DNA from: Bacteroidales bacterium
Lineage (GTDB): Bacteria; Bacteroidota; Bacteroidia; Bacteroidales; UBA932
NCBI GenBank assembly: GCA_017437125.1
Contig: JAFSBV010000012.1
Span: 17,018-81,017 of the forward strand
Direction of reading: 5' to 3'
DNA: 64,000 nucleotides
The notes beneath the pieces are model-generated. The model was not told the origin of the DNA and did no database searches. It worked only from the letters and a program-made list of their open reading frames with translations. Shown here one piece after another: positions 1 to 64,000 of this stretch (its first letter is position 1; every line of letters starts with the position of its first letter). The position numbers and the translations under genes are program-made.

Positions 1-2143
1 TGGAATCGAGAGTGGCTTCAAGGTTGCCGGCATTATCAATGTTGAGGCTTAGCCTTGTACCTCTGTTGATGTACATTCCCGGCATGATGAATGACAGGAG
101 CCCCATTGAATCATGGGTGTTGAAATCAAGACTGTAGCTGTGTCCTCCCCAGGTGTATTCTGAATCTGCGAACAAAGCAGGTGTCTCCTTCCTGAGGGTG
201 ACATCCTGAAGATCGCTGATGAATCTGGTGATCGGAGCAGTTCCCGTATAGCTTCCGTCAGCGAACTGGGATCTCAATCTGATCTTATATACATCGTCAT
301 TGCTGTGTGAAGTCAGGTTGATGTTTCCGATGTTGCTTGTACTGTCTCTGTTGACGAAAGTCAGGTCCGCGATGTCGATGTTTCCCAGGATGTTTCCGTT
401 GCCTGTCTTGGTGAAGTTGGCATTTGTCTGGAAACGGAGCCTTGAACGTCCTCTCTTGTCGATGTTCATTGCATTGAGGTCGGCATCGGACACATTCGCA
501 TAGAACCTGTACTTTGCATTCTGAGTCTTGGCAGAAAGGGCGAAGCCTCCCTGAAGAATGAAGTTGAGGCTCGGATCGCTTGCGATAATCGTTCCGTTGA
601 ACATGTTTTCCGACAATGCTCCGCTCGCCTTTATGCCGCTGTAATCATATCTGTTGAGATTCAGCCTGTCAATGAAGAGTGAATCGATCTTTGCACTGAT
701 CTTTTCTCCGAATTCCGCCTTCATGCCTGTCCTAAGCGTGACAGGGCCCACCAGATCTGACGATATTATCTTTCCTATGTCGAGGTCATCTGTCGTAGCT
801 GTACCTCTTATTCCGACAGGGGTGTCATTGTCAATCAGGCCTTCGACCTTCATGTCTGCCTGAACCCTGCCGATGAGAGAGTATATTCCGGCATTGACGT
901 CAAGACTGTTCAACAGGCCGTCAACATCAGCATCCACCATGAAAGTATGTCCTTTTGCGTATTTCCCGAGATCTATGTCCTCACCATCAGACCATTCGCT
1001 GAGGAACAATCCAAGACCCTCGCTTGTCAGATTGAACCTGTCGATCTTTGCTGTAAGCCTGGTCTGTTCTATGTCAGGAATTCCGGTCATCCTTCCGTTT
1101 ATGGTTCCGGAAAAGCCTCCGGCAGCTGATGCCACCTTGAGATCATTCATGCTGAAGTCATCCACCGTACCTGATGCCTTGCCTGATATCCCGGCCTTCA
1201 GCCTGTTGTCGCCGAGCTGAGGTGCGAAATAAGACAATGTCCTGAAGTCTATGGTACTGCCTCCGGCTATTTCGGCATCGATCTTTACAAGGCTGATAAA
1301 GTCCTGGAAGGCCTTTATGTTATCATAGCTCATGATATACGAAGACAGATGCAGGCTGCTCCACGGATCATCAAGTCTCAGGTCTTCGACGATGGTCTTT
1401 CCTCTTCCGACCCTTGCGCTTCCTGAAATCTCTTTTACCCGGTAGCCGCTTTTCTCACGGAATGACAGATGTTCTGCCGTTCCGGACATTATTCCTGCCT
1501 TGAACTGCAGATCCTGAGCTTTGATGCTGATATTCCTGACATCGAGATCGTCCCAGTTTATGCCCCCATGATACGGAATCTTGTCGATGCCATGGTTCCT
1601 CATTGAAAATCCCATGTCCTTTATCTCGACTTTCCTGATGTGGAAGATCTCCTTTTCGCTTCTTTTCGGGGTCTCCGGCTTCTTGAGACGGAATATTCTG
1701 GACAGATTGTCTGTGGATGTGTCGCCGTCACCGGCATCCTCCTTGTCTTCAAGGACGAGATTCATCTGTGCGTTTGTGATTTCCGCTTCATCAAGGTGAA
1801 GTCCCTGCTGTCTGATGAGTCCGTTCAATGTGAAGCGTGCCGTGATATATTCAGCGCGGAAGAATGTGTCAACCTTGATTCCGTCAGGATCGGCGGCGTC
1901 AGGAACCGGATTTCTGTCGGTTATGACTACATTCTTGAGGATAAGCGTCCTGAACGGCCGGAAGTGGATCTTCTCGAATCTGATGTCTGCATCCAGCTTG
2001 TCATCAAGCCTTTTTACTACGGTTCCGGCAATGAAAGTCTGAACCTGAGGCAGCTGGACAGCCAGCGCCACGGCACACAGGACGGATACGACAGAAACAA
2101 GTGTAATCCAGAATATTTTCAGAGCCTTTCTTATGACAATCAA
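1..2143 (-). CDS. TamB/AsmA-like translocation and assembly module protein (N-terminal part, runs off left edge)
   Basis: About 714 residues are visible with no stop. The protein starts with a short cytoplasmic stretch and one N-terminal membrane anchor (ALKIFWITLVSVVSVLCAVA), followed by a long region rich in beta-repeats with glycine/aspartate turns, as in the AsmA/TamB superfamily. Family members are inner-membrane-anchored and span the periplasm, where they take part in outer-membrane protein assembly or lipid transport. The start is inferred as TTG at 2143, because an in-frame TAA lies directly upstream and no ATG is available. The gene diverges from tsaD with about 100 bp between them. 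TamB is favoured over AsmA by length and by the beta-helix-like repeats. The C-terminal DUF490 domain, which would settle this, is outside the window. Confidence 0.8.
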   Translation of the reverse strand, partial: MIVIRKALKIFWITLVSVVSVLCAVALAVQLPQVQTFIAGTVVKRLDDKLDADIRFEKIHFRPFRTLILKNVVITDRNPVPDAADPDGIKVDTFFRAEYITARFTLNGLIRQQGLHLDEAEITNAQMNLVLEDKEDAGDGDTSTDNLSRIFRLKKPETPKRSEKEIFHIRKVEIKDMGFSMRNHGIDKIPYHGGINWDDLDVRNISIKAQDLQFKAGIMSGTAEHLSFREKSGYRVKEISGSARVGRGKTIVEDLRLDDPWSSLHLSSYIMSYDNIKAFQDFISLVKIDAEIAGGSTIDFRTLSYFAPQLGDNRLKAGISGKASGTVDDFSMNDLKVASAAGGFSGTINGRMTGIPDIEQTRLTAKIDRFNLTSEGLGLFLSEWSDGEDIDLGKYAKGHTFMVDADVDGLLNSLDVNAGIYSLIGRVQADMKVEGLIDNDTPVGIRGTATTDDLDIGKIISSDLVGPVTLRTGMKAEFGEKISAKIDSLFIDRLNLNRYDYSGIKASGALSENMFNGTIIASDPSLNFILQGGFALSAKTQNAKYRFYANVSDADLNAMNIDKRGRSRLRFQTNANFTKTGNGNILGNIDIADLTFVNRDSTSNIGNINLTSHSNDDVYKIRLRSQFADGSYTGTAPITRFISDLQDVTLRKETPALFADSEYTWGGHSYSLDFNTHDSMGLLSFIMPGMYINRGTRLSLNIDNAGNLEATLDS

Positions 2144-2193
2144 AAATTAGTAGGTCCAACTTGCAAAATTAATAAAATATCGGATAAAATCCG

Positions 2194-2201
2194 TATTTTT
2201 G
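2194..2201 (+). promoter_or_regulatory. putative -7 box (TATTTTTG) for tsaD
   Basis: TATTTTTG fits the Bacteroidota TAnnTTTG consensus and lies 42 bp before the tsaD ATG in the tamB-tsaD divergent gap. A CGGAT-AAA-ATCCG inverted repeat (about 2180-2193) directly precedes it. No good TTTG -33 box is seen at 19-21 bp, so the assignment is tentative. Confidence 0.4.
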
Positions 2202-2242
2202 CGGTCTGTAATGAAGCATGTAATGTGCTAAATTTGTACCAT

Positions 2243-3265
2243 ATGGCAGATATTATTCTAGGAATCGAATCTTCCTGCGACGATACATCGGCAGCAGTCA
2301 TCAAAGACGGCTTCCTCCTTTCCAATGTCCTGGCGAGTCAGGATGTGCACAAGGCTTATGGCGGAGTCATACCCGAATTGGCCTCAAGGGCTCACCAGCT
2401 CAATATAGTACCTGTTGTGAGTGAGGCGATTACACGTGCAGGCATAAAGGCTGAAGACATTACGGCCATTGCTTTTACGAGGGGCCCGGGCCTTCTCGGC
2501 TCCCTGCTCGTGGGAACATCATTCGCCAAAGGACTCTCACTGGCGCTGAACAAGCCTTTGGTTGAAGTGAACCATCTTCAGGGACATATCCTTGCCAATT
2601 TCATAAAGCAGCATGGCAGCGAAAACCGTCAGCCTGAATTCCCTTACCTGTGTCTTCTCGTCTCAGGAGGCAATTCCCAGATTGTGCGTGTTGACAGTCC
2701 TCTTGAGTATGAAATCCTCGGACAGACCATCGATGATGCGGTTGGCGAAGCCTTTGACAAATGTTCCAAGATGATGGGACTCGGATATCCTGGCGGCCCG
2801 ATCGTTGACCGTCTTGCAAAGGAAGGCGATCCTCTGAAGTTCAAGTTCTCCAAGCCTCACATCCCTGGATTCGATTACAGTTTCAGCGGTATAAAGACAT
2901 CTCTTCTCTATTTCGTGCGTGACCAGATGGCTCTTGACCCGGATTTCATGGAAAAGAACAAGGCCGACATCTGTGCAAGTTTCCAGAAGGCTCTTATCGA
3001 TATCCTTATGGATAAGCTGATCAAGGCTGCAAAGCATACGGGAATAAGGCAGATCACCATCGGTGGTGGAGTTTCTGCAAACAGCGGTCTTCGTGCGAGG
3101 ATCCAGGAAGAAGGCAGGAAGAGAGGATGGACCACATTCCTTCCTGAGTTCAAGTTCACTACGGACAATGCGGCAATGATCGCTATCGCCGGATGGTTCC
3201 ATTATCAGAACGGAGAGCGTTCTTCTCTTGATGTCGCCCCGGTATCCCGCCTGGCGGAATTTTAG
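2243..3265 (+). CDS. tsaD: tRNA N6-adenosine threonylcarbamoyltransferase TsaD
   Basis: The 340-aa product has the family's usual length and begins MADIILGIESSCDDTSAAV, the conserved Kae1/TsaD N-terminus. It catalyses transfer of the threonylcarbamoyl group to A37 of ANN-decoding tRNAs, together with TsaB/TsaE. The metal-binding HLQGH motif is near residue 112, and LLVSGGNSQI, GEAFDKCSKMMGLGYPGGP, FSFSGIKTSL-like (YSFSGIKTSL) and GGGVSANSGLR follow in family order. The frame stays open upstream to 1640, but that stretch overlaps tamB on the other strand and carries no conserved sequence, so ATG 2243 is the start. Cytoplasmic housekeeping gene. Confidence 0.97.
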   Translation: MADIILGIESSCDDTSAAVIKDGFLLSNVLASQDVHKAYGGVIPELASRAHQLNIVPVVSEAITRAGIKAEDITAIAFTRGPGLLGSLLVGTSFAKGLSLALNKPLVEVNHLQGHILANFIKQHGSENRQPEFPYLCLLVSGGNSQIVRVDSPLEYEILGQTIDDAVGEAFDKCSKMMGLGYPGGPIVDRLAKEGDPLKFKFSKPHIPGFDYSFSGIKTSLLYFVRDQMALDPDFMEKNKADICASFQKALIDILMDKLIKAAKHTGIRQITIGGGVSANSGLRARIQEEGRKRGWTTFLPEFKFTTDNAAMIAIAGWFHYQNGERSSLDVAPVSRLAEF

Positions 3266-3266
3266 C

Positions 3267-3319
3267 CCTCCTCTGTCATCCTGAGCCTCCTCTGTCATCC
3301 TGAGCGAAGCGAAGGATCT
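3267..3319 (+). repeat. 19-bp perfect tandem duplication (CCTCCTCTGTCATCCTGAG x2) with a dispersed-repeat tail
   Basis: Two identical 19-bp units occupy 3267-3285 and 3286-3304, followed by CGAAGCGAAGGATCT. The core TGTCATCCTGAG recurs at 63863-63874, where a degenerate tail ends in GGATC. It fills the tsaD-to-oxidoreductase gap and encodes nothing recognisable. Confidence 0.75.
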
Positions 3320-3338
3320 AAAAGAAAAACAATTGAAA

Positions 3339-4871
3339 ATGAAAGAAATAGAAGTTACCTGCAAGCTCGGTAAGGAGCTCTCGACAGAAGAAATAAAGAC
3401 TGCCGCCATCAAGGCTCTCGGAGTCTCACCTAAGATGAAGGATCAGATCCGATATAGGATCATGCGTCGTTCCATCGATGCCCGCAACGATATCCTTTAC
3501 AGGTACAGGGTAGAGGTTTACAAGCCGGGAGAGGATATCGAGGAATATGTCCTTGAGGAATATAAGGATGTTTCTCAGGCCGAGCCGGTCATAATCATCG
3601 GTGCCGGCCCTGCAGGTATGTTCGCAGCCCTGCGTCTTCTCATGAAAGGCCTGAAGCCTGTGATTCTGGAGAGGGGCAAGGATGTCCATGCCCGCAAATA
3701 TGATATGGCAAAGCTCTCTAAGGAAGGGGTCGTCAATCCGGATTCGAACTATTGCTTCGGAGAAGGCGGTGCCGGCACTTTCTCTGACGGAAAGCTATAT
3801 ACACGTTCTTCAAAGAGAGGAGACATCCGCGAAGTGCTTCACCAGCTTGTCCGTTTCGGCGCTGACGAAAGCATCCTCATAGACGCTCACCCCCATATAG
3901 GCAGCGACAAGCTTCCGACTGTGGTGGAAAACATACGCAAATGTATCATCGAACATGGAGGAGAATATCATTTCGACTCCCGCGTCACAGACATAGTGAA
4001 GAAGGCTGACGGATCATTTGATGTCATGGTTTCGGATACGGCATTTTCTTCCCGCAAGGTCATCCTCGCCACAGGCCACTCAGCCAGAGACATATACGAA
4101 ATGTTCGACAGAAAAGGCTGGGAAATCCAGGCGAAGGGATTTGCTCTGGGAGTACGAGTGGAGCATCCTCAGTCGCTGATCAACAAGATCCAGTATCACG
4201 GAAAATATCAGCCATACATGCCTACAGCGGAGTATTCCTTCGTCACTCAGATCGAGGGAAGGGGAGTGTTCTCGTTCTGCATGTGTCCTGGCGGAATTCT
4301 TGTTCCGGCTGCGACTGCGGAAGGTGAACTGGTTCTGAACGGAATGTCCAATTCGGCACGAAACTCAAAATGGGCGAACTCGGGAGTAGTAGTTCAGATC
4401 GAACCTGAGGATTTCCCTGAATATGCACAACATGGCCCGCTTGCACTTCTTCAGTTCCAGAAGGATGTAGAAAGGAAGATGTTCGAATATACAGGATCAT
4501 TGAAGGCTCCGGCTCAGAGGATGATGGATTTCTGTCGCAGGATCCCGTCAAACGGTCTTCCTCAGACATCGTACCACCCGGGTGCGGCAAATGCTCCGCT
4601 CCATGAACTCCTTCCTGAACACGTCTCGCTGAGACTGAAATATGCATTCCCGGAAATCGGCAACAAGAAGATGCACGGATATTATACCAATGACGCCCTT
4701 CTTCTCGGAGTGGAATCACGTACATCATCACCGGTGCGCATTCCACGCGATCCGGAAACCTTGGAACATACTCAGATATCCGGACTATACCCATGCGGAG
4801 AAGGAGCCGGTTATGCGGGAGGCATCGTTTCCTCCGCACTTGACGGTATCAACTGTGCAGCTAAAATATAA
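3339..4871 (+). CDS. FAD-dependent oxidoreductase (COG2509-type)
   Basis: The protein is about 510 aa. A ~85-residue N-terminal domain is followed by a Rossmann dinucleotide-binding motif (VIIIGAGPAGMFAALRL) near residue 87, and later by CFGEGGAGTFSDGKLYTR, ILATGHSARD and a C-terminal PCGEGAGYAGGIVSSALDG motif that closes the FAD site. This order matches the uncharacterised 'FAD-dependent dehydrogenase' family found across bacteria. The substrate is unknown. ATG 3339 is preferred over an in-frame TTG six bases upstream. The gene lies 5 bp ahead of the M64 peptidase gene and 73 bp after tsaD. No membrane segment or signal peptide is seen, so it is predicted cytoplasmic. Confidence 0.88.
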   Translation: MKEIEVTCKLGKELSTEEIKTAAIKALGVSPKMKDQIRYRIMRRSIDARNDILYRYRVEVYKPGEDIEEYVLEEYKDVSQAEPVIIIGAGPAGMFAALRLLMKGLKPVILERGKDVHARKYDMAKLSKEGVVNPDSNYCFGEGGAGTFSDGKLYTRSSKRGDIREVLHQLVRFGADESILIDAHPHIGSDKLPTVVENIRKCIIEHGGEYHFDSRVTDIVKKADGSFDVMVSDTAFSSRKVILATGHSARDIYEMFDRKGWEIQAKGFALGVRVEHPQSLINKIQYHGKYQPYMPTAEYSFVTQIEGRGVFSFCMCPGGILVPAATAEGELVLNGMSNSARNSKWANSGVVVQIEPEDFPEYAQHGPLALLQFQKDVERKMFEYTGSLKAPAQRMMDFCRRIPSNGLPQTSYHPGAANAPLHELLPEHVSLRLKYAFPEIGNKKMHGYYTNDALLLGVESRTSSPVRIPRDPETLEHTQISGLYPCGEGAGYAGGIVSSALDGINCAAKI

Positions 4872-4876
4872 GAATC

Positions 4877-6163
4877 ATGCGTTACTTGTTTTGTTTTCTT
4901 CTGACTGTCATGAGTTCTGTCGCTCTTTATGCGCAGAATCAGACTCTTCGTGTAGATTATATTTTCTCCGGGACTGACAAGGCGACGGAAATATCTCTTG
5001 ACAGGCTCTACAGCTTCGACGGCTGGGCAGGAAGGAGCGTGAACCTCGACAAGGTTCCTGTTAAAGGAAACGGACAGATCTGCATGACGGATCTGACGAC
5101 AGAAAAGGTGATATATATGCAGTCTTTCTCTACTCTTTTCCAGGAGTGGAAGACCACGGAAGAGGCGACCAGGCTGCGCAAGGCATTCGAGAACACCTTC
5201 CTTCTGCCGATGCCTTCGGCAAAGGCTGTCGTGAAAGTGGAACTTTATGACTTCTTCGGTAATGTTTCTGCTTCCCTCAGCCATGTGGTCGATCCATCGG
5301 ATATTCTTATAAGACATATCGTTCCGAAGCCGGCTCCTCACAGATATCTTCTCAAGAGCGGCACTCCGGAAGAAAAGATAGACGTAGCCATTGTAGCTGA
5401 AGGATATACGGCTGAAGAGGCCGAAAACTTCTATCATGACGCTCAGGTGGCTATGGAAGCGATTCTCGCTCATGAGCCTTTCGGAGAACTCAAGGACAGA
5501 TTTAATTTCGTCGCGATAGCGCTTGAGTCAGAGGACAGCGGAGTGAGCGTGCCTCGTGAGGGACTATGGAAGAATACGGCAGTAGGATCGAATTATGATA
5601 CCTTCTATTCCGACAGATATCTTACCACTTCCTGTGTGTGGAAGATGCATGACGCTCTTTGCGGAATACCGTATGAGCATCTTGTGATTCTTGCGAATAC
5701 GGACACCTACGGAGGTGGCGGAATATATAATTCATATACCTTGACAACAGCTCGTCATAAGGATTTCAAGCCGGTCGTAGTGCATGAGTTCGGACACAGC
5801 TTCGCCGGACTTGCAGACGAGTACTATTATGATGACCAGTTCGTCGAGTATTATTATCCGGACTGCGAGCCATGGGAGCAGAATATCACGACGCTGTATG
5901 ACTTTGATTCGAAGTGGAATGACATGCTTCCAAAGATCATAAGCATTCCTACCGAAACTGATGGAAATGTCTGGGAGAAGATCCGCCAGGGTGCCTCGAT
6001 GGAATCTCTTGTAGGTGTATATGAAGGAGCCGGCTACCAGTCCAAAGGCGTTTACAGGCCATATCCTGACTGCCGCATGAAAACAAATGCGGCCGATGCC
6101 TTCTGTCCTGTCTGCCAGAGAGCGATCGCCCGCATGATAAGATTCCAAACTGAACAACAGTAA
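4877..6163 (+). CDS. secreted M64-family (IgA peptidase-like) metallopeptidase
   Basis: The 428-aa protein has a cleavable signal peptide (MRYLFCFLLTVMSSVALYAQ). An N-terminal beta-rich domain of about 150 residues precedes the zinc peptidase domain, whose catalytic signature HEFGHSFAGLADEY (HExxHxxxGxxDE) lies near residue 303. The KIDVAIVAEGYTAEE stretch before it is typical of Peptidase_M64 in Bacteroidota. The founding member cleaves IgA, but the substrate here cannot be inferred. Four Cys residues near the C-terminus (YPDCRM, FCPVC) may form disulfides. The gene starts 5 bp after the upstream oxidoreductase and ends 1 bp from the convergent hydrolase gene, with no space for a separate terminator. 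Confidence 0.92.
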   Translation: MRYLFCFLLTVMSSVALYAQNQTLRVDYIFSGTDKATEISLDRLYSFDGWAGRSVNLDKVPVKGNGQICMTDLTTEKVIYMQSFSTLFQEWKTTEEATRLRKAFENTFLLPMPSAKAVVKVELYDFFGNVSASLSHVVDPSDILIRHIVPKPAPHRYLLKSGTPEEKIDVAIVAEGYTAEEAENFYHDAQVAMEAILAHEPFGELKDRFNFVAIALESEDSGVSVPREGLWKNTAVGSNYDTFYSDRYLTTSCVWKMHDALCGIPYEHLVILANTDTYGGGGIYNSYTLTTARHKDFKPVVVHEFGHSFAGLADEYYYDDQFVEYYYPDCEPWEQNITTLYDFDSKWNDMLPKIISIPTETDGNVWEKIRQGASMESLVGVYEGAGYQSKGVYRPYPDCRMKTNAADAFCPVCQRAIARMIRFQTEQQ

Positions 6164-6164
6164 T

Positions 6165-7526
6165 TTACAGATTCTTTATCCAGTCTGAGATATCATTCAG
6201 AACCTCTTCGGATATGGTCTCCTCGATCTGTCCGTATTCGTTCGTCATGCCTGTCCTGCAATGCTGGAACATATGGTTCAGATCCGGATATGCCTTTACC
6301 ATATGCTTTCCTGAAGCCGGAAGCAATCCGTTTATGACAGGCAGGTTCTGTCCTGCAATCACCTGGACATCCTTCTCTCCGTTTATAGCCATCACAGGAC
6401 ATGTGATCTTTTCGATCCATTCACCCGGGTCAAGCATGAAGAATCGCATCAGCCAAGGGTTGATCGACCTGATCACTTCTGCAAGATTGTCAGAAAGTTC
6501 CTTTGGTAGTCTGACTTCCGATATCGTGATCATCGTTTCAACAGTTTTTTCAGGATTCTCATCGGTTGTCCTGCCGTTGAGATGTTCGACAACTCTGTTT
6601 GCATATATCTTCTGAAGCACTTTGCAATAATCGTCTGTAATAGCCTCCGGTATTCCTGATCCGTTCATTATCTTCCTGTTCTGTTCGACCAGGACTTCAA
6701 TGCCGTTTACAGCCGTTCCTGCCATGCTTACAATGAAGTCTGTCTTTCCTTCACCGGCAAGCATGAAGGAGATTGTTCCGCCCTCCGAATGTCCGATCAC
6801 GCCGGTTTTTCCGAATCTTCCCAATGATCTCAGATAATCGATTCCGGCAGCTGCGTCCTTCTTGAACGTGTCCGTAGTCGCTTCTGATGCATCTCCGGTG
6901 GACTTCCCGGCAGATCTGTCATCATATCTCAAGGAGGCGATGCCGTTTCTTGCAAGATGGTCGGCGATCACAAGGAAAGGCTTGTGCCCGAACAGTTCTT
7001 CATCTCTGTTCTGCAATCCGCTTCCGCTGACAAAGAGGGCTACAGGAGTGTCGCCGCCACAGTCTGACGGACAGATAAGTGTGCCGCTTAGCACGGCCCC
7101 GTCCTCAGGATTTGTAAAGGTCACTTCTTCAGATGTGTATGGAAACGGCCCTGAAGGGGTCTGTGGCCTATTTCTCTCAATGTCTCCTCTTTTCATGGAT
7201 ATTGGAAACTCCATTCCGGACTGCTTGAATTTTCCCACGATAAGTCCGAACATGAGATTTCCCTCCAATGAGGCACCGATTGACGGAACTGCCACATGAA
7301 CTTTGGATGCAGTCAGTTCCTTCAGTTCGGCTGGGATTCCATATGCTCCCTGGTCAGGACTGTCCATGGTACATCCTGCTGGGTCGATATGGACAACAAG
7401 TGCAAGTTCTGCTCCAGGTATCGAGAGGACTCCGTTCCATGTGCCGGTCAGCCCTTCCTGTGCTGATAATGAAATTGCAGACATGGCAAGAACCATGACT
7501 GCAATTATGTTTCTGAATGATTTCAT
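6165..7526 (-). CDS. exported alpha/beta hydrolase (serine esterase/peptidase-like)
   Basis: The 453-aa protein has a signal peptide ending SAISLSAQ. The first ~130 residues form a beta-rich accessory domain starting GTWNGVL, which is common ahead of Bacteroidota hydrolases. The catalytic domain follows with an oxyanion loop VALFVSGSG, nucleophile elbow GHSEGG near residue 245, a likely acid in NGEKDVQV and histidine in DLNHMFQH. This gives a full Ser-Asp-His triad, so it is probably active in the periplasm. The substrate is unknown. It is preceded by a small lipoprotein gene 19 bp upstream, and the two are probably cotranscribed. Confidence 0.88.
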   Translation of the reverse strand: MKSFRNIIAVMVLAMSAISLSAQEGLTGTWNGVLSIPGAELALVVHIDPAGCTMDSPDQGAYGIPAELKELTASKVHVAVPSIGASLEGNLMFGLIVGKFKQSGMEFPISMKRGDIERNRPQTPSGPFPYTSEEVTFTNPEDGAVLSGTLICPSDCGGDTPVALFVSGSGLQNRDEELFGHKPFLVIADHLARNGIASLRYDDRSAGKSTGDASEATTDTFKKDAAAGIDYLRSLGRFGKTGVIGHSEGGTISFMLAGEGKTDFIVSMAGTAVNGIEVLVEQNRKIMNGSGIPEAITDDYCKVLQKIYANRVVEHLNGRTTDENPEKTVETMITISEVRLPKELSDNLAEVIRSINPWLMRFFMLDPGEWIEKITCPVMAINGEKDVQVIAGQNLPVINGLLPASGKHMVKAYPDLNHMFQHCRTGMTNEYGQIEETISEEVLNDISDWIKNL

Positions 7527-7545
7527 ATGAATCTTGTTGAGATGT

Positions 7546-7935
7546 TTATTCGCGAACCAGGGTCATGATGCTCTTCTTTGAAGGCAGAAGAGTGAGGTTC
7601 ATTGCATTTTCCATATATCCTGTAACTTCCCATGTTCCGCTTATGACAGGGCAGTCGAAGGTTATCTTCTTTCCGGAAACGCTGTACGTCATGTCGTACC
7701 TGTCTTTTGAATTGGTGCCGTTCCTTTTCTGTATCATCTGTCCTGAATCGGAAGTGTTGAACTTCAGGGTGACCTGTGCTGTGGTCGTGACTACGCTTCC
7801 CTGAATGGTCTGGAGAGATCCCTCCCAAGAGGTCTGTACGAGGTTTTCAGCTTTGAAATCCAGTGAGTTCTGCTTGTCCGGGTCACAAGCTGCAAGCGTG
7901 ATTGCTGCAAGTAAGATTGTCAGAATTCGTTTCAT
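7546..7935 (-). CDS. small lipoprotein, lipocalin-like beta domain, function unknown
   Basis: The 129-aa protein has a type II signal peptide with lipobox LAAC (MKRILTILLAAITLAACDPD), so it is predicted to be a lipidated envelope protein. The mature part is a short all-beta domain (TSWEGSL, TLKFNTSDSG, MTYSVSGKKITFDC, GTWEVTGYM) that resembles the lipocalin-like domains common in Bacteroidales lipoproteins. No catalytic residues stand out. It lies 19 bp upstream of the alpha/beta hydrolase on the same strand. Confidence 0.75.
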   Translation of the reverse strand: MKRILTILLAAITLAACDPDKQNSLDFKAENLVQTSWEGSLQTIQGSVVTTTAQVTLKFNTSDSGQMIQKRNGTNSKDRYDMTYSVSGKKITFDCPVISGTWEVTGYMENAMNLTLLPSKKSIMTLVRE

Positions 7936-8042
7936 GTTTAGTATTGATGATTGATGTTATGGCATAAAGACGTAAAATAATCAGAAAAGTACCATCCAAT
8001 CTCCATGCCGTAGCAGAAAGCTGCCATATATAAATGAAAAAA

Positions 8043-8139
8043 GGGAAAGCTTGATACATCGCACCGCTACGACCTCCTACCCTTGCTGCGGTCAAGCCCT
8101 GGGGGAATTCAGAGGGAGCTGGTCGTGTATGACTTTCCC
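8043..8139 (-). ncRNA. ffs: signal recognition particle RNA (small bacterial type, 4.5S-like)
   Basis: Read on the minus strand this is a ~97-nt hairpin. GGGAAAG at the 5' end pairs with CUUUCCC at the 3' end, and internal CGACC pairs with GGUCG. The apical part CAGGGCUUGACCGCAGCAAGGGUAGG matches the form of SRP helix 8 with its asymmetric internal loop and capping tetraloop. A U-run follows the 3' end directly (terminator). A perfect TTTG-N19-TACCTTTG promoter lies 6 nt before the 5' end. The RNA binds Ffh for co-translational targeting. The ends are set from the closing stem and may be off by a few bases. Confidence 0.85.
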
Positions 8140-8144
8140 GAATG

Positions 8145-8178
8145 CAAAGGTACAACATTTTTTCGCTTCTGCAAAAAA
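8145..8178 (-). promoter_or_regulatory. perfect Bacteroidota promoter for SRP RNA
   Basis: On the minus strand, TTTTTTG (8172-8178) is followed after exactly 19 nt by TACCTTTG (8145-8152), matching the TTTG-N19-TAnnTTTG sigma-ABfr consensus. Transcription would start at about the first G of the SRP RNA. Confidence 0.85.
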
Positions 8179-8237
8179 TAATGTACCGGATATCCTGTCT
8201 TGGCAATGTTCAGACCGATATCTTATGCCGGGATTTA

Positions 8238-8711
8238 TCAGATGCTATCGAAAATCAGAGGGAGAATGTCTTCCACCTTTTCGAATTTCCATATCTTTTC
8301 CGCCCCTATCAGAAGAATGCTCATGGTCTGTCCGCCCTTAGTCTGGTACTGGGCCATGACCTGGCGGCATGCTCCGCATGGAGTGGCCGGATTCTGGCAT
8401 ATCTTTCCGTCCTGACTGGCTACGATGGCTATTGATATTATGGCATTTTCGGGATAAGTAGCTGCTGCATAGAACATTGCAGTCCTTTCTGCACATAGTC
8501 CGGAAGGATATGCCGCATTTTCCTGATTTGAACCTTTTATGATGATACCGGAGTCAAGACGTACTGCGGCTCCCACATTGAACTTCGAATATGGCGCGTA
8601 GGAACCTTCTGTCGCCTCTATGGCAGCTTCTGCGAGCTCTCTGTCCATCGGCTCCAGTTCATCGACCGATCCGTACTCAAGATAGGCGATTTTTATTTCT
8701 TTGCTTGTCAT
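8238..8711 (-). CDS. cdd: cytidine deaminase
   Basis: The 157-aa protein has the zinc-binding signature of the cytidine deaminase fold: CAERTAMF (Cys ligand and catalytic Glu) near residue 74 and PCGACRQVM near residue 110. YAPYSKFNVGAAV at residues ~40-52 is the conserved N-terminal substrate-binding segment. It converts cytidine/deoxycytidine to uridine/deoxyuridine in pyrimidine salvage, and short homologues act as tetramers. The N-terminal ~30 residues (EIKIAYLEYGSVDEL) are the somewhat longer Bacteroidales form. It is divergent from mnmA, with overlapping promoters between them. Confidence 0.95.
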   Translation of the reverse strand: MTSKEIKIAYLEYGSVDELEPMDRELAEAAIEATEGSYAPYSKFNVGAAVRLDSGIIIKGSNQENAAYPSGLCAERTAMFYAAATYPENAIISIAIVASQDGKICQNPATPCGACRQVMAQYQTKGGQTMSILLIGAEKIWKFEKVEDILPLIFDSI

Positions 8712-8752
8712 AACAGTTCAATTAAATTATCTTTGCAGACTTCACAAATATA
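8705..8752. promoter_or_regulatory. interlocked divergent promoters of cdd and mnmA
   Basis: Rightward: TTG at 8705-8707, 20 nt, TATCTTTG at 8728-8735 (mnmA). Leftward: TATATTTG, read on the minus strand from 8752 to 8745 (cdd). Predicted start sites fall between the two -7 boxes, so each -7 box lies in the other's early transcribed region and simultaneous firing may be mutually exclusive. Confidence 0.55.
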
Positions 8753-8780
8753 ATGCTTTTTATTGAAAATGTCTCATTTT

Positions 8781-10172
8781 ATGGCAGATAACGCACAAAT
8801 AAAGGTCTGTGTAGGACTTTCCGGAGGTGTTGACTCGAGCGTTGCGGCATTGTTGCTCAAGCAGCAGGGATATGATGTCTTTGCTCTTTTCATGCAGAAC
8901 TGGCACGACGCTTCGACTACTCTGCATGGCGACTGTGAATGGGAGGAGGACCGTTTCGTCGCAGAAATGGTGGCCAGGAAGATCGGAATCCCGTTTTATT
9001 TTGTCGATCTGAGCAAGGAATATCGTCAGAGGGTGGTTGATTATATGTTCGATGAATATGAAAAGGGACGCACCCCCAATCCGGATGTGCTGTGCAACCG
9101 TGAGATCAAGTTTGATGCATTCCTGAAATGTGCATTGAAGCTTGGAGCGGATTATGTGGCTACGGGACATTACTGCCGAAAGGAAACGACAGAGGGTCCT
9201 GAAGGCCCTGTATATAGGATTCTCGCCGGAACGGACCCGAACAAGGATCAGAGCTATTTCCTCTGCCAGCTTACCCAGGAACAGCTCTCGAAAGCGATGT
9301 TTCCTATTGGAGACATAATCAAGCCTGAGGTTCGCCGTATTGCCCATGAAGCTGATCTTCCATCTGCTGACAAGAAGGATTCACAAGGCATATGCTTCGT
9401 CGGAAAGGTGGATCTTCCGACTTTCCTACAGCAGAAACTGAAGCCGTGCGAAGGCGATGTTGTTGAGGTATATGATGCTTATTATGCTGATAATGAGCAG
9501 TATTTGTTCCTTAAGGAGACTCTTGATTCGCTGCTGAAAGCAGAGGGTGAGGCGAAGATGATTACTGACTATATTTCGGAAGACAAGGCTCAGCCTGTTC
9601 ATGAAGAAGGCTGTCCGTTTGATATGGATAAGGTCGCGGCCTTGACGGATGATGAGCTCGCGAGACTTTCAGAGCCTGTAAGATATGATATCAGGTTCGA
9701 AACTGAGACATACCGTAGCGGAAGGAAGCATATCAAGAAGACGAGATATAAGGAGAATCCTTTCGGAAAGATAGTCGGAAAACACGATGGAGCGCAGTTC
9801 TATACCATAGGACAGCGTAAGGGGCTGAATATCGGAGGCCATAAAGATTCCATATTCGTGATAGATACAGATATCCCTAAGAATATCATTTACGTCGGAG
9901 AAGGTCATACGCATAAAGGCCTGTCACGCAGCTGCCTGTGCCTTGTCCCGGAAGATATACATTGGATACGTCGTGATCTTGCCATGAAGGCAGGGGAAAT
10001 CCGTCGCTACCGTGTCCGCATCCGCTATCGTCAGCCATTGCAGGACGCAACGCTCATAATGCGCGAAAACTGTCTCTTCATCCTCTTCGACACCCCACAG
10101 CGCGGCATCACCCCGGGCCAGTTCGCAGTCTGGTACGACGGTGACGAGATGCTGGGGTCGGGAGTGATCTGA
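8781..10172 (+). CDS. mnmA: tRNA-uridine 2-sulfurtransferase MnmA with a large internal insertion
   Basis: The PP-loop motif [15 protein letters not shown] at the N-terminus binds ATP. The two catalytic cysteines are visible in [12 protein letters not shown] (about residue 98) and [10 protein letters not shown] (about residue 205). The enzyme makes the s2U34 modification in Lys/Glu/Gln tRNAs. ATG 8781 ([16 protein letters not shown]) is chosen over in-frame TTG 8763 and ATG 8769 because it is closest to the conserved start. The protein is ~463 aa against about 360-380 usually. The excess is an acidic segment of roughly 85-105 residues, starting at about residue 225 ([14 protein letters not shown]) and ending before [20 protein letters not shown]. 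Confidence 0.94.
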
Positions 10173-10284
10173 TTTCCTGTTGTATCCGGATGAGTGTCAG
10201 ACTGCCTTTTATGCTGATATAGACGAAAATTGGTCTCACTGCGGCATCCCAAAACAACCTCAGTAAGATTATATGCAGAAAAAA

Positions 10285-11637
10285 TTACTGTAACGATCTT
10301 GCTGCCGAGATTCCGGCAAGATAGCCTGTCGAGAAGGCTGTCTGGAGGTTGTAGCCGCCGGTATCGGCATCGAGATCCAGTATTTCTCCGGCGAAGTGGA
10401 GCCCTGGAATGAGCTTTGATTCCAGGGTCTTTGGGGTCATTTCGTCGAGGTTGACACCGCCGGCTGTCACGACGCATCTTTCATATCCGACAAATCCTTC
10501 GACATCCATCTTCCAGTTCTTGAGGATTCTTGCAAGAGTCTTATGATCTGCGGACGGGTTCAAGGCCGTGAATGCCGGAATAAGCGACATAGGCATCACC
10601 TTGGTAAGAAGTACCCTGAATCTGTCCTTGTAGAGCTTGTTTGCGGTCTTCCTGTCTTTGCACACTTCGTTCCATAGCGTACTGATGCGCACTGTGAGAT
10701 CATCAATGTCAACTGCAGGCTTGAGGTCGATCGATACGGATACCTTGGAGCCGTTTATGACGGCATTGACGCATTTCCTGCTTATCTTGAATCCGATAGG
10801 CCCTTCGAGTCCTCCGTCGGTGAAATCGAGATCTCCGAATTCGTCCTGGGCGAGGTTCCCGTCGATGATGAGGTTGAGACCGACATTCTTCAACTGATTT
10901 CCGCAAAGCGACTGTCCTATCTCAGTAAGAGGAGTGCTTCTGTCTATATGACCTTTGATCATCTTGTCGCTTGCCTTTGTCCTGTCATCCTTATATCCTT
11001 TGGGAACGATGGCTGTGAGCGACGGGAACAGCGGCTTGATGGTATGGCCCATAGATTCTGCCCATCCGTAGCCGTCTCCTGTGGATCCGGTCTTGGGGTA
11101 GGAGAGTCCTCCAGTGCAGATTATGAGCTTGCGGGAAGTGTATGCCGATCCGTCGGAGCATTTGATCGTAAAAGATCCTTCACCTTGTTCCGAATGACAA
11201 GAAATATCCCTTACATCTTTATTGCAATTTATCTGAGCTCCAGCTGTTTCAGCGGCGCGAACCAAGGCGTCGATGACGTCGGAGGCAAGATGTGAAGAAG
11301 GGAATGCCCTGTCTCCTCGCTCCACGACTGATTCCATTCCCTGCTCAAGGAGGAAATCGATCATTTTTTCTGAATTCAGATTATAGAACGACGGCTTCAG
11401 AAAATTCGGCTTAGGATGGATATGGCCGCTGAATTCGTTCCAGGGCTTTACATTGGTGAAATTGCAACGTCCCTTGCCGGTGATCATGATCTTGCGGCCA
11501 GGTCTGGCCATCTTCTCAAGAACGATGACCTTTCCATTGGTTCCCCTGTCTGTAAATGTACCGGCAGCACCTGCTGCAGCCATGAGGCCGGCAGCACCGC
11601 CACCGATTATGATAATGTCAGCCGAATAGTTTCCCAT
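10285..11637 (-). CDS. NAD(P)/FAD-dependent oxidoreductase (HI0933/YhiN/BaiN family)
   Basis: The 450-aa protein begins MGNYSADIIIIGGGAAGLMAAA, an FAD-binding Rossmann motif. GRKIMITGKGRCNFTN and IICTGGLSYPKTGSTGDGY follow, and a C-terminal FAGEILDLDADTGGYNLQTAFSTGYLAG closes the FAD site; all are hallmarks of the COG2081 family. Members are flavoproteins of largely unknown substrate, and one clostridial relative (BaiN) was linked to bile-acid reduction. The frame is open upstream to 11793, but that part runs through the tRNA-Thr gene on the other strand, so ATG 11637 is the true start. Predicted cytoplasmic. Confidence 0.92.
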   Translation of the reverse strand: MGNYSADIIIIGGGAAGLMAAAGAAGTFTDRGTNGKVIVLEKMARPGRKIMITGKGRCNFTNVKPWNEFSGHIHPKPNFLKPSFYNLNSEKMIDFLLEQGMESVVERGDRAFPSSHLASDVIDALVRAAETAGAQINCNKDVRDISCHSEQGEGSFTIKCSDGSAYTSRKLIICTGGLSYPKTGSTGDGYGWAESMGHTIKPLFPSLTAIVPKGYKDDRTKASDKMIKGHIDRSTPLTEIGQSLCGNQLKNVGLNLIIDGNLAQDEFGDLDFTDGGLEGPIGFKISRKCVNAVINGSKVSVSIDLKPAVDIDDLTVRISTLWNEVCKDRKTANKLYKDRFRVLLTKVMPMSLIPAFTALNPSADHKTLARILKNWKMDVEGFVGYERCVVTAGGVNLDEMTPKTLESKLIPGLHFAGEILDLDADTGGYNLQTAFSTGYLAGISAARSLQ

Positions 11638-11717
11638 ATCAATCTTTGTAAAAAACAGATGCAAATTTAAGTGAATTTCTCTATATTTGCAGTCCCTTTG
11701 CAAAAAGGAGTTACGTT

Positions 11718-11790
11718 GCCACTTTAGCTTAGTCGGTAGAGCATCGCATTCGTAACGCGAAGGTCGTGGGTTCGAATCCCATAGGTGGCT
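11718..11790 (+). tRNA. tRNA-Thr (anticodon CGT)
   Basis: The 73-nt cloverleaf has acceptor stem GCCACTT/AGGTGGC, D-arm GCTTAGTCGGTAGAGC, anticodon loop TTCGTAA with anticodon CGT (reads ACG, threonine), and T-arm GTGGGTTCGAATCCCAT. The discriminator base is T and CCA is not encoded. It resembles E. coli tRNA-Thr(CGU) in the anticodon arm and variable region. A strong hairpin terminator follows 7 bases later. Confidence 0.97.
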
Positions 11791-11796
11791 CAAAAA

Positions 11797-11840
11797 ATCA
11801 GGCAGTCCGGATTAGATTACGGGCTGCCTGATTCTCTTTT
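11797..11840. terminator. bidirectional rho-independent terminator between tRNA-Thr and the thioredoxin lipoprotein
   Basis: Arms ATCAGGCAGtCCG and CGGgCTGCCTGAT (11797-11832) form a strong stem. It is preceded by an A-run (11792-11797) and followed by TCTCTTTTATTT, so it serves both the tRNA (rightward) and the gene at 11839-12306 (leftward). Confidence 0.85.
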
Positions 11841-12306
11841 ATTTCTCCAGAAGAAGTGTCTTGATCTCTTCCGTAAACTTCTCCTTGTTTCGTGATCCGA
11901 CTGTCATGACTGGTTCTGCATCTCCTGTCGGAATATAAAGTATAGCAGGGATCGAGCTTACGTTGAAGGCCTGGGCCAGACCTCTTTCCTTGTCGATATC
12001 GACCTTATATATCACGATGTCGCCTTTGTATTCCTTTGCAAGCTCTTCGAGGATAGGGGCGATTCTCTGGCATGGGCCGCACCATGATGCAGTGAAGTCA
12101 ACTATGGCTGGCTTGTCTCCAAGATATTTCAATTCTTCAACTGTAAGATCATATACCTTCTTGTTGAAAGTCTCGGAATTGAGCTCCACAACATTCTTGT
12201 CTGTTTTTTCTTTCTTCTCTGCGGTCTTTGCTCCGGCATTTCCGCAAGCAGCGAACATGAACAGCGCTGCAATTGCCGTCAAGGCAGTCTTATAGATTGT
12301 CTTCAT
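11839..12306 (-). CDS. thioredoxin-fold lipoprotein (periplasmic disulfide oxidoreductase)
   Basis: The 155-aa protein has a type II signal peptide and lipobox FAAC (MKTIYKTALTAIAALFMFAACG), then a charged linker (residues ~25-42) and a complete thioredoxin domain. The active site WCGPC sits in VDFTASWCGPCQRIAPIL near residue 76, and the cis-proline is in SSIPAILYI. The active site is identical to cytosolic thioredoxin, but the lipid anchor places the protein at the periplasmic face. The gene is 43 bp from the catalase gene on the same strand, which fits an oxidative-stress role by association only. Confidence 0.88.
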   Translation of the reverse strand: MKTIYKTALTAIAALFMFAACGNAGAKTAEKKEKTDKNVVELNSETFNKKVYDLTVEELKYLGDKPAIVDFTASWCGPCQRIAPILEELAKEYKGDIVIYKVDIDKERGLAQAFNVSSIPAILYIPTGDAEPVMTVGSRNKEKFTEEIKTLLLEK

Positions 12307-12349
12307 ATCTTTGTGTTTTTATTCATGCAAATCTAATAATAAAATCTTA

Positions 12350-13834
12350 TTATTCAGCGGGGTCTGACGATGATAATGCATCTTCAAGATCCAGGCCCAA
12401 TGCCTCAGCTACTCCTTTGCCATATCCCGGATCAGCCTTGTAGCAGTTCCTGATGTGTCTCTGCTTGATGAAGAGAAGCGCATCTCCCATTGCGCGGGCC
12501 GTGTTCTCGCACGTGATCTTTCTGTCCTCTGCGCTCATGAGCCTCCACAGCTTGCCTGGCTGGGTGTAATAATCATTGTCATATTCCCTCTCATTGTAAT
12601 TATATGCAGGTCCTCCGTCCATAGGCGGTTCCTTCATTGCAGGCGAATCCTTCCATTCCCCGAAACTGTTCGGCTCATATGGGGTCGTACCTCCATAATT
12701 GCCGTCAGTACGCATCTGTCCGTCACGATGATATGAATGGAAAGGGCAGCGTGGCCTGTTCACGGGAATAAGGTTGTGATTCACTCCGAGACGATACCGC
12801 TGTGCATCGCCATATGAGAAAAGACGGCCCTGCAGCATCTTGTCCGGTGAGAATCCTATTCCGTCGATGACGTTCATCGGATTGAATGCGGCCTGCTCTA
12901 CTTCAGCAAAGAAGTTCTCCGGATTCCTGTTCAATTCGAGAATGCCGACATCCATCAGAGGAAAGTCCTTGTGATACCAGACCTTCGTCAGATCGAAAGG
13001 ATTGATATGATATTTCTTCGCCTCATCCTCCGTCATCAGCTGGATCTGCATCTTCCATCTTGGAAAATCGCCTCTTTCTATAGCTTCATAAAGATCCCTC
13101 TGATGCGATTCCCTGTCTTTCGCAATGACAGCTTCAGCCTCGGCGTCAGTCATGTTCCTGATGCCCTGCATGGTCTGAAGATGGAACTTTACCCATGTCC
13201 GCTTGTTGTCGGAATTAATGAAACTGTACGTGTGGCTGCCGAATCCGTGCATGTGCCTGTAAGATAGAGGTATGCCGCGAGGGCTCATGGTGATGGTGAT
13301 CTGGTGCAGGGCTTCAGGCAAAAGGGTCCAGAAATCCCAGTTGTTTGTCGCACTTCTCATGCCTGTACGAGGATCGCGCTTGATCGCATGGTTTAGGTCA
13401 GGGAATTTCATCGGATCTCTGAGGAAGAATACCGGCGTGTTGTTGCCAACAAGATCCCAGTTGCCGGTGTCCGTGTAGAATTTCATGGCAAAGCCTCTGA
13501 TGTCACGTTCTGCATCTGCAGCTCCTCTTTCTCCTGCCACGGTGGAGAAACGGACGAAGCATTCAGTCTTTTTACCGACTTCAGAAAAGATTGACGCTCG
13601 TGTCCATGCTGTGATGTCGTTTGTGACGGTGAATGTGCCGTAGGCTCCGGCGCCTTTTGCGTGCATACGCCTTTCCGGGATTACCTCGCGGTCGAAATGT
13701 GCCAGCTTCTCCATATACCATGGATCCTGCATCGTTACCGGGCCTGGACGCCCTGCTGTCTGGATGTTCTGATTGTCGGCTACAGGCCTTCCGTTTGTGG
13801 AGGTCAGTGTGTGGGGATTCTTTTTCATGTTCAT
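12350..13834 (-). CDS. katA: monofunctional heme catalase (small-subunit, clade 3)
   Basis: The 494-aa protein has the small-subunit catalase length. Catalytic histidine is in [14 protein letters not shown] (about residue 57), asparagine in [15 protein letters not shown] (about 130), and the proximal heme tyrosine in [14 protein letters not shown] (about 340). The N-terminal [19 protein letters not shown] is the standard KatA start. It dismutates hydrogen peroxide in the cytoplasm. Two nearby starts (13834 and 13828, both ATG) are possible. A 14-bp perfect hairpin lies 42 bp upstream and most likely ends the preceding transcript. Redox regulation is plausible, but no clear operator was identified. 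Confidence 0.97.
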
Positions 13835-13875
13835 AGTGTTGTTCGTTTACAAGTAAGCCCGCAACCAAAACAAAT

Positions 13876-13921
13876 GCCAAGACGCCTTGCCGGCTGCTGA
13901 TTTCCGACAAGGCGTCTTGGC
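13876..13921 (-). terminator. 14-bp perfect hairpin ending the dnaN-side transcript
   Basis: GCCAAGACGCCTTG (13876-13889) and CAAGGCGTCTTGGC (13908-13921) are perfectly complementary with an 18-nt loop. On the minus strand it follows the gene at 13935-14522 by 13 bp and is followed by ATTTGTTTTGG. The tail is only moderately T-rich, so termination is inferred. Confidence 0.7.
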
Positions 13922-13934
13922 TGTATGTGTAATA

Positions 13935-14522
13935 TCAGAATATGATATTCAGATCGTACAGGCTGTTTTCGCAGTATCTGGCCTGGAATCTGACGTCTCC
14001 TTCTTCTTTTGTTGCCAGTATTCCTGCAGGAGCAAGTTCAATGGCAATATAGTCGCCGATTCTGACAGATGTCATTTCTGATGCCCTGCAGATCGTGTCC
14101 TCGATCATTTCTTTCAGCATTCCCTCTGCCGGAGCATTCAATCCCGAAGCGGGGTATGCGAATGAGGTTGCTCCGTTCCTGCTGACTTCAAATATATTGT
14201 CGGGGCTCTCCAGCACTACCGGATTGTAAAGCGGAGCCGGAAGCAGCGAACTGTGGTCTGCACATGAAGTGAATGCTATTTCATCAGAGCCTTCCTTCCT
14301 GCAATACAGCAGCGCACCGTAGTTGAATGCATCATAATAGCGTGATGCGAACTTCTTCCCGATACATTTTCCGGCCTTGCTTATTCGGACAAACAGTATC
14401 GGAGCCCAATCGATGACATCGATACTTCCGGGAACATAGAAATCCTTGTTTTCTCTTTCCCATGTCGTGTCGGGACGGCAGTAGCACATGCTGCTGTCAT
14501 ATGGCCTTACAATGATGTTCAT
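13935..14522 (-). CDS. divergent fumarylacetoacetate-hydrolase-like protein, probably lacking metal ligands
   Basis: The 195-aa protein aligns by eye with Bacteroidales FAH-family proteins. The segment VRISKAGKCIGKKFASRYYDAFNYG corresponds to their '..RLGKNI..RFA.RYYD...VG', and the C-terminal RIGDYIAIELAP to 'KKGD.IF.EL'. Where active FAH proteins carry the D-Y-E-x-E metal ligands, this one reads VIDWAPILF, and the following DFTARD-type motif is absent. It is therefore likely a catalytically inactive relative, though the family assignment itself is uncertain. Its ATG overlaps the exonuclease stop (TGATG), so translation is probably coupled. Predicted cytoplasmic. Confidence 0.6.
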   Translation of the reverse strand: MNIIVRPYDSSMCYCRPDTTWERENKDFYVPGSIDVIDWAPILFVRISKAGKCIGKKFASRYYDAFNYGALLYCRKEGSDEIAFTSCADHSSLLPAPLYNPVVLESPDNIFEVSRNGATSFAYPASGLNAPAEGMLKEMIEDTICRASEMTSVRIGDYIAIELAPAGILATKEEGDVRFQARYCENSLYDLNIIF

Positions 14523-15445
14523 CAGTCTTCCTCTTGTGAAAAAAGGCTTCCAAGCTCTTCAAAAGGTGTATAGCCTTTTGTACGTGGAACAAATGTGGTG
14601 GTCTTCTTCTTTTCTGCTGCCGCAGCTTTCTTCTCAGCCTCGAACTGGGCCTTGAGCATGGCGAACTGCCGCTTCGTGTCAAGAGTGAAGTCTCCGTTGT
14701 CTATCCATGCGAAATATGAGGGTTCGCTGAAATATACTTCACGCGCTGTCTTTCCCTTATGCTTGCCGAAACTTACGGTAGGCTCGTCCTTGTCATTCAG
14801 AATGAGTCTGCCTGCATAATCCACTGTCCTTTGTTTGGTGGAGAATCTTGCCAGTTTCTCGACATTGTTCTCTATGCGCGGATCTCCGGCATATCTGTCG
14901 AGCTGTCCTTTCAGGACTTCGTATGTCGCGAGAGTATCTGCTTCCGCCGCATGTGCATTCTCGAGTTCGAGACCGCAATAGAAAAGGTAGGCAGCCTTGA
15001 GCGTACGGGGCTCCATAGCGTGGAAAATGTTCTGGACATCCACCATCTTCATTGCATGAAGGTCGATTTCCGGCTTTTTGTCGGTATATCTTCGCACGCG
15101 CTCGATCTCTTCCGCAAGCATCGGAAGATCGAATTTTGCAGAATTGAATCCTGCGAGATCGCTGCCGTCAAGCCATTCCACCACTTCGTCTGCGACCTGA
15201 TAGAATGTAGGCTCATTCATAAGGTCTTCTGCTGAAATCCCGTGTACTGCCTGTGCGGAAGGATTGATTGCCCTCTGGCACTGATGTTCATAATCCCAAG
15301 GACGTACGCGCCAGGTCTTTACCCTCTGCTCTCCTCCCGGAAGAATCTTGACAAAGCAGAGCTCAATGATCGAGTCTGATGCGATATTGAGCCCTGTGCT
15401 TTCTATGTCGAAAAATAATAATGGTCTTTCGAGGTTCAGTTCCAT
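14522..15445 (-). CDS. DEDDh 3'-5' exonuclease (DnaQ-like) with C-terminal extension
   Basis: The 307-aa protein carries ExoI FFDIESTGL (residues ~11-19, D and E ligands), ExoII AGFNSAKFDLPML (~98-110) and ExoIII HAAEADTLAT (His and Asp), the complete DEDDh set. After ~190 residues there is a small domain PTVSFGKHKGKTAREV, a motif also found at the C-terminus of exodeoxyribonuclease X-like proteins, then a Lys/Ala-rich coiled stretch. It lies 3 bp downstream of dnaN and overlaps the next gene by one base. This suggests a role with the sliding clamp in repair or proofreading, an inference from context. Confidence 0.9.
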   Translation of the reverse strand: MELNLERPLLFFDIESTGLNIASDSIIELCFVKILPGGEQRVKTWRVRPWDYEHQCQRAINPSAQAVHGISAEDLMNEPTFYQVADEVVEWLDGSDLAGFNSAKFDLPMLAEEIERVRRYTDKKPEIDLHAMKMVDVQNIFHAMEPRTLKAAYLFYCGLELENAHAAEADTLATYEVLKGQLDRYAGDPRIENNVEKLARFSTKQRTVDYAGRLILNDKDEPTVSFGKHKGKTAREVYFSEPSYFAWIDNGDFTLDTKRQFAMLKAQFEAEKKAAAAEKKKTTTFVPRTKGYTPFEELGSLFSQEED

Positions 15446-15447
15446 GT

Positions 15448-16569
15448 CTAACTTATCATAATAGGCATGATGATACCGCAGATCTTTTCGCTCTCTTCCT
15501 CCTCTTCAGCAGGAACGACGAGGGCTGCACGCTTGCTGTCAAGGAACTTCATCACGAGTTCTCCGCAGTTCATGTTGGAAAGGATCTCGATGATGAACGG
15601 AGACTTGAAGCCGATGGTAAGGTCTTCGCCGTCATACTGACATGCGATGGTCTCGTGAGCTGCGATCGAGAATCCGAGATCCTGTGCCGAAACCATGAGG
15701 CTTCCGCTCTTGAGGTCGAACTTGATGTGGTTTGAGGCCTTGTTCGAGCAGACAGAAACGCGTCTTACAGTGTTCAGGAGCTGCACCCTGTTGATTCTCA
15801 GGATGTTCGAGTTGTTCTGAGGGATGACGTCACGATATTTAGGATATTTTCCTACTACCAGACGGCAGATCACCATGGTGTTACCGAATGTGAATACGGC
15901 GTTCTTCGAATCGAAAGAAATCTGTACTGTCTCCGCATCCTTGCCGATGATAGCCTTCAGGATGGCTGCCGGCTTCTTGTGAAGGATGAATGACGCCTTT
16001 TCAGATGCCTGGACATCAGCTGTGGTATAGCATATGAGCTTGTGTGAGTCTGATGCTACAAGCGTTGTCGATGCTGTGTCGATATCGAAGAGGATACCGT
16101 TCATCGCAGGACGGATCTCATCGTCAGCGGTAGCGTAAATCGTGCTTGCGATACCGTCCACGAGGCTCTGGGCAGGGAAACTGAGTGTAACTGCAGTCTC
16201 GTCTGTACCTGTGATTTCAGGGTAATCTTCAGCAGGGAAATAAGGGAGTGTGGATTCTCCGCTTGCCCAGCTGCATACGAATGAGCTGTCGCTTGAGGTG
16301 CTGATTGTGAGAGGCTGGTCAGGAAGCTCCTTGAGAAGGTCCATCATGTGCTTTGCAGGCACAGCGATCCTTCCTTCCTCTGCTGTGTTCTCAACCTCGA
16401 TTTTAGTCTTAAGAGTGAGCTCCGAATCTGAAGCTGTGATTTCCAGTGTGTTTCCCTTGAGGTCAAAAAGGAAATTCTCAAGGATAGGAAGCGGCGACTT
16501 TGCAGGGATCGCCTTTGCTACTGCCAATACGCCTCTGAGCAGTTCTGAACTTGAAATTATCAGTTTCAT
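15448..16569 (-). CDS. dnaN: DNA polymerase III beta subunit (sliding clamp)
   Basis: The 373-aa protein has the three-domain clamp layout. The N-terminus MKLIISSSELLRGVLAVAKAI, PILENFLFDLKGNTLEITASDSEL, the middle-domain SDSHKLICY, and the C-terminal NMNCGELVMKFLDSKRAALVVP region with PI(M) terminus IIMPIMIS are all family features. The clamp encircles DNA and tethers polymerase and repair factors. It is the first gene of a dnaN-exonuclease-FAH-like transcript (gap of 2 bp, then one-base overlap). It is divergent from the HtrA gene across ~200 bp. Confidence 0.97.
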   Translation of the reverse strand: MKLIISSSELLRGVLAVAKAIPAKSPLPILENFLFDLKGNTLEITASDSELTLKTKIEVENTAEEGRIAVPAKHMMDLLKELPDQPLTISTSSDSSFVCSWASGESTLPYFPAEDYPEITGTDETAVTLSFPAQSLVDGIASTIYATADDEIRPAMNGILFDIDTASTTLVASDSHKLICYTTADVQASEKASFILHKKPAAILKAIIGKDAETVQISFDSKNAVFTFGNTMVICRLVVGKYPKYRDVIPQNNSNILRINRVQLLNTVRRVSVCSNKASNHIKFDLKSGSLMVSAQDLGFSIAAHETIACQYDGEDLTIGFKSPFIIEILSNMNCGELVMKFLDSKRAALVVPAEEEEESEKICGIIMPIMIS

Positions 16570-16704
16570 GATATCTTGTATTAATTATTATTTCATCATA
16601 ATTGCCGTTTGCATATACTACGGCATAATAAGTGAACAAATATAGAAAATTTTTTCATAGACATTGGCATATTTTTTGATTTTTTCGCAGTTGTATTTTG
16701 AATT

Positions 16705-16720
16705 CTGACAGGATTGTCAG
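16705..16720. promoter_or_regulatory. perfect 16-bp palindrome upstream of the HtrA protease gene
   Basis: CTGACA-GGAT-TGTCAG is a perfect inverted repeat 51 bp before the HtrA ATG, in the 200-bp dnaN/htrA divergent region. It could be an operator for the protease gene. No regulator can be named. Confidence 0.4.
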
Positions 16721-16770
16721 CAAAAACCGTACAGAACAAATAATAATTATCACAAATACAGTTATACAGT

Positions 16771-18201
16771 ATGAAAAGAGGTGTTTTGATTGCTATGCTT
16801 TCCGCAATTGTCGGAGGGCTGACAGCTTATGCTGTTGTAGATTTCATGATTGATGAGCCTGTGCAGACGGTTCAGGCTGCGGATGGAGCTCAGTTCAGAA
16901 CGGTAAGTCTGGCACATGAAAACTGGCCTGATTTCACATATGCTGCCGAATCGGCAGTCGATGCTGTTGTATATGTCAAAGTGACATCTTCGCCTAAGGT
17001 ACAGCAGCAGGCTCCCGAATCCATTTTCGATTTCTTCTTCGGATATCCAGGTGCGGCTCCTCAGCAGCGTGAAAGAGTCAACAGCGGTTCCGGCGTGATC
17101 ATCCGTGAGGACGGATATATCGTCACTAACAACCATGTGATCGATGGCGCGACCAAGATAGAAGTGACATTGAACAGCAACCAGACATATCCGGCGACCC
17201 TTGTCGGTGCTGACCCGGCTACGGATGTGGCTCTTCTCAAGATAGAGGCTTCAGGCCTGCCGATCATACCGTTCGGTGATTCAGACAAGCTTCGTCTTGG
17301 CGAATGGGTTATTGCTATCGGTTCTCCATATGACCTTCGTTCTACTATTACTGCAGGAATCGTAAGTGCCAAGGGACGTTCTATGCCAAGCAACGGGGAG
17401 TTCAAGATCGAATCCTTCATCCAGACTGATGCTGCAGTGAATCCGGGCAACAGCGGCGGAGCCCTTGTTGACAGGGCTGGTAATCTGGTGGGTATCAATA
17501 CCGCCATCATCTCCCAGACAGGCTCATATACTGGATATTCGTTTGCAGTTCCGTCAAACATCGTGAAGAAGATCGCTTACGATCTGATGGACTTCGGAAG
17601 CGTTAAGAGAGCGGTACTTGGCATATCGATGATGCCGATTGATGATAAAATTGCTGACGAATTGAAACTTTCTTCAAGAAACGGCGTATATATTAGCGAG
17701 GTTTCGAAAAGCAGTGCTGCTGACAAGGCCGGAATGAAGGCTGGAGACATTCTCCTTGCGATCGACTCTACGAAGATCACCAATACTGCATCAGTGCAGG
17801 AAGCAGTCAGCAGATTCTCTCCTGGAGACAAGGCTGTTCTGACCGTTCTCAGGGATGGAAAGGAACTCAGTCTTGACGTGACTTTCAAGGGCACTTCGCA
17901 GGAAAACGGCACTCTGTCCGATGATGGATCGATAGCTTTCTACGGTTCTTCCATCAAGGCGGCCGACGAGGAAGTGCTTGAAAGATTCGGCCTCAAGCAT
18001 GGTGTACAGATCGTGGAACTCGGTCCCGGCAAGCTTATGGAAGCCGGCGCAGTCGAAGGATTTGTCATCCAGTATGTCAATGACCATCCGGTAAAGACAC
18101 CGCAGGAGGTAATCGACATTGTAAAGAAGTCGAAGAGAGCTGTATTTATCGAGGGTGTGACCCCTTCAGGAAGAACAGGTTATTTCGGCTTCGGAGTATA
18201 G
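16771..18201 (+). CDS. HtrA/DegP-family periplasmic serine protease (Do-like)
   Basis: The 476-aa protein has an N-terminal signal/anchor (MKRGVLIAMLSAIVGGLTAYAVV). The trypsin-like domain contains the full triad: His in YIVTNNHVIDGA, Asp in ATDVALLKI, and Ser in VNPGNSGGALV. A canonical PDZ domain follows (GVYISEVSKSSAADKAGMKAGDILLAID), then a second, shorter PDZ-like segment ending PSGRTGYFGFGV. These proteases degrade or refold misfolded envelope proteins. It ends 26 bp before rpoD on the same strand, so read-through is possible. A 16-bp palindrome lies upstream. Confidence 0.95.
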   Translation: MKRGVLIAMLSAIVGGLTAYAVVDFMIDEPVQTVQAADGAQFRTVSLAHENWPDFTYAAESAVDAVVYVKVTSSPKVQQQAPESIFDFFFGYPGAAPQQRERVNSGSGVIIREDGYIVTNNHVIDGATKIEVTLNSNQTYPATLVGADPATDVALLKIEASGLPIIPFGDSDKLRLGEWVIAIGSPYDLRSTITAGIVSAKGRSMPSNGEFKIESFIQTDAAVNPGNSGGALVDRAGNLVGINTAIISQTGSYTGYSFAVPSNIVKKIAYDLMDFGSVKRAVLGISMMPIDDKIADELKLSSRNGVYISEVSKSSAADKAGMKAGDILLAIDSTKITNTASVQEAVSRFSPGDKAVLTVLRDGKELSLDVTFKGTSQENGTLSDDGSIAFYGSSIKAADEEVLERFGLKHGVQIVELGPGKLMEAGAVEGFVIQYVNDHPVKTPQEVIDIVKKSKRAVFIEGVTPSGRTGYFGFGV

Positions 18202-18227
18202 GAGTGAAATAAACTTAATTATATTGA

Positions 18228-19088
18228 ATGAGACAGCTTAAGATTACAAAATCCATTACCAACCGTGAGAGTGCCTCACTTGACAAGTATCTTCAGGAGA
18301 TCGGCAGGGAGGAACTCATCACAGTTGAGGAAGAAGTGGAGCTTGCCCAGAGGATCCGCAAGGGAGACCAGCAGGCTCTTGAGAAACTGACAAGGGCGAA
18401 CCTCCGATTCGTGGTGTCTGTCGCAAAACAGTATCAGAATCAGGGACTCAGCCTTCCTGACCTTATCAACGAGGGTAACCTCGGACTGATCAAGGCAGCG
18501 GAGAAGTTCGATGAGACACGAGGCTTCAAGTTCATCTCCTATGCCGTATGGTGGATCAGACAGTCTATTCTTCAGGCTCTTGCAGAGCAGTCAAGAATCG
18601 TACGTCTGCCTCTCAATCAGGTGGGATCTCTCAACAAGATCAACAAGGCTCTTCAGAAGTTCGAGCAGGAGAATGAGAGAATGCCTTCAAGCGAGGAACT
18701 TTCCGAGATGATTGACGTTCCAAAGGACAAGATCGCTGACACACTCAGGGTTTCCGGCCGTCATGTATCTGTGGATGCTCCTTTTGTCGAGGGAGAGGAT
18801 AACAGCCTTCTGGATGTGCTCGTCAACAACGATTCTCCGAGCGCTGACCGCGGACTTGTGAACGAGTCTCTCAACAAGGAGATCGAGAGAGCGCTTTCGA
18901 CACTCGCTACAAGAGAGAGGGAAATCATCAAGTCGTTCTTCGGAATCGGCTGCCAGGAAATGACCCTGGAAGAGATCGGTGAGCGTTTCGGCCTTACCAG
19001 AGAGCGCGTACGTCAGATCAAGGAGAAGGCTATACGCAAGCTTAAGAACAATTCAAGAAGCAAACTTTTGAAAAGCTATTTAGGATAA
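18228..19088 (+). CDS. rpoD: primary RNA polymerase sigma factor (RpoD/SigA, sigma-ABfr type)
   Basis: The 286-aa protein begins [21 protein letters not shown], the typical Bacteroidota housekeeping sigma factor. It lacks region 1.1 and the non-conserved region. Region 2 reads [22 protein letters not shown] then [15 protein letters not shown]. Region 3 follows, and region 4.2 ends [21 protein letters not shown]. This is the factor expected to read the TTTG/TAnnTTTG promoters seen throughout the window. It lies 26 bp after htrA and 4 bp before argS, so the three may share transcripts. Confidence 0.96.
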
Positions 19089-19092
19089 CAAG

Positions 19093-20883
19093 ATGACTCC
19101 AGAAACATTCATTATAACTAAAGCGTCTGAAGCGATTCAGGCGCTTTACAACGTTCAGATACCTGAAGCACAGCTCCAGGTCCAGGTTACAAGAAAGGAA
19201 TTCGAGGGTGACTATACTTTGGTTGTCTTTCCTCTCTTGAAAGTATCTAAGACAACTCCTGAGAATACAGGAAATGCAATAGGTGAGTGGCTCAAGGCCA
19301 ATGTCGCAGAAATCTCGGGATATAACACCGTGAAGGGTTTCCTCAACATCTCATTCTCTGAGGTATATTGGAACAATGTCTTTGCGGAAATAGCTGCAGC
19401 TGAGGATTTCGGCCAGCTTGCTCCAACAGGAAGAACCATCATGGTGGAATATTCTTCACCTAATACAAACAAGCCTCTTCATTTAGGACATATCCGCAAC
19501 AACCTTCTCGGATGGTCCGTGGCAAAGCTTCTCGAAGTCTGCGGCCACAACGTCATGAAGGTGAATCTTGTGAATGACCGTGGTATCCATATCTGTAAAT
19601 CCATGTACGCATGGAAGGTTCTTGGAAACGGTGAGACACCTCAGTCGAGCGGAAAGAAGGGTGACCATCTTGTAGGCGACTATTATGTCGCTTTCAACAA
19701 TCTCTACAAGAAGGAGGTTGATGTGCTGGTTGCTGGCGGTATGTCCAAGGAAGAAGCTGAAAAGAATGCTCCTTCACTCAAGGCTGCCCAGGAAATGCTC
19801 TTCAAATGGGAGAACGGAGATGCAGAGGTCGTGGAACTCTGGAAGACAATGAACGGATGGGTTTACGAAGGATTCGACAAGACCTATGCGGACCTTGGAA
19901 TCAGCTTCGACAGGACATATTACGAGTCTCAGACCTATCTTTTCGGAAAGGCTCTTGTCCAGAAGGGACTCGAGGCCGGTATCTTCGAGAAGCAGGAGGA
20001 CGGATCCGTATGGTGTGACCTTACGGCAGACGGTCTCGACAGGAAGCTTCTCCTCCGCGGTGACGGAACTTCCGTATATATGACTCAGGACCTCGGAACA
20101 GCTGAGCAGCGTTTCGCCGAATACAGCCTTGACGAGCATATATATGTCGTGGGAAATGAGCAGAACTATCATTTCCAGGTACTCAAGCTCATCCTCGGAA
20201 AGCTCGGCTTCGATTGGGCGGAAAGCATCTATCACCTCTCGTATGGAATGGTAGAGCTTCCTGAAGGCAAGATGAAGTCACGTGAAGGAACTGTGGTCGA
20301 TGCCGACGACCTTATCGCAGGAATGTACAATACTGCAAAGGAGACTTCCCTCGAGCTTGGAAAGATCGATAATCTTTCTGAGGAGGAGCAGGATTCTCTC
20401 TTCAAGATGATCAGCCTCGGTGCGCTCAAGTATTTCATCCTCAAGGTTGACCCTAAGAAGACAATGCTCTTCGATCCTAAGGAGTCTATCGACTTCAACG
20501 GAAACACCGGTCCTTTCATCCAATACACCCATGCGCGTATCAAGTCTATCCTGCGCAAGGCTGACGAGAAGGGAATCCCTCACACTGTGGATGCCGTAAA
20601 GGCCGATTCGGAACTTGCTCCTAAGGAAATCCGAATCATCAAGATCCTCAACACATTCCCTGCGAAGGTGGCAGAGGCTGGTGCAGCCCATTCTCCGGCT
20701 CTGATTGCAAATTACGCATATGAGCTCGCAAAGGAATTCAACCAGTATTATCACGATACTCCTATCCTTCGTGAAGAGAATCAGGCACTTCTCCAGTACC
20801 GTCTCGTACTCGTAGAGACCATCGCTACAGTCCTCAGAAAGGCGATGTCGATACTCGGAATCAATCTTCCAGAGAGGATGTAA
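19093..20883 (+). CDS. argS: arginyl-tRNA synthetase
   Basis: This 596-aa class I synthetase has an N-terminal ArgS additional domain (residues ~1-110), the HIGH-type signature in SSPNTNKPLHLGHIRNN (about 120-136) and the KMSK-equivalent EGKMKSREGTVVDADDL near residue 395. The C-terminal anticodon-binding domain contains FNGNTGPFIQYTHARI and ends in the conserved INLPERM. It charges tRNA-Arg with arginine in the cytoplasm. It starts 4 bp after rpoD and is followed by a rho-independent terminator. Confidence 0.98.
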   Translation: MTPETFIITKASEAIQALYNVQIPEAQLQVQVTRKEFEGDYTLVVFPLLKVSKTTPENTGNAIGEWLKANVAEISGYNTVKGFLNISFSEVYWNNVFAEIAAAEDFGQLAPTGRTIMVEYSSPNTNKPLHLGHIRNNLLGWSVAKLLEVCGHNVMKVNLVNDRGIHICKSMYAWKVLGNGETPQSSGKKGDHLVGDYYVAFNNLYKKEVDVLVAGGMSKEEAEKNAPSLKAAQEMLFKWENGDAEVVELWKTMNGWVYEGFDKTYADLGISFDRTYYESQTYLFGKALVQKGLEAGIFEKQEDGSVWCDLTADGLDRKLLLRGDGTSVYMTQDLGTAEQRFAEYSLDEHIYVVGNEQNYHFQVLKLILGKLGFDWAESIYHLSYGMVELPEGKMKSREGTVVDADDLIAGMYNTAKETSLELGKIDNLSEEEQDSLFKMISLGALKYFILKVDPKKTMLFDPKESIDFNGNTGPFIQYTHARIKSILRKADEKGIPHTVDAVKADSELAPKEIRIIKILNTFPAKVAEAGAAHSPALIANYAYELAKEFNQYYHDTPILREENQALLQYRLVLVETIATVLRKAMSILGINLPERM

Positions 20884-20900
20884 GTGTCAGTTTAACAAGA

Positions 20901-20945
20901 AAATCAGACCGACCCGATATTTTGGGCCGGTCTGATTTCTTTTAT
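20901..20945 (+). terminator. rho-independent terminator after argS
   Basis: AAATCAGACCG (20901-20911) pairs with CGGTCTGATTT (20929-20939), with further CCC/GGG pairing in the loop. CTTTTAT follows. It sits 18 bp after the argS stop, directly before the first 113-bp element. Confidence 0.88.
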
Positions 20946-20959
20946 ATGCATCTTTCCAG

Positions 20960-21072
20960 ACACCTTGGCCGTTTGGAGGCATAAAAAAGACCAAGGTGTG
21001 TGTGAAAACGTATTAAATATAGCCTTTTAAATACACCTTAGACGCTTTTTAAGTGTTTTCTGTCCAAGGTGT
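20960..21072. repeat. 113-bp two-unit inverted-repeat element, copy A
   Basis: Arms: ACACCTTGG 20960-20968, 22 bp, CCAAGGTGT 20991-20999, 33 bp, ACACCTTAG 21033-21041, 22 bp, CCAAGGTGT 21064-21072. It lies at the convergent junction between argS (+) and the DUF2812 gene (-). The intervening 22- and 33-bp stretches differ from those in copies B (31119-31231) and C (45542-45654), yet all spacings are identical. It encodes no ORF of note. Confidence 0.9.
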
Positions 21073-21115
21073 TGTCAAATAAGTTCTTTTAAATAAGTGC
21101 TCCGTTCGTGAAATA

Positions 21116-21685
21116 TTAGAATAGTTGACTGATCAATTCATTTGTTTTCTTGCGAAGTTTTCTCAAGACAGGAAGCAGGAGAAATATTTGTGCCAGCAGT
21201 ATTCCGTATGTAAGGCCTTCACCGAAGTGCACAAGCCAATCAGAGAAAAAGCATTCGGGAAGATGTCGCCCGATAGGAATCAACACAAGAAAGGCCAATG
21301 CAGCGATGATGGTGAGTCCGATGAAGCTTTCTTGATGAAAATTGAAGGCCTTGTTGGTCAGACGAAGTTTTGCAACAACATTCTCTTCTGCCTCGAAAGG
21401 TCCTGAGGATGTTTCTCTCTTCCAATATATCTTGTTTTTCCACTGATGCACGAACTGATCGCCACAAGAACAGCGAAATACAACGTAATCGCCGACAATT
21501 TCCTTTGATTTCTTCTCATCAAAGTCAATCTGGTATATGTATTCTCCAGGTTCGCATTGCTTGAACCGATAAAACACTCCGTTAGTATGCCAGAATGCCC
21601 AACCTTTCTTGCACATTGCATTCAGCCACTGCTCCTCCTTGTCGAAATCGAGGAACCAGTTGACCATAATTTTGCTTGTTCCCAT
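21116..21685 (-). CDS. DUF2812-domain membrane protein
   Basis: The 189-aa protein has an N-terminal soluble DUF2812-like domain (NWFLDFDKEEQWLNAMCKKGWAF, YQIDFDEKKSKE; residues ~8-100). Two membrane segments follow (FIGLTIIAALAFLVLIPIG and GLTYGILLAQIFLLLPVL) with a short basic C-terminus. DUF2812 genes commonly sit next to a PadR repressor gene. Here padR is 326 bp upstream by its ATG and ends 5 bp before this gene, so the two form an operon. The molecular function is unknown. The first 113-bp repeat lies 43 bp beyond its stop. Confidence 0.82.
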   Translation of the reverse strand: MGTSKIMVNWFLDFDKEEQWLNAMCKKGWAFWHTNGVFYRFKQCEPGEYIYQIDFDEKKSKEIVGDYVVFRCSCGDQFVHQWKNKIYWKRETSSGPFEAEENVVAKLRLTNKAFNFHQESFIGLTIIAALAFLVLIPIGRHLPECFFSDWLVHFGEGLTYGILLAQIFLLLPVLRKLRKKTNELISQLF

Positions 21686-21690
21686 ATTCT

Positions 21691-22011
21691 TTATTTTTTG
21701 ATATTGTTTCTGCCATTTTCTACAAGTTCCTCAAGACGTTCGAGTTCTGCGATGAGAACAGCCTGGCCTTTATCCGTAATTTGATACAGTTTTCTTCTGC
21801 CATCAGTCTCTGATGATTCTCCACGTGGTGAAATCCATTCTTTAGCAAGCAGATTTGAGATTGCTCCATACAAGGTGCCGGCTGAAAGTATGAGCCTGCC
21901 ATTGCTCATCGCAGATGTTTTCTGCATTATACCGTACCCGTGTATAGGTTCCTGCATCGCAAGAAGGATGTAGTAAATAGATTCTGTTAAAGCAGTGTTT
22001 GTGTCTTTCAT
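21691..22011 (-). CDS. PadR-family transcriptional repressor
   Basis: The 106-aa protein has the PadR winged-helix pattern: LTESIYYILLAMQEPIHGYGIMQKTS, ILSAGTLYGAISNLLAKEWI, DGRRKLYQITDKGQAVLIAEL. ATG 22011 is chosen because it is the conserved PadR start, while the longer frame from 22059 would run back through the promoter. It is expected to bind as a dimer and to repress its own operon with the DUF2812 gene. A palindrome sits at the predicted transcription start (22028-22042). Confidence 0.92.
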   Translation of the reverse strand: MKDTNTALTESIYYILLAMQEPIHGYGIMQKTSAMSNGRLILSAGTLYGAISNLLAKEWISPRGESSETDGRRKLYQITDKGQAVLIAELERLEELVENGRNNIKK

Positions 22012-22027
22012 ATATTGATTACCGTTA

Positions 22028-22072
22028 TATCGGATTCCGATACAAAGGTAGGAAAACATTTTGTAATTGCAA
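22028..22072 (-). promoter_or_regulatory. padR promoter with palindromic operator at the start site
   Basis: On the minus strand, TTG (22070-22072), exactly 19 nt, then TACCTTTG (22043-22050) forms a perfect promoter. It is followed immediately by TATCGGAATCCGATA (22028-22042), a perfect 15-bp palindrome covering the expected +1. This placement fits repression by blocking initiation. Its half-sites TATCG/CGATA with a 5-bp centre equal those at 29505-29552. Confidence 0.8.
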
Positions 22073-22203
22073 GATGGGATGATTAATATTTCCAGTCATA
22101 ATCCGGCAGCTGCTGCTTTTTTTATAGACATGATATATGACTTATACGATAGTTTTCACTATATTTGTGATATCTGTTGAAATAAAATATAAATCAGTTC
22201 ATT

Positions 22204-23652
22204 ATGTCTAAGGTCAAGTTTTATAAGGAGGAGCAGATTCCTCTTGAGATGCACAAGGTGCGTGTGGTTCAGAAACTTACTCTTCTTCCTGTGGAAGAGC
22301 GACTTAAGAAGATCCAGGAGGCAGGCAACAATACCTTCCTTCTTCAGAATAAGGACGTATATATGGATATGCTCACCGATTCTGGTGTCAATGCCATGTC
22401 TGACCAGCAGGTGGCTTCCATGGGTATAGCAGACGATTCATATGCGGGTTCCGAGACGTTCAACAGGGTCAAGGCTGCGATTTTTGAGGTGTTCGGAACC
22501 GAGAATGTGCTTCCTGCCCATCAGGGACGTGCTGCCGAGAATATTCTTGCCGAGGCATATGTGAGACCTGGAATGGTGGCCTTGATGAATTTCCATTTCA
22601 CGACTACCAAGGCTCATATCACCAGGCTTGGCGGAGAGGTTGTGGAGCTTATTCAGAAGAAGGGTCTCGTTCCTCAGTCCGATGAGCCTTTCAAGGGAGA
22701 TATGGATCTTGACGCATTGAAGGCTACAATCGAGAAATACGGACCTGAAAATGTGGCTTTCGTACGTGTGGAGGCAGGAACGAACCTTATCGGAGGTCAG
22801 CCTGTATCTCTTGAGAACATGCTTGCCGTGGCTGACATATGTCATGACTACGGAGTGAAGAGCGTGCTTGATGCTTCACTTCTTCAGGATAACGTTTATT
22901 TCATGAAGACCCGCGAGGCTCAGTGCAAGTTCATGACCACCAAGCAGATATACCATCTTCTTGCAGACAAGATGGACATCATCTATTTCTCGGGAAGAAA
23001 GCTCGGATTCTCACGCGGAGGTATCATAACATCCCATAATCCGAAATATACGAATGAGATGATGGAATATATCCCTCTTTATGAAGGATTCCTTACATAC
23101 GGAGGAATGGAAGTGCGTGCAATGGAGGCGATGGCAGTCGGACTTGTAGAATCTCTGGATATGGAATATATAAGCCAGGGACCTGAGTTCATCAATTATC
23201 TCGTTAATGAACTGGACAAGTACGGAGTACCTATGATCAAGCCTGCAGGCGGTCTCGGAGCACATATCAACTGTTCGGAATTCGTACCTCATATACCTCA
23301 TGACCAGTATCCTGCAGCAGCGGTTGCGACAGCAATCTATATTGCTTCCGGAGTCAGAGGAATGGAAAGAGGAACGCTCAGCGAGCAGCGTGAGGCTGAC
23401 GGTACGGAGCGTTTTGCTGAACTGGAACTTATGCGACTTGCGATGCCACGACGTGTATTCACGCTCTCACAGGTGAAATATTGTGCGGACCGTATAAAGT
23501 GGCTTTATGACAACAGGGAGCTGATCGGAGGTCTGAAGTGGGTTGAGGAACCTAAGGTGCTGCGATTCTTCTTCGGAAGGCTCGGTGAGATCGGCTACTG
23601 GCAGGAAGAACTTGCAAAGAAGTTCAGAGAGGACTTCGGCGAATCGTTATAA
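22204..23652 (+). CDS. tryptophanase/tyrosine phenol-lyase family beta-eliminating lyase
   Basis: The 482-aa PLP enzyme aligns along its length with TnaA/Tpl. Landmarks are NTFLLQNKDVYMDMLTDSG, VLPAHQGRAAENIL, IGGQPVSLENM, VLDASLLQDNVYFMKTREAQ, the presumed PLP lysine in IYFSGRKLGFSRGGI, and LYEGFLTYGGMEVRAMEAM. Relatives split tryptophan to indole, or tyrosine to phenol, plus pyruvate and ammonia. The D-x-x-R segment that holds the PLP ring (DSARF in E. coli TnaA) reads DASLL here, so the usual arginine is missing and the substrate is uncertain. A TATATTTG -7 box lies about 35 bp upstream. A terminator follows 4 bp after the stop. Confidence 0.85.
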   Translation: MSKVKFYKEEQIPLEMHKVRVVQKLTLLPVEERLKKIQEAGNNTFLLQNKDVYMDMLTDSGVNAMSDQQVASMGIADDSYAGSETFNRVKAAIFEVFGTENVLPAHQGRAAENILAEAYVRPGMVALMNFHFTTTKAHITRLGGEVVELIQKKGLVPQSDEPFKGDMDLDALKATIEKYGPENVAFVRVEAGTNLIGGQPVSLENMLAVADICHDYGVKSVLDASLLQDNVYFMKTREAQCKFMTTKQIYHLLADKMDIIYFSGRKLGFSRGGIITSHNPKYTNEMMEYIPLYEGFLTYGGMEVRAMEAMAVGLVESLDMEYISQGPEFINYLVNELDKYGVPMIKPAGGLGAHINCSEFVPHIPHDQYPAAAVATAIYIASGVRGMERGTLSEQREADGTERFAELELMRLAMPRRVFTLSQVKYCADRIKWLYDNRELIGGLKWVEEPKVLRFFFGRLGEIGYWQEELAKKFREDFGESL

Positions 23653-23655
23653 TCG

Positions 23656-23685
23656 AAAAACCAAGGCTTCAAAGCCTTGGTTTTT
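23656..23685. terminator. bidirectional terminator between the lyase gene and the DUF2975/S41 operon
   Basis: AAAAACCAAGGCTT (23656-23669) and AAGCCTTGGTTTTT (23672-23685) form a 14-bp stem bearing an A-run on one side and a T-run on the other. The two convergent genes end 4 bp away on each side. Confidence 0.9.
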
Positions 23686-23688
23686 CAT

Positions 23689-24336
23689 TTAATTATGCTG
23701 GTATGTCAGGCTCATGTGGCCGTCCTGCCATGAGGTCGTCGCCCAATCATACAATGATGTGTCGGCTTCGAAATATATCCTGCTGCCTTCAAAACGGATG
23801 GAAACGTTCTTGAGAGCACCTCCGCTGCCGCTCATCTGACGGTCATTGACACCATGCAGGATCACAGCTCCGGAATGATCTACCTGATAATGGAACTGGT
23901 ATGGCATGATCTCGATGTTGCAGCGGTCTGCTTTCTGGATCTGTACTGTTGACTTGTCCTTGCCGACTTCCGGATAAGGTACATAAAGATTGATCTGGGT
24001 GTGCTCTTCAGGTATCTTCGGGGTAAGGACTTCCGAACGGTAAAGAATGCTTGTATAATCCGCTTCGTCAGGATTCTTGCTTGAGAGGATGCCGGTCCAG
24101 CCGTACAGCTGCAACTGGAAAAGAATGTCGTCTGTTACGAGACCTTCTCCTGACAGATCTATCGGGGAACTCCAGTCTGCCGATACGAGAGAATAGTCTC
24201 CTGTGATTGTCTCGATAGTCGAGTAGGATGCCGCTGTCCAGAAGTCATTGTGCTCCTTTTCGCAGCTCCACAGGCAGATCAGAACCGAGATTGCCAGCAC
24301 TGATCTCATCAGATTGTTTTGCCATTTTTTTACCAT
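23689..24336 (-). CDS. lipoprotein of unknown function (last gene of the DUF2975/S41 operon)
   Basis: The protein is about 215 aa, with start ATG 24336 (MVKKWQNNLMRSVLAISVLICLWSC) chosen because it gives a compact lipoprotein signal with lipobox LWSC. A longer frame to 24393 is open but adds no signal-like sequence. The mature part is predicted mostly beta, with repeated short motifs (YSLVSADW, RIYFEADTSLYDW, HMSLTYQHN) and a VSIRFEGSRIYF stretch as in lipocalin-like Bacteroidales lipoproteins. No catalytic motif is recognised. It is separated by 66 bp from the upstream gene of the operon and ends 4 bp before a terminator hairpin. Confidence 0.72.
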   Translation of the reverse strand: MVKKWQNNLMRSVLAISVLICLWSCEKEHNDFWTAASYSTIETITGDYSLVSADWSSPIDLSGEGLVTDDILFQLQLYGWTGILSSKNPDEADYTSILYRSEVLTPKIPEEHTQINLYVPYPEVGKDKSTVQIQKADRCNIEIMPYQFHYQVDHSGAVILHGVNDRQMSGSGGALKNVSIRFEGSRIYFEADTSLYDWATTSWQDGHMSLTYQHN

Positions 24337-24402
24337 GATATGTGTCGATTTGCAAGTTTGCTGCAAAATAAGAATTATTGACGTGAAATCCAATCATTTA
24401 TG

Positions 24403-25083
24403 TCAGATCCTCTTTCCTTTGATGCTTAATCCGATGTTCATGCCCCATTTGGCCAGAGGCCTTTCAGGATTGTCTCGATTGTAGCTGTCTTTGAAATATG
24501 CCGGGAAGAAAATTCTGTCCTGCTTGTATTTGGTGAAATGTTCTTTCTTATCCCATGAGTCTGAATCTGCCCATCTGTCTTTGATTTCCTGTCCGATTTC
24601 AGTCAGGCTGAAGCTGATGTAGTACTTCCCTGGGTCGAGAACTATGCTTTCTTCCGGCGCGATGCTGAATGTGGTTTTGCCTGCGGCTTTCGGTATGTCC
24701 TGATATATCGGCAGTGTTACTATGTTTACCGGATTGTCTTCGTCGTGCAGCCTGTAAATCCTGATGCTTGCCCTGCACCCTTCCATCCTGTTTTCTTCAA
24801 CTGTGAAGCTGATTGTCCTGACAAGGAAAGGATGTCTTGTATTGACTATGCTTCCGATTTCCTCTCCGACGTTCTCCGGGGTCATGAATATGTATCCTCC
24901 GGGAAGCCTCATGCCCTTTCCGTCCAACGTCTTTTCCTTAGAATCCGATTCTGTCAATATGGCTGCGTCCAGCTCTTCGAAGCTGTCTTTGCCATCAAGC
25001 AGATAGCCTCCTATGATATGAGGCTCCTGAGCCTTTGCAACAAGGGATAAGAGGCTCAGAAATAATAGTATGGTCCGTTTCAT
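24403..25083 (-). CDS. exported beta-rich protein, unknown function
   Basis: The 226-aa protein has signal peptide MKRTILLFLSLLSLVAKAQ. This is almost identical, in DNA as well as protein, to that of the S41 peptidase at 25766-27583, which suggests a shared or copied 5' region. The mature domain (HPFLVRTISFTVEENRMEGC, RASIRIYRLHDEDNPVNIV, LDPGKYYISFSLTEIG) resembles the carbohydrate/peptide-interaction beta-sandwich seen at the end of CarboxypepD_reg-like Bacteroidota proteins. That resemblance is weak and by eye. It is in the operon 11 bp after its upstream neighbour. Confidence 0.65.
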   Translation of the reverse strand: MKRTILLFLSLLSLVAKAQEPHIIGGYLLDGKDSFEELDAAILTESDSKEKTLDGKGMRLPGGYIFMTPENVGEEIGSIVNTRHPFLVRTISFTVEENRMEGCRASIRIYRLHDEDNPVNIVTLPIYQDIPKAAGKTTFSIAPEESIVLDPGKYYISFSLTEIGQEIKDRWADSDSWDKKEHFTKYKQDRIFFPAYFKDSYNRDNPERPLAKWGMNIGLSIKGKRI

Positions 25084-25094
25084 ATATTGTGGTT

Positions 25095-25748
25095 TTAATA
25101 ATAGTCCTGAGGATCGTATTGCATTTTTGGAAGATCGTCCCTATGATTGTCAGGGGGCCTTCCCGGAAGGATTATATCATATACGCCTCCCATTTGAGGA
25201 ACAGTGATCTGATCCCATCTTGACGGCCTCTGACTTACACCTCTTCCGAAAAACATCCTCAGAGTAGTCATAAGCCAGGTTCTCATCTTCAGCGGCTTAA
25301 CGTATTTCATGAGTTCCTCCATGTCTGCCTTTGAATTGGCTATAGCTGTTCTTCTGCTGGCCTGGTTTCTCTCCTGAGGACTTATATAATCCTCAGGCTC
25401 ATATAAGATGTCGGGTAGCATCCTCTCGCCGATATATTCAGACTCTTCAAGCTGTTTCAAGGAATTCTTGACCATCTCTTCGTACTGATGGTCCAGTTCG
25501 TCGCGGATCTGCTCCAATGCCTTTATCTTCAGTTCTGTGCTTTCAGGAAGGGAATCCCTGATGAAGCCGATGATTCCTTTTCTCTCATCCTCGCTTATCA
25601 CCATATCGCGTACAGCCCTTTCTCCAAGCTTGTCAATGTCAGTGATCAGAATCTGTTCGCGGCTTTGTTCCTGGGAATATAGATTGACAGGCGACATGAT
25701 GAGCATCATGCAGCCTGCCAACCATAGTATATTGATGTTGGGGGACAT
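25095..25748 (-). CDS. exported alpha-helical protein, unknown function
   Basis: The 217-aa protein has an N-terminal signal segment (ILWLAGCMMLIMSPVNLYSQ). The mature part is charged and helical: residues ~35-110 look coiled-coil-like (DSLPESTELKIKALEQIRDE, YEEMVKNSLKQLEESEYIG), followed by a basic ~40-residue stretch and a proline-rich tail. I do not recognise a family. It lies 17 bp after the S41 peptidase gene and 11 bp before the next gene. Co-expression with the peptidase is likely, which makes a partner or substrate role possible but unproven. Confidence 0.6.
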   Translation of the reverse strand: MSPNINILWLAGCMMLIMSPVNLYSQEQSREQILITDIDKLGERAVRDMVISEDERKGIIGFIRDSLPESTELKIKALEQIRDELDHQYEEMVKNSLKQLEESEYIGERMLPDILYEPEDYISPQERNQASRRTAIANSKADMEELMKYVKPLKMRTWLMTTLRMFFGRGVSQRPSRWDQITVPQMGGVYDIILPGRPPDNHRDDLPKMQYDPQDYY

Positions 25749-25765
25749 CAGATAGGTTCGTGTAT

Positions 25766-27583
25766 TTATTTGTTAAGTATTGAGTTCGTGGTCTGGCCGA
25801 TCATATTCAAAGCCCATGCCATAACCGCATCTTTTTCATTTATATGATCTTCTGCTGATATTTCTACCCATATGTCAGGCTGGACTCCGATTCCGTGATG
25901 CTGGCTGCCGTCAATATATGATGCGTGAAGGCCTGTCGTCATTACGTTGAAAGCCGGAAACATGAACTGTGTTACATCACCGTTCGTACCGCATGTCGGA
26001 GTGCCTATGATTTTGCCCAGATCATATCCCTTTACAAGCATCAATACAGTCTCAGCCCAGCTCATCGCTCTGTAGTCTGTCAGAAAATAGCATGGAATAT
26101 CGATATAAGGAGCTTTCGGTATGATTGCGCTTTCGTCTTCCGAGTATCCGGCATTCTTCTGATCAGGAAGAGCAGTCTTTAAGACCTTGAAAAATGCATA
26201 TGACAATTCCTTGTCTGTCAAATGCGGAAGAATGCGTTCAAAATGATAAGTCGGGTATCCTCGGATGTCGAATATGATTGCCTCTGGTGCGGTGTCGGCA
26301 TACATCTTCATGAAAGAATCGTAGAATCCGTCATCAAAAGCCTCACGTTCGCAAAGGTTTACAATCATGCATCTGTCTTTAACTTCAAAAACCGGTTTTG
26401 CCGTCCTCGTACTCATCGGTCTGTAATAAGAGGGCTTGGATGACACGGTCTTTTCAACTCCTTCCGGAGTGATGTATCCGACTGTCATCACTGAATCTCT
26501 GTCGAAGGCAGATATGGCCTCATATAACGACATAAGCCGTTCAGCTGCCTTGTTGGTCTGACTGATTACCTTGGATTTTTCCTTGATCAGCTCTTCAATG
26601 TCAATGCCTGAGATTGTTTTAAGTCTGCTGCCTTTCTCAATGCCCATTTCGCTTCCGTCGATGATTATACAGTCCTCAATGCAGGTCAGGGCAATGGGAA
26701 GATAGCATTTGGTCAGATATCTTTCCGGTAATCCGGGGAATGACAATGCACCGTCAATATCAAGATGCGCATCCTTGACAGGGGAATATACTTCTCTGAG
26801 CATATCCCAATATGCAAATACGGTATTTCTGTCTTTCTTGTCAAATTCTTCAGAGACCGCTTTCCCGATCATGACCGGCAACTGGCTTTCCCAGTCAAGT
26901 CCGTCTTCACGATGGTAAGGATAGAAGTGCTGTATCATGTTCCAGCGTATCATAAGATCGGTTACCCTGTAGGTTCGGTCGTTGAATATGCTTATGACTT
27001 CAGTCATATACTCTCCTTCCTCATCATAAAGGGCATCCCATAATTCTTCTGCTTCCTTCAACGCCTTTTCTGTATCATCCTTTGAGAAGCTGCCGGTCTT
27101 TGCAGCAGACTGCATGTTCAGATACAGATTGTCAGACAGTCTGTAGCTATACCATCTTCCGGCCTCCGGAGCATATTCCGGCATGTCTGCAGAACATTTT
27201 ATGATTTCTTTGTAATATGGCGAATAGTCCTGGACGCTGATTGATCCGCCTCCGGTATGAAGCCGATATTGATATGAGGATAAATCGTCGGGACTGACTC
27301 GGGAATTCCTGTTTCCAGGCTTGGATGTGATGAATGCATCCGGGGCAAAGACTGCCGTCATCTCTTTGATTACATCCTCTGCGGTGTTTTCTCCGATCTT
27401 GTCCGCATAGTAGTAACCAATCTTGAACCAGTCGATGTCATCCCACTTCTCGGTATGATGATTCGGTGAATAATATCTCATGATACCGTACGCCTTGGCG
27501 AATGATATATAGTCTGCTGTCGCATCCTGAGCCTCGGCAGACAGGGAGATGAGGCTCAGGAAAAATAATATTGTCCGTTTCAT
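25766..27583 (-). CDS. exported S41-family (C-terminal processing) peptidase
   Basis: The 605-aa protein has signal peptide MKRTILFFLSLISLSAEAQ. An N-terminal helical domain of ~270 residues (LMIRWNMIQHFYPYHRED; VYSPVKDAHLDI) precedes a PDZ-like stretch (GSRLKTISGIDIEELI) and the S41 core: IIFDIRGYPTYHFERILPHL, the probable nucleophile serine in DYRAMSWAETVLMLVKGYDL (about residue 510), GTPTCGTNGDVTQF, and GIGVQPDIWV. S41 enzymes use a Ser-Lys dyad, and the lysine is not obvious at the usual place. It follows the XRE regulator gene by 18 bp and belongs to the eight-gene DUF2975 operon. Predicted periplasmic or surface-exposed. Confidence 0.88.
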   Translation of the reverse strand: MKRTILFFLSLISLSAEAQDATADYISFAKAYGIMRYYSPNHHTEKWDDIDWFKIGYYYADKIGENTAEDVIKEMTAVFAPDAFITSKPGNRNSRVSPDDLSSYQYRLHTGGGSISVQDYSPYYKEIIKCSADMPEYAPEAGRWYSYRLSDNLYLNMQSAAKTGSFSKDDTEKALKEAEELWDALYDEEGEYMTEVISIFNDRTYRVTDLMIRWNMIQHFYPYHREDGLDWESQLPVMIGKAVSEEFDKKDRNTVFAYWDMLREVYSPVKDAHLDIDGALSFPGLPERYLTKCYLPIALTCIEDCIIIDGSEMGIEKGSRLKTISGIDIEELIKEKSKVISQTNKAAERLMSLYEAISAFDRDSVMTVGYITPEGVEKTVSSKPSYYRPMSTRTAKPVFEVKDRCMIVNLCEREAFDDGFYDSFMKMYADTAPEAIIFDIRGYPTYHFERILPHLTDKELSYAFFKVLKTALPDQKNAGYSEDESAIIPKAPYIDIPCYFLTDYRAMSWAETVLMLVKGYDLGKIIGTPTCGTNGDVTQFMFPAFNVMTTGLHASYIDGSQHHGIGVQPDIWVEISAEDHINEKDAVMAWALNMIGQTTNSILNK

Positions 27584-27601
27584 ATGATATATTGATTGTG
27601 T

Positions 27602-27829
27602 CTATTGTTCGTCGTTTTCTTCTTCTCCAGGCTGATATTCCAGAATATCTCCCGGCTGGCAATCCAAAGCCTTGCAGAGGGCGGAAAGGGTAGAGAAGCG
27701 GACGGCCTTAGCCTTGCCTGTCTTGAGGATGGACAGGTTGGCCTGAGTGATTCCGACCTTCTCCGCCAGCTCTCCTGAGGACATCTTCCTCTTTGCCAGC
27801 ATTACGTCAACGTTTACTATTATTGGCAT
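27602..27829 (-). CDS. small XRE/Cro-type repressor (YozG-like, HTH_26)
   Basis: The 75-aa protein is essentially one helix-turn-helix domain (MLAKRKMSSGELAEKVGITQ, ANLSILKTGKAKAVRFSTL, ALCKALDCQPGDILEYQ) with an acidic tail. This type is very often encoded directly after DUF2975 membrane proteins, as here, and likely regulates that cassette. The best operator candidates are the two TATCG-N5-CGATA palindromes that flank the -7 box of the operon's first gene (29505-29552). It lies 12 bp after a DUF2975 gene and 18 bp before the S41 peptidase gene. Confidence 0.93.
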   Translation of the reverse strand: MPIIVNVDVMLAKRKMSSGELAEKVGITQANLSILKTGKAKAVRFSTLSALCKALDCQPGDILEYQPGEEENDEQ

Positions 27830-27841
27830 ATTTCCTCCTTC

Positions 27842-28522
27842 TTAGATAGTCATTTCGTTTTCTTCCTTATATGCTCGTGCCATCTTGAAAAGCTCGGCTA
27901 CTATGATCATGCCGATTCCGAAGCAGAGGAAGTAACAGTTCGGGCCGTCTATCACGATGTCATAATGTTCCAAAGAAATATGGTTCTTTGTCCAGAAATA
28001 TCCGAATATTTCAAGGATCCATTGTGATGCATAGGCTATTATGAGACATATACCCATTCTGGTGAATCTGCACTCAAGTCCTTCAGAGAATAATTCCTTT
28101 TTGTTTACTGAGATAATGCAGAATATCAGCATGAACCAAAAATATCCCATACAGATCAGATAAGCTATCGCTGTGAGTGGACCTAGGATATTATAGATTC
28201 TTTGCTCTTTATCGGTCTTCGGCTCAGTCCTGATGATTACCTCTTCCAGAACCATCTGATCATATTTCCCTGTCTTATGGTTGTAGATGCTGTCCGTCTG
28301 AACGTGGTAGTCCTTTGCAACGATGTCAGCATAGTACCACTCTTGAATATTCTTGTTAGAAATCATACGGCCGTTACTGTCAGTGTCGAATTCTCTGGCA
28401 GATTCGCGTCCCTGATTGAAGGAAACAGAAAAGGCCTTTCTGGCAGTACTGTAATCTATAACCCATCCGAAGACAATTGCGATTCCTAGGATGACACATA
28501 ATATGTTGAATTTTGTTTTCAT
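27842..28522 (-). CDS. DUF2975 membrane protein (long form)
   Basis: The 226-aa protein has four predicted membrane segments: residues ~5-22, 112-138, 155-172 and 195-212. A ~80-residue extracytoplasmic loop (AFSVSFNQGRESAREFDTDS...) follows the first segment. The C-terminus EENEMTI matches the shared terminal motif of the two other DUF2975 proteins in this operon (ENDLTI, ENSLTI). The function is unknown. DUF2975 proteins are typically paired with a small XRE regulator, present here 12 bp downstream. Confidence 0.85.
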   Translation of the reverse strand: MKTKFNILCVILGIAIVFGWVIDYSTARKAFSVSFNQGRESAREFDTDSNGRMISNKNIQEWYYADIVAKDYHVQTDSIYNHKTGKYDQMVLEEVIIRTEPKTDKEQRIYNILGPLTAIAYLICMGYFWFMLIFCIISVNKKELFSEGLECRFTRMGICLIIAYASQWILEIFGYFWTKNHISLEHYDIVIDGPNCYFLCFGIGMIIVAELFKMARAYKEENEMTI

Positions 28523-28534
28523 GATAACTTGGTT

Positions 28535-29011
28535 TTAGATTGTTAAGTCGTTTTCCTTCTTGATATCTATCGCCATTGTATAAAGATAACCGAATATCGT
28601 AAACACAAGGGCAGGTACTGCCATGTCTGGAAGCGGGAAGGTCTTCTCCATAGCTCCATTGACAGCAAAGTCAAAGTTTTCTCTGAAATTCACCATGAAC
28701 ATATACACGAATCCTGACAAGAAAATCAGTTTGGCATTACCGGTTGTGAACAGCGCCTGTTTCTTTAATCCGGATAATACCTTGTAGATCAGTGTCGATA
28801 TGACTGTGGCAAATGCCACTGAAGTAAGAACATATCCTGCGATAATATAAATCTGCCATGTCATGCGCTCGGGGTTCCACTTCATATATCCTCCATTGAT
28901 TACGGTAGCATTGAGTCCATCTATAATCGATCCAAGGCCAATCCAGAAGCAGCATACTATGATCACCACGATTCCGGTGGCTTTCATCCATTTAATTTTA
29001 GTTGTTTTCAT
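28535..29011 (-). CDS. DUF2975 membrane protein
   Basis: The 158-aa protein has four predicted membrane segments and a C-terminal KKENDLTI motif. ATG 29011 (MKTTKIKWMKATG) is chosen. The longer frame to 29062 would overlap the upstream gene by about 40 bp and lacks similarity to its paralogues. It is flanked by paralogues 10 and 12 bp away, so this is a tandem triplication within one operon. Function unknown. Confidence 0.85.
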   Translation of the reverse strand: MKTTKIKWMKATGIVVIIVCCFWIGLGSIIDGLNATVINGGYMKWNPERMTWQIYIIAGYVLTSVAFATVISTLIYKVLSGLKKQALFTTGNAKLIFLSGFVYMFMVNFRENFDFAVNGAMEKTFPLPDMAVPALVFTIFGYLYTMAIDIKKENDLTI

Positions 29012-29021
29012 TGTCTTGAAA

Positions 29022-29489
29022 TTAGATTGTGAGACTGTTTTCTTCGCTGACCTGCACGGCATTTCTGTAAATGATTGCCACGATGCAAATGATTATCGGG
29101 ACGAAGAGTTCATCAAAGCCAAAGCTTATATGTCTGGTTCCTGCCATCAGGTGCATGTTTTCCATACAGAACAATGTGATGAATGTAGTGACGGCCAGGC
29201 CGAACAATATCCCGACATTCTTCCGTGGGAACAATACTCCGTTATTCTGTGCTTTGATGGAGTTGAATAGAAAAGCCAGGAGAAGAGCGAAACTGCTGAT
29301 TGCTCCGACGAGCCTCAGGATTATTAACGAAATCTGCATGCCCTTGAATCCTTCAATCCATACGGCTTTCTGCGGTGTGCCGGAGAAGAATCCGAATGAT
29401 TGGACGGTGATGAGTGCCAGTGCCATTAGGCCGATAACAATGACTGCTCCTGTCAGCCATTTCAGGGATTTTGTTGAGTTCTGTTTCAT
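29022..29489 (-). CDS. DUF2975 membrane protein, first gene of an eight-gene operon
   Basis: The 155-aa protein has four predicted membrane segments (WLTGAVIVIGLMALALITV; ISLIILRLVGAISSFALLLAF; VGILFGLAVTTFITLFC; ELFVPIIICIVAIIY) and ends SEENSLTI. It begins 15 bp downstream of a double-palindrome promoter and leads a chain of co-directional genes (DUF2975 x3, XRE regulator, S41 peptidase, three exported proteins) with gaps of 10-66 bp, ending at the 23656-23685 terminator. Confidence 0.85.
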   Translation of the reverse strand: MKQNSTKSLKWLTGAVIVIGLMALALITVQSFGFFSGTPQKAVWIEGFKGMQISLIILRLVGAISSFALLLAFLFNSIKAQNNGVLFPRKNVGILFGLAVTTFITLFCMENMHLMAGTRHISFGFDELFVPIIICIVAIIYRNAVQVSEENSLTI

Positions 29490-29504
29490 AAATCAGTAAG
29501 TTTT

Positions 29505-29552
29505 TATCGTTTTTCGATATGCAAATATAGGTACTTTTATCGAAAAACGATA
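29505..29552 (-). promoter_or_regulatory. promoter flanked by two palindromic operators (DUF2975/XRE/S41 operon)
   Basis: TATCGTTTTTCGATA (29505-29519) and TATCGAAAAACGATA (29538-29552) are each a palindrome with T5 or A5 centres, and are inverted relative to each other. They are centred 33 bp apart (about three helical turns). Between them lies the minus-strand -7 box TATATTTG (29522-29529). The downstream site covers the predicted start and the upstream site covers the -33 region, a classical repressor layout. Confidence 0.85.
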
Positions 29553-29578
29553 ATTTTATAAAGAAATTTGATAAAAAT

Positions 29579-29632
29579 TTATTGTAATAGCTTATTGAAC
29601 CTGTCGCGGATAGAAGTGGCGAGGGCGTTATG
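29579..29632 (-). pseudogene. 3'-end remnant of a DUF2723 gene
   Basis: The minus-strand frame between a TGA and a TAA reads HNALATSIRDRFNKLLQ. This is nearly the same as the last residues of the intact DUF2723 protein at 31238-34273 (SALASSIRDRFNKML). DNA matches across TTATTGAACCTGTCGCGGAT. Only about 17 codons survive. It lies between the operator region and the GH43 gene. Confidence 0.75.
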
Positions 29633-29686
29633 TCATTGTTTGTTTCGTGAAAAGTAGTTATATTCACAGACCTAATGATATCAAAC

Positions 29687-31144
29687 ATGAAAAAGCTCCT
29701 TCTGAACCTCTTTTTTATTGCTGTCGTCACACCTATGGCTGCCCAGACATTGATATTGCCGGGAGATTATGCCGATCCTACCATCCTTAAGGACGGTGAT
29801 GATTATTACATGACTCATTCTCCGTTTTATTATCAGCCTGGCTTTCTGATATGGCATTCCCGTAATCTGTTCAACTGGGAACCGATATGCAGGGCAGGAG
29901 AGGAATGGAGTGGCTCTGCATGGGCCCCGGATCTTCAGAAAGTGGGAGACACATATTACATATATTTCCCGGCCGACGATACGAATTGGGTAATGACGGC
30001 CAAGGATATCAGAGGCCCATGGACAAAGCCTGCTGATACAGGAATAAGCGGAATCGATCCGGGCCTTGCGGTGACACCGGATGGGAAACGATATCTTTTT
30101 ACCAGTGCCGGATATGTTACCCCATTGACAGATGACGGCATGAAACGAAATGGCGAGACAAAGAAGATTTATGACGGCTGGGTATATCCTCATGAGTGGG
30201 AAACCGAATGCATGTGTCTGGAATCTCCTAAGATCACATATCGTGACGGCTACTATTACATGACTTCTGCAGAAGGAGGCACGGCAGGTCCTGCAACAAG
30301 CCATATGGCCGTCTGTGCAAGGGCGAAGGATATATACGGGCCTTGGGAAAATTCTCCATATAATCCTATAGTACATACCTATTCCGATGTAGAGCAATGG
30401 TGGTCTAAGGGCCATGGCTCGTTGGTAGAAGGTCCTGACGGGCAGTGGTGGATAGTATATCATGCATATGAGAATGGCGCTTATTTTTTAGGAAGGCAGA
30501 CTGTCATGGAACCTGTGGAATGGACGGAAGGCGGCTGGTATCGTCCGGTCAAAGACCTGGAGATAAAGACCATACATGAGCGGAACGCATCTTTGTCTGA
30601 CAGTTTTGAAAGCGATAATGTCAGCTGGCAGTGGACCGGCTGGAAAGAGGATGTCACAAAATCGGTCTTCATGAGGAAAGGCCGGCTGGTTATGCCGGCA
30701 CGTGGAACAGTTCCTCATGACGGACGTCTGATGCTGATTACGGCGACAGACAGTGAATACTCTGTTGAAACTGAGGTTACAATCAAAGACAAAGATCTCA
30801 AAGCAGGACTTGTCCTGTTTTATAATGAGCATGCTTATGCCGGACTTCTCTGTGACAGCAAGACCCTTACAGTTTATAAGAATCCGGAAATGACGGAAGA
30901 AATCACAAATGATATAGGCAGAAATATCTTCATCCGTCTGGATTTCAGAAAAGGTCTGCTAGACATCAGTGTTAGCGCTGATGGGAGCGGATGGAATCTT
31001 CTGTGCAGGGATATAGATGTCTCGGAATTCCACCACAACAGATATGGAGGATTCCTTGCCTTGCGTCCTGCTTTATGCTCAGTCGGAGACGGAGAAGCGG
31101 AATTCCATCATTTCACATACACCTCGGCCGCTTTTTGTCGATAA
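29687..31144 (+). CDS. exported glycoside hydrolase family 43 protein
   Basis: The 485-aa protein has signal peptide MKKLLLNLFFIAVVTPMAAQ, and ATG 29687 is preferred to 29675 because it starts the signal. The five-bladed propeller residues are visible: base Asp in YADPTILKDGDDYYMTHS, pKa-modulating Asp in GIDPGLAVT, and acid Glu in ECMCLESPKI. Further GH43 motifs are WAPDLQKVGDTYYIYF and GHGSLVEGPDGQWWIVYH. From about residue 300 a second beta-sandwich domain follows (SLSDSFESDNVSWQW; GLVLFYNEHAYAGL). GH43 enzymes act on arabinose- or xylose-containing glycans, and specificity is not readable here. The last ~8 codons lie inside the second 113-bp element. Confidence 0.9.
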   Translation: MKKLLLNLFFIAVVTPMAAQTLILPGDYADPTILKDGDDYYMTHSPFYYQPGFLIWHSRNLFNWEPICRAGEEWSGSAWAPDLQKVGDTYYIYFPADDTNWVMTAKDIRGPWTKPADTGISGIDPGLAVTPDGKRYLFTSAGYVTPLTDDGMKRNGETKKIYDGWVYPHEWETECMCLESPKITYRDGYYYMTSAEGGTAGPATSHMAVCARAKDIYGPWENSPYNPIVHTYSDVEQWWSKGHGSLVEGPDGQWWIVYHAYENGAYFLGRQTVMEPVEWTEGGWYRPVKDLEIKTIHERNASLSDSFESDNVSWQWTGWKEDVTKSVFMRKGRLVMPARGTVPHDGRLMLITATDSEYSVETEVTIKDKDLKAGLVLFYNEHAYAGLLCDSKTLTVYKNPEMTEEITNDIGRNIFIRLDFRKGLLDISVSADGSGWNLLCRDIDVSEFHHNRYGGFLALRPALCSVGDGEAEFHHFTYTSAAFCR

Positions 31145-31231
31145 TATATCCAAGGTGTTACTCAAATCATTGTTTTGATGATATTTCTACTACACCTTGG
31201 ACGTTTTTAGTTGTCCAAGCGGCTAAGGTGT
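31119..31231. repeat. 113-bp two-unit inverted-repeat element, copy B
   Basis: Arms: ACACCTCGG 31119-31127, 22 bp, CCAAGGTGT 31150-31158, 33 bp, ACACCTTGG 31192-31200, 22 bp, CTAAGGTGT 31223-31231. Spacings are identical to copies A and C. It overlaps the last 26 bp of the GH43 coding sequence and ends 7 bp from the convergent DUF2723 gene, so it fills the whole junction. Confidence 0.9.
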
Positions 31232-31237
31232 CTTAGT

Positions 31238-34200
31238 CTATAACATTTTATTGAACCTGTCGCGGATAGAGCTTGCCAGGGCTGAATCTCCGTATTCATC
31301 TTCCAGGGCGGAAAGGTATGCCAGTATGTTGTAGCATGACTCGAAGTGACGTTTTCCGTCTTCATAATGGTTGAGGAAGAAAGCTGTCGATTCGAGAAGG
31401 TCATCTGCCAGTCTTGCAGCTAGCTCTAAAGCCTTTTCAGGAGCCCCGGCCATATGATAGGCCTCGATCATCCTGATAATGTCGTACTCGTTATTGAAGC
31501 CGTAAAGAACCAGATCAAGAGGGAAACTGCTCTCCGGAATCATTTCCTGACACATGTCGAGCATCTCTACAGCCTTCTCGTTTTCACCGGCTTCAATCAG
31601 TTCCTGAGCAACGAATGAGAATATCTTTCTTTGGGACAAGACTGCAGCAAATGTGTACAGATTCTGATAATCCACATACCATCCTTCCTTCTTCAGAGTG
31701 TCCCATGTATATAATGAAGTCATCTTGCTGTAGAGCTCCTGCACATCAGTGAAGCCGTTTTCCTGGAGGTTGGTCTTGTTCTTTATAGGAATGAACCTGT
31801 AGGTGAATCCGTCATACATCAGATAGTCCTTTATGCCTATCTTTATGTCGCCTCCGGCGCTGAGGAAGTTCAGCGGCCTGTCCCATTCATAATTTGAAAG
31901 CAGGTCGAGGAAGAACAGCTCCGGTTTCGTGATGCCTTGCTTTCCTTCAGGAATCTCGAGGACGATCTCTGACGGAATCATGTCTGCAAAACGTTCATCA
32001 AGGATGCCGTACCTGATGACATTCTCCTTGTTGACGGGAATCGAGAAACGACGTGAAGCGATGTAATCGGCATATTGACCGTTGGTCAGCGGGATCTTTG
32101 CATCCGGATGGCGGAATACCTTCATCACATCCGACAACGGCAGGACCGTATCGCGGGTGTCATATATAAGTACATATTCATTCTCTCCCTGCAGGTACTG
32201 TCTCTTTCCGATGGACAGATCCAGCGGCGCAGACTCGTATGCGGCCTGCTTCATCTGGTCTATATGCCAGTCGGCACCGAGAAGAGATGTGTTGACGACG
32301 CGTACGTCGGTGCGGAATCCTTCGACCTCCTGGGCGTACCATATAGGGAAGGTGTCATTGTCTCCGTGTGTCACCAGGATCCCGTTCTCACCGACACCAC
32401 GGAGATAGTTCATTCCCAGCTCCCTGGCGGTAGAGCGGTCGCTGCGGTCGTGGTCGTCCCAGTTTTCAGAGGCCATGAGGGCGGGAACTCCGAGGCACGA
32501 CACAACGATGACAAGGCATGGGGCAACCTTCTTCGAATGGACGAACCTGCTGATCAATGCACTGACTCCCAGACCGATCCATGCGCTGAAGAAATAGAAC
32601 GAGCCTGCATATGCATAGTCCCTTTCGCGGACCTGAAGAGGGGACTGGTTGAGGTAGAGCACTATTGCTATCCCGGTCATGAAGAACATGAGGAAGTTCA
32701 GCCAGCATCCTCTCCTGTCACGTGAATACTGGAAGAACAGGCCGATCAGCCCGAGAAGAAGCGGCAGCATGTAATAATGGTTTCTGCCTTTGTTCTCTTT
32801 CAGATAAGCCGGTGCATCAGACTGGTCCCCGAGCCTTATCCGGTCGATGAGTCCTATCCCGCATTCCCAGTTTCCCTTGAATATGTCTCCGGGAATCGGA
32901 CTGTGGATGTCATTCTGCCTTCCTGCAAAGTTCCACAGGAAATACCGCCAGTACATCCAGTTCAGCTGGTAGTCGAAGAAGAACACCAGGTTCTGCAGGA
33001 ATGTAGGCTTCAGGTGTATGGAGCCCGGTACCTTCCTTCCGTCTTCTCCGATGTACTGCTTGTATATGTCTATGTATGAATCGTCCCGATAGTCCCACAT
33101 GCGGGGGAAGAACATCTTTGATTCGGGAGAATACTCGATGTCTATGCTCTTGCCTTTGACATATCTGTCCCCGATCCGGGCCCAATACTCCTTTTCTGAA
33201 ACGTCGTAATCGGCCCCGAAATACTCGCCGTATATGATCGGCCCTTTCGGGTACTGCTCTCTGTTCAGATAGCTGATGAGGGTGAAAGGATTGTCGGGCT
33301 TGTTCTCGTTCATAGGGGTGTTGGCATTTGAACGGATGACGACGGTCGCATAAAGAGAAAAGCCGGTTATTATGGTTGTGAGGCATAGAAGCACGGTATT
33401 GACAAGCACTTTACCTCGCTTCAAGGTCTGGAACAATCCATAGAACAAGCCGGCGAAAAGGAGCGCCATGAACGTGACAGCACCGCTGTTGAACGGCAGA
33501 CCGAAGACGTTTACAAAAAGAAGGTCGGCATATGCGGCGGCTTTCGGAAGGAGGGGAATGATGCCGAAAAGCACGGCTGCCAGAATCAGGCAGGACAATA
33601 TGAATATGCCGCACAGTTCCATAAAGCTGTATTTCCTGTCTTCACGGATTCTGTAGAAATACATGAATACGATTGCGGGGATGCTGAGCAGATTGAGCAG
33701 ATGCACTCCGATTGAAAGACCCATGAGGAAGCATATCAGCACGATCCATCTGCCGGAATGAGGCTCTTCGGCTTCATCGTACCAGCGGGTTATCGCCCAA
33801 AATACCACGGCAGTGAATAACGAAGACATTGCATATACTTCTGCTTCCACAGCCGAGAACCAGAATGTGTCGCTGAAACAATATGACAATGCTCCGACAA
33901 CGCCGGCTCCGAATATCGAAATAGCATTTGTGGTACTGATATTTTCGCCTCTGCTGGTGATCCTTCGTGCAAAGAATATTATCGTGAGATATAGGAAGAA
34001 TATTGTCAGTGCCGAACATATTGCACTCAGTGCATTGATGGCAGCTGCGGCGTTTTCCTTATCTGTAAAGATGGTGAAGAATCGTGCGAAAAGCTGATAG
34101 ACCGGATTTCCGGGAGGATGGCCGACTTCGAGCTTGTATGAGGATGCGATGAACTCTCCGCAGTCCCAGAATGAGACAGTCGGTTCGATGGTAAGAAGGT

Positions 34201-34273
34201 AAGTTGTGGAAGCGATTGCCAATACGGCAAGGGCGATGATCCGGTTGATTTTTTTAAAGATCTTCTCTGTCAT
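31238..34273 (-). CDS. DUF2723 multi-pass membrane protein, GT-C-like (putative O-mannosyltransferase class)
   Basis: The 1011-aa protein has at least 11 membrane segments in its first ~560 residues. The N-terminal motif YLLTIEPTVSFWDCGEFIASSYKLEVGHPPGNPVY carries an acidic WDCGE pair in the first loop, typical of DUF2723 and of GT-C glycosyltransferases. A soluble C-terminal part (residues ~600-1010) ends in TPR-like helices. A eukaryotic relative (TMEM260) is a protein O-mannosyltransferase; the bacterial activity is inferred only. ATG 34273 is used, since the frame to 34294 has only TTG. A polyprenol-phosphate-mannose-synthase-like GT2 that could supply a donor is at 59709-60437. Its 3' end is copied at 29579-29632 and a divergent version lies at 48964-49128. 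Confidence 0.88.
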   Translation of the reverse strand: MTEKIFKKINRIIALAVLAIASTTYLLTIEPTVSFWDCGEFIASSYKLEVGHPPGNPVYQLFARFFTIFTDKENAAAAINALSAICSALTIFFLYLTIIFFARRITSRGENISTTNAISIFGAGVVGALSYCFSDTFWFSAVEAEVYAMSSLFTAVVFWAITRWYDEAEEPHSGRWIVLICFLMGLSIGVHLLNLLSIPAIVFMYFYRIREDRKYSFMELCGIFILSCLILAAVLFGIIPLLPKAAAYADLLFVNVFGLPFNSGAVTFMALLFAGLFYGLFQTLKRGKVLVNTVLLCLTTIITGFSLYATVVIRSNANTPMNENKPDNPFTLISYLNREQYPKGPIIYGEYFGADYDVSEKEYWARIGDRYVKGKSIDIEYSPESKMFFPRMWDYRDDSYIDIYKQYIGEDGRKVPGSIHLKPTFLQNLVFFFDYQLNWMYWRYFLWNFAGRQNDIHSPIPGDIFKGNWECGIGLIDRIRLGDQSDAPAYLKENKGRNHYYMLPLLLGLIGLFFQYSRDRRGCWLNFLMFFMTGIAIVLYLNQSPLQVRERDYAYAGSFYFFSAWIGLGVSALISRFVHSKKVAPCLVIVVSCLGVPALMASENWDDHDRSDRSTARELGMNYLRGVGENGILVTHGDNDTFPIWYAQEVEGFRTDVRVVNTSLLGADWHIDQMKQAAYESAPLDLSIGKRQYLQGENEYVLIYDTRDTVLPLSDVMKVFRHPDAKIPLTNGQYADYIASRRFSIPVNKENVIRYGILDERFADMIPSEIVLEIPEGKQGITKPELFFLDLLSNYEWDRPLNFLSAGGDIKIGIKDYLMYDGFTYRFIPIKNKTNLQENGFTDVQELYSKMTSLYTWDTLKKEGWYVDYQNLYTFAAVLSQRKIFSFVAQELIEAGENEKAVEMLDMCQEMIPESSFPLDLVLYGFNNEYDIIRMIEAYHMAGAPEKALELAARLADDLLESTAFFLNHYEDGKRHFESCYNILAYLSALEDEYGDSALASSIRDRFNKML

Positions 34274-34277
34274 TTTT

Positions 34278-34299
34278 GTATCATTTTGATACAAAATTA
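34278..34299 (-). promoter_or_regulatory. -7 box abutting a perfect palindrome before the DUF2723 gene
   Basis: On the minus strand TAATTTTG (34292-34299) runs directly into GTATCAAAATGATAC (34278-34292), a 15-bp perfect palindrome that ends 4 bp before the ATG. The layout (-7 box, then palindrome at +1) copies that of padR. No TTG is seen at -33. Confidence 0.5.
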
Positions 34300-34407
34300 C
34301 CGGGGAAAAGTTTTACATGTGTTGTGTGAGATAAAAAACACCCTTGTGTAATATGCTGTGTGTTAGCGCGTTGTGGAAATGTGACGAATTCGCGTCGGCT
34401 GAAAGTC

Positions 34408-35355
34408 TTACATCGCCTGTTTCTGCGTCCGAGAAAGCAGCTCGCGAAGCCATATCCCGATGTTTGTGTCGTGTTCTCCCAGTCCGAGCTTCTTTCTGAT
34501 TTCGCTGCTTATGATGTAATGCCTCTTCTTCTGGATGAAGTCGCCGACATCCTTGCCTTTGAGACCGAGTGTGTACAGGCAGCAATAGCCGATCTCCCAG
34601 TCTGTCAGCCCATGCTTCTCTAGTACGTAGATGAATGCCGGATGACGTTCCTTGAAGATTACTTTCGTAGATATAAGGAATGATTCCCTGTCGGAAATGA
34701 GGTTCTCTATCTCTTGTTCGGAAATACGGTATGTCTTGTCATCAGCTGCTATGTGTGAAGCCAGGACCTTGTCAAGAACTTCAAGTCTATGGCGTATAAG
34801 CTTCATTGCCTCATCGTCCGGCTTCTGTTTCAGCCTGCAGGCATATCTGCGGATGATTCCGAGGCATATGACTATTGCAGCCAGTGAGACGATGATTATC
34901 AGCCAGATGGATTTTCTTTTCTCGACCAGTTCCATCTTGTCCTTATAGCGCTCCTGGATCATACGTGCGTTCTGTTTCCGGAGCGTGTCGGTAGGGGATA
35001 TCTGCTGTGCATGAGCCAGAATCCTTTCTCTCCATAATGCTGCGTTTTCTGAATTTTCCGCATCGTTAGCCTTGCTGTAGTAGTCGATGGCGATGCTGAT
35101 GATGCTGTCGTTGGTCATCGCGATGCCGCATTTTTCCAATGCGATGGAATATAGCAGGGCGTGTCTGGCTCGTAGTTCCTGAGTGTTGAGGTGTCTTCTG
35201 TCAAGAGAATCCAAAGCCACGAAGGCGCTGTCCGGATGTGTTTCCATCTGTATTTCAGCCTCGTCAAGCAACCTTTCCGCTCCGCTGTCATGGACGCATG
35301 AGGCCATGGAGATTGAAAAAATGATGAAGAAAAATATGTTTGATAGTCTTGACAT
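34408..35355 (-). CDS. membrane-anchored TPR-HTH regulator (lipoprotein-type signal)
   Basis: The 315-aa protein starts with a lipoprotein-like signal (FIIFSISMASC). A short TPR-like periplasmic part follows (HPDSAFVALDSLDRRHLNTQELRARHALL), then a single membrane helix near residue 150 (SIWLIIIVSLAAIVICLGII). The cytoplasmic domain ends in a winged-HTH-like segment: HGLTDWEIGYCCLYTLGLKGKDVGDFIQ, YIISSEIRKKLGLGEHDTNIGIWL. This is a Bacteroidales one-component sensor type. It is shorter than its paralogue at 38588-40279 because several TPR units are missing. A third, broken copy is at 49104-49469. The signal sensed is unknown. It is divergent in sequence from its paralogues but shares HPDSAFVALDSLDR exactly with the broken copy. 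Confidence 0.8.
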   Translation of the reverse strand: MSRLSNIFFFIIFSISMASCVHDSGAERLLDEAEIQMETHPDSAFVALDSLDRRHLNTQELRARHALLYSIALEKCGIAMTNDSIISIAIDYYSKANDAENSENAALWRERILAHAQQISPTDTLRKQNARMIQERYKDKMELVEKRKSIWLIIIVSLAAIVICLGIIRRYACRLKQKPDDEAMKLIRHRLEVLDKVLASHIAADDKTYRISEQEIENLISDRESFLISTKVIFKERHPAFIYVLEKHGLTDWEIGYCCLYTLGLKGKDVGDFIQKKRHYIISSEIRKKLGLGEHDTNIGIWLRELLSRTQKQAM

Positions 35356-35372
35356 GTTTCAGGTTATAAAGA

Positions 35373-35400
35373 CAGCACGGCTTTTGCAAAAACCGTGCTG
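35373..35400 (-). terminator. hairpin terminator after the ECF sigma/membrane protein pair
   Basis: CAGCACGG (35373-35380) pairs with CCGTGCTG (35393-35400), and an inner TTTT/AAAA extends the stem. On the minus strand TCTTTATAACC follows. It lies 8 bp past the stop of the 35408 gene and 18 bp before the TPR-HTH start. Confidence 0.75.
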
Positions 35401-35407
35401 AATTCAG

Positions 35408-35998
35408 CTATTCCTCTATTTCTTTGAGTATGTCGTTGAGAATGCGGATGTTCTTGATTTCCTTTCTGATCGCGATTCCGCAGAAAATGAGTACGAATAT
35501 CAGGATGCTCCAGAAACTGTCTTCTCTTGTTGCTCCTTGCTGGTTTCCCATGAAATAGAACAGGAAGGTCACGAGCATTGAGTATCCTGTGATTCTGGTT
35601 ATGACAGAAGTGATGATGTGGAATCTTTTCACAGACTTGACTTTTCTGGAAAATCCGCTTATGTCTCCTTTGAAATCAAGATCTTTCTTCTGCTTGAACA
35701 AGTTGAGGATATACAAGGTCACACTCAGGATGCAGAAGCCACCGAAGACTGATACTAACCAGAGAGGGTAGTCATTTGTCATGCAGAAATCAATGTTGAA
35801 ATATGTTGCATAGAGCAATATCAAGATGCTGACCCAACTGTTCTTGCCGGATCGGTATTTGTCTATCTTACTCTCTATTGATGCTGTTATGAGCTTTTCA
35901 TTGACGATCTTCTGTTTCTCGACCTTTTCAGTGAGAACCTTGAACTGTTCACGCATCTGCTCCAGTTCCTGTGAAATCTCAAAATTATCTCTTTCCAT
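35408..35998 (-). CDS. coiled-coil plus four-helix membrane protein, probable ECF sigma partner
   Basis: In this 196-aa protein, residues 1-50 are charged and heptad-like (ISQELEQMREQFKVLTEKVEKQKIVNEKLI). Four predicted membrane segments follow (WVSILILLYATYFNIDFCM; LWLVSVFGGFCILSVTLYIL; HIITSVITRITGYSMLVTFLFYF; SFWSILIFVLIFCGIAI) and a short helix. It starts 21 bp after the ECF sigma factor gene. Position and topology fit an unusual anti-sigma or signal-relay membrane protein, but no anti-sigma motif is seen, so the role is an inference. Confidence 0.65.
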   Translation of the reverse strand: MERDNFEISQELEQMREQFKVLTEKVEKQKIVNEKLITASIESKIDKYRSGKNSWVSILILLYATYFNIDFCMTNDYPLWLVSVFGGFCILSVTLYILNLFKQKKDLDFKGDISGFSRKVKSVKRFHIITSVITRITGYSMLVTFLFYFMGNQQGATREDSFWSILIFVLIFCGIAIRKEIKNIRILNDILKEIEE

Positions 35999-36019
35999 TT
36001 CTTTCGCTGTTTGACGGTT

Positions 36020-36493
36020 CTACATTGACTTCAGTTTTTCCCTGATGCGGACAAGCTTGACAGAGACATTGTTTGCCGTTATTCCAAGGATGGATCCGAT
36101 CTCGTCATAGCTCAGATTCTCAAGCCACATCAGTATGATGCTCCGGTCGATATAACCGAGTCTGTTGATGCGGTCGTAGAGCTGACGGATCTGCATCGAG
36201 TCATCATCCATGTCTTCGAACAGGTTGATGCTGACGTCGAGCGGAACCTTCTCGAAACTTCTTTTTTCTTTCTTGGAATAGTTGATGCAGGTGTTGAGGC
36301 TTACTCTCCATACCCATGTGCCGAGGAACTTGTCACCTTTGAAGGATTTCAGCCCTTTCCAAAGGTTGATAAGTATCTCCTGGAACAGATCGTTCACCTC
36401 GTCCGCATCCTTGGAAAACATGTAGCAGACCGTATAGATCCGTCTTTTGTTCTCCAGAACGATTTGCGCAAATTCTCTTTCTTTGTTGTCCAT
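36020..36493 (-). CDS. ECF-type RNA polymerase sigma factor
   Basis: In this 157-aa protein, region 2 (CYMFSKDADEVNDLFQEILINLWKGLKSFKGD, then FLGTWVWRVSLNTCINY) and region 4 (RLGYIDRSIILMWLENLSYDEIGSILGITANNVSVKLVRIREKL) are complete, with the short linker usual in ECF factors. It directs polymerase to a specific set of genes, probably including its own operon with the membrane protein 21 bp downstream. The sequence upstream (36494-36546) carries no housekeeping-type -7 box, consistent with an alternative promoter. Confidence 0.93.
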   Translation of the reverse strand: MDNKEREFAQIVLENKRRIYTVCYMFSKDADEVNDLFQEILINLWKGLKSFKGDKFLGTWVWRVSLNTCINYSKKEKRSFEKVPLDVSINLFEDMDDDSMQIRQLYDRINRLGYIDRSIILMWLENLSYDEIGSILGITANNVSVKLVRIREKLKSM

Positions 36494-36546
36494 GATAAGG
36501 TTTTCTGAAATGTTTCTGAACGTTAAACAACGAAACCGTCAAAAAA

Positions 36547-36990
36547 CTACAGAAATAATGCAGATAATTTCTTGTTTATATCATCATGTGACAATCCCGA
36601 GACATCCATACGGAGCCAATATGTTGTTTCTACTATGTATTCAGGTTTGTACTGTATCGGATAAGTTACGATTTCCCAACCCATCAGACCAAGCCAGTTG
36701 ATACCTGCAATTTGAGATACGAACTCTCTTGGTTTGCCATTCTCGTCATTGATGATACCGAAAAAGCCATTCAGGTCGCTGTCATACTGGCGGCAGTCGA
36801 TTTTCATTTTAAACATACGTTCCGTATATTTCTGAGTGTATGAATGGACCTGTTTTTCTTTCTCCACTTTAAAACTGTCGAATGCTACTGTGCAGTAGAT
36901 ATAAGACTTGCTTGAAGGTGAATTCTCTTGAGCAAAAGCACTTGCTGCAGCGATTATCAAAGCAGTCAAAGTGATGATTATACGTTTCAT
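36547..36990 (-). CDS. small exported protein, DUF4177-like C-terminal motif
   Basis: The 147-aa protein has signal peptide MKRIIITLTALIIAAASAFAQ. The mature part has short beta strands (YIYCTVAFDSF, RMFKMKIDCRQYDSD) and the segment AGINWLGLMGWEIVTYPIQY, which resembles the 'LN.LG..GWE.V' motif of DUF4177-type domains. Function unknown. Its ATG overlaps the stop of the TlpA-like lipoprotein gene by 4 bp (ATGA), so the two are translationally coupled. Confidence 0.65.
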   Translation of the reverse strand: MKRIIITLTALIIAAASAFAQENSPSSKSYIYCTVAFDSFKVEKEKQVHSYTQKYTERMFKMKIDCRQYDSDLNGFFGIINDENGKPREFVSQIAGINWLGLMGWEIVTYPIQYKPEYIVETTYWLRMDVSGLSHDDINKKLSALFL

Positions 36991-38528
36991 ATCAGACTGT
37001 TTAAGATAAGTTCTGTTTCCTCACTCGACGGTCTCGGAGCATTGTCATTGACAATCTTTCCGTTCTTGTCGATTATCATGTAGCGAGGGATAAGCTGGAT
37101 ACTGTATTCATACATGAATTTTGCAGCCTTCGGGTTAAGGATACGATAGACCTTGCAATCTGTAAGCTTCAGTTTGTCAAGAGACTCACACATCTTACTG
37201 TGGTCTTCGTCAGTTGACAGATAGATGAATTCGATATTATTGCCTTCCATCCTTTCTCGAAGCTCTGCTGCCGGTTCCATTTCGGCACAGCATGGACGGC
37301 ACCATGAAGCCCAGAAATCAACATACACGACCTTGTCTTTCATGCTGTTCAGAACATTGCTGAGACTTGTCTTCTTCCCATCCGGACTCATCAGAAGCAC
37401 TTCGTTTTCGACCATCATTTCTTCCGCGAACGCGTCATGGTACCTCTCTTTCAACGTATATGCAAATGTGGAATCCACGTTTGCAACGGTCGTATCCACA
37501 TACTTCTTGCTCTTGTGCTTCGGAAAGTCCTGAACCATGCCGTCAAGGGTTCGTATCAGGAATGTTTCAAAGAATGGAGTTCCCTTTATGAGTGTGTCGT
37601 TCTGAAGCTTCGCATATGTGTATTCCCAGTCGCATGTGCTACCTTGTGAAACCTGCACATATTTAGGGAAGTAGCTTGAATATGCAACGGAGTTCATGAA
37701 TCCTCTGTAGAAGCCATACACATCAGAATCGAATCTGTCCTTGTCATAGTCAGCTCTGAAAATGGAATCTGCAACCGCCTCTCCAAGAGATCCTTTATAT
37801 CCGAATTCCTTACGCTTCTTGAGCGACCATATGATCCTTTCCTTGAAATATCTGTATGCCGGCTCGGAGAACATACCTGCGGTATTTAACGAATCGATCC
37901 AGACCTTTTCTTTCTCAAGAGTTTCCACGATGGCGTCATTATGCCGCATTCCATACTCATTCCATGCCTTGAATCCTCGCCTGAAGTCGAAGTCATAGAT
38001 GTCCCATAACAAAGTAAGGTGGTTTTCCACCTCTTCGATTGTCAGTCCTTCGTATGAACCGAATCTCTCCAGATATGCCTTACGGTATTCAGTGTCAAGT
38101 GGTTTTGCCTCCCGGTTCAATATGCTGATCTGAGGTTGTGCGCGGGAATATATCTTTGACGTATCCCTCCTTATCAGCACGGTATCGCCTTTATGTGCAA
38201 TAAAGTCGCTTGATGCATGAGGATTGAAATTGTATTTTACAAACATCCAATCCGCATTCAAAGTAACCGTAGTCGTATCGTCGCTTTCCCGTATGTCAGT
38301 GATATCTTCAGAAGGGTCGATTGACAGATATCTGAACGGAATCTGGCCCGTCATCATCGAATACGCTCCCTCCTCCTTGCCATATTCGTGGTAAAATCGC
38401 TCTGAATAAGCAAGTCCGTCAACTATGATGACGACTTCATTCTTCGTTTCTGACACCTCCGGTCTTGGGGCGCAGCTGGCAATGATGAAAGCGATAGCTG
38501 CGGATCTTATGAGTTCTGATATGTTCAT
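36987..38528 (-). CDS. TlpA/ResA-like thioredoxin-domain lipoprotein
   Basis: The 513-aa protein has a short lipoprotein signal (AAIAFIIASCAPR). Residues ~25-370 form a large helical/beta domain typical of Bacteroidales DUF4369/TlpA fusions. The C-terminal ~140 residues are a TlpA-type thioredoxin with VVYVDFWASWCRPCCAEMEP (WCRPC active site followed by an extra Cys) and the cis-Pro in IQLIPRYMIIDKNGKIV. It would act in the periplasm as a thiol-disulfide reductase. It overlaps the next gene by 4 bp and lies 60 bp downstream of a TPR-HTH regulator. Confidence 0.88.
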   Translation of the reverse strand: MNISELIRSAAIAFIIASCAPRPEVSETKNEVVIIVDGLAYSERFYHEYGKEEGAYSMMTGQIPFRYLSIDPSEDITDIRESDDTTTVTLNADWMFVKYNFNPHASSDFIAHKGDTVLIRRDTSKIYSRAQPQISILNREAKPLDTEYRKAYLERFGSYEGLTIEEVENHLTLLWDIYDFDFRRGFKAWNEYGMRHNDAIVETLEKEKVWIDSLNTAGMFSEPAYRYFKERIIWSLKKRKEFGYKGSLGEAVADSIFRADYDKDRFDSDVYGFYRGFMNSVAYSSYFPKYVQVSQGSTCDWEYTYAKLQNDTLIKGTPFFETFLIRTLDGMVQDFPKHKSKKYVDTTVANVDSTFAYTLKERYHDAFAEEMMVENEVLLMSPDGKKTSLSNVLNSMKDKVVYVDFWASWCRPCCAEMEPAAELRERMEGNNIEFIYLSTDEDHSKMCESLDKLKLTDCKVYRILNPKAAKFMYEYSIQLIPRYMIIDKNGKIVNDNAPRPSSEETELILNSLI

Positions 38529-38587
38529 TTTCGTGAATATTTGAAAGTGGATTCAATGAAATGGTTCAACGATAGCCATTGAAGGCA

Positions 38588-40279
38588 TCAGGCCTGAAGA
38601 TTATCCATCAGTTTCCTGAGATAGAGGCTGAGATTGGTGTCATTCTCAGTCAGACCGAGCTTCTGCCTTATGACGCTTCCGTATGTATAGTGCCTCTTCA
38701 AGTTGATGTATTCTCCGATATCCTTTCCTTTCAGACCTATCAGATATAGGCAGCAATAGTTGATTTCCCAATCTGAGAGTCCCTTGTCATAAAGGTATCT
38801 GAAGAAAGCCGGATGAGATGATTCGAGAGTCATTCTTGTCTGTGTGATGAATGTATCCCTGTCAGAAACCAGAGCCTCGAGTTCTTCGTTTGCCTTTCTG
38901 TTGTCGGCTGAAGTGTCGGTTATATATGAAACTATGACCTTGTTGAGAAGCCCAAGTCTTTTTTCGATGATGTTCTTTGTATCTTCATTCACCGTGTTGT
39001 CCTCGATCATCCTTGTCAATTCGTCGCGCTCGGTTACAACCTCCGAATACATCGACTCGTATCTCTGCTTCTCGATTTCGAGCTGTTTCTTCTCTTCAGT
39101 TCTCTGCTGAAGACGCTTCCTGATCTGCAGAATGATGATTATGGAAGCCAGCAAGGCAACGAGGCTGATCAGTATTATCGAGTTTTTCTGACTCTTTGCT
39201 TTAAGCTGATTCACTTCGTTGCGGTGGCGTTCTTCTATGTACTTTACGTCAGTGATTCTTTTACCCGTCTCTGTTGAACCATCGATATCTATCGCCTTTT
39301 TATATGCCTCGGCAGCACCCTTATAATCCTTGAGGGAACTCTTGATCTCTGCCAGGACGAAGTAATAGTTCTGATCATTGGAAATGTCGTTATACAAAGC
39401 TTCCTTCTCAATGCACTCCAATGCCTTGCCATATCTCCCGGCATTATTGTACATATATGCAATGATCCTCCAGCTTATCACATTACTTTCATCTTTCACG
39501 TCATTGAGATAGTCGTCAAGCATATCTGCACAGGCCTGATGTCCGTATTTCCTGGATATTACCTTGGCTTTGATCAGATAGTAGTCGTGGATATCTCTGG
39601 CATTGCCATATTCCATATTCTTTTCAGCGATATCCAGATATTCCGAAGCTGCTTCTATGTCGTTGTTCATTATGTGGCAGTCCGCTATATCTGCAATTGT
39701 ATTAAAGAACTGCCTCATGCTGTTTGCTTCACGGAACTTTTCGGCGGAAAGGAGAACCTCTGATATTGCTGAAGGATAATCATAGTATCTTTTATGGATA
39801 TATCCTTTATAGGAGTGCAGCAGCGCCTGATGCTTTGCTTGAGCATATTCATAATCATCTTCAGCCTTGGTGAATTCCTCCATAGCATTCTCATAATCAC
39901 TATGTTTTATGAGATAGATTCCCTTGTATAGATGAGACAGGAATCTTTCGCATGAAGGCTTTTTTATCGTATAATGATCATATGCCGTCTCCAGAATCTC
40001 GTATTCCGGAATCTCTCCAGTGGTCTTCAACATCAGAAACCATTTCAGCAAAGCATGTCTGGCTTTCAGCTCCCTGCTGTCCAATCCTGCCTTTTCAACG
40101 CATTCCAATGCAACCAAGGCACTGTCCGGCCTATCGTCCATATAACTCTCGATTTCATCCAGAAGCCTGCCGGTCTCGCTTGTATGGCTGTCGTCACAGG
40201 AGAACAAGATAAATGTTGATAGAATCAAGACTATGATTGCCTTGACCCTATCAACATCAAAGGGATTCAGTATATGCAT
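38588..40279 (-). CDS. membrane-anchored TPR-HTH regulator (long form)
   Basis: The protein is about 563 aa; ATG 40279 (MHILNPFDVDRVKAIIVL) leads straight into a lipoprotein-like signal (STFILFSC). Residues ~25-330 hold about seven TPR-like helical pairs (e.g. YENAMEEFTKAEDDYEYAQA; YGKALECIEKEALYND; YKGAAEAYKKAIDID). A membrane helix (SIILISLVALLASIIIILQI) comes next, then a coiled coil (KKQLEIEKQRYESMYSEVV) and a C-terminal HTH (GLSDWEINYCCLYLIGLKGKDIGEYI; VIRQKLGLTENDTNLSLYL). It is a one-component transmembrane transcriptional regulator of unknown input. It shares the C-terminal domain with the 34408-35355 protein. Confidence 0.85.
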   Translation of the reverse strand: MHILNPFDVDRVKAIIVLILSTFILFSCDDSHTSETGRLLDEIESYMDDRPDSALVALECVEKAGLDSRELKARHALLKWFLMLKTTGEIPEYEILETAYDHYTIKKPSCERFLSHLYKGIYLIKHSDYENAMEEFTKAEDDYEYAQAKHQALLHSYKGYIHKRYYDYPSAISEVLLSAEKFREANSMRQFFNTIADIADCHIMNNDIEAASEYLDIAEKNMEYGNARDIHDYYLIKAKVISRKYGHQACADMLDDYLNDVKDESNVISWRIIAYMYNNAGRYGKALECIEKEALYNDISNDQNYYFVLAEIKSSLKDYKGAAEAYKKAIDIDGSTETGKRITDVKYIEERHRNEVNQLKAKSQKNSIILISLVALLASIIIILQIRKRLQQRTEEKKQLEIEKQRYESMYSEVVTERDELTRMIEDNTVNEDTKNIIEKRLGLLNKVIVSYITDTSADNRKANEELEALVSDRDTFITQTRMTLESSHPAFFRYLYDKGLSDWEINYCCLYLIGLKGKDIGEYINLKRHYTYGSVIRQKLGLTENDTNLSLYLRKLMDNLQA

Positions 40280-40365
40280 ATTTCGTGTCGATCTGTAAGT
40301 TTCTCGTGCAATATACAAAACTTTTATTCAATCATCACGAATATTCATCAAAACTGATGATTATC

Positions 40366-40902
40366 TTACCTGATTTTTGCCTTGAGTCTTGAAACTCTGT
40401 TATAGATAACGCTCTTGTCCTTTTTCAGAAGGACAGACATCATTGTAGGTGTAAATCCAGCCTGGATGTAGCAGAACAATCTGATTTCCTTCTCCTTGAG
40501 CTCGGGGTGAGCGTCACGGAGCTTTGCTGCAACATTGTCCTGAGTAGCGTTCAGCCAGTCCTCCAGTTCCTTCTGTGCTTTCGGATCGCTCCTCAATTCG
40601 TCGATGATTTCCCGGACTTCCTGAACGATCTTCTTCTGGAACTTGTCGGTGTCTTCATACACATAGTACTGTTCGCACAGTCGTTCAAGAATCTTGAAAT
40701 TACTGTTTTCCGTGAATGAGGCCATGTTCTGTGTTGCTTCTGGCAGTGCATCGTTCTTACGACTGCAGAAGTCATGGAAATCAGATATGAATTCAGTGAT
40801 TTCCTGAATTGAGATTTCCTTGAATAATCCGGTACGGATGTTGTCGAACAGCTTGATGTTGAAGATACGGAATCTGAAAATGTTTAAATCTTTAATATCC
40901 AT
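40366..40902 (-). CDS. probable HTH transcriptional regulator (soluble relative of the TPR-HTH family)
   Basis: The 178-aa protein has no signal peptide or membrane segment. The N-terminal ~110 residues are helical (YYVYEDTDKFQKKIVQEVREII). The C-terminus reads LRDAHPELKEKEIRLFCYIQAGFTPTMMSVLLKKDKSVIYNRVSRLKAKIR. It resembles the HTH end of Bacteroidales TPR regulators ('HP.L...E...C.....G.....I...L......V...+.R++.K'). It is the most upstream gene on the minus strand before the convergent-looking ExbB-like gene, 86 bp from the long TPR-HTH gene. DNA binding is inferred from the HTH pattern only. Confidence 0.65.
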   Translation of the reverse strand: MDIKDLNIFRFRIFNIKLFDNIRTGLFKEISIQEITEFISDFHDFCSRKNDALPEATQNMASFTENSNFKILERLCEQYYVYEDTDKFQKKIVQEVREIIDELRSDPKAQKELEDWLNATQDNVAAKLRDAHPELKEKEIRLFCYIQAGFTPTMMSVLLKKDKSVIYNRVSRLKAKIR

Positions 40903-41008
40903 AATCGTTGGGTTTTTATTGGATAAAGTTACAGAAGCTGTCCTGAACAGTTGTTGTCTTTCCTCTGAAACATTCTATCTCCAAGTTGATGCAAGTTGTT
41001 GATTCATA

Positions 41009-41072
41009 ATGATATGACAGGGAGTCCCCGAGCGGTATCCTATCATTCGTGTCTTTGCCCCTATCATATCAT
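41009..41072 (-). ncRNA. 14-bp stem with 36-nt loop downstream of the first ExbB-like gene
   Basis: Read on the minus strand, ATGATATGATAGGG pairs with CCCTGTCATATCAT over 14 bp with one G-U wobble. The loop carries a second small CCG/CGG-type stem. The stem starts 16 bp after the ExbB-like stop. No T-run follows, so it is not a standard terminator; an mRNA-stabilising or processing structure is possible. Confidence 0.4.
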
Positions 41073-41087
41073 GCCCTTTCCGGCGCA

Positions 41088-41435
41088 TCAGATTCTTGGC
41101 TTCTGGAATGTGCTGATAAGCACAGATATCAGATATATGAAGAGGCCATAGACGATAGGGAGAAGTGAGCATAATATTCCTCCCCAGATAATGGATGCCG
41201 ATAAGTCAGGAGCTACCATCAAGGTGCTGCTCATCTGTACAAGGGTTACCATCACCCATAAGATGGATGCCAGAAGGGCTGAGAAGCCGATGCCTCTTAC
41301 CCAGTTCGGGGCTTTCCATGAAGCAATGAGTACTCCTATAAGAAAGATTGTAAGTACGGTCATCGGGCCTGAGCCGCCCATGAAGAAATAGTCCACAAGA
41401 TTGTAGTTCGTGTCAAGGATTTCAGTAGTTTCCAT
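41088..41435 (-). CDS. short MotA/TolQ/ExbB-like membrane protein (copy 1)
   Basis: The 115-aa protein has three predicted membrane segments. The pattern FFMGGSGPMTVLTIFLIGVLIASWKAPNWVRGIGFSALL and LPIVYGLFIYLISVLISTF matches the small Bacteroidota members of the MotA/ExbB group, which keep the core helices but lack the large cytoplasmic domain. Its paralogue at 45690-46019 shares WKAP.WV..IG and the terminal FQKPR. It is divergent from a LytTR regulator gene. The promoter has LytTR-type direct repeats ahead of it, so it is probably that regulator's target. Confidence 0.75.
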   Translation of the reverse strand: METTEILDTNYNLVDYFFMGGSGPMTVLTIFLIGVLIASWKAPNWVRGIGFSALLASILWVMVTLVQMSSTLMVAPDLSASIIWGGILCSLLPIVYGLFIYLISVLISTFQKPRI

Positions 41436-41487
41436 TTGATTCGGTTTTTAATTGTGTTAAACTTGGCTGTTGTGGAATTCCATGGTG

Positions 41488-41555
41488 CAAAGGTATTCAG
41501 TGAAGACGAATAATGCGAATTCAAATCCATTTAACTCGTGGTTAAAAGCCACTGA
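41488..41555 (-). promoter_or_regulatory. promoter of ExbB-like copy 1 with LytTR-type direct repeats
   Basis: The minus-strand -7 box is TACCTTTG (41488-41495). The position 19 bp upstream is CGC rather than TTTG (41515-41517), so activation is expected to be needed. Imperfect direct repeats TAAATGGATT (41524-41533) and TCAGTGGCTT (41546-41555), 22 bp apart, lie just upstream. The proximal copy is at exactly the same distance from -33 as in the 48135-48203 site. Confidence 0.65.
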
Positions 41556-41621
41556 TTCGTGTTTCTGCTGTTCCATATGCGGTTTTTTTTAGTAAATTTG
41601 ACGGTGTTCAACCGATATGAT

Positions 41622-42332
41622 ATGAAAAAGATACTGCTTACTCTCGCTTACTGGTCTGCTTCTGTTCTGATGATAGCCCTGATGCTTACAAGCCTGGACT
41701 ATTGCTTTTCAGATGCCTTGTTCGTAAGCATGTCTTTCGTGCCGGGATGTCTTGTGCTAAGATGGCTCCTGCCTCATGTATCTTTTGCGAATAAGAGGAA
41801 AGGTATCCTTAACCTGATCGCCGTGGTTCTTGCAGTCATCCTGACAGATATGATCCTTGTGATATGGTGTCATGTCCTGATGAATGGTCTGATGGCTTCA
41901 TATTATTCCGGTTTCCCGACTCTTTTAGTGAATCCCGCTTTCCTTTCTCTGGTGATGATAGTGCTGACAGGAGGGGATTATGTCCTGTCACGTTATCTGA
42001 AGTCTCGTTTCCGGAATGAATCCCATCCGGTGACATTCACTTCTGACTATAGGAAGGTGACCTTGGATCTGTCGGAAATATTATTTGTTGAATCCCGTGA
42101 TACCGAGGTGTGGGTATGTGCGACAGATGGACGGAAATATCGTAACAAGACCGGTATCACCCAGTGGGAAAACCTCCTCGGGGAGGATTTCATCAGAGTG
42201 CACCGGTCATTTGTGGTCAGAAAGTCTTTCATCTCGTCTGTTGCTAATGATGCAGTCAAACTGACAGATGGCAACGAGATACCGGTGTCGCGAAAATATC
42301 GTGAAACTCTATCTTCCTTGAAGATATGCTGA
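41622..42332 (+). CDS. LytTR-family membrane-bound transcriptional regulator (copy 1)
   Basis: The 236-aa protein has four membrane helices (residues ~1-120), followed by a complete LytTR DNA-binding domain: VTFTSDYRKVTLDLSEILFVESRDTEVWVCATDG, KTGITQWENLLGEDFIRVHRSFVVRKSFI, and GNEIPVSRKYRETL. ATG 41622 (MKKILLTLAYW) is the first residue of the first helix. TAAATTTG (41592-41599) is its likely -7 box. The domain layout suits direct membrane sensing without a kinase. It is paralogous to the 48263-48967 protein, with a shared (Y)RNKTGI.QWE..LG.DFIR.HRS core. Confidence 0.9.
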   Translation: MKKILLTLAYWSASVLMIALMLTSLDYCFSDALFVSMSFVPGCLVLRWLLPHVSFANKRKGILNLIAVVLAVILTDMILVIWCHVLMNGLMASYYSGFPTLLVNPAFLSLVMIVLTGGDYVLSRYLKSRFRNESHPVTFTSDYRKVTLDLSEILFVESRDTEVWVCATDGRKYRNKTGITQWENLLGEDFIRVHRSFVVRKSFISSVANDAVKLTDGNEIPVSRKYRETLSSLKIC

Positions 42333-42411
42333 ACTCGATCTTTACGATGCTCCAACGGCTTCCTCACAGGAGAAAAGAATATTCCGATATCATAATTTCA
42401 CAACTTTTTAT

Positions 42412-42532
42412 TACATTTGCTTTCGGGTAGGACAATGCTGTCCATTACATACGTACACAAGGTTTCTCAGAACCTTCGGACTGTAGTGAATGATGCTCAC
42501 GAGCGTCTATATATAAACGAACACATAAAACT
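42412..42532 (+). promoter_or_regulatory. promoter and ~107-nt structured leader of the seven-gene membrane operon
   Basis: TACATTTG (42412-42419) is a good -7 box. The leader up to ATG 42533 contains GGACA-ATGC-TGTCC and AAGGTT-N5-AACCTT hairpins, so it is longer and more structured than others in this window. No known riboswitch class is recognised. Confidence 0.45.
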
Positions 42533-42733
42533 ATGAAAACAAGAACTAAAATCATCTGGATCTGCCTCGGATATCTGCTTTGGGGCTCTTATGCAATTTA
42601 TAGAATTGTTCAGTTCATCAACGCACGGGTAGGTCTCCTTGATCTGATCGTTGGACTTCTGATGTGCGTCAGCCTCATATATCTGCTTGCATATAACCAC
42701 CATAGGCTGCTGAAAGAGAAGAAGGAGGACTGA
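42533..42733 (+). CDS. 66-aa two-helix membrane protein (unit 1, small partner)
   Basis: MKTRTKIIWICLGYLLWGSY starts the first membrane helix. A second helix (LLDLIVGLLMCVSLIYLLAY) and a basic tail HHRLLKEKKED follow. No family is recognised. It is first in a tight operon, ending 2 bp before the 132-aa gene. The same small/large order recurs at 43904-44491 (64 aa then 129 aa, KLKKQKEE tail). Confidence 0.7.
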   Translation: MKTRTKIIWICLGYLLWGSYAIYRIVQFINARVGLLDLIVGLLMCVSLIYLLAYNHHRLLKEKKED

Positions 42734-42735
42734 CT

Positions 42736-43134
42736 ATGAAAGCATTGAAATATTGCCGCACAGCTTCATTTGTGCCGATGATGGCGTTTTTGATTGTGTT
42801 TTTTGTTTATAGAACCTTGGATAAAGGATTTGACGGAATCCTGGCAACGACATTTGGCTTAATTTTCATCTTCGGTCCTTTAAGCTTTTATACACGTATT
42901 AAAAACGAAAACAATCCGGCATATCTTGCCAAGACCGAGAAGGGAATGATAATAGCCAACTTCGTCTCTATCGTACTCATGACAGCTTTGTCGATAGTTG
43001 GATTTTGCTGGGGAGTGGGAGGATATTTCAACTGGCTTTATCTGGCTATTATAGCTGGTGTAATTTATTCAACAACTAACAATGTCATTCTATACAAAGC
43101 AAAGAAGGCCTATGACGCTGAAAACTCTAAATAA
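42736..43134 (+). CDS. 132-aa four-helix membrane protein (unit 1, large partner)
   Basis: It has four predicted membrane segments: SFVPMMAFLIVFFVYRTL; ILATTFGLIFIFGPLSFY; MIIANFVSIVLMTALSIVGF; LYLAIIAGVIYSTTNNVILY. The C-terminus ILYKAKKAYDAE is shared with the 129-aa protein at 44102-44491 (ILYKAKMAYDSE), showing they are paralogues. The family is unknown to me. It starts 2 bp after the 66-aa gene and ends 7 bp before the CPBP protease gene. Confidence 0.7.
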   Translation: MKALKYCRTASFVPMMAFLIVFFVYRTLDKGFDGILATTFGLIFIFGPLSFYTRIKNENNPAYLAKTEKGMIIANFVSIVLMTALSIVGFCWGVGGYFNWLYLAIIAGVIYSTTNNVILYKAKKAYDAENSK

Positions 43135-43141
43135 GTAGAGC

Positions 43142-43861
43142 ATGGCAGATCTGTTAATTATAAATCCGTTGTTGAATATAGCAGTAATTCTTCCCCTGCT
43201 GCTGTTGTTCATGAAGGAGAGGACACGGGAAAACAACTTCCGTATCTTCAGTGTTATCCTATGTTACTTCATATGCAATCTTGCTTTGACAGTACAGTTT
43301 CATGTTGATTTCCTGAACATAATAGGCGGCAAATGGAACTGGGATGGCAAGATATACGGAATCATATGGGGTATAGCAGCATATTTTATATTCCGATATC
43401 AGTTCAGCGAGAACAACTTCTTTACTTTTAGACAGAACAAAGAGGGTTTGAAGTCTGCAATCTGGGCTGCAGTCCTGGTAATCGGCATACCGACTCTCTT
43501 GGGAGCATTGAATACAAAGGAATTCAATCTTGAAACCTTGCTGTTTCAGATAACCATGCCAGGCCTCGATGAAGAGATAATGTTCAGAGGAGTGCTTCTC
43601 GGACTTATGTGCAGTTGTCTTCGTAACGATGGACCGACATGGAAAAATCCGGCCAATCTGATAACATCCATCCTGTTTGGTCTTGTGCATGCTCTGAACG
43701 TCGATGGAGGGTCTGTATCATTCAGTGTCTCATCTTTCATATGGACAGGAATGATCGGTTACGGCTTGGGATATATGACTCTTAAAACCAGAAGTATCCT
43801 GCTTGCAATAGTGGCTCATAACTTATGCAACTTTTTGCAAAATGTCGTTGCGATGTTTTAA
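43142..43861 (+). CDS. CPBP-family intramembrane glutamic protease (CAAX/Abi type)
   Basis: The 239-aa multi-pass protein has the three CPBP motifs: GLDEEIMFRGVLLG (EExxxR, about residue 145), SILFGLVHAL (FxxxH, about 180) and AHNLCNFLQN (HxxxN, about 230). Family members cleave peptides in the membrane or process bacteriocin-like and CAAX-like substrates. Some confer immunity to bacteriocins. Here it sits between two paralogous pairs of tiny membrane proteins, which could be substrates or partners, an inference from context. Confidence 0.9.
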   Translation: MADLLIINPLLNIAVILPLLLLFMKERTRENNFRIFSVILCYFICNLALTVQFHVDFLNIIGGKWNWDGKIYGIIWGIAAYFIFRYQFSENNFFTFRQNKEGLKSAIWAAVLVIGIPTLLGALNTKEFNLETLLFQITMPGLDEEIMFRGVLLGLMCSCLRNDGPTWKNPANLITSILFGLVHALNVDGGSVSFSVSSFIWTGMIGYGLGYMTLKTRSILLAIVAHNLCNFLQNVVAMF

Positions 43862-43903
43862 ATAGAATAATCAGTCTGGGAATGGATTATAAAACATTAC
43901 ATT

Positions 43904-44098
43904 ATGAAAGCTAAAACACAGAAAACTCTGCTTTGGGTAATCTTTGCAATCTCTGCACTCCTTCTTGTGCTTGTAATGCTCTTTCCTGGCGAAAAAGGGA
44001 ACAACATTTCGGTATTGCGAATGGCAATGATGATTGCTTTCGGACTCTGGGGAGTCATATATGCGAGTTATAAGTTGAAAAAACAAAAGGAGGAGTAA
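43904..44098 (+). CDS. 64-aa two-helix membrane protein (unit 2, small partner)
   Basis: It has two membrane helices (TLLWVIFAISALLLVLVMLF; MAMMIAFGLWGVIYASY) and a basic tail KLKKQKEE similar to that of the 66-aa protein at 42533. It ends 3 bp before the 129-aa gene, mirroring unit 1. No family recognised. Confidence 0.7.
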   Translation: MKAKTQKTLLWVIFAISALLLVLVMLFPGEKGNNISVLRMAMMIAFGLWGVIYASYKLKKQKEE

Positions 44099-44101
44099 TT
44101 T

Positions 44102-44491
44102 ATGAAGATGCTGAAACTTTTCCGTCTGCTATCCATGATTGCAGGACTCGCCTGCTTTATGATTTATTGTCTGCCTGAGACTGATGGCGGGGCCGGTTAT
44201 GATTGGACAATGATTGCTGTCCTTGTCCTCTTCATGGTCATTGGCCCGGCAAGTTTGATCGGCAATATCAAGAGAGAGGAACATCCTCAGACATTGACCG
44301 AATATAAGAAAGGCTATGTCATCATGTGCGTCATCCTGTTTGTCATTGTGCTTGGCTTATGTGCAACAGGTCTCATAGTCGGATTGGGTAAACTATGGAT
44401 GAACCTTGCATTCACATTTGCCACCCTTTACAACTTATTCAACGCAATCATTCTCTATAAAGCGAAGATGGCTTATGACTCCGAAAGCTAA
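44102..44491 (+). CDS. 129-aa four-helix membrane protein (unit 2, large partner)
   Basis: It has four predicted membrane segments, and the C-terminus YNLFNAIILYKAKMAYDSES is closely similar to unit 1's large protein. The loop IKREEHPQTLTEYKKGYVI corresponds to IKNENNPAYLAKTEKGMII in unit 1. Its end overlaps the next gene by 17 bp. It is paralogous to 42736-43134 by tandem duplication around the CPBP gene. Confidence 0.7.
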   Translation: MKMLKLFRLLSMIAGLACFMIYCLPETDGGAGYDWTMIAVLVLFMVIGPASLIGNIKREEHPQTLTEYKKGYVIMCVILFVIVLGLCATGLIVGLGKLWMNLAFTFATLYNLFNAIILYKAKMAYDSES

Positions 44492-45110
44492 AAACGTACT
44501 TAAGAAGATTCTTGCATACGCTCTGATGAGCATTGTGCTGATGCTGATATATTTTCTGATTGCTTTTATCCTCGACCTGATATTCAATCTGTTTGGTGGC
44601 GAAGATGGCATCAGTATCATAGCTGCGGTTGCAACCTGCATAGTTCTCACGGTGATATTTGTCGTTGGAGATATTGTCAGCAGCCGGAATAAGGGTGTTG
44701 ACAGAAGCGATGGCATCATCAGGATCTGCCGTAGAATACTGACCACAACTACCTACATGTTCTGCGGAATGCTGCTGATCGAATGGCTGATTCAGAAATT
44801 CTCGGACAAGGAATTCTCTCTTGGGTTGCTGCACTGGCTCTCATTTGCTCTTGCTGTGGCACTTTTTGATGAGCTTGTAAAAACGCATAAGGAGAAGAAG
44901 ATGCAGGAGGATGAGAATGCGCTTGTCGTAGCCGCAGAATGCGAAGATATGCAGACTGCAGAAGACATCTGCAACAGACTTGAATGCAAGGGTATCAAGG
45001 CAATGATCGTTGAGAAGGGCAGTCCTGTATATATCAAAGGTAACGGTTCTCCTGTTCAGATTCAGGTATGCCGGAAGGATCAGCAGAAGTCGGCAGACAT
45101 AGTCATATAA
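44475..45110 (+). CDS. membrane protein with C-terminal DUF2007-like signalling domain
   Basis: The 211-aa protein's start ATG 44475 (MTPKAKNVLKKILAY) follows the usual basic-helix pattern; a longer frame from 44406 lies inside the upstream gene. Four membrane helices occupy residues ~10-140. The last ~65 residues (ALVVAAECEDMQTAEDICNR, LECKGIKAMIVEKG, VQIQVCRKDQQKSADIVI) match the DUF2007 'putative signal transducing' pattern, a small ferredoxin-like fold. It is the sixth gene of the operon starting at 42533. Confidence 0.75.
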   Translation: MTPKAKNVLKKILAYALMSIVLMLIYFLIAFILDLIFNLFGGEDGISIIAAVATCIVLTVIFVVGDIVSSRNKGVDRSDGIIRICRRILTTTTYMFCGMLLIEWLIQKFSDKEFSLGLLHWLSFALAVALFDELVKTHKEKKMQEDENALVVAAECEDMQTAEDICNRLECKGIKAMIVEKGSPVYIKGNGSPVQIQVCRKDQQKSADIVI

Positions 45111-45118
45111 TTAAAGAA

Positions 45119-45284
45119 ATGAAAAGAATCGTAATACTTCTGCTGACCATACTGTCTGCCATCGGATGCAGCAGTCCCAATGACAGTAAGCTGCGAGATT
45201 GCCCGCACCGGCAAAGTGTTCTGTGATGATCCCGAATTTCCGGATGTCGAGACAGAATCACCTGAAGAAGATGCTCTATCATGA
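45119..45284 (+). pseudogene. frameshifted small lipoprotein gene
   Basis: Frame 1 from ATG 45119 gives a lipoprotein signal MKRIVILLLTILSAIGCSSP and stops at 45226. In the +1 frame a convincing acidic continuation reads VSCEIARTGKVFCDDPEFPD and ends at 45284. Together they would make a ~54-aa lipoprotein, so a one-base change near 45180-45190 has probably broken the gene (or is a sequencing error). It starts 8 bp after the DUF2007-like gene, as the last member of the operon. Confidence 0.6.
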
Positions 45285-45346
45285 CATGAACTCCTACACT
45301 CTCCCTTTTCTATAACGTCCATCACTAATTCGCTTGAAAACCTGCC

Positions 45347-45393
45347 GGACGGCCACGAAAAAGGCGAATAACCCTTATAAACAGAGGCCGTCC
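45347..45393 (+). terminator. possible terminator of the membrane-protein operon
   Basis: GGACGGCC (45347-45354) pairs with GGCCGTCC (45386-45393) across a 31-nt loop. ATCATAAAATCAGTTGTTTTT follows at a distance. The loop is large, so the call is weak. From 45285 to the 113-bp element at 45542 I see no gene. Confidence 0.4.
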
Positions 45394-45541
45394 ATCATAA
45401 AATCAGTTGTTTTTCTGCCGGAAACTTGACCCCGCACACAATGAGTGACCTATTTCTGATGGGTCGCAAATTGCCATACTGACTCACATGACGATACTCC
45501 TATGTAATCCTTATGAGTTTTTATCTTTGAGCAGTGAATAA

Positions 45542-45654
45542 ACAGCTTGGTAAAAAAGTGCCACAGAATTGACCGGGCTGTACAGAAAACCAATCAGATT
45601 GCCTTGATCTTGAGACAGCTTGGTCAAGATTAGACTATTAATTGACCGAGGTGT
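45542..45654. repeat. 113-bp two-unit inverted-repeat element, copy C (most diverged)
   Basis: Arms: ACAGCTTGG 45542-45550, 22 bp, CCGGGCTGT 45573-45581, 33 bp, ACAGCTTGG 45615-45623, 22 bp, CCGAGGTGT 45646-45654. Spacings equal those of copies A and B. In the first unit the arm change C to G at the fourth base is matched by G to C in the partner arm, and two T-G pairs keep the stem. It lies between the small-membrane-protein operon (+) and ExbB-like copy 2 (-). Confidence 0.85.
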
Positions 45655-45689
45655 TCAAGCGAAGAATTGCGTTCCGGAAATCATTGATT

Positions 45690-46019
45690 CTATAGCCTCG
45701 GTTTCTGAAAAATGACGATTATCTGTGATACGACATAAACGATGGCGCCGTAAATCGCAGGGATAAAGGTCACCTTCAATCCTCGGTACATTATTCCCAT
45801 TGCCGTCTCCGGATTTGAAGACAGGTAATCCAGTGCCTGCCTCAATCCGGTAAAAGCCCAGATCAGTCCGACAGCGAACGCAATCTTGCCGATGTTCTCG
45901 ACCCATGCAGGAGCCTTCCATGCGGCAAAGAATATGAGGGTCAGCAGAATTGTTATAATTGACATTCCGAGATAACCACCTTCTACAAAAAGGTAAATGA
46001 TTGAATTCAATGGAGTCAT
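45690..46019 (-). CDS. short MotA/TolQ/ExbB-like membrane protein (copy 2)
   Basis: The 109-aa protein has three membrane segments: LGMSIITILLTLIFFAAWKAPAWV..IGKIAFAVGLIWAF, and IPAIYGAIVYVVSQIIVIFQKPRL. It is a paralogue of 41088-41435. It starts 23 bp after the outer-membrane barrel gene in the same direction, so the two form an operon probably controlled by the divergent LytTR protein (48263-48967). Pairing an ExbB-like protein with a TonB-receptor-like barrel is suggestive, but no TonB or ExbD is seen nearby. Confidence 0.75.
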   Translation of the reverse strand: MTPLNSIIYLFVEGGYLGMSIITILLTLIFFAAWKAPAWVENIGKIAFAVGLIWAFTGLRQALDYLSSNPETAMGIMYRGLKVTFIPAIYGAIVYVVSQIIVIFQKPRL

Positions 46020-46042
46020 AACCGTAAATTTTGTTAAAGTTA

Positions 46043-48109
46043 CTAAAATTCAAATACTCCCGTATCGGAGTCACTGTTATTTATACTCTTGTTGGAGTAT
46101 TTGCCCTTGCCCTTGACAAAGTTCCATGACAATGAGATTCCGAATTCATGATTCTTCGTACGCAGATTTGTCGATGTCTTGTGATGAACCGGAGAGGCTG
46201 CTGTCGTTTCTGAAACGAACTTGTCCTCTACAAATGGGAACAGACACTGAAGACCGATAGTAAGTCTGTTCTTCCTCCAAGAAAGATTGATGTATGAAAT
46301 CTTCTCATATCCCTCAAGATAAATTCCGCTTAATGACTGGCCGACAAGGGTATGCCTGTATGACAATGTGAAACCCTTCCAGTATGCAGCTATGTTTCCA
46401 TATACAGGGAAGAACCAGTGATGAACCGCATCAGACTCGTCGTCCGCCTTGAATGTCTGATAGTCAGCCGTTCCGTCAAGCGATATCTCAAGGAATTTCC
46501 ACGGAACATATGATAATGTGACGTTTGTTCCAAGTGCCGAACCATATTGTCCGTTCATTGTCTGGAGCATCCAATGGTCTCCGCCATCAACGAAGGCATT
46601 GTACAACTGGCCTTTGGTGTAGTTGAAATGCAGGTCGGCAGTCATGGCGAGCTTCCCCGGAATGTTGAATGCATACATGAACTGTGAGCCGTATCGTGTG
46701 CTGTTCCTTACATTCACATTGCCGGTCTTATAGAATCCTTCCATTATCATGATCCTGTTGTCGGACATCTGCTGTATTCCCGGCATCATAGTCTCTGAAT
46801 CAAGTTTCAGCCTCATATAGTGCTTCTGCCTGAATCCGTAACCGAGGAGAAGGGTAGGGGTGAAGGCTATGTCTGAAAAGCCGTTGTCTCCCGATTTGAT
46901 GTTGCCGGTCGCTCCGAGGCTGAACCTGTATGAGAATGAATTTATCCTTGATGAATATTCTCCATATATCCTGTGGGTGGATGTATTTACATCGGAAGTT
47001 CCTCCTCCGTCGGAATTCACCAGATTATTCTGAAGCCAGTTATATGCCCCTTTGTATCCGAAATCAAGTTTATGGGTTCCTTTGGTCCAGAGGTAGTTTA
47101 ATTCTCCGATTACAGAACTCTTCCTGGTGTCGAGATCCATGATATCCTTATATCCATCTTCAGAATCACGCAAGACTGTCTCTGAAGAAACCGCATTCTG
47201 TGAGTTCCTGTATGTCGTTCCGAGCACATCGAATGTCAACGTGCTTGATGGAGAGATTATCTTCGAGAAATATACCTCCGCCACAGGCATCAGTGTCTTT
47301 ACCATGTCCTGCGTCAGTCCGCTTCGTTTCTGCAAGACATCGCCCCATTTCAAATTGATATCTCTTGTCCTCTCCATTCTGCTCAGATTATCATCCATAC
47401 TCAATGAAATCTGCAAGGTATAGTCATTGTCTTTCGCATTCAGCCATGACAGACCTCCGCTGTACTGGCTGCCCCAGTCCTGACTTTTCTGGATATAGTT
47501 GTATTGATAGTTCTGCCCGTCAAGGATGCATGAATATATGCCTTCTTCGGTATCCCATACCTTTCTTTTATGGTTAAAATGCGTCCCTATGTCTATCGTG
47601 AACTTGTTGTTGCCGCTCACATAACTAACGGAACCGCGTGCATTTGTATATATCTGGCCACCTCTGCCGTAGAAGTTGCCCGACCAGCCAGTATCGAGAC
47701 GTGACGTATGTACATTTATCATCACGTCAGCATCTTCCATATACCTTACAGGCGGCACATCATAATAATCAACCTTCTTTACCTTCTCAGGAGAAATCAA
47801 TTGCAATTCATAATCGCTGGCCTTGACTCCGTTGATAAGGACAAGGACATTCTTGGCCCCTACGGTCTTGATTGAATTGCTCTGCTGGTCTATGAACAAT
47901 CCCGGGATACCGGAAACAAGATCTCTTGCTTCGCGTGCCTGAACCATCTGCTCCTTTGTGAAGAAATGGGTGGTCCTGTCGATCTTGTAGGTCATGTTGC
48001 CGTCGCTGATTACTGCGGCATTCAGCATCTCTGTGATAAGGCTGTCAGTCTGCGCTCCCATCGAAATAGTCAATGATAGAAGCATGGAAATAATGATGAA
48101 TCTTTTCAT
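46043..48109 (-). CDS. TonB-dependent-receptor-like outer membrane beta-barrel protein
   Basis: The 688-aa protein has signal peptide MKRFIIISMLLSLTISMGAQ. The plug-like domain (residues ~50-140) reads DLVSGIPGLFIDQQSNSIKT, NVLVLINGVKASDYELQLIS, VKKVDYYDVPPVRYM. The rest is alternating beta strands with aromatic girdles (e.g. NFYGRGGQIYTNARGSVSY, SISLSWNF-type end HEFGISLSWNFVKG). It fits the 'outer membrane beta-barrel protein' relatives of TonB receptors, but no clear TonB box or N-terminal CarboxypepD-like domain is present. The promoter carries two 18-bp LytTR-type direct repeats. Confidence 0.85.
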   Translation of the reverse strand: MKRFIIISMLLSLTISMGAQTDSLITEMLNAAVISDGNMTYKIDRTTHFFTKEQMVQAREARDLVSGIPGLFIDQQSNSIKTVGAKNVLVLINGVKASDYELQLISPEKVKKVDYYDVPPVRYMEDADVMINVHTSRLDTGWSGNFYGRGGQIYTNARGSVSYVSGNNKFTIDIGTHFNHKRKVWDTEEGIYSCILDGQNYQYNYIQKSQDWGSQYSGGLSWLNAKDNDYTLQISLSMDDNLSRMERTRDINLKWGDVLQKRSGLTQDMVKTLMPVAEVYFSKIISPSSTLTFDVLGTTYRNSQNAVSSETVLRDSEDGYKDIMDLDTRKSSVIGELNYLWTKGTHKLDFGYKGAYNWLQNNLVNSDGGGTSDVNTSTHRIYGEYSSRINSFSYRFSLGATGNIKSGDNGFSDIAFTPTLLLGYGFRQKHYMRLKLDSETMMPGIQQMSDNRIMIMEGFYKTGNVNVRNSTRYGSQFMYAFNIPGKLAMTADLHFNYTKGQLYNAFVDGGDHWMLQTMNGQYGSALGTNVTLSYVPWKFLEISLDGTADYQTFKADDESDAVHHWFFPVYGNIAAYWKGFTLSYRHTLVGQSLSGIYLEGYEKISYINLSWRKNRLTIGLQCLFPFVEDKFVSETTAASPVHHKTSTNLRTKNHEFGISLSWNFVKGKGKYSNKSINNSDSDTGVFEF

Positions 48110-48134
48110 GGCGAAATCCGTTTTAATGTTGCTG

Positions 48135-48203
48135 CAAAACTATGCAGAACCTCGTAGAAATGCCATGTCGAATCCACCTCTGGCTATGTTGAATCCACCT
48201 CTG
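48135..48203 (-). promoter_or_regulatory. OMP-ExbB2 promoter with tandem LytTR binding repeats
   Basis: ATGTCGAATCCACCTCTG (48165-48182) and ATGTTGAATCCACCTCTG (48186-48203) differ at one base and repeat with a 21-bp period, as expected for a LytTR pair on one DNA face. On the minus strand they sit directly upstream of the -33 position (48162-48164, GGC, non-consensus). The -7 box is TAGTTTTG (48135-48142). This is an activator-type layout serving the barrel gene. Confidence 0.8.
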
Positions 48204-48262
48204 AACACATTCTGAGCGCATCAGGAGGGATATTTCAACAATTTCCATTACATTTGTACCAT

Positions 48263-48967
48263 ATGAACAAGACAATTCTCATAACATTCTCTTACTGGAT
48301 CCTGGCGGTCATGATCATCGCCATGATCCTGCTCAGTCTCGGTTATCCGTTTGCACTCGGACTGCTTATGGGAAGCTTGTTCCTTCCAGGCACGTTCATA
48401 GTGAAGTTTCTCTTGCCGAAAGCTATAAAAGAAGAGGGTAGCAAGCGGATTTTCAGCTCGGTCTTTCTGTTCATGGGAGTGGCCGTTCTGGAGTTCCTGC
48501 TCATAGTATCTGTGCATATCTGGATATCAGACCACCCGTACCCTTCCATTGCAGGAGTGCTGGTAAATCCTATGTTTGTAGCTGTCGTGATCACTATGCT
48601 TTGCCTCGGTGACTGGTATCTGTCAAAGTACCTTTCCGCCATTCTTCCTGACGACAGAACCATAACATTTATTTCAGACAGGCACAAGGTATCCATTCTC
48701 CCATCGGAGATCATATATGTCGAATCAAACGACAGGGAAGTGTCTGTAGTGGCTACTGACGGCAGGACATATCGCAACAAGACGGGAATATCTCAATGGG
48801 AAAGCATTCTTGGAGATGATTTCATAAGAATCCATCGCTCATATATTGTCAATCGTTCTTCAATTACATCCGTCGATAAGGAATACGTATGGATAGGGGA
48901 CTGTCAGCTCCCGATTTCCCGCAAATACTATAAATCAGTTCAAGACGCTTGTATTATTTCTGCTTAA
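48263..48967 (+). CDS. LytTR-family membrane-bound transcriptional regulator (copy 2)
   Basis: The 234-aa protein has four membrane helices (residues ~1-115), then a LytTR domain: ITFISDRHKVSILPSEIIYV, ESNDREVSVVATDGRTYRNK, TGISQWESILGDDFIRIHRS, CQLPISRKYYKSV. ATG 48263 is preceded by the -7 box TACATTTG (48249-48256) by only 6 bp, so the message is nearly leaderless unless a later start is used. It is divergent from the OMP-ExbB2 operon whose promoter carries the direct repeats it most likely binds. Confidence 0.9.
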   Translation: MNKTILITFSYWILAVMIIAMILLSLGYPFALGLLMGSLFLPGTFIVKFLLPKAIKEEGSKRIFSSVFLFMGVAVLEFLLIVSVHIWISDHPYPSIAGVLVNPMFVAVVITMLCLGDWYLSKYLSAILPDDRTITFISDRHKVSILPSEIIYVESNDREVSVVATDGRTYRNKTGISQWESILGDDFIRIHRSYIVNRSSITSVDKEYVWIGDCQLPISRKYYKSVQDACIISA

Positions 48968-49128
48968 AGAAAGTGGCTGTTGAATCTCTGTCCGATGCTG
49001 TCAGCGAGATCCTTGTCTCCATGTTTGAAAGCTGAATCGCCCCAGATATCCTGCATGATATAGAACTCTGCCGAGCTGAGAAGTGAATCGGACAGCCTTT
49101 CGGCTATCTCACGTGCCTTTTCATTCCT
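48964..49128 (-). pseudogene. C-terminal fragment of a DUF2723 gene
   Basis: The minus-strand frame between TGA (49129-49131) and TAA (48964-48966) reads NEKAREIAERLSDSLLSSAE and ends DLADSIGQRFNSHFL. This parallels the end of the intact DUF2723 protein (EKALELAARLADDLLESTAF; SALASSIRDRFNKML). It has no start codon, and overlaps the end of LytTR copy 2 by 4 bp and the broken TPR-HTH gene by 25 bp. It is a remnant joined to that gene by an old recombination event. Confidence 0.65.
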
Positions 49129-49469
49129 TCAATGATACGTTCCTTCCAGAACAAAGCCTTTTCTGCATTCTCAGTATCTCCCGCTTCAGTGTAATAGCTG
49201 ACTGCAATGTTTATTATGCTGTCGCTTGTCATGGCTATTCCGCAGTTCTCCAGAGCGATGGAATACAGCAGGGCATGTCTGGCCTTCTGTTCTCTTGTGG
49301 TAAGATGGCTTCTGTCCAGGGAATCGAGAGCTACGAACGCACTGTCCGGATGTGTCTCGATCTGTCTCTGGGCCCTGTCAAGAGCGGCATCCACATCACT
49401 GGTGTGGACGCAGGAAGCGAGACATACTGAAAGTATGAAGTAAAAGAATATGTTCTGAAGAGTCTTTAT
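49104..49469 (-). pseudogene. truncated TPR-HTH regulator lacking its start codon and HTH domain
   Basis: The frame reads IKTLQNIFFYFILSVCLASC, then VHTSDVDAALDRAQRQIETH, then PDSAFVALDSLDRSHL. It matches the start of the intact regulator at 34408-35355 (MSRLSNIFFFIIFSISMASC...) almost residue for residue for ~110 positions. The initiator position holds ATA, overlapping the msrA stop. Sequence ends after FWKERIIEGMKRHVR, where DUF2723-like sequence takes over. The membrane helix and HTH are missing. An internal ATG (49394) gives a signal-less 96-aa ORF that is unlikely to function. Confidence 0.75.
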
Positions 49470-49966
49470 GCCTTTCTTGCGAATTCGAACAGTTCAAACG
49501 GCAGATGGCAGTAGCCATCCGGATTGTTTTCGAGATAGTCCTGATGATAATCCTCTGCAGGATAGAAATTCCTGAGCGGCTGTAACTCGACTGCGAGAGG
49601 AACATCATATTCCCTTGCCACCTCGTCATAAACGGCCTTGATTGCAGGAAGATCTTCAGGATCAGTATAGTATATGCCTGTGCGGTATCTTGTTCCTGCA
49701 TCTTCTCCCTGCCTGTTCAGGCTGACTGGATCAATCGCCTTGAAGAACATCCGGACAAGGAATGTCAGACTGATGCTGTCGTCATATTCCACATGCACGG
49801 TCTCAGCATATCCGGTCCTGTCGGTATAGACCTCCTTGTATGTCGGATCCGGGGTGTTGCCGTTGGCATACCCTGTTTCTGTGAATGTCACTCCTCTTAT
49901 CTGTTTGAAGAAATGTTCTGTCCCCCAGAAGCATCCTCCGGCAAAGTATATTTCCTTTTTTATCAT
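49466..49966 (-). CDS. msrA: peptide methionine-S-sulfoxide reductase MsrA
   Basis: The 166-aa protein has the catalytic motif GGCFWGTEHFF at residues ~8-18. TGYANG, YAETVHVEYD and YHQDYLENNPDGYC are the other MsrA landmarks. It repairs methionine-S-sulfoxide. ATG 49966 is chosen because it forms an ATGA overlap with the stop of the upstream barrel gene; an in-frame ATG nine bases earlier would overlap more. No MsrB domain is fused. Without a signal peptide it is predicted cytoplasmic. Confidence 0.96.
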   Translation of the reverse strand: MIKKEIYFAGGCFWGTEHFFKQIRGVTFTETGYANGNTPDPTYKEVYTDRTGYAETVHVEYDDSISLTFLVRMFFKAIDPVSLNRQGEDAGTRYRTGIYYTDPEDLPAIKAVYDEVAREYDVPLAVELQPLRNFYPAEDYHQDYLENNPDGYCHLPFELFEFARKA

Positions 49967-50805
49967 AGATTCCATCCGATAGAGAATCTTATCGATCCGA
50001 CCGGTGGCAGAACATGCTTTATGACCGACGTCGATATCTTCTCCTGTTTCAAGTAGTTCTCAGCAGTCCCGAGAGTCAGGATACCGATTATCACAGAACT
50101 TGATCCGGGTTCCCGCATGGTTGTTCTCCATGTCTCTGTAAACCTTTCCGTTGATGCGGCAAAGCCCGTAAGTTCCACATCCACACCAAGATGCAATATG
50201 TCTGTGACATACCATTTTGCCTGTATTCCAGCCTTCACTGCCGGAACAATAATTCCCATGCCTATGGTCTCCGTCTCTTCATCATTGTCTTGAGGAAAGG
50301 ACATTACCGCTTCAGGAGTGATCCCGCTGCTGTAAACGTCCCATTTGTAGTAGCGGTATCTGCGGCTGTTGTATTCTGCAATACCTATGCCGGCACGAGG
50401 GCGCAGGCTGAAGCCACCTTTGTCGATTATATATTGTGCCCCGACAAATGCCCCGAGATATGAACTGAACGGCGCTGCCTTACCTGTGTTGAATGCGCTG
50501 TATGTATATCTACCTCCTTCGATGGATTCCAGCCTTTTGAAGAATGGTTTTTCAAAGACCTTGTTTCTTGCCACGTCAGCCTGAGCGAAAACTCCCCAAT
50601 GTTCTCCGAAGTGCCGGGTATAGCGGTATGAAAGTGACGTACCGGTAGCAAATGCCTTCTTTCCGTCAAATTCATCAATATTGGCTGCGGAAAGTGTAGG
50701 GCCGATTCCGATGTCTATGGTATTCTTCAGCCTGGAATCCCTTTCCTGTGCATACAGGCCGATTGTCAATGTCAGCAGGACAGCAATTGATGCAATTCTC
50801 TTCAT
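49963..50805 (-). CDS. outer membrane beta-barrel protein
   Basis: The 280-aa protein has signal peptide MKRIASIAVLLTLTIGLYAQ. The mature part is repeated amphipathic strands (TGTSLSYRYTRHFGEHWGVFAQADVA; YLGAFVGAQYIIDKGGFSLRPRAGIGIAEY; AKWYVTDILHLGVDVELTGF) and ends in the aromatic-terminal strand GSIRFSIGWNL, the usual barrel-assembly signal. It resembles small porin-like/OmpW-like barrels; the exact family is not recognised. It overlaps msrA by 4 bp and is likely cotranscribed. Confidence 0.8.
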   Translation of the reverse strand: MKRIASIAVLLTLTIGLYAQERDSRLKNTIDIGIGPTLSAANIDEFDGKKAFATGTSLSYRYTRHFGEHWGVFAQADVARNKVFEKPFFKRLESIEGGRYTYSAFNTGKAAPFSSYLGAFVGAQYIIDKGGFSLRPRAGIGIAEYNSRRYRYYKWDVYSSGITPEAVMSFPQDNDEETETIGMGIIVPAVKAGIQAKWYVTDILHLGVDVELTGFAASTERFTETWRTTMREPGSSSVIIGILTLGTAENYLKQEKISTSVIKHVLPPVGSIRFSIGWNL

Positions 50806-50866
50806 AGTTCAATCAGTTTTACATATAGATGCATTCTGAATCAATTATGTTGCAACTGAAGCTGAA

Positions 50867-51064
50867 CTATTTCTTTCCGCCTTTCCTGTATTCCCTTATA
50901 TATACCACAGGAACAACCGCGCATAATACAGCACAGACTAAAGCCAGGATGGAACGTCCCGTGAATTCTCCGATTCTGCTGTATGTCGTCCAGCCTGTCC
51001 ATCCCCAGAATATCGTCAGGAATGTGAAAAGCACGCATGCGGTTATGAGATTCTTCTTGCTCAT
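50867..51064 (-). CDS. 65-aa two-helix membrane protein
   Basis: MSKKNLITACVLFTFLTIFW begins the first helix. The second is ILALVCAVLCAVVPVVYI, with basic tail REYRKGGKK. No family is recognised. A TATCTTTG -7 box on the minus strand (51090-51097) precedes it by ~25 bp. It is 61 bp upstream of the barrel gene and may be in the same transcript. Confidence 0.65.
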   Translation of the reverse strand: MSKKNLITACVLFTFLTIFWGWTGWTTYSRIGEFTGRSILALVCAVLCAVVPVVYIREYRKGGKK

Positions 51065-51089
51065 ATGATTTCAGTTTATGTTGTTATGG

Positions 51090-51117
51090 CAAAGATAGAA
51101 AAATATGACTATTTTTG
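51090..51117. promoter_or_regulatory. back-to-back -7 boxes of the 65-aa gene and the YgiQ gene
   Basis: TATCTTTG on the minus strand (51090-51097) and TATTTTTG on the plus strand (51110-51117) lie 12 bp apart, so the two promoters overlap. The rightward box is only 8 bp from ATG 51126, implying an almost leaderless message or use of a later start. Confidence 0.5.
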
Positions 51118-51125
51118 CCATGATT

Positions 51126-52856
51126 ATGGCAGATAACAATTCATATATGATACCGACCTCGATCAAGGAGGTCAAGGCTTTGGGATGGGATTATATTGAC
51201 GTCATCCTTTTTACAGGAGATGCATTCATTGATCACCCGTCTTTCGGAACAGCTGTGATTGCCCGCTGGCTTCAGAAGCATGGCTACAGGGTGGCTGTGG
51301 TTCCGCAGCCGAACTGGCGTGACGATCTCCGCGATTTCCGCAAACTGGGAGCTCCCAGACTGTATTTCGGAGTGAACAGCGGCGCCATGGATTCCATGGT
51401 AAACCATTATACGGCTGCCAAGCGTCTGCGTTCCGACGATGCATATACACCTGAAGGCAAGGCCGGGCAGAGACCTGATTATGCCGTTACGGTCTATACG
51501 AAGATCCTGAAGCAGATATATCCTGACATACCTGTGATCATTGGCGGAATCGAGGCTTCGCTCAGACGTGTGACTCATTATGACTACTGGCAGGATGCGC
51601 TCAAGCCTTCCATACTGGTTGACAGCGGTGCGGACTGGCTCTGCTATGGAATGGGGGAGAGGACGATGATCGAATTTACCAGGGCTGTCGAGGCCGGAAG
51701 GAATGTGAGCGATATCAGGAAGATACCCCAGCTTGGCTTCTATATGGACGGACGATGCAGGTTGAAGGATGCCGTGATACTCAATTCATATGAGCGCTGC
51801 CGCAAGGATAAGATCGCTTTCGCCGAGAATTTTCATGTCGTCGAGACATATGCCAATATGCTTCAGCCTCCGGTGCTTGTAGAGCCTGTAGGCAACGGAT
51901 ATGTGCAGATAAACCCTACATGGCCTCCTGCAACTCAGGAGGAAATGGATTCTTTCTGGAATCTTCCTTTCACGAAGCTTCCTCATCCGCGCTACAAAGG
52001 CAAGCATATACCAGCATATGAAATGATCAAGTTCTCGATAAATACCCATCGAGGATGTTTCGGAGGCTGTAATTTCTGTACCATCGCGGCTCATCAGGGC
52101 AAGTTCATCCAGTCGCGAAGCGAGGAATCGATAATCAGGGAAATCAAGGCTCTGAACGATCTGCCTGGCTTTGCCGGGAATATTTCGGATGTAGGAGCAC
52201 CGACCGCGAACATGTATGGAATGAGAGGAAAGGATCAGGAACTTTGCTCGAAGTGCCGTCGCAAATCCTGTCTTTTTCCGGGGCCATGCAGGAATATGGA
52301 CAGGTCACATGAACGTCTCCTGAAACTCTACGGACAGATCGCAAAGGTAAAGGGAGTAAGACATGCATATATTGGAAGCGGCATCAGATATGACCTTTTC
52401 CTTGATGAGAAGGGATTCGTGGATGATTCATCATATCCATATCTCAAGGAACTGATACTCGAACATACATCCGGCCGTCTCAAGGTGGCTCCGGAACATA
52501 CCGAGGATTCTGTGCTGAAGCTTATGGCGAAGCCGTCTTTCAGACTTTTCGAGCGTCTCAGGATTGAATTCGACAATATTGTCCGTGGAAGCGGCAGAAA
52601 ATGTGAACTTGTACCGTATTTCATATCCGGACATCCGGGCTGCGGCATGAGGGAAATGCAGCGTCTTGCACGCAATCCTGCCCTCAAGGGATTGTATATG
52701 GATCAGGTTCAGGACTTTACTCCGACGCCGATGACGACATCTTCCGTGATGTTCTACACAGGTCTTGACCCTAAGAATCTCGAGAAGGTTTTCGTTGAAC
52801 GGGATATCGAGCGCAAGAAAGAGCAGAAATCATTCTTTTTCCGCAGGGGGAAGTAA
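51126..52856 (+). CDS. YgiQ-family radical SAM protein
   Basis: The protein is about 576 aa. The N-terminal cobalamin-binding-like/UPF0313 domain reads ALGWDYIDVILFTGDAFIDH, PSFGTAVIARWL, YFGVNSGAMDSMVNHYTA, IIGGIEASLRRVTHYDYW. The radical SAM cluster motif CxxxCxxC is in HRGCFGGCNFCTIAAHQGK near residue 320. A second cysteine-rich patch (ELCSKCRRKSCLFPGPC) follows, as in the family. The reaction is unknown. ATG 51126 is used because the -7 box at 51110-51117 leaves no room for earlier ATG 51120 in the transcript. Predicted cytoplasmic. Confidence 0.93.
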   Translation: MADNNSYMIPTSIKEVKALGWDYIDVILFTGDAFIDHPSFGTAVIARWLQKHGYRVAVVPQPNWRDDLRDFRKLGAPRLYFGVNSGAMDSMVNHYTAAKRLRSDDAYTPEGKAGQRPDYAVTVYTKILKQIYPDIPVIIGGIEASLRRVTHYDYWQDALKPSILVDSGADWLCYGMGERTMIEFTRAVEAGRNVSDIRKIPQLGFYMDGRCRLKDAVILNSYERCRKDKIAFAENFHVVETYANMLQPPVLVEPVGNGYVQINPTWPPATQEEMDSFWNLPFTKLPHPRYKGKHIPAYEMIKFSINTHRGCFGGCNFCTIAAHQGKFIQSRSEESIIREIKALNDLPGFAGNISDVGAPTANMYGMRGKDQELCSKCRRKSCLFPGPCRNMDRSHERLLKLYGQIAKVKGVRHAYIGSGIRYDLFLDEKGFVDDSSYPYLKELILEHTSGRLKVAPEHTEDSVLKLMAKPSFRLFERLRIEFDNIVRGSGRKCELVPYFISGHPGCGMREMQRLARNPALKGLYMDQVQDFTPTPMTTSSVMFYTGLDPKNLEKVFVERDIERKKEQKSFFFRRGK

Positions 52857-52957
52857 AAGCTTTTTGATAAAAAAGTCCTTGCAATATTGTTCAATTGAAA
52901 AAAATGTCCTACAATTGCACTGTAATTCATGTGCAACCAGATAAAGTTATTATAAAT

Positions 52958-53305
52958 ATGTCAACAACACCAAAGAGGAGAGCGGTATGCAGCTATGAGA
53001 ATATGTCGGAGGAGCTGGCAGCCGCATTTGCAGAGAAATATCCGAAGGGATACAGCGATTATTTCCCAGATCTCGTGAAGTATGACAAGCCGGACGGAAC
53101 CAACTTCTATGCGGTTACAGTTGAGATTCCGGATGCCATCTATCTTGTGAAGATCAAGGTCAAGACTGATGATGCAGAAGATCTCGAGCGCTGGCTTGAT
53201 GGCGATGACGGTGATGATTCTGATGGAAATGATGGCGACAGCCTTCCGGATGACAATATCTCACAGTATTCAAACGGTGATGACGACTCAGCAGACGGAG
53301 AATGA
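52958..53305 (+). CDS. conserved Bacteroidota hypothetical protein with acidic tail
   Basis: The 115-aa protein starts at ATG 52958 (MSTTPKRRAVCSYENMSEEL); the frame is open to 52895, but that part lies in the promoter region. A globular core of ~75 residues (FAEKYPKGYSDYFPDLVKYD, TNFYAVTVEIPDAIYLVKIKVK) is followed by a ~35-residue Asp/Ser/Gly-rich tail (DGDDGDDSDGNDGD). Similar short proteins with acidic tails are widespread in Bacteroidota, and their function is not known to me. It is monocistronic, with a strong terminator 20 bp after the stop. Confidence 0.7.
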   Translation: MSTTPKRRAVCSYENMSEELAAAFAEKYPKGYSDYFPDLVKYDKPDGTNFYAVTVEIPDAIYLVKIKVKTDDAEDLERWLDGDDGDDSDGNDGDSLPDDNISQYSNGDDDSADGE

Positions 53306-53325
53306 TTTCAAAGATTCATATAGAT

Positions 53326-53357
53326 GCCGGCCGGATCTTTTCCGGTCGGCTTTTTTT
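53326..53357 (+). terminator. rho-independent terminator whose T-run also supplies the next gene's -33 box
   Basis: GCCGGCCGGA (53326-53335) pairs with TCCGGTCGGC (53341-53350), followed by seven T. The end of the T-run (TTTG, 53355-53358) doubles as the -33 element of the ClC promoter. Confidence 0.9.
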
Positions 53358-53385
53358 GCCGGAACTCCTAAATTTAGTATCTTTG
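53355..53385 (+). promoter_or_regulatory. perfect promoter of the ClC channel gene
   Basis: TTTG (53355-53358), exactly 19 nt, TATCTTTG (53378-53385): a full match to the Bacteroidota consensus. The ClC ATG at 53408 follows with a ~16-nt leader. Confidence 0.85.
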
Positions 53386-53407
53386 TAAAATTCTGTAATG
53401 TAGGAAT

Positions 53408-55195
53408 ATGAGACACGGAACAGCCATGAAAAAGATATCAGAGCCATTAAGGCATCTGCTTAGCAAACTGGCGGAAAGAGATGTCATGATCATCCTTTCC
53501 CTTTTTGTCGGCATATGCTGTGGCCTTGCGGCCGTTCTTCTCAAGGTTTCGATAGAATTCATTCATCATTCGCTAACATCATGGTTCGATCATGAAGCAT
53601 ATAATTTCCTCTTCCTCGTATATCCTGGAATTGGTATGCTTCTGGCCATGCTCTTTGTAAGATATGTTGTCCGTGACAATATCGGACATGGTGTCACGAA
53701 GGTTCTCGTGGCGGTTTCCAAGAATGATTCGAAGATCAAGCCTCACAACATGTGGTCGTCTATGCTGGCATCTTCTGTAACCATCGGATTCGGAGGATCG
53801 GTAGGAGCCGAGGCTCCTATCGTATATACCGGTGCTGCCATAGGATCCAATGTGGCCCGTTACATGGGGCTTTCATACAAGAACATGACCATTCTTCTGG
53901 GATGTGGAGCTGCAGGTGCGGTTGCCGGCATATTCAAGGCTCCGCTTGCCGGTGTGCTTTTCACTCTGGAGATACTTCTGTTCAATATTTCGATGTCATC
54001 CATATTGCCATTGCTGCTCTCGACGATCTCGGCGACGGTGATATCATACATCTTTCTTGGTGACAAGCCGCCTTTCGAGTGTACGATCTCGCCTTTTGCA
54101 CTCGGCAATATTCCGTATTACATCCTCCTTGGACTGTTCTGTGCAGCTTGTTCTGTCTATTTCACGAGGATGACATTGTGGCTTGAGGATAAGATAAAGA
54201 GCATGAAGAAGCCTTTTGTAAGATGGGCGATATCCGCTTCTTGTCTCGGTCTTCTGATTTTCCTTTTCCCTCCTCTTTTCGGTGAGGGATATGAATATCT
54301 CCATGAACTTCTCAACGGAGGAACCATCGATATGGAAGGACAGACTGTTCTCGCCTTTTTCTTAAGACGTGCATGGCTTGTTCCTGTATTCTTCCTGATG
54401 GTTCTTCTGCTTAAGGTATTCTCCATGTCGTTTACCAATGCGGGCGGAGGAGTCGGAGGAACATTCGGACCGACTCTTTTCATCGGTGCGATCGCCGGAT
54501 TCGTGCTTTCAAGGACCATCAATCTGATCGCAGGCCCTGCGTTTGTGCCGGAGCAGAATTTCGTCCTTGTCGGTATGGCGGGACTTATGGCTGGAGTTAT
54601 GCAGGCCCCTATGACTGCAATCTTCCTTATTGCGGACATGACGGGCGGATATGAGCTTCTCATACCTCTCATCCTGACTTCAACCATTTCCTATGCTGCT
54701 ACCAGGGCTGTGGAGCCTTATTCCATCTATACCAAGCGAATAGCAAAGAAGGGTGAACTTCTCACTCATGACAGTGACCAGGCTGTCCTTACCCTTCTCA
54801 AGACCGGCGAACTTGTTGAATCGGACTTTACGACCGTAAGCATTGATGCCACTCTCGGTGAACTTGTCGAGGTGGTAGCCGAGTCGAAGAGGAATATTTT
54901 CCCGGTCGTCGATTCCCGCAATCATTTCCAGGGCTTTGTCTCCCTTGAGGACATCCGCAGGGATATGTTCAAGAAGGATCTGTGGGATACGGCGCATGTC
55001 TATAATTACATGAAGTCTGCTCCTGCATATGTCTATGTAGATGAGAAGATGGACAGCGTCATGATCAAGTTCGAGCAGACGGATGCCTGGAACCTTCCGG
55101 TTGTAGAGGAGGACAGGACATATGTCGGTTTCGTTTCAAAATCCAATATTTTTGCAGCATACAGAAATCAGTTGAAACAGGTGTCGCATGACTGA
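53408..55195 (+). CDS. ClC-family chloride channel/transporter with C-terminal CBS pair
   Basis: The 595-aa protein has about ten or more membrane helices up to residue ~445, with the ClC signatures IGFGGSVGAEAPIVYTGAAIG (the gating-glutamate region, Glu present), GCGAAGAVAGIFKAPLAGVLF, and TNAGGGVGGTFGPTLFIGA. Two CBS domains follow (TVSIDATLGELVEVVAESKR; YVYVDEKMDSVMIKFEQTDA), which usually bind adenine nucleotides. Members move chloride or fluoride with or without proton coupling. Retention of the glutamate is compatible with exchange, though the mode cannot be read with certainty. It ends 26 bp before tex. Confidence 0.93.
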   Translation: MRHGTAMKKISEPLRHLLSKLAERDVMIILSLFVGICCGLAAVLLKVSIEFIHHSLTSWFDHEAYNFLFLVYPGIGMLLAMLFVRYVVRDNIGHGVTKVLVAVSKNDSKIKPHNMWSSMLASSVTIGFGGSVGAEAPIVYTGAAIGSNVARYMGLSYKNMTILLGCGAAGAVAGIFKAPLAGVLFTLEILLFNISMSSILPLLLSTISATVISYIFLGDKPPFECTISPFALGNIPYYILLGLFCAACSVYFTRMTLWLEDKIKSMKKPFVRWAISASCLGLLIFLFPPLFGEGYEYLHELLNGGTIDMEGQTVLAFFLRRAWLVPVFFLMVLLLKVFSMSFTNAGGGVGGTFGPTLFIGAIAGFVLSRTINLIAGPAFVPEQNFVLVGMAGLMAGVMQAPMTAIFLIADMTGGYELLIPLILTSTISYAATRAVEPYSIYTKRIAKKGELLTHDSDQAVLTLLKTGELVESDFTTVSIDATLGELVEVVAESKRNIFPVVDSRNHFQGFVSLEDIRRDMFKKDLWDTAHVYNYMKSAPAYVYVDEKMDSVMIKFEQTDAWNLPVVEEDRTYVGFVSKSNIFAAYRNQLKQVSHD

Positions 55196-55221
55196 CGTCA
55201 GGTGCCGGAAGCGATAAGATT

Positions 55222-57360
55222 ATGAAGGATATATATGTTAAGGCGATAGCCGGGAAAGTCGGTGTCAGGGACTGGCAGGTCGAGAATTGTGCGAAACTCT
55301 TTGAGGAAGGTGCTACAATCCCTTTCATAAGCCGTTACCGTAAGGAAAGGACAGGTGGTCTGGATGAGGTGGCAGTGGCTGAGATACGCCACTGGACTGA
55401 TCTGTATGCAGAAATGGAGAAGCGGAAAGCTACGATTCTCGATACTATCGAACAGGCCGGATGCTTGACAGCTGATCTGCGTTCGAAGATCGGGAACTGT
55501 GTGGAATCCCGTGAGCTTGAAGATCTTTATATGCCTTTCAAGCCTAAGCGCCGTACCCGTGCCACGATTGCAAAGGAAGCCGGACTGGAGCCTCTTGCGG
55601 ACAAGATGTACAATGTGGCGTTGAACGATCCGGTTGCAGAGGCCCGTAAATATGTAGGAGACAAGGTTGCATCTGTGGATGATGCTCTTGCCGGAGCTCG
55701 TGACATAATAGCTGAACGTCTCAGTGAGACTGCTTCTGTACGTGAAACCCTTCGTCAGATATTCAAGACAAGACGTATCGTCACAAAGGCGACTAAGAAG
55801 GCCGTCGGTGCGGAAGCAATGAAGTACAGGTCGTATTTCGATTATTCGGAATCACTTGAACGTATTGCCCCACATCGTCTTCTCGCAATCCTTCGTGCTG
55901 AGGATGAGGGATTCATAAATGTCAGGATAGATGCCGATCCGGAGAAATGCGGAAAGAAGTTATATTATGATTTCTGTCAGGAAAGGAGATATCCGGCTCA
56001 GCCTCTTGCAGAGCATATGCATATGGCCTTTGATGATGCTTTCAAGCGGCTTCTCGAGCCTTCTATTTCGAATGAGGTGATCAAGGAGGCCAAGGAAAAG
56101 GCTGATATTGAATCGATAAGGATCTTCGGAGAGAATCTCCGCCAGCTTCTTCTCGCTCCTCCTGTAGGACAGAAACGTGTCCTTGCGATTGACCCGGGAT
56201 TCAGAACCGGATGCAAGGTTGTATGTCTTGACGAGCAGGGCAATCTCCTGCATAATGAGGCCATATTCCCGCATCCGCCTGCAAATGAAAAGGTCAAGTC
56301 CATTCAGGCGGTGACATCGATGGTTCAGAAATACGGAATCGAGGTGATCGCGATCGGAAATGGAACTGCCGGACGTGAAACCGAAGATTTCATCAAACGT
56401 GTTCCTCTGCCGAAAGGAGTACGTGTGTTCTCTGTCAGTGAAGACGGTGCATCAATATATTCTGCGTCAGATGTGGCCAGGGCTGAATTCCCTGAATATG
56501 ATGTGACTGTCCGTGGAGCTGTTTCTATCGGCCGTCGTCTTATGGATCCTCTTGCTGAACTTGTGAAGATCGATCCTAAGTCTCTCGGAGTAGGGCAGTA
56601 TCAGCATGATGTCGATCAGGGCCTTCTTAAGGTGAAGCTTGACAATACCGTGGAAAGCTGCGTTAACAATGTCGGTGTGAACCTTAATACTGCCAGCAGC
56701 TATCTTCTCAGCTATGTTTCAGGCATAGGCCCGGCATTGGCTGAAAACATAGTGGAATATCGTTCTGCTCATGGGGCATACAGATCCCGTAAGGAACTTC
56801 TGAATGTGAAGAGGCTTGGAGAAAAGGCGTATGAGCAGTGTGCAGGCTTCCTTCGCATACACGGAGCCGAAAACCCTCTTGATAATTCTGCTGTTCATCC
56901 GGAGGCATATCATATAGTTGACCGCATGGCCCGTGATCTTTCTGTTTCAACGAAGGAACTTGTGGGAAATGTGGAGCTGTGTTCAAGAATTGATCCGGAT
57001 GCTTATGTCGGTGGCGATTTCGGACTGCCTACCGTCAATGACATAATCAATGAGCTCCGCAAGCCTGGACGTGACCCTCGTGAGTCAGCTCAGGAATTCG
57101 AGTTCGCCCATGACATAATGTCTATAGATGACCTCAAGACAGGAATGGAATTGCCGGGAATAGTGACGAATATCACAGCTTTCGGAGCATTTGTAGATAT
57201 AGGCATCAAACAGAACGGCCTGATTCATGCTTCCCAGATGGGAGTCAAGGGCCAGGCCGATCCTTCGAGGATATTGAAACTTCGTCAGCAGATCAAGGTT
57301 GCCGTGATATCAGTCGATCTTGACAGAGGCCGTATCGGCCTGAGGCTTATCGGCAGATGA
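55222..57360 (+). CDS. tex: RNA-binding transcriptional accessory protein Tex
   Basis: The 712-aa protein has the Tex layout. Its helical N-terminus has EEGATIPFISRYRKERTGGLDEV. The YqgF-like RNase-H fold contains RVLAIDPGFRTGCKVV (about residue 320). Helix-hairpin-helix motifs follow (NTASSYLLSYVSGIGPALAENIVEYR), and a C-terminal S1 domain (GMELPGIVTNITAFGAFVDI, GLIHASQMG). It associates with nucleic acids and transcription; its precise role is unsettled. It ends 8 bp before a strong bidirectional hairpin and converges with an EamA transporter gene. Confidence 0.97.
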   Translation: MKDIYVKAIAGKVGVRDWQVENCAKLFEEGATIPFISRYRKERTGGLDEVAVAEIRHWTDLYAEMEKRKATILDTIEQAGCLTADLRSKIGNCVESRELEDLYMPFKPKRRTRATIAKEAGLEPLADKMYNVALNDPVAEARKYVGDKVASVDDALAGARDIIAERLSETASVRETLRQIFKTRRIVTKATKKAVGAEAMKYRSYFDYSESLERIAPHRLLAILRAEDEGFINVRIDADPEKCGKKLYYDFCQERRYPAQPLAEHMHMAFDDAFKRLLEPSISNEVIKEAKEKADIESIRIFGENLRQLLLAPPVGQKRVLAIDPGFRTGCKVVCLDEQGNLLHNEAIFPHPPANEKVKSIQAVTSMVQKYGIEVIAIGNGTAGRETEDFIKRVPLPKGVRVFSVSEDGASIYSASDVARAEFPEYDVTVRGAVSIGRRLMDPLAELVKIDPKSLGVGQYQHDVDQGLLKVKLDNTVESCVNNVGVNLNTASSYLLSYVSGIGPALAENIVEYRSAHGAYRSRKELLNVKRLGEKAYEQCAGFLRIHGAENPLDNSAVHPEAYHIVDRMARDLSVSTKELVGNVELCSRIDPDAYVGGDFGLPTVNDIINELRKPGRDPRESAQEFEFAHDIMSIDDLKTGMELPGIVTNITAFGAFVDIGIKQNGLIHASQMGVKGQADPSRILKLRQQIKVAVISVDLDRGRIGLRLIGR

Positions 57361-57368
57361 TCATTTAT

Positions 57369-57394
57369 AGCCCGCTATTTGCGGGCTTTTTTTA
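57369..57394. terminator. terminator at the tex/EamA convergent junction
   Basis: AGCCCGC (57369-57375) pairs with GCGGGCT (57381-57387), followed by seven T. It overlaps the last codons of the convergent EamA gene (stop at 57375). Confidence 0.9.
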
Positions 57395-58289
57395 TGGTAT
57401 ATTGTGAAAGAATTACTCCGAATGATGATACGGCTATGCCTATCCACTGCCTTTCGTTAAGCATTTCGTGTCCGAGAATCCATGCTATTATCGCTGCCGC
57501 AACAGGTATGAGGGCAGAGAAGATGCTGGATTTTGCAACACCGAGACTCTTGATGGTACTGACCCAGAGCGAGAATGCGAGGCTTGAGCAGAGGACAGCC
57601 AGACATATGATAGGATACCAGACTTCCGGACTGAAATGTGTCTCGATGCTGAATCCTTCCGTTCCTTTCCATATGAAAAGAGGCAAGAGATATACAGCTC
57701 CGATAAGGAACTGGTACATCACTATGATCTGGCTTGAGTAATTGCCTGAGAGACTTTTTGTTATGGATGCATGACCGACCTCGGACACTACGGCTATGAG
57801 CAGAAGCACCACTCCCCATATGAAGTTTTCTCCAAGTTCTCCCTTTGCCATGGCTACCATTATTATTCCTATCAGAGACAATATGATGCCGATGATGTTC
57901 ACGAAATTGATCTTCTCCTTGAAGAATATGATTCCGGCTCCGATAGAGAATATCGGAATTGTAGCGATCACGAGTGCACTCAAGGTAGGGGAGCCTGTCA
58001 GTTTCAGGCCGTAAGTCTCACAGATGAAATAAATGAACGGTTCGAAGAATGCAAGAAGGAGAAACTTGGGAAGATCCTGCCTTTGGATTCTTTTGATCCT
58101 TGTATAAGCCGTATTGAAAAGGAACAATATCACTCCGGCAAGGAGGATCCTTACGAATACGAAATAGAATATCGGAATATTCAATGCAATCAGCTTGTCT
58201 GTCCATATGTAGGACATTCCCCAGAGGGTGATTGCAAATGTTGAAGCAATGTATGTGAGAAGCTTGCTTGGTTGAACTTTTGGTGACAT
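57375..58289 (-). CDS. EamA/DMT-family transporter
   Basis: The 304-aa protein has ten predicted membrane helices in two EamA repeats. The first repeat starts IASTFAITLWGMSYIWTDKL and contains PIFYFVFVRILLAGVILFLF. The second starts near FIWGVVLLLIAVVSEVGHASITKSL and ends AWILGHEMLNERQWIGIAVSSFGVI. The family exports small metabolites, and the substrate is not predictable. Its 3' end lies within the tex terminator. It is 58 bp downstream of pyrC on the same strand and may be cotranscribed. Confidence 0.9.
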   Translation of the reverse strand: MSPKVQPSKLLTYIASTFAITLWGMSYIWTDKLIALNIPIFYFVFVRILLAGVILFLFNTAYTRIKRIQRQDLPKFLLLAFFEPFIYFICETYGLKLTGSPTLSALVIATIPIFSIGAGIIFFKEKINFVNIIGIILSLIGIIMVAMAKGELGENFIWGVVLLLIAVVSEVGHASITKSLSGNYSSQIIVMYQFLIGAVYLLPLFIWKGTEGFSIETHFSPEVWYPIICLAVLCSSLAFSLWVSTIKSLGVAKSSIFSALIPVAAAIIAWILGHEMLNERQWIGIAVSSFGVILSQYTIKKARK

Positions 58290-58347
58290 GTCTTTTCGGT
58301 TAGTGATTGTGAGTCTTTAAAATCCTGTCAAGTCCGTTTCATCCTTT

Positions 58348-59706
58348 TTATACAGTTGCTTTTCCGTCTCGGAATACAGTCTGGCCGTCAACAAGTACGG
58401 ATTCGATCTTTCCGCGCAGTGTTTCTCCTTCGTATGGAGTCCATCCGCATTTGCTGTACTGGTCGGCATTGTTTACAATTGTTTCTGCGTTGTAATCAAA
58501 TATCACCAGATCGGCATCATATCCGGCCTTTATCTTTCCTCTGTTGAGTGAGTAAATTTCTGATGCTTTTTCGGAGAATACCGATGCTATTCTTGTGAGC
58601 GGGATATTCTCTTCATGTGCTATGGTAAGAAGAACCGGGAGGCTCTGCTGGATGGACGGCAGACCAGAAGGGGCCTGAGTATAGCATTTATCTTTTTCTT
58701 CAGGAAGGTGCGGTGCATGATCCGAGCCTATAGTGTCGATCAGTCCTTCAGCCAATGCCTGTCTCAATGCAGCTCTGTCCTCAGCTGTCTTTACTGACGG
58801 ATTGCACTTCAGTCTGCTTCCGAGCCTGTCGTAGTCTTCATTGCAGAACCATAGATAATTGCATGATGTCTCGGCAACTATTTCCGGGTTGCTGATCTTT
58901 GCGGCACGCGCCATCTCGATTTCCTCTTTTGTCGATATATGGCATAAAACGAGCCTGGTTCCATGCTTTACAGCGAGTTCAAGAGCCTTTATGGATGACA
59001 GGATGCAGGCTCTTCGGCTGCGTATGTGCTCATGTTCCGAGAACGGAATGTCATCTCCGTACTTTTCCTTAGCGATATTCAGATTTGTCCTGATCGTATC
59101 TTCGTTTTCACAATGTACGAGTACCGGTTTCTCCTTGATAGAGAAGAAATCGTCCAGCGAACTCCGGTCGTCAACAAGCATGTTTCCTGTTGATGAACCC
59201 ATGAATACCTTGACTCCGGCTATGTCAGCCGGACTTATTCCTGCTTCTTCGCTTCCGTTTGATATCAGCTCTTTTATGGCTTCAGTATTGCTGTTCGTGG
59301 CTCCGATATGGAAGCCGATCTTTGTGGCACAGCGTCCTCTTGCTGCTTCGATTTTTCCCTTTATAGCCTCTGCTGTTGTGGCAGGAGGGATAGTGTTCGG
59401 CATATCGAATACGGATGTCACGCCACCTGCGACGGCTGCGCGGGATTCGGTCTGCATGTCGGCCTTATGGGTCAGGCCTGGCTCTCTGAAATGAACATGT
59501 GCATCAATACCTCCGGCAATCACATGCTTGCCTTCAAGCTCCCATATTTCAGCCTCAGGATTCTCTTTCAGAACCTTGCTCATCCTGAAACCGTAATCCT
59601 CATTCTCGGAATATAATACGTCCGCTATCTTTCCGTCCTTGATGATTATGCTTCCTTCGGCTTCCTTTTCTGCCGTAACGATGGTCGGATTGTGAAGAAT
59701 GATCAT
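58348..59706 (-). CDS. pyrC: dihydroorotase (class I type)
   Basis: The 452-aa amidohydrolase has the metal-binding motif GGIDAHVHFREPGLTHKADM (about residues 65-85), the bridging lysine in DIAGVKVFMGSSTG, LVHCENED, RLVLCHISTKEE, and the catalytic Asp in IDTIGSDHAPHLPEEK. It closes N-carbamoyl-aspartate to dihydroorotate in de novo pyrimidine synthesis. It begins 2 bp after the GT2 gene, a neighbour order that I recall as common in Bacteroidales. Allantoinase is an alternative in this family, but the sequence and context fit dihydroorotase. Confidence 0.93.
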   Translation of the reverse strand: MIILHNPTIVTAEKEAEGSIIIKDGKIADVLYSENEDYGFRMSKVLKENPEAEIWELEGKHVIAGGIDAHVHFREPGLTHKADMQTESRAAVAGGVTSVFDMPNTIPPATTAEAIKGKIEAARGRCATKIGFHIGATNSNTEAIKELISNGSEEAGISPADIAGVKVFMGSSTGNMLVDDRSSLDDFFSIKEKPVLVHCENEDTIRTNLNIAKEKYGDDIPFSEHEHIRSRRACILSSIKALELAVKHGTRLVLCHISTKEEIEMARAAKISNPEIVAETSCNYLWFCNEDYDRLGSRLKCNPSVKTAEDRAALRQALAEGLIDTIGSDHAPHLPEEKDKCYTQAPSGLPSIQQSLPVLLTIAHEENIPLTRIASVFSEKASEIYSLNRGKIKAGYDADLVIFDYNAETIVNNADQYSKCGWTPYEGETLRGKIESVLVDGQTVFRDGKATV

Positions 59707-59708
59707 AT

Positions 59709-60437
59709 CTATGCTTTCCTTGGTTTTATTTTCCTCATCTTCAGCTTCATTACACCCCAGAATGCCTCGCCGAAGATACCGCTGCTCATCTTTGAAGTTC
59801 CTTCCTTCCTGTCAACGAATATGATAGGCACTTCCTGGATATTGAATCCGAGCTTGTATGTCGAATACTTCATCTCGATCTGGAATCCATATCCCTTCAT
59901 CTTCACGTTGTCGAGATCAATGGTTTCAAGAACCCTTCTTCTATAACATTTGAATCCGGCGGTTGTGTCGAATACCTTCATTCCCAGAACGGTCCTTACA
60001 TAAACCGAAGCATAATAAGACATGATGACTCGTCCTATCGGCCAGTTTATTACGCTGATACCGTTGCAGTAGCGTGAGCCGATCGCGAGGTCAGCTCCAT
60101 TCCTGCTGCATGCTTCATATAGCCTTGGAACGTCCAGAGGATTGTGCGAGAAGTCAGCATCCATCTCGAATATATAATCATATTCATGCTCTACAGACCA
60201 TTTGAAGCCAGTTATGTAAGCTGTGCCGAGACCGAGCTTTCCCTTTCTTTCGATCATGAAGAGGCGTTCAGGGAATTCTCCCTGAAGCCTTCTCACGATT
60301 GATGCCGTTCCGTCAGGAGATCCGTCTTCGATGACCAGGATGTGGTACTCGCCTTCAAGAGCAAATACCGCCCGGATGATATTCTCGATGTTCTCCTTCT
60401 CGTTATATGTAGGTATGATTACAACCTTTCTGTCCAT
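59709..60437 (-). CDS. GT2 glycosyltransferase, polyprenol-monophosphomannose synthase-like
   Basis: The 242-aa protein reads VVIIPTYNEKENIENIIRAV, ILVIEDGSPDGTASIV, YDYIFEMDADFSHNPLDVPR (DxD-type metal site), IGSRYCNGISVINWPIGRVI and GFKCYRRRVLETIDLD, which match Dpm1/Ppm1-like enzymes. These transfer mannose from GDP-mannose to polyprenyl phosphate. It lacks the C-terminal membrane domain of longer homologues. The product could feed a GT-C mannosyltransferase such as the DUF2723 protein at 31238-34273, a functional guess. It is 3 bp after the Tricorn-like gene and 2 bp before pyrC. Confidence 0.9.
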   Translation of the reverse strand: MDRKVVIIPTYNEKENIENIIRAVFALEGEYHILVIEDGSPDGTASIVRRLQGEFPERLFMIERKGKLGLGTAYITGFKWSVEHEYDYIFEMDADFSHNPLDVPRLYEACSRNGADLAIGSRYCNGISVINWPIGRVIMSYYASVYVRTVLGMKVFDTTAGFKCYRRRVLETIDLDNVKMKGYGFQIEMKYSTYKLGFNIQEVPIIFVDRKEGTSKMSSGIFGEAFWGVMKLKMRKIKPRKA

Positions 60438-60440
60438 ATG

Positions 60441-63400
60441 TTATTTGTTTTCAATTGTTTTCATCATTTCTGCAACTGCTGCTTCAAGCTGCTTGTCTTC
60501 ACCACGGAGGACAGATGCAGGATCATTGTAAACCAGGATGTCCGGCTCGATCTGCATGTTCTCGAGGTATCTGCCTTCCTTGACAGCAATGGCTCCTACC
60601 TGAGGAATACCGAATACGATGGTAGGGTCAATCTGATTCTCCCACCATACTGCGGTCATTGTTCCCGGTACCGGTGCGCCGATGAGCTTGCCGATTCCCA
60701 ATGTCTTGTAAACATATGGGAAGCCGCAGGCATCGGAGTAATTGTCCTCGCCGATGAGCACACATGATGGCTTAGTCCATTTGTTGTAAGGCTCAGTGCC
60801 GATATACTGACCTCTTGGCTCGAATCTGATGTATCCCGTTCCGTCAAGGAGAGTCGCCAGATCGTCGTGGAGCCATCCGCCGCCGTTATGTCTTGTGTCA
60901 ACGATGACAGCTTCGCATGTGCGGTATTTTCCGAGAAGATCGGAATAAACCTTTCTGAAACTTTCAGAATCCATGCCTTCCACATGAACATATCCGACCT
61001 TGCCTCCGGAGAGCTTCTTTACCATTTCTTCTCTCTGCCTTACCCATCTGTCGTACAATTGGGTGAGATCGGTGAAAGCTGGCTCGACGTACATATCGAC
61101 AGGCTTCTTGCCGTCTTTCTTTACTGTGACGAGCAGTTTCTTGCCGCCTTTCTGCCTGAGCATGGCGTACCAGTCTGTTCCAGCCTTGATCTCGACACCG
61201 TCGATGGCGGTGATGATGTCACCGGCCTTGATCTCAGGATCGGCGATATATAATGTTCCTCCCCTCAGTACTTCTGCAATCTTCAGACCGTCACCTTCAT
61301 AGGTGTTGTCGTAAATCACACCGAATGTTCCTGTGTTGAGGCCAGATCTGTACTGGTAACGTGCTCCTGTATGTGAACCGTTGAGTTCTCCGAGAAGCTC
61401 TGAAAGCATTTCCTGGAAGTCGAAGTTGTTGTCTATGTGAGGCAGGAACTTCCTGTATGTTTCACGATATCCTTCCCAGTCTATTCCATGGATGTCGGCA
61501 ACATAGAATTTCTCGTTTACCTGCTTCCATGCATGTTCGAAGATATATTCCCTTTCTTCAGCAGGCTTGTAGTTGAATTCTCCGCTGAAAGAGATGTTCT
61601 CTCTCGAACCGTTGGCTGTAGAGATCTTCGATATGCCGTTTCCTGAAAGGAGATACATGTATTTATCATCTGAAGTAGGGTAGAGTGAGCCATATACGCC
61701 CTTTGCCACAACCTTGATGCTGTTGTCCTCGATGTCGAGCATACAGAGGTCCGTGCCTTTCTCAAGCCTTGTCATATAATAAAGCTTCTTGCCGTCCTGG
61801 GTCATGTAATGGTCGCCGAGTCTGCCTGAGTAGCGGGTGAGCTTGACTATCCTGTCCTTTCTGTTCTCGAGATCAAGAACAAGCTTTTCAGCTTTTTTCT
61901 CTGCCTTCACGCTGTCCTTCTTCTCCTTCTTTTCCTCTTTTTCTGTCTTCATCATGTCGGCGATCTCACGGTCTTCCTTGTCGCGAAGGAACTCCATGTA
62001 TCTCTGACCGTCGAAGAACATTATATATATGTCTCTCTCTGCGCCCCAGCTTCCATGGCTTCTGTAGCCGGCCTTGTCGGATGTCCATGTCATGGCCTTT
62101 CCGCCGAGTGCCCATCTGAATCCTCCGTCGCTGTATCCGCTTTCGGTAAGATCGGTGATTTCACCGCTCTCAACATCAATTACGGCAACGTCTTCGTTGT
62201 TCCATCCTCCGTTTGCCTGATAGTTGCAGAGGATATATCTGCTGTCAGGGCTCCATGCATAGCTCTGGTCTCCGTCAGAATATGAATAATTCACGTTCCT
62301 GTCGAGGAGAATCCTTTCTTTACCGCTCTTGATGTCCATGACTGCAACCGCTGTCCTGTCTTTCAGGTAAGCGATATATTTACCGTCTGGAGACACCTGA
62401 GGCTGGAAGCATGTCTCACCTGCCTTTGTCACAAGCTTTTCTTCCATCTTTACGGAATATGTGAATCCCTTGTCCTTGTCATCTGTGAGTGATGTCTCCC
62501 AGATTCCCCAGTGACCGTTCCTTTCGGAAGCATAGTACAGTGTCCTTCCGTCCTTCGAGAACCATACGCCTCTTTCCTGCTGAGGTGTGTCGGTGATTCT
62601 CTTGGTAGTCCTGTGATCGACAGATGTCACATATACGTCACCTCTCAGCACGAGGGCGATTTCCTTTCCGTTAGGCGATACAGCCATGTCACTGGCCCCT
62701 GACGATACTGTGGTCTGCTGTACAGGCTTCTCGATCTGATCGGTCACAATCCTTACAGCCACTTTCACAGGCTCTCCTCCTTCCTTCAGGGTATAGAGTT
62801 CTCCGTCGTATGAGTATGATATGGTTCCGTTATCGGAAACCGAAACGTATCTTACAGGATTTCCTTTGTAGAATGTAAGCTGCTTCTGAGTTGACGGAGA
62901 CGAAATCGAGCTCCTGTATATATTTATGGTACCGTCTTTCTCGCTGAGATAATAATATGTGTCACCGTCAGCAGCAAATACCGGATCGCGGTCTTCACCG
63001 TTGAATGTGCTGAGCTTGGTGAATTTTCCGTCAGCTTTGACATTGAATTTTTCAGAAGAAGCCGGCTCGTATAGCCAGATATCTCTTGTTACAGAAGATG
63101 TATGATGCTTTCTGAACGGATCCTCATATCCCTTGTAATCCTCGTAAAGCATCTTGCCGTCCTTGTTCACGCTTATTTCAGAAACAGGAAGCGAGGTCAC
63201 GAGTTCCGGCCTTCCGCCTTCCTGTCCTATCATATAGAGCTGGGCGTTGCCAGGGAAGTCTCCATAATTTACATCCTGCTGGATGTTTGCAGTGAAGAGG
63301 ATCTTTCCGTTGTCCAAGACAGCCTTAGGGGTCTCATTTCCGGTATGGCTTGTGATCCTCTTCGGAACTCCACCCTCAGAAGACACCATATATATATCTT

Positions 63401-63665
63401 TGCTCTTTTCCCTGTATGAACTGAAAACGATATTCTTTCCGTCAGGAGTCCACATCGGATCCGAATCATAGGCAGGGTTAGATGTTATCTGCTCAGCCTT
63501 GCCTCCAGCTGTCGGAACAACATAGATATTGCCCTTATAATTGAAGACTATCTTTGAGCCGTCCGGTGAAATGTCGTTTCTGCGGAGCCATAATGGGGAA
63601 TCCTGTCCTGCAGAAGTCGCTGCAAACATAGCAAGTGCAGCCAATGTCAGAAATACCTTCTTCAT
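60441..63665 (-). CDS. Tricorn-like S41 protease, exported
   Basis: The 1074-aa protein has signal peptide MKKVFLTLAALAMFAATSAG. Residues ~25-330 and ~330-700 form two TolB/WD-like beta-propellers (repeats such as SPDGSKIVFNYKGNIYVVPT, WTPDGKNIVFSSYREKSKDI, SPDGKYIAYLKDRTAVAVMD), separated by a Lys/Glu-rich insert near residue 570. A PDZ domain follows (GGTLYIADPEIKAGDIITAIDGVEI), and the S41 core has the serine nucleophile in LIGEDNYSDACGFPY near residue 985, with VIVDTRHNGGGW upstream. Archaeal Tricorn trims peptides in the cytosol; this form is periplasmic. It leads a transcript with the GT2 and pyrC genes. Confidence 0.94.
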   Translation of the reverse strand: MKKVFLTLAALAMFAATSAGQDSPLWLRRNDISPDGSKIVFNYKGNIYVVPTAGGKAEQITSNPAYDSDPMWTPDGKNIVFSSYREKSKDIYMVSSEGGVPKRITSHTGNETPKAVLDNGKILFTANIQQDVNYGDFPGNAQLYMIGQEGGRPELVTSLPVSEISVNKDGKMLYEDYKGYEDPFRKHHTSSVTRDIWLYEPASSEKFNVKADGKFTKLSTFNGEDRDPVFAADGDTYYYLSEKDGTINIYRSSISSPSTQKQLTFYKGNPVRYVSVSDNGTISYSYDGELYTLKEGGEPVKVAVRIVTDQIEKPVQQTTVSSGASDMAVSPNGKEIALVLRGDVYVTSVDHRTTKRITDTPQQERGVWFSKDGRTLYYASERNGHWGIWETSLTDDKDKGFTYSVKMEEKLVTKAGETCFQPQVSPDGKYIAYLKDRTAVAVMDIKSGKERILLDRNVNYSYSDGDQSYAWSPDSRYILCNYQANGGWNNEDVAVIDVESGEITDLTESGYSDGGFRWALGGKAMTWTSDKAGYRSHGSWGAERDIYIMFFDGQRYMEFLRDKEDREIADMMKTEKEEKKEKKDSVKAEKKAEKLVLDLENRKDRIVKLTRYSGRLGDHYMTQDGKKLYYMTRLEKGTDLCMLDIEDNSIKVVAKGVYGSLYPTSDDKYMYLLSGNGISKISTANGSRENISFSGEFNYKPAEEREYIFEHAWKQVNEKFYVADIHGIDWEGYRETYRKFLPHIDNNFDFQEMLSELLGELNGSHTGARYQYRSGLNTGTFGVIYDNTYEGDGLKIAEVLRGGTLYIADPEIKAGDIITAIDGVEIKAGTDWYAMLRQKGGKKLLVTVKKDGKKPVDMYVEPAFTDLTQLYDRWVRQREEMVKKLSGGKVGYVHVEGMDSESFRKVYSDLLGKYRTCEAVIVDTRHNGGGWLHDDLATLLDGTGYIRFEPRGQYIGTEPYNKWTKPSCVLIGEDNYSDACGFPYVYKTLGIGKLIGAPVPGTMTAVWWENQIDPTIVFGIPQVGAIAVKEGRYLENMQIEPDILVYNDPASVLRGEDKQLEAAVAEMMKTIENK

Positions 63666-64000
63666 GTCACTATCCGTTTAAGTGGTGTTAATAATTATCT
63701 TCGCATCTATATTATTATATAGGTACAACATGCAAATATAATAAAAATGTCTTCTATTTGCTCTCATTTATATAATATAAAGAATGTGAATCTCAACTCT
63801 TGAATGCGATTATGTTCATTCAGTCCTTATGGACGCCCTTTTGTCCTTCTGAATGCCCTTTTTGTCATCCTGAGTTCATGTAGGGATCATTTAACAAAAT
63901 TGTAACGCCCTCATACGGCCGTGAGAGTCAGCGTGTTGCGTTCTCATGGCCGTATTTTCGTATGATTTTGCGTTGTTTGCGTGCGAAAAAAATTTGGAGG
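63666..64000. other. gene-free stretch with the Tricorn promoter, a degenerate dispersed repeat and a hairpin
   Basis: TATATTTG on the minus strand (63733-63740) is a likely -7 box for the Tricorn-like gene, giving a ~65-nt leader. TGTCATCCTGAG recurs at 63863-63874 (see 3267-3319). An inverted repeat ATACGGCCgTGAGA (63913-63926) with TCTCAtGGCCGTAT (63942-63955) is followed by TTTTCGTATG and may terminate a rightward transcript. No coding sequence is evident up to the window end. Confidence 0.55.

Follow-up and report, generated by a model that had tools for sequence, protein, structure and literature searches.

What keeps the spacing of a repeat constant while its letters change? The question is raised by a 113-bp element that occurs three times in a 64-kb stretch of DNA from a gut Bacteroidales genome (the window), each time as four 9-bp arms in the layout 9-22-9-33-9-22-9, that is, two 40-bp units either side of a 33-bp spacer. 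The initial annotation had reported three copies with this spacing, and all three proved correct in position and layout. They are given here with a further, degraded element.

20960..21072, no strand assigned: copy A of the 113-bp element, arms at 20960-20968, 20991-20999, 21033-21041 and 21064-21072; scan score 58 of 66, dyad distance 73
31119..31231, no strand assigned: copy B of the 113-bp element, arms at 31119-31127, 31150-31158, 31192-31200 and 31223-31231; scan score 53, dyad distance 73
45542..45654, no strand assigned: copy C of the 113-bp element, arms at 45542-45550, 45573-45581, 45615-45623 and 45646-45654; scan score 53, dyad distance 73
45316..45422, plus strand: probable degraded element of a second family (R2, ACCGTCCGA arms); model R2, 26.9 bits, E 2.4e-7 in the window

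With up to three mismatches the 40-bp unit matches the window 13 times, against 1.31 expected and a maximum of five among 100 shuffles. When the scan makes no assumption about the arm sequence, copies A, B and C alone exceed the shuffle maximum in the window; the degraded R2 element, about 120 bp from copy C, falls below threshold in that scan. The open reading frame to the left of copy B (29675-31144) has its end within the copy. Rfam at gathering thresholds gave two matches over the whole window, neither at a 113-bp element; the window contains a Bacteroidales signal-recognition RNA, and the plasmid records searched with copy A held no similar sequence.

The window's own genome (G000; 2.8 Mb, 99 contigs, 91% complete) has 16 matches per strand to the 40-bp unit with at most one mismatch, and a reversed-pattern control has none. 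The copies had been described as restricted to an accessory part of the window at 21-46 kb, which is wrong: ten full 113-bp copies, plus partial matches, are spread over seven contigs of G000 (C8, C29, C43, C47, C53, C70 and C74). Together with nine in G024 and 17 in G056 they make a set of 36 full copies (up to three arm mismatches; partial and contig-end matches omitted), and a transposase gene adjoins four of these. A genome-wide search for more copies with the same spacing had been proposed as the check, and it bears the spacing out: in the three genomes 35 of the 36 copies have fillers of 22/33/22 and the remaining one of 22/32/22, in a set where copies with indels are under-represented because detection used a fixed-length model. 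The arm family of the window, R1, is present in six of 61 genomes of the genus (E≤0.01, strict filters), and five near-threshold matches outside the genus (E 0.002-0.009) were treated as chance. At L055 1-330 (G056:C85), two 113-bp copies alternate in tandem with a 48-bp repeat (GTCATTGCGAGG...GTGGCAATC).

The transposase is about 304 aa long, is widespread in this genus of gut Bacteroidales and has a computed Y1 (RAYT-like) fold. H50, H52 and Y107 are invariant in all 47 transposases, aligned with two G000 proteins that match Pfam Y1_Tnp; judging from the motif, Y107 is the likely catalytic residue, and it lies 57 residues from H50 in a Y-motif with the consensus YVLRNALHH. The W motif that canonical RAYTs have between HuH and Y (mostly W[QE]) is absent at its expected place, where by our own reading of the motif table the consensus is LGE; the one tryptophan that never varies among the 47 proteins, W206, belongs to the C-terminal part. 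This part could be a duplex binder, and the model of the last 114 residues (pLDDT 76.9) has no PDB match at E≤0.001. Four family members in G000 are 44-66% identical to P0001 and one is listed at 26%. No transposase was found beside R1 elements in the 91% complete G000; two possibilities are that the window copies are relics and that the assembly lacks the gene.

We scanned 420 bp on each side of 80 transposase genes for pairs of dyads whose four arms resemble each other, with a dyad distance of 45 to 110. This dyad scan replaced an earlier one in which arms fixed at 9 bp had split a single layout among several values, all adding up to 55. Elements scoring above the best of 160 shuffles were found in 126 of 160 flanks, leaving 34 without an element above threshold, and none of 160 segments farther from the transposase genes passed. 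The dyad distance is 71-74 in 107 of the above-threshold flanks, 81-84 in 15 and another value in four. Loci at least 57% identical to L112 have counted distances of 73 or 72, and lineages more distant from L112 have 71-73 or 81-84; base-centred dyads (distance 74, five flanks; two loci of the set at least 57% identical to L112 have them) were omitted from the arm comparison and the A/T analyses. Arm agreement is 0.84 within a locus, 0.81 for proteins less than 20% apart and 0.27 for proteins 50-65% apart, and across 72 loci protein distance correlates with arm distance (r 0.57, reached by none of 2,000 permutations). Arm letters thus vary freely across the family while the dyad distance stays near whole helical turns, which supports the earlier proposal of selection on geometry. 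Where both flanks of a locus have an element of the same distance, the two are direct repeats in 31 of 39 cases, inverted in two and unclear in six. Two loci, L100 (2406-2737) and L095 (1283-1544), have arrays of more than two 40-bp units beside the transposase gene, with a period of 72-73 bp. The flanks of L016 (G000:C63) and L017 (G000:C43), Pfam-positive Y1 genes, score 38, 44, 42 and 49 of 66; the single above-threshold flank has a distance of 58, and the sub-threshold scores of 44 and 42 are at distance 73, on one side each. From these sub-threshold double dyads, the geometry may reach beyond this transposase family.

The fillers had been called almost unrelated between copies; they do lack a common sequence, but they share A/T tracts in helical phase. 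In the flank elements the A/T period is 10.4 bp at distance 73 (n=70), 10.3 at 72 (n=26), 10.3 at 82 (n=12) and 10.1 at 71 (n=6). The 35 R1 copies give 10.5 bp, and both the ten G000 copies and a set with a single member per arm type (15 types) give 10.4; no such period was seen in the random windows examined. Significance was taken from a null in which the arms are fixed and the fillers permuted symmetrically, an earlier asymmetric null not being relied on. When all fillers are permuted, none of 5,000 permutations reaches the observed A/T power in each of seven sets. Permuting the spacer alone gives 0 to 11 of 5,000 and the unit fillers alone likewise 0 to 11 (7-11 for the 73- and 82-bp classes), with 143 of 5,000 for the six 71-bp elements. 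The spacer has three A/T tracts in the 73-bp class and four in the 82-bp class, that is, one more tract for one more turn, where a distance of 82 bp makes eight turns only at about 10.3 bp per turn and 7.8 at 10.5.

Similar fillers in different places indicate, from sequence comparison, that the element itself has moved. Copy C and G000:C70:310-422 share 91% filler identity in opposite orientation and at different places. Six and seven of the nearest ten flanking bases agree, and beyond those nine and seven of 30; the agreement of the nearest ten suggests that the moving unit may slightly exceed 113 bp or prefer a target. The fillers of the copies at C29:95969, C43:70511 and C47:16125 are 68-82% alike, their outside 40 bp 25-45%, and two to five of their nearest ten outside bases agree. 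Inspection by eye of the flanks of the 36 full copies in the three genomes revealed no target-site duplication. A recombination or mobile-element site was among the explanations first considered, and the mobile-element part of it is supported, the repeat being linked to a transposase.

Three arm families, R1, R2 and R3, were compared over 12 genomes. R1 matches are strong in three of them (G000, G024 and G056) and weaker in three others (G169, G039 and G021). In G056 and G024, R1 copies are dispersed and R1 elements also lie on both sides of a transposase gene; with a dispersed doublet, palindromic halves and a cognate RAYT the pair there is a REPIN system in the wider sense. The R2 and R3 models were built from transposase-flanking elements, partly from the searched genomes, and those flanking hits are not independent. 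In G106, which carries that transposase, R2 gave 21 match rows that fall at about 15 places, and in G000, where a transposase on contig C7 is flanked by R2-type arms, it gave six; rows also occur in G176 (15), G032 (5), G026 (4) and G163 (2), in which no matching-arm transposase was identified. R3 (GAGCTGAG arms) matches G039 and G056 alone, the source of four of the six R3 model sequences, and outside the gene-flanking pairs it occurs at three more places, two of them in G056 and the other in G039. The link between arm family and transposase is clear at the gene flanks and partly clear across genomes.

Placement was assessed from crude ORF calls. The initial annotation put the copies at convergent gene junctions; this holds for seven of ten copies in G000 (against six of 34 gaps in the window) but for just 13 of 28 classifiable copies across the three genomes, with 15 not convergent and eight of the 36 unclassified. 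One junction can be compared between genomes, its neighbours being genes that, judged from their sequences, probably encode an M23-like peptidase and a GMP-synthase-like protein (guaA). An element-gene-element unit sits between them in G056 and G024. G000 has a single element there (copy D), separated from its neighbours by 4 and 7 bp, and either gene loss or a separate insertion would fit. G169, G163 and G007 have by eye a terminator-like hairpin alone and, as candidates for the empty site, are too diverged to give an exact insertion point; G026 has another palindromic sequence, G039 an unrelated 581-aa ORF, and in G032, G021, G176 and G178 one side alone of the junction was found. By eye, an ordinary terminator-like hairpin at 20905-20945 of the window, comparable to those of the relatives at this junction, lies right before copy A. 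At copy A itself, similarity to the nearest relatives ends where the upstream gene ends, and no empty site was readable.

Taken together, the element is probably a non-autonomous, REPIN-like mobile repeat that is read in duplex and spread in trans by a divergent Y1/HUH RAYT family. An ordinary REPIN would differ in that its substrate is read as folded single-stranded DNA, either as two 40-nt hairpins or as one long one, with the A/T period a by-product of the stem or of composition. RAYT and IS200/IS605 enzymes bind single-stranded hairpins, according to the parts of PMC6006769 consulted here, nine of the ten G000 copies were folded as RNA and all nine beat shuffles (z -2.9 to -7.4), and the arm pairing of the long hairpin is matched by seven of 500 shuffles and its covariation by five of 500. 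In the flank set, which mixes lineages, long-hairpin filler pairing is raised (0.435 within against 0.330 between copies, 0 of 5,000) and may be a hairpin signal. The dispersed family behaves differently: fillers of the 35 R1 copies pair less within a copy than between copies, both in the unit hairpin (0.291 against 0.363) and in the long one (0.366 against 0.382), and some arm positions are often mispaired (columns 10/31 in 19 of 35 copies, columns 83/104 in 21). Both registers retain 86-87% of arm pairs, little more than shuffles, and arm covariation is weak. An RNA or DNA hairpin as the selected feature is therefore unsupported in R1, and the double-hairpin RNA once suggested for the element finds little backing. 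A single-stranded spacer moreover explains neither the near-whole helical turns nor the extra A/T tract of the 82-bp class, and we consider this alternative unlikely. Phased A/T tracts, together with fillers that do not favour pairing in the dispersed family, lead us to infer on balance that the element is read as duplex DNA on one helical face. Of the earlier idea of a protein array on one DNA face, the one-face arrangement is thus supported, and together with selection on geometry and the mobile-element site it resolves into a single explanation, a repeat linked to a transposase.

Two further explanations concern how solitary copies arise and whether transposition is involved at all. The mobile unit could be element-gene-element, with solo copies left, as with solo LTRs, by recombination between the flanking direct repeats. 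The predominance of direct repeats (31 of 39 loci) would suit this, as would the M23/guaA junction with the complete unit in G056 and G024 and one element in G000. Solo copies, however, outnumber gene-flanking ones by 15 to two in G056 and seven to two in G024, and their best filler identity to gene-flanking copies has medians of 0.40-0.46, against 0.42 for all pairs; copy D, at the shared junction, is likewise no closer (0.42-0.46), which makes this origin rather improbable. A binding site for a host chromosomal protein, or a terminator working in both directions between converging genes, would account for the convergent setting of seven of ten G000 copies and for the position of copy D where relatives show a terminator-like hairpin. 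Such a function, unrelated to transposition, is hard to credit when the arms follow the transposase lineage, R1 occurs in six of 61 genus genomes besides the five near-threshold matches outside, and more than half of the classifiable copies (15 of 28) are not convergent.

The preferred reading, a mobile repeat with its own RAYT-like enzyme, can be set beside known systems. REPINs rank among the most common repeats in bacteria (PMC8049555). Pseudomonas REPINs (Bertels and Rainey 2011, PMC3116915) are, in the passages considered, likewise short non-autonomous two-half repeats with a variable spacer, a preferred spacing, intergenic dispersal and a RAYT link; their halves, however, are inverted REPs, with commonest inter-REP distances of 71 bp (GI) and 110 bp (GII), whereas each half of the 113-bp element is a dyad, giving four alike arms in all, and has helically phased A/T tracts. 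REP-flanked RAYT genes (Nunvar et al. 2010, PMC2817692) share the repeat on both sides of the gene, the coevolution of protein and repeat and an abundance that follows the gene, but their flanking REPs are described as inverted. Among published groups, TnpA_REP subclass 2.6 (Quentin et al. 2018, PMC6006769) comes closest in its host (Bacteroidetes) and in its gene flanks with ‘atypical secondary structures’, of which copies occur elsewhere in the genome, and could represent either this phenomenon or a sister of it; its proteins are given a median of 179 aa, a median HuH-Y distance of 82 and the motif YIH[QN]NP, unlike the length, 57-residue distance and motif found here. TIRYT, or subclass 2.1, is reported in the same paper to have an inverted-repeat consensus GGGG[AT][CG]A[CG] and no REP-like sequences near its genes, and the passages on it do not mention a four-arm geometry; it has a C-terminal helix-turn-helix. 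In the wide sense of these three papers, as far as the parts consulted go, the element-transposase pair works like RAYT/REPIN, but canonical marks are missing. There is no GT[AG]G guide tetranucleotide at the hairpin foot (outside the 70 distance-73 flank elements the strongest base conservation is 0.51, over ten columns per side, and the arms vary with lineage), there is no W motif where expected, and the flanking repeats are direct rather than inverted. The initial view that this is not a described repeat class therefore holds in part: REPINs and RAYTs are described, and the four-arm layout is absent from the matches listed in the open full-text literature, a scope that excludes subscription papers, figures and supplements.

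As a mechanism, we propose that the Y1/HUH REP-associated tyrosine transposases of about 304 aa would recognise the 113-bp element and spread it in trans. The four arms would be one lineage-specific recognition sequence arranged as two dyads, read in duplex DNA by the transposase or by a complex built on it. The phased A/T tracts may bend the element or expose its DNA, and the two dyads, separated by about seven turns or, in certain distant lineages, about eight, would face the same side, so that the ends could be drawn together in synapsis; the HUH domain would then cut and join.

To our knowledge, there is no settled account of how RAYTs recognise entire REPINs. Recognition in duplex would be unexpected for transposases known for single-stranded hairpins, on which the known Y1 enzymes act (parts of PMC6006769). 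The broader proposition is that HUH ‘single-strand’ transposases assemble on double-stranded ends, at four lineage-specific sites on one face of curved DNA with dyads about seven or eight turns apart, and that selection keeps the geometry while the letters are rewritten; from the sequences at hand we hold this to be evenly poised between right and wrong. The 73-bp class alone has 15 arm types on one geometry, which separates the enzyme's reading of letters from its reading of shape, and this natural series, with its many matched enzyme-site pairs, makes duplex versus single-strand recognition testable. If the proposition is true, each transposase lineage would have private recognition letters on one common geometry.
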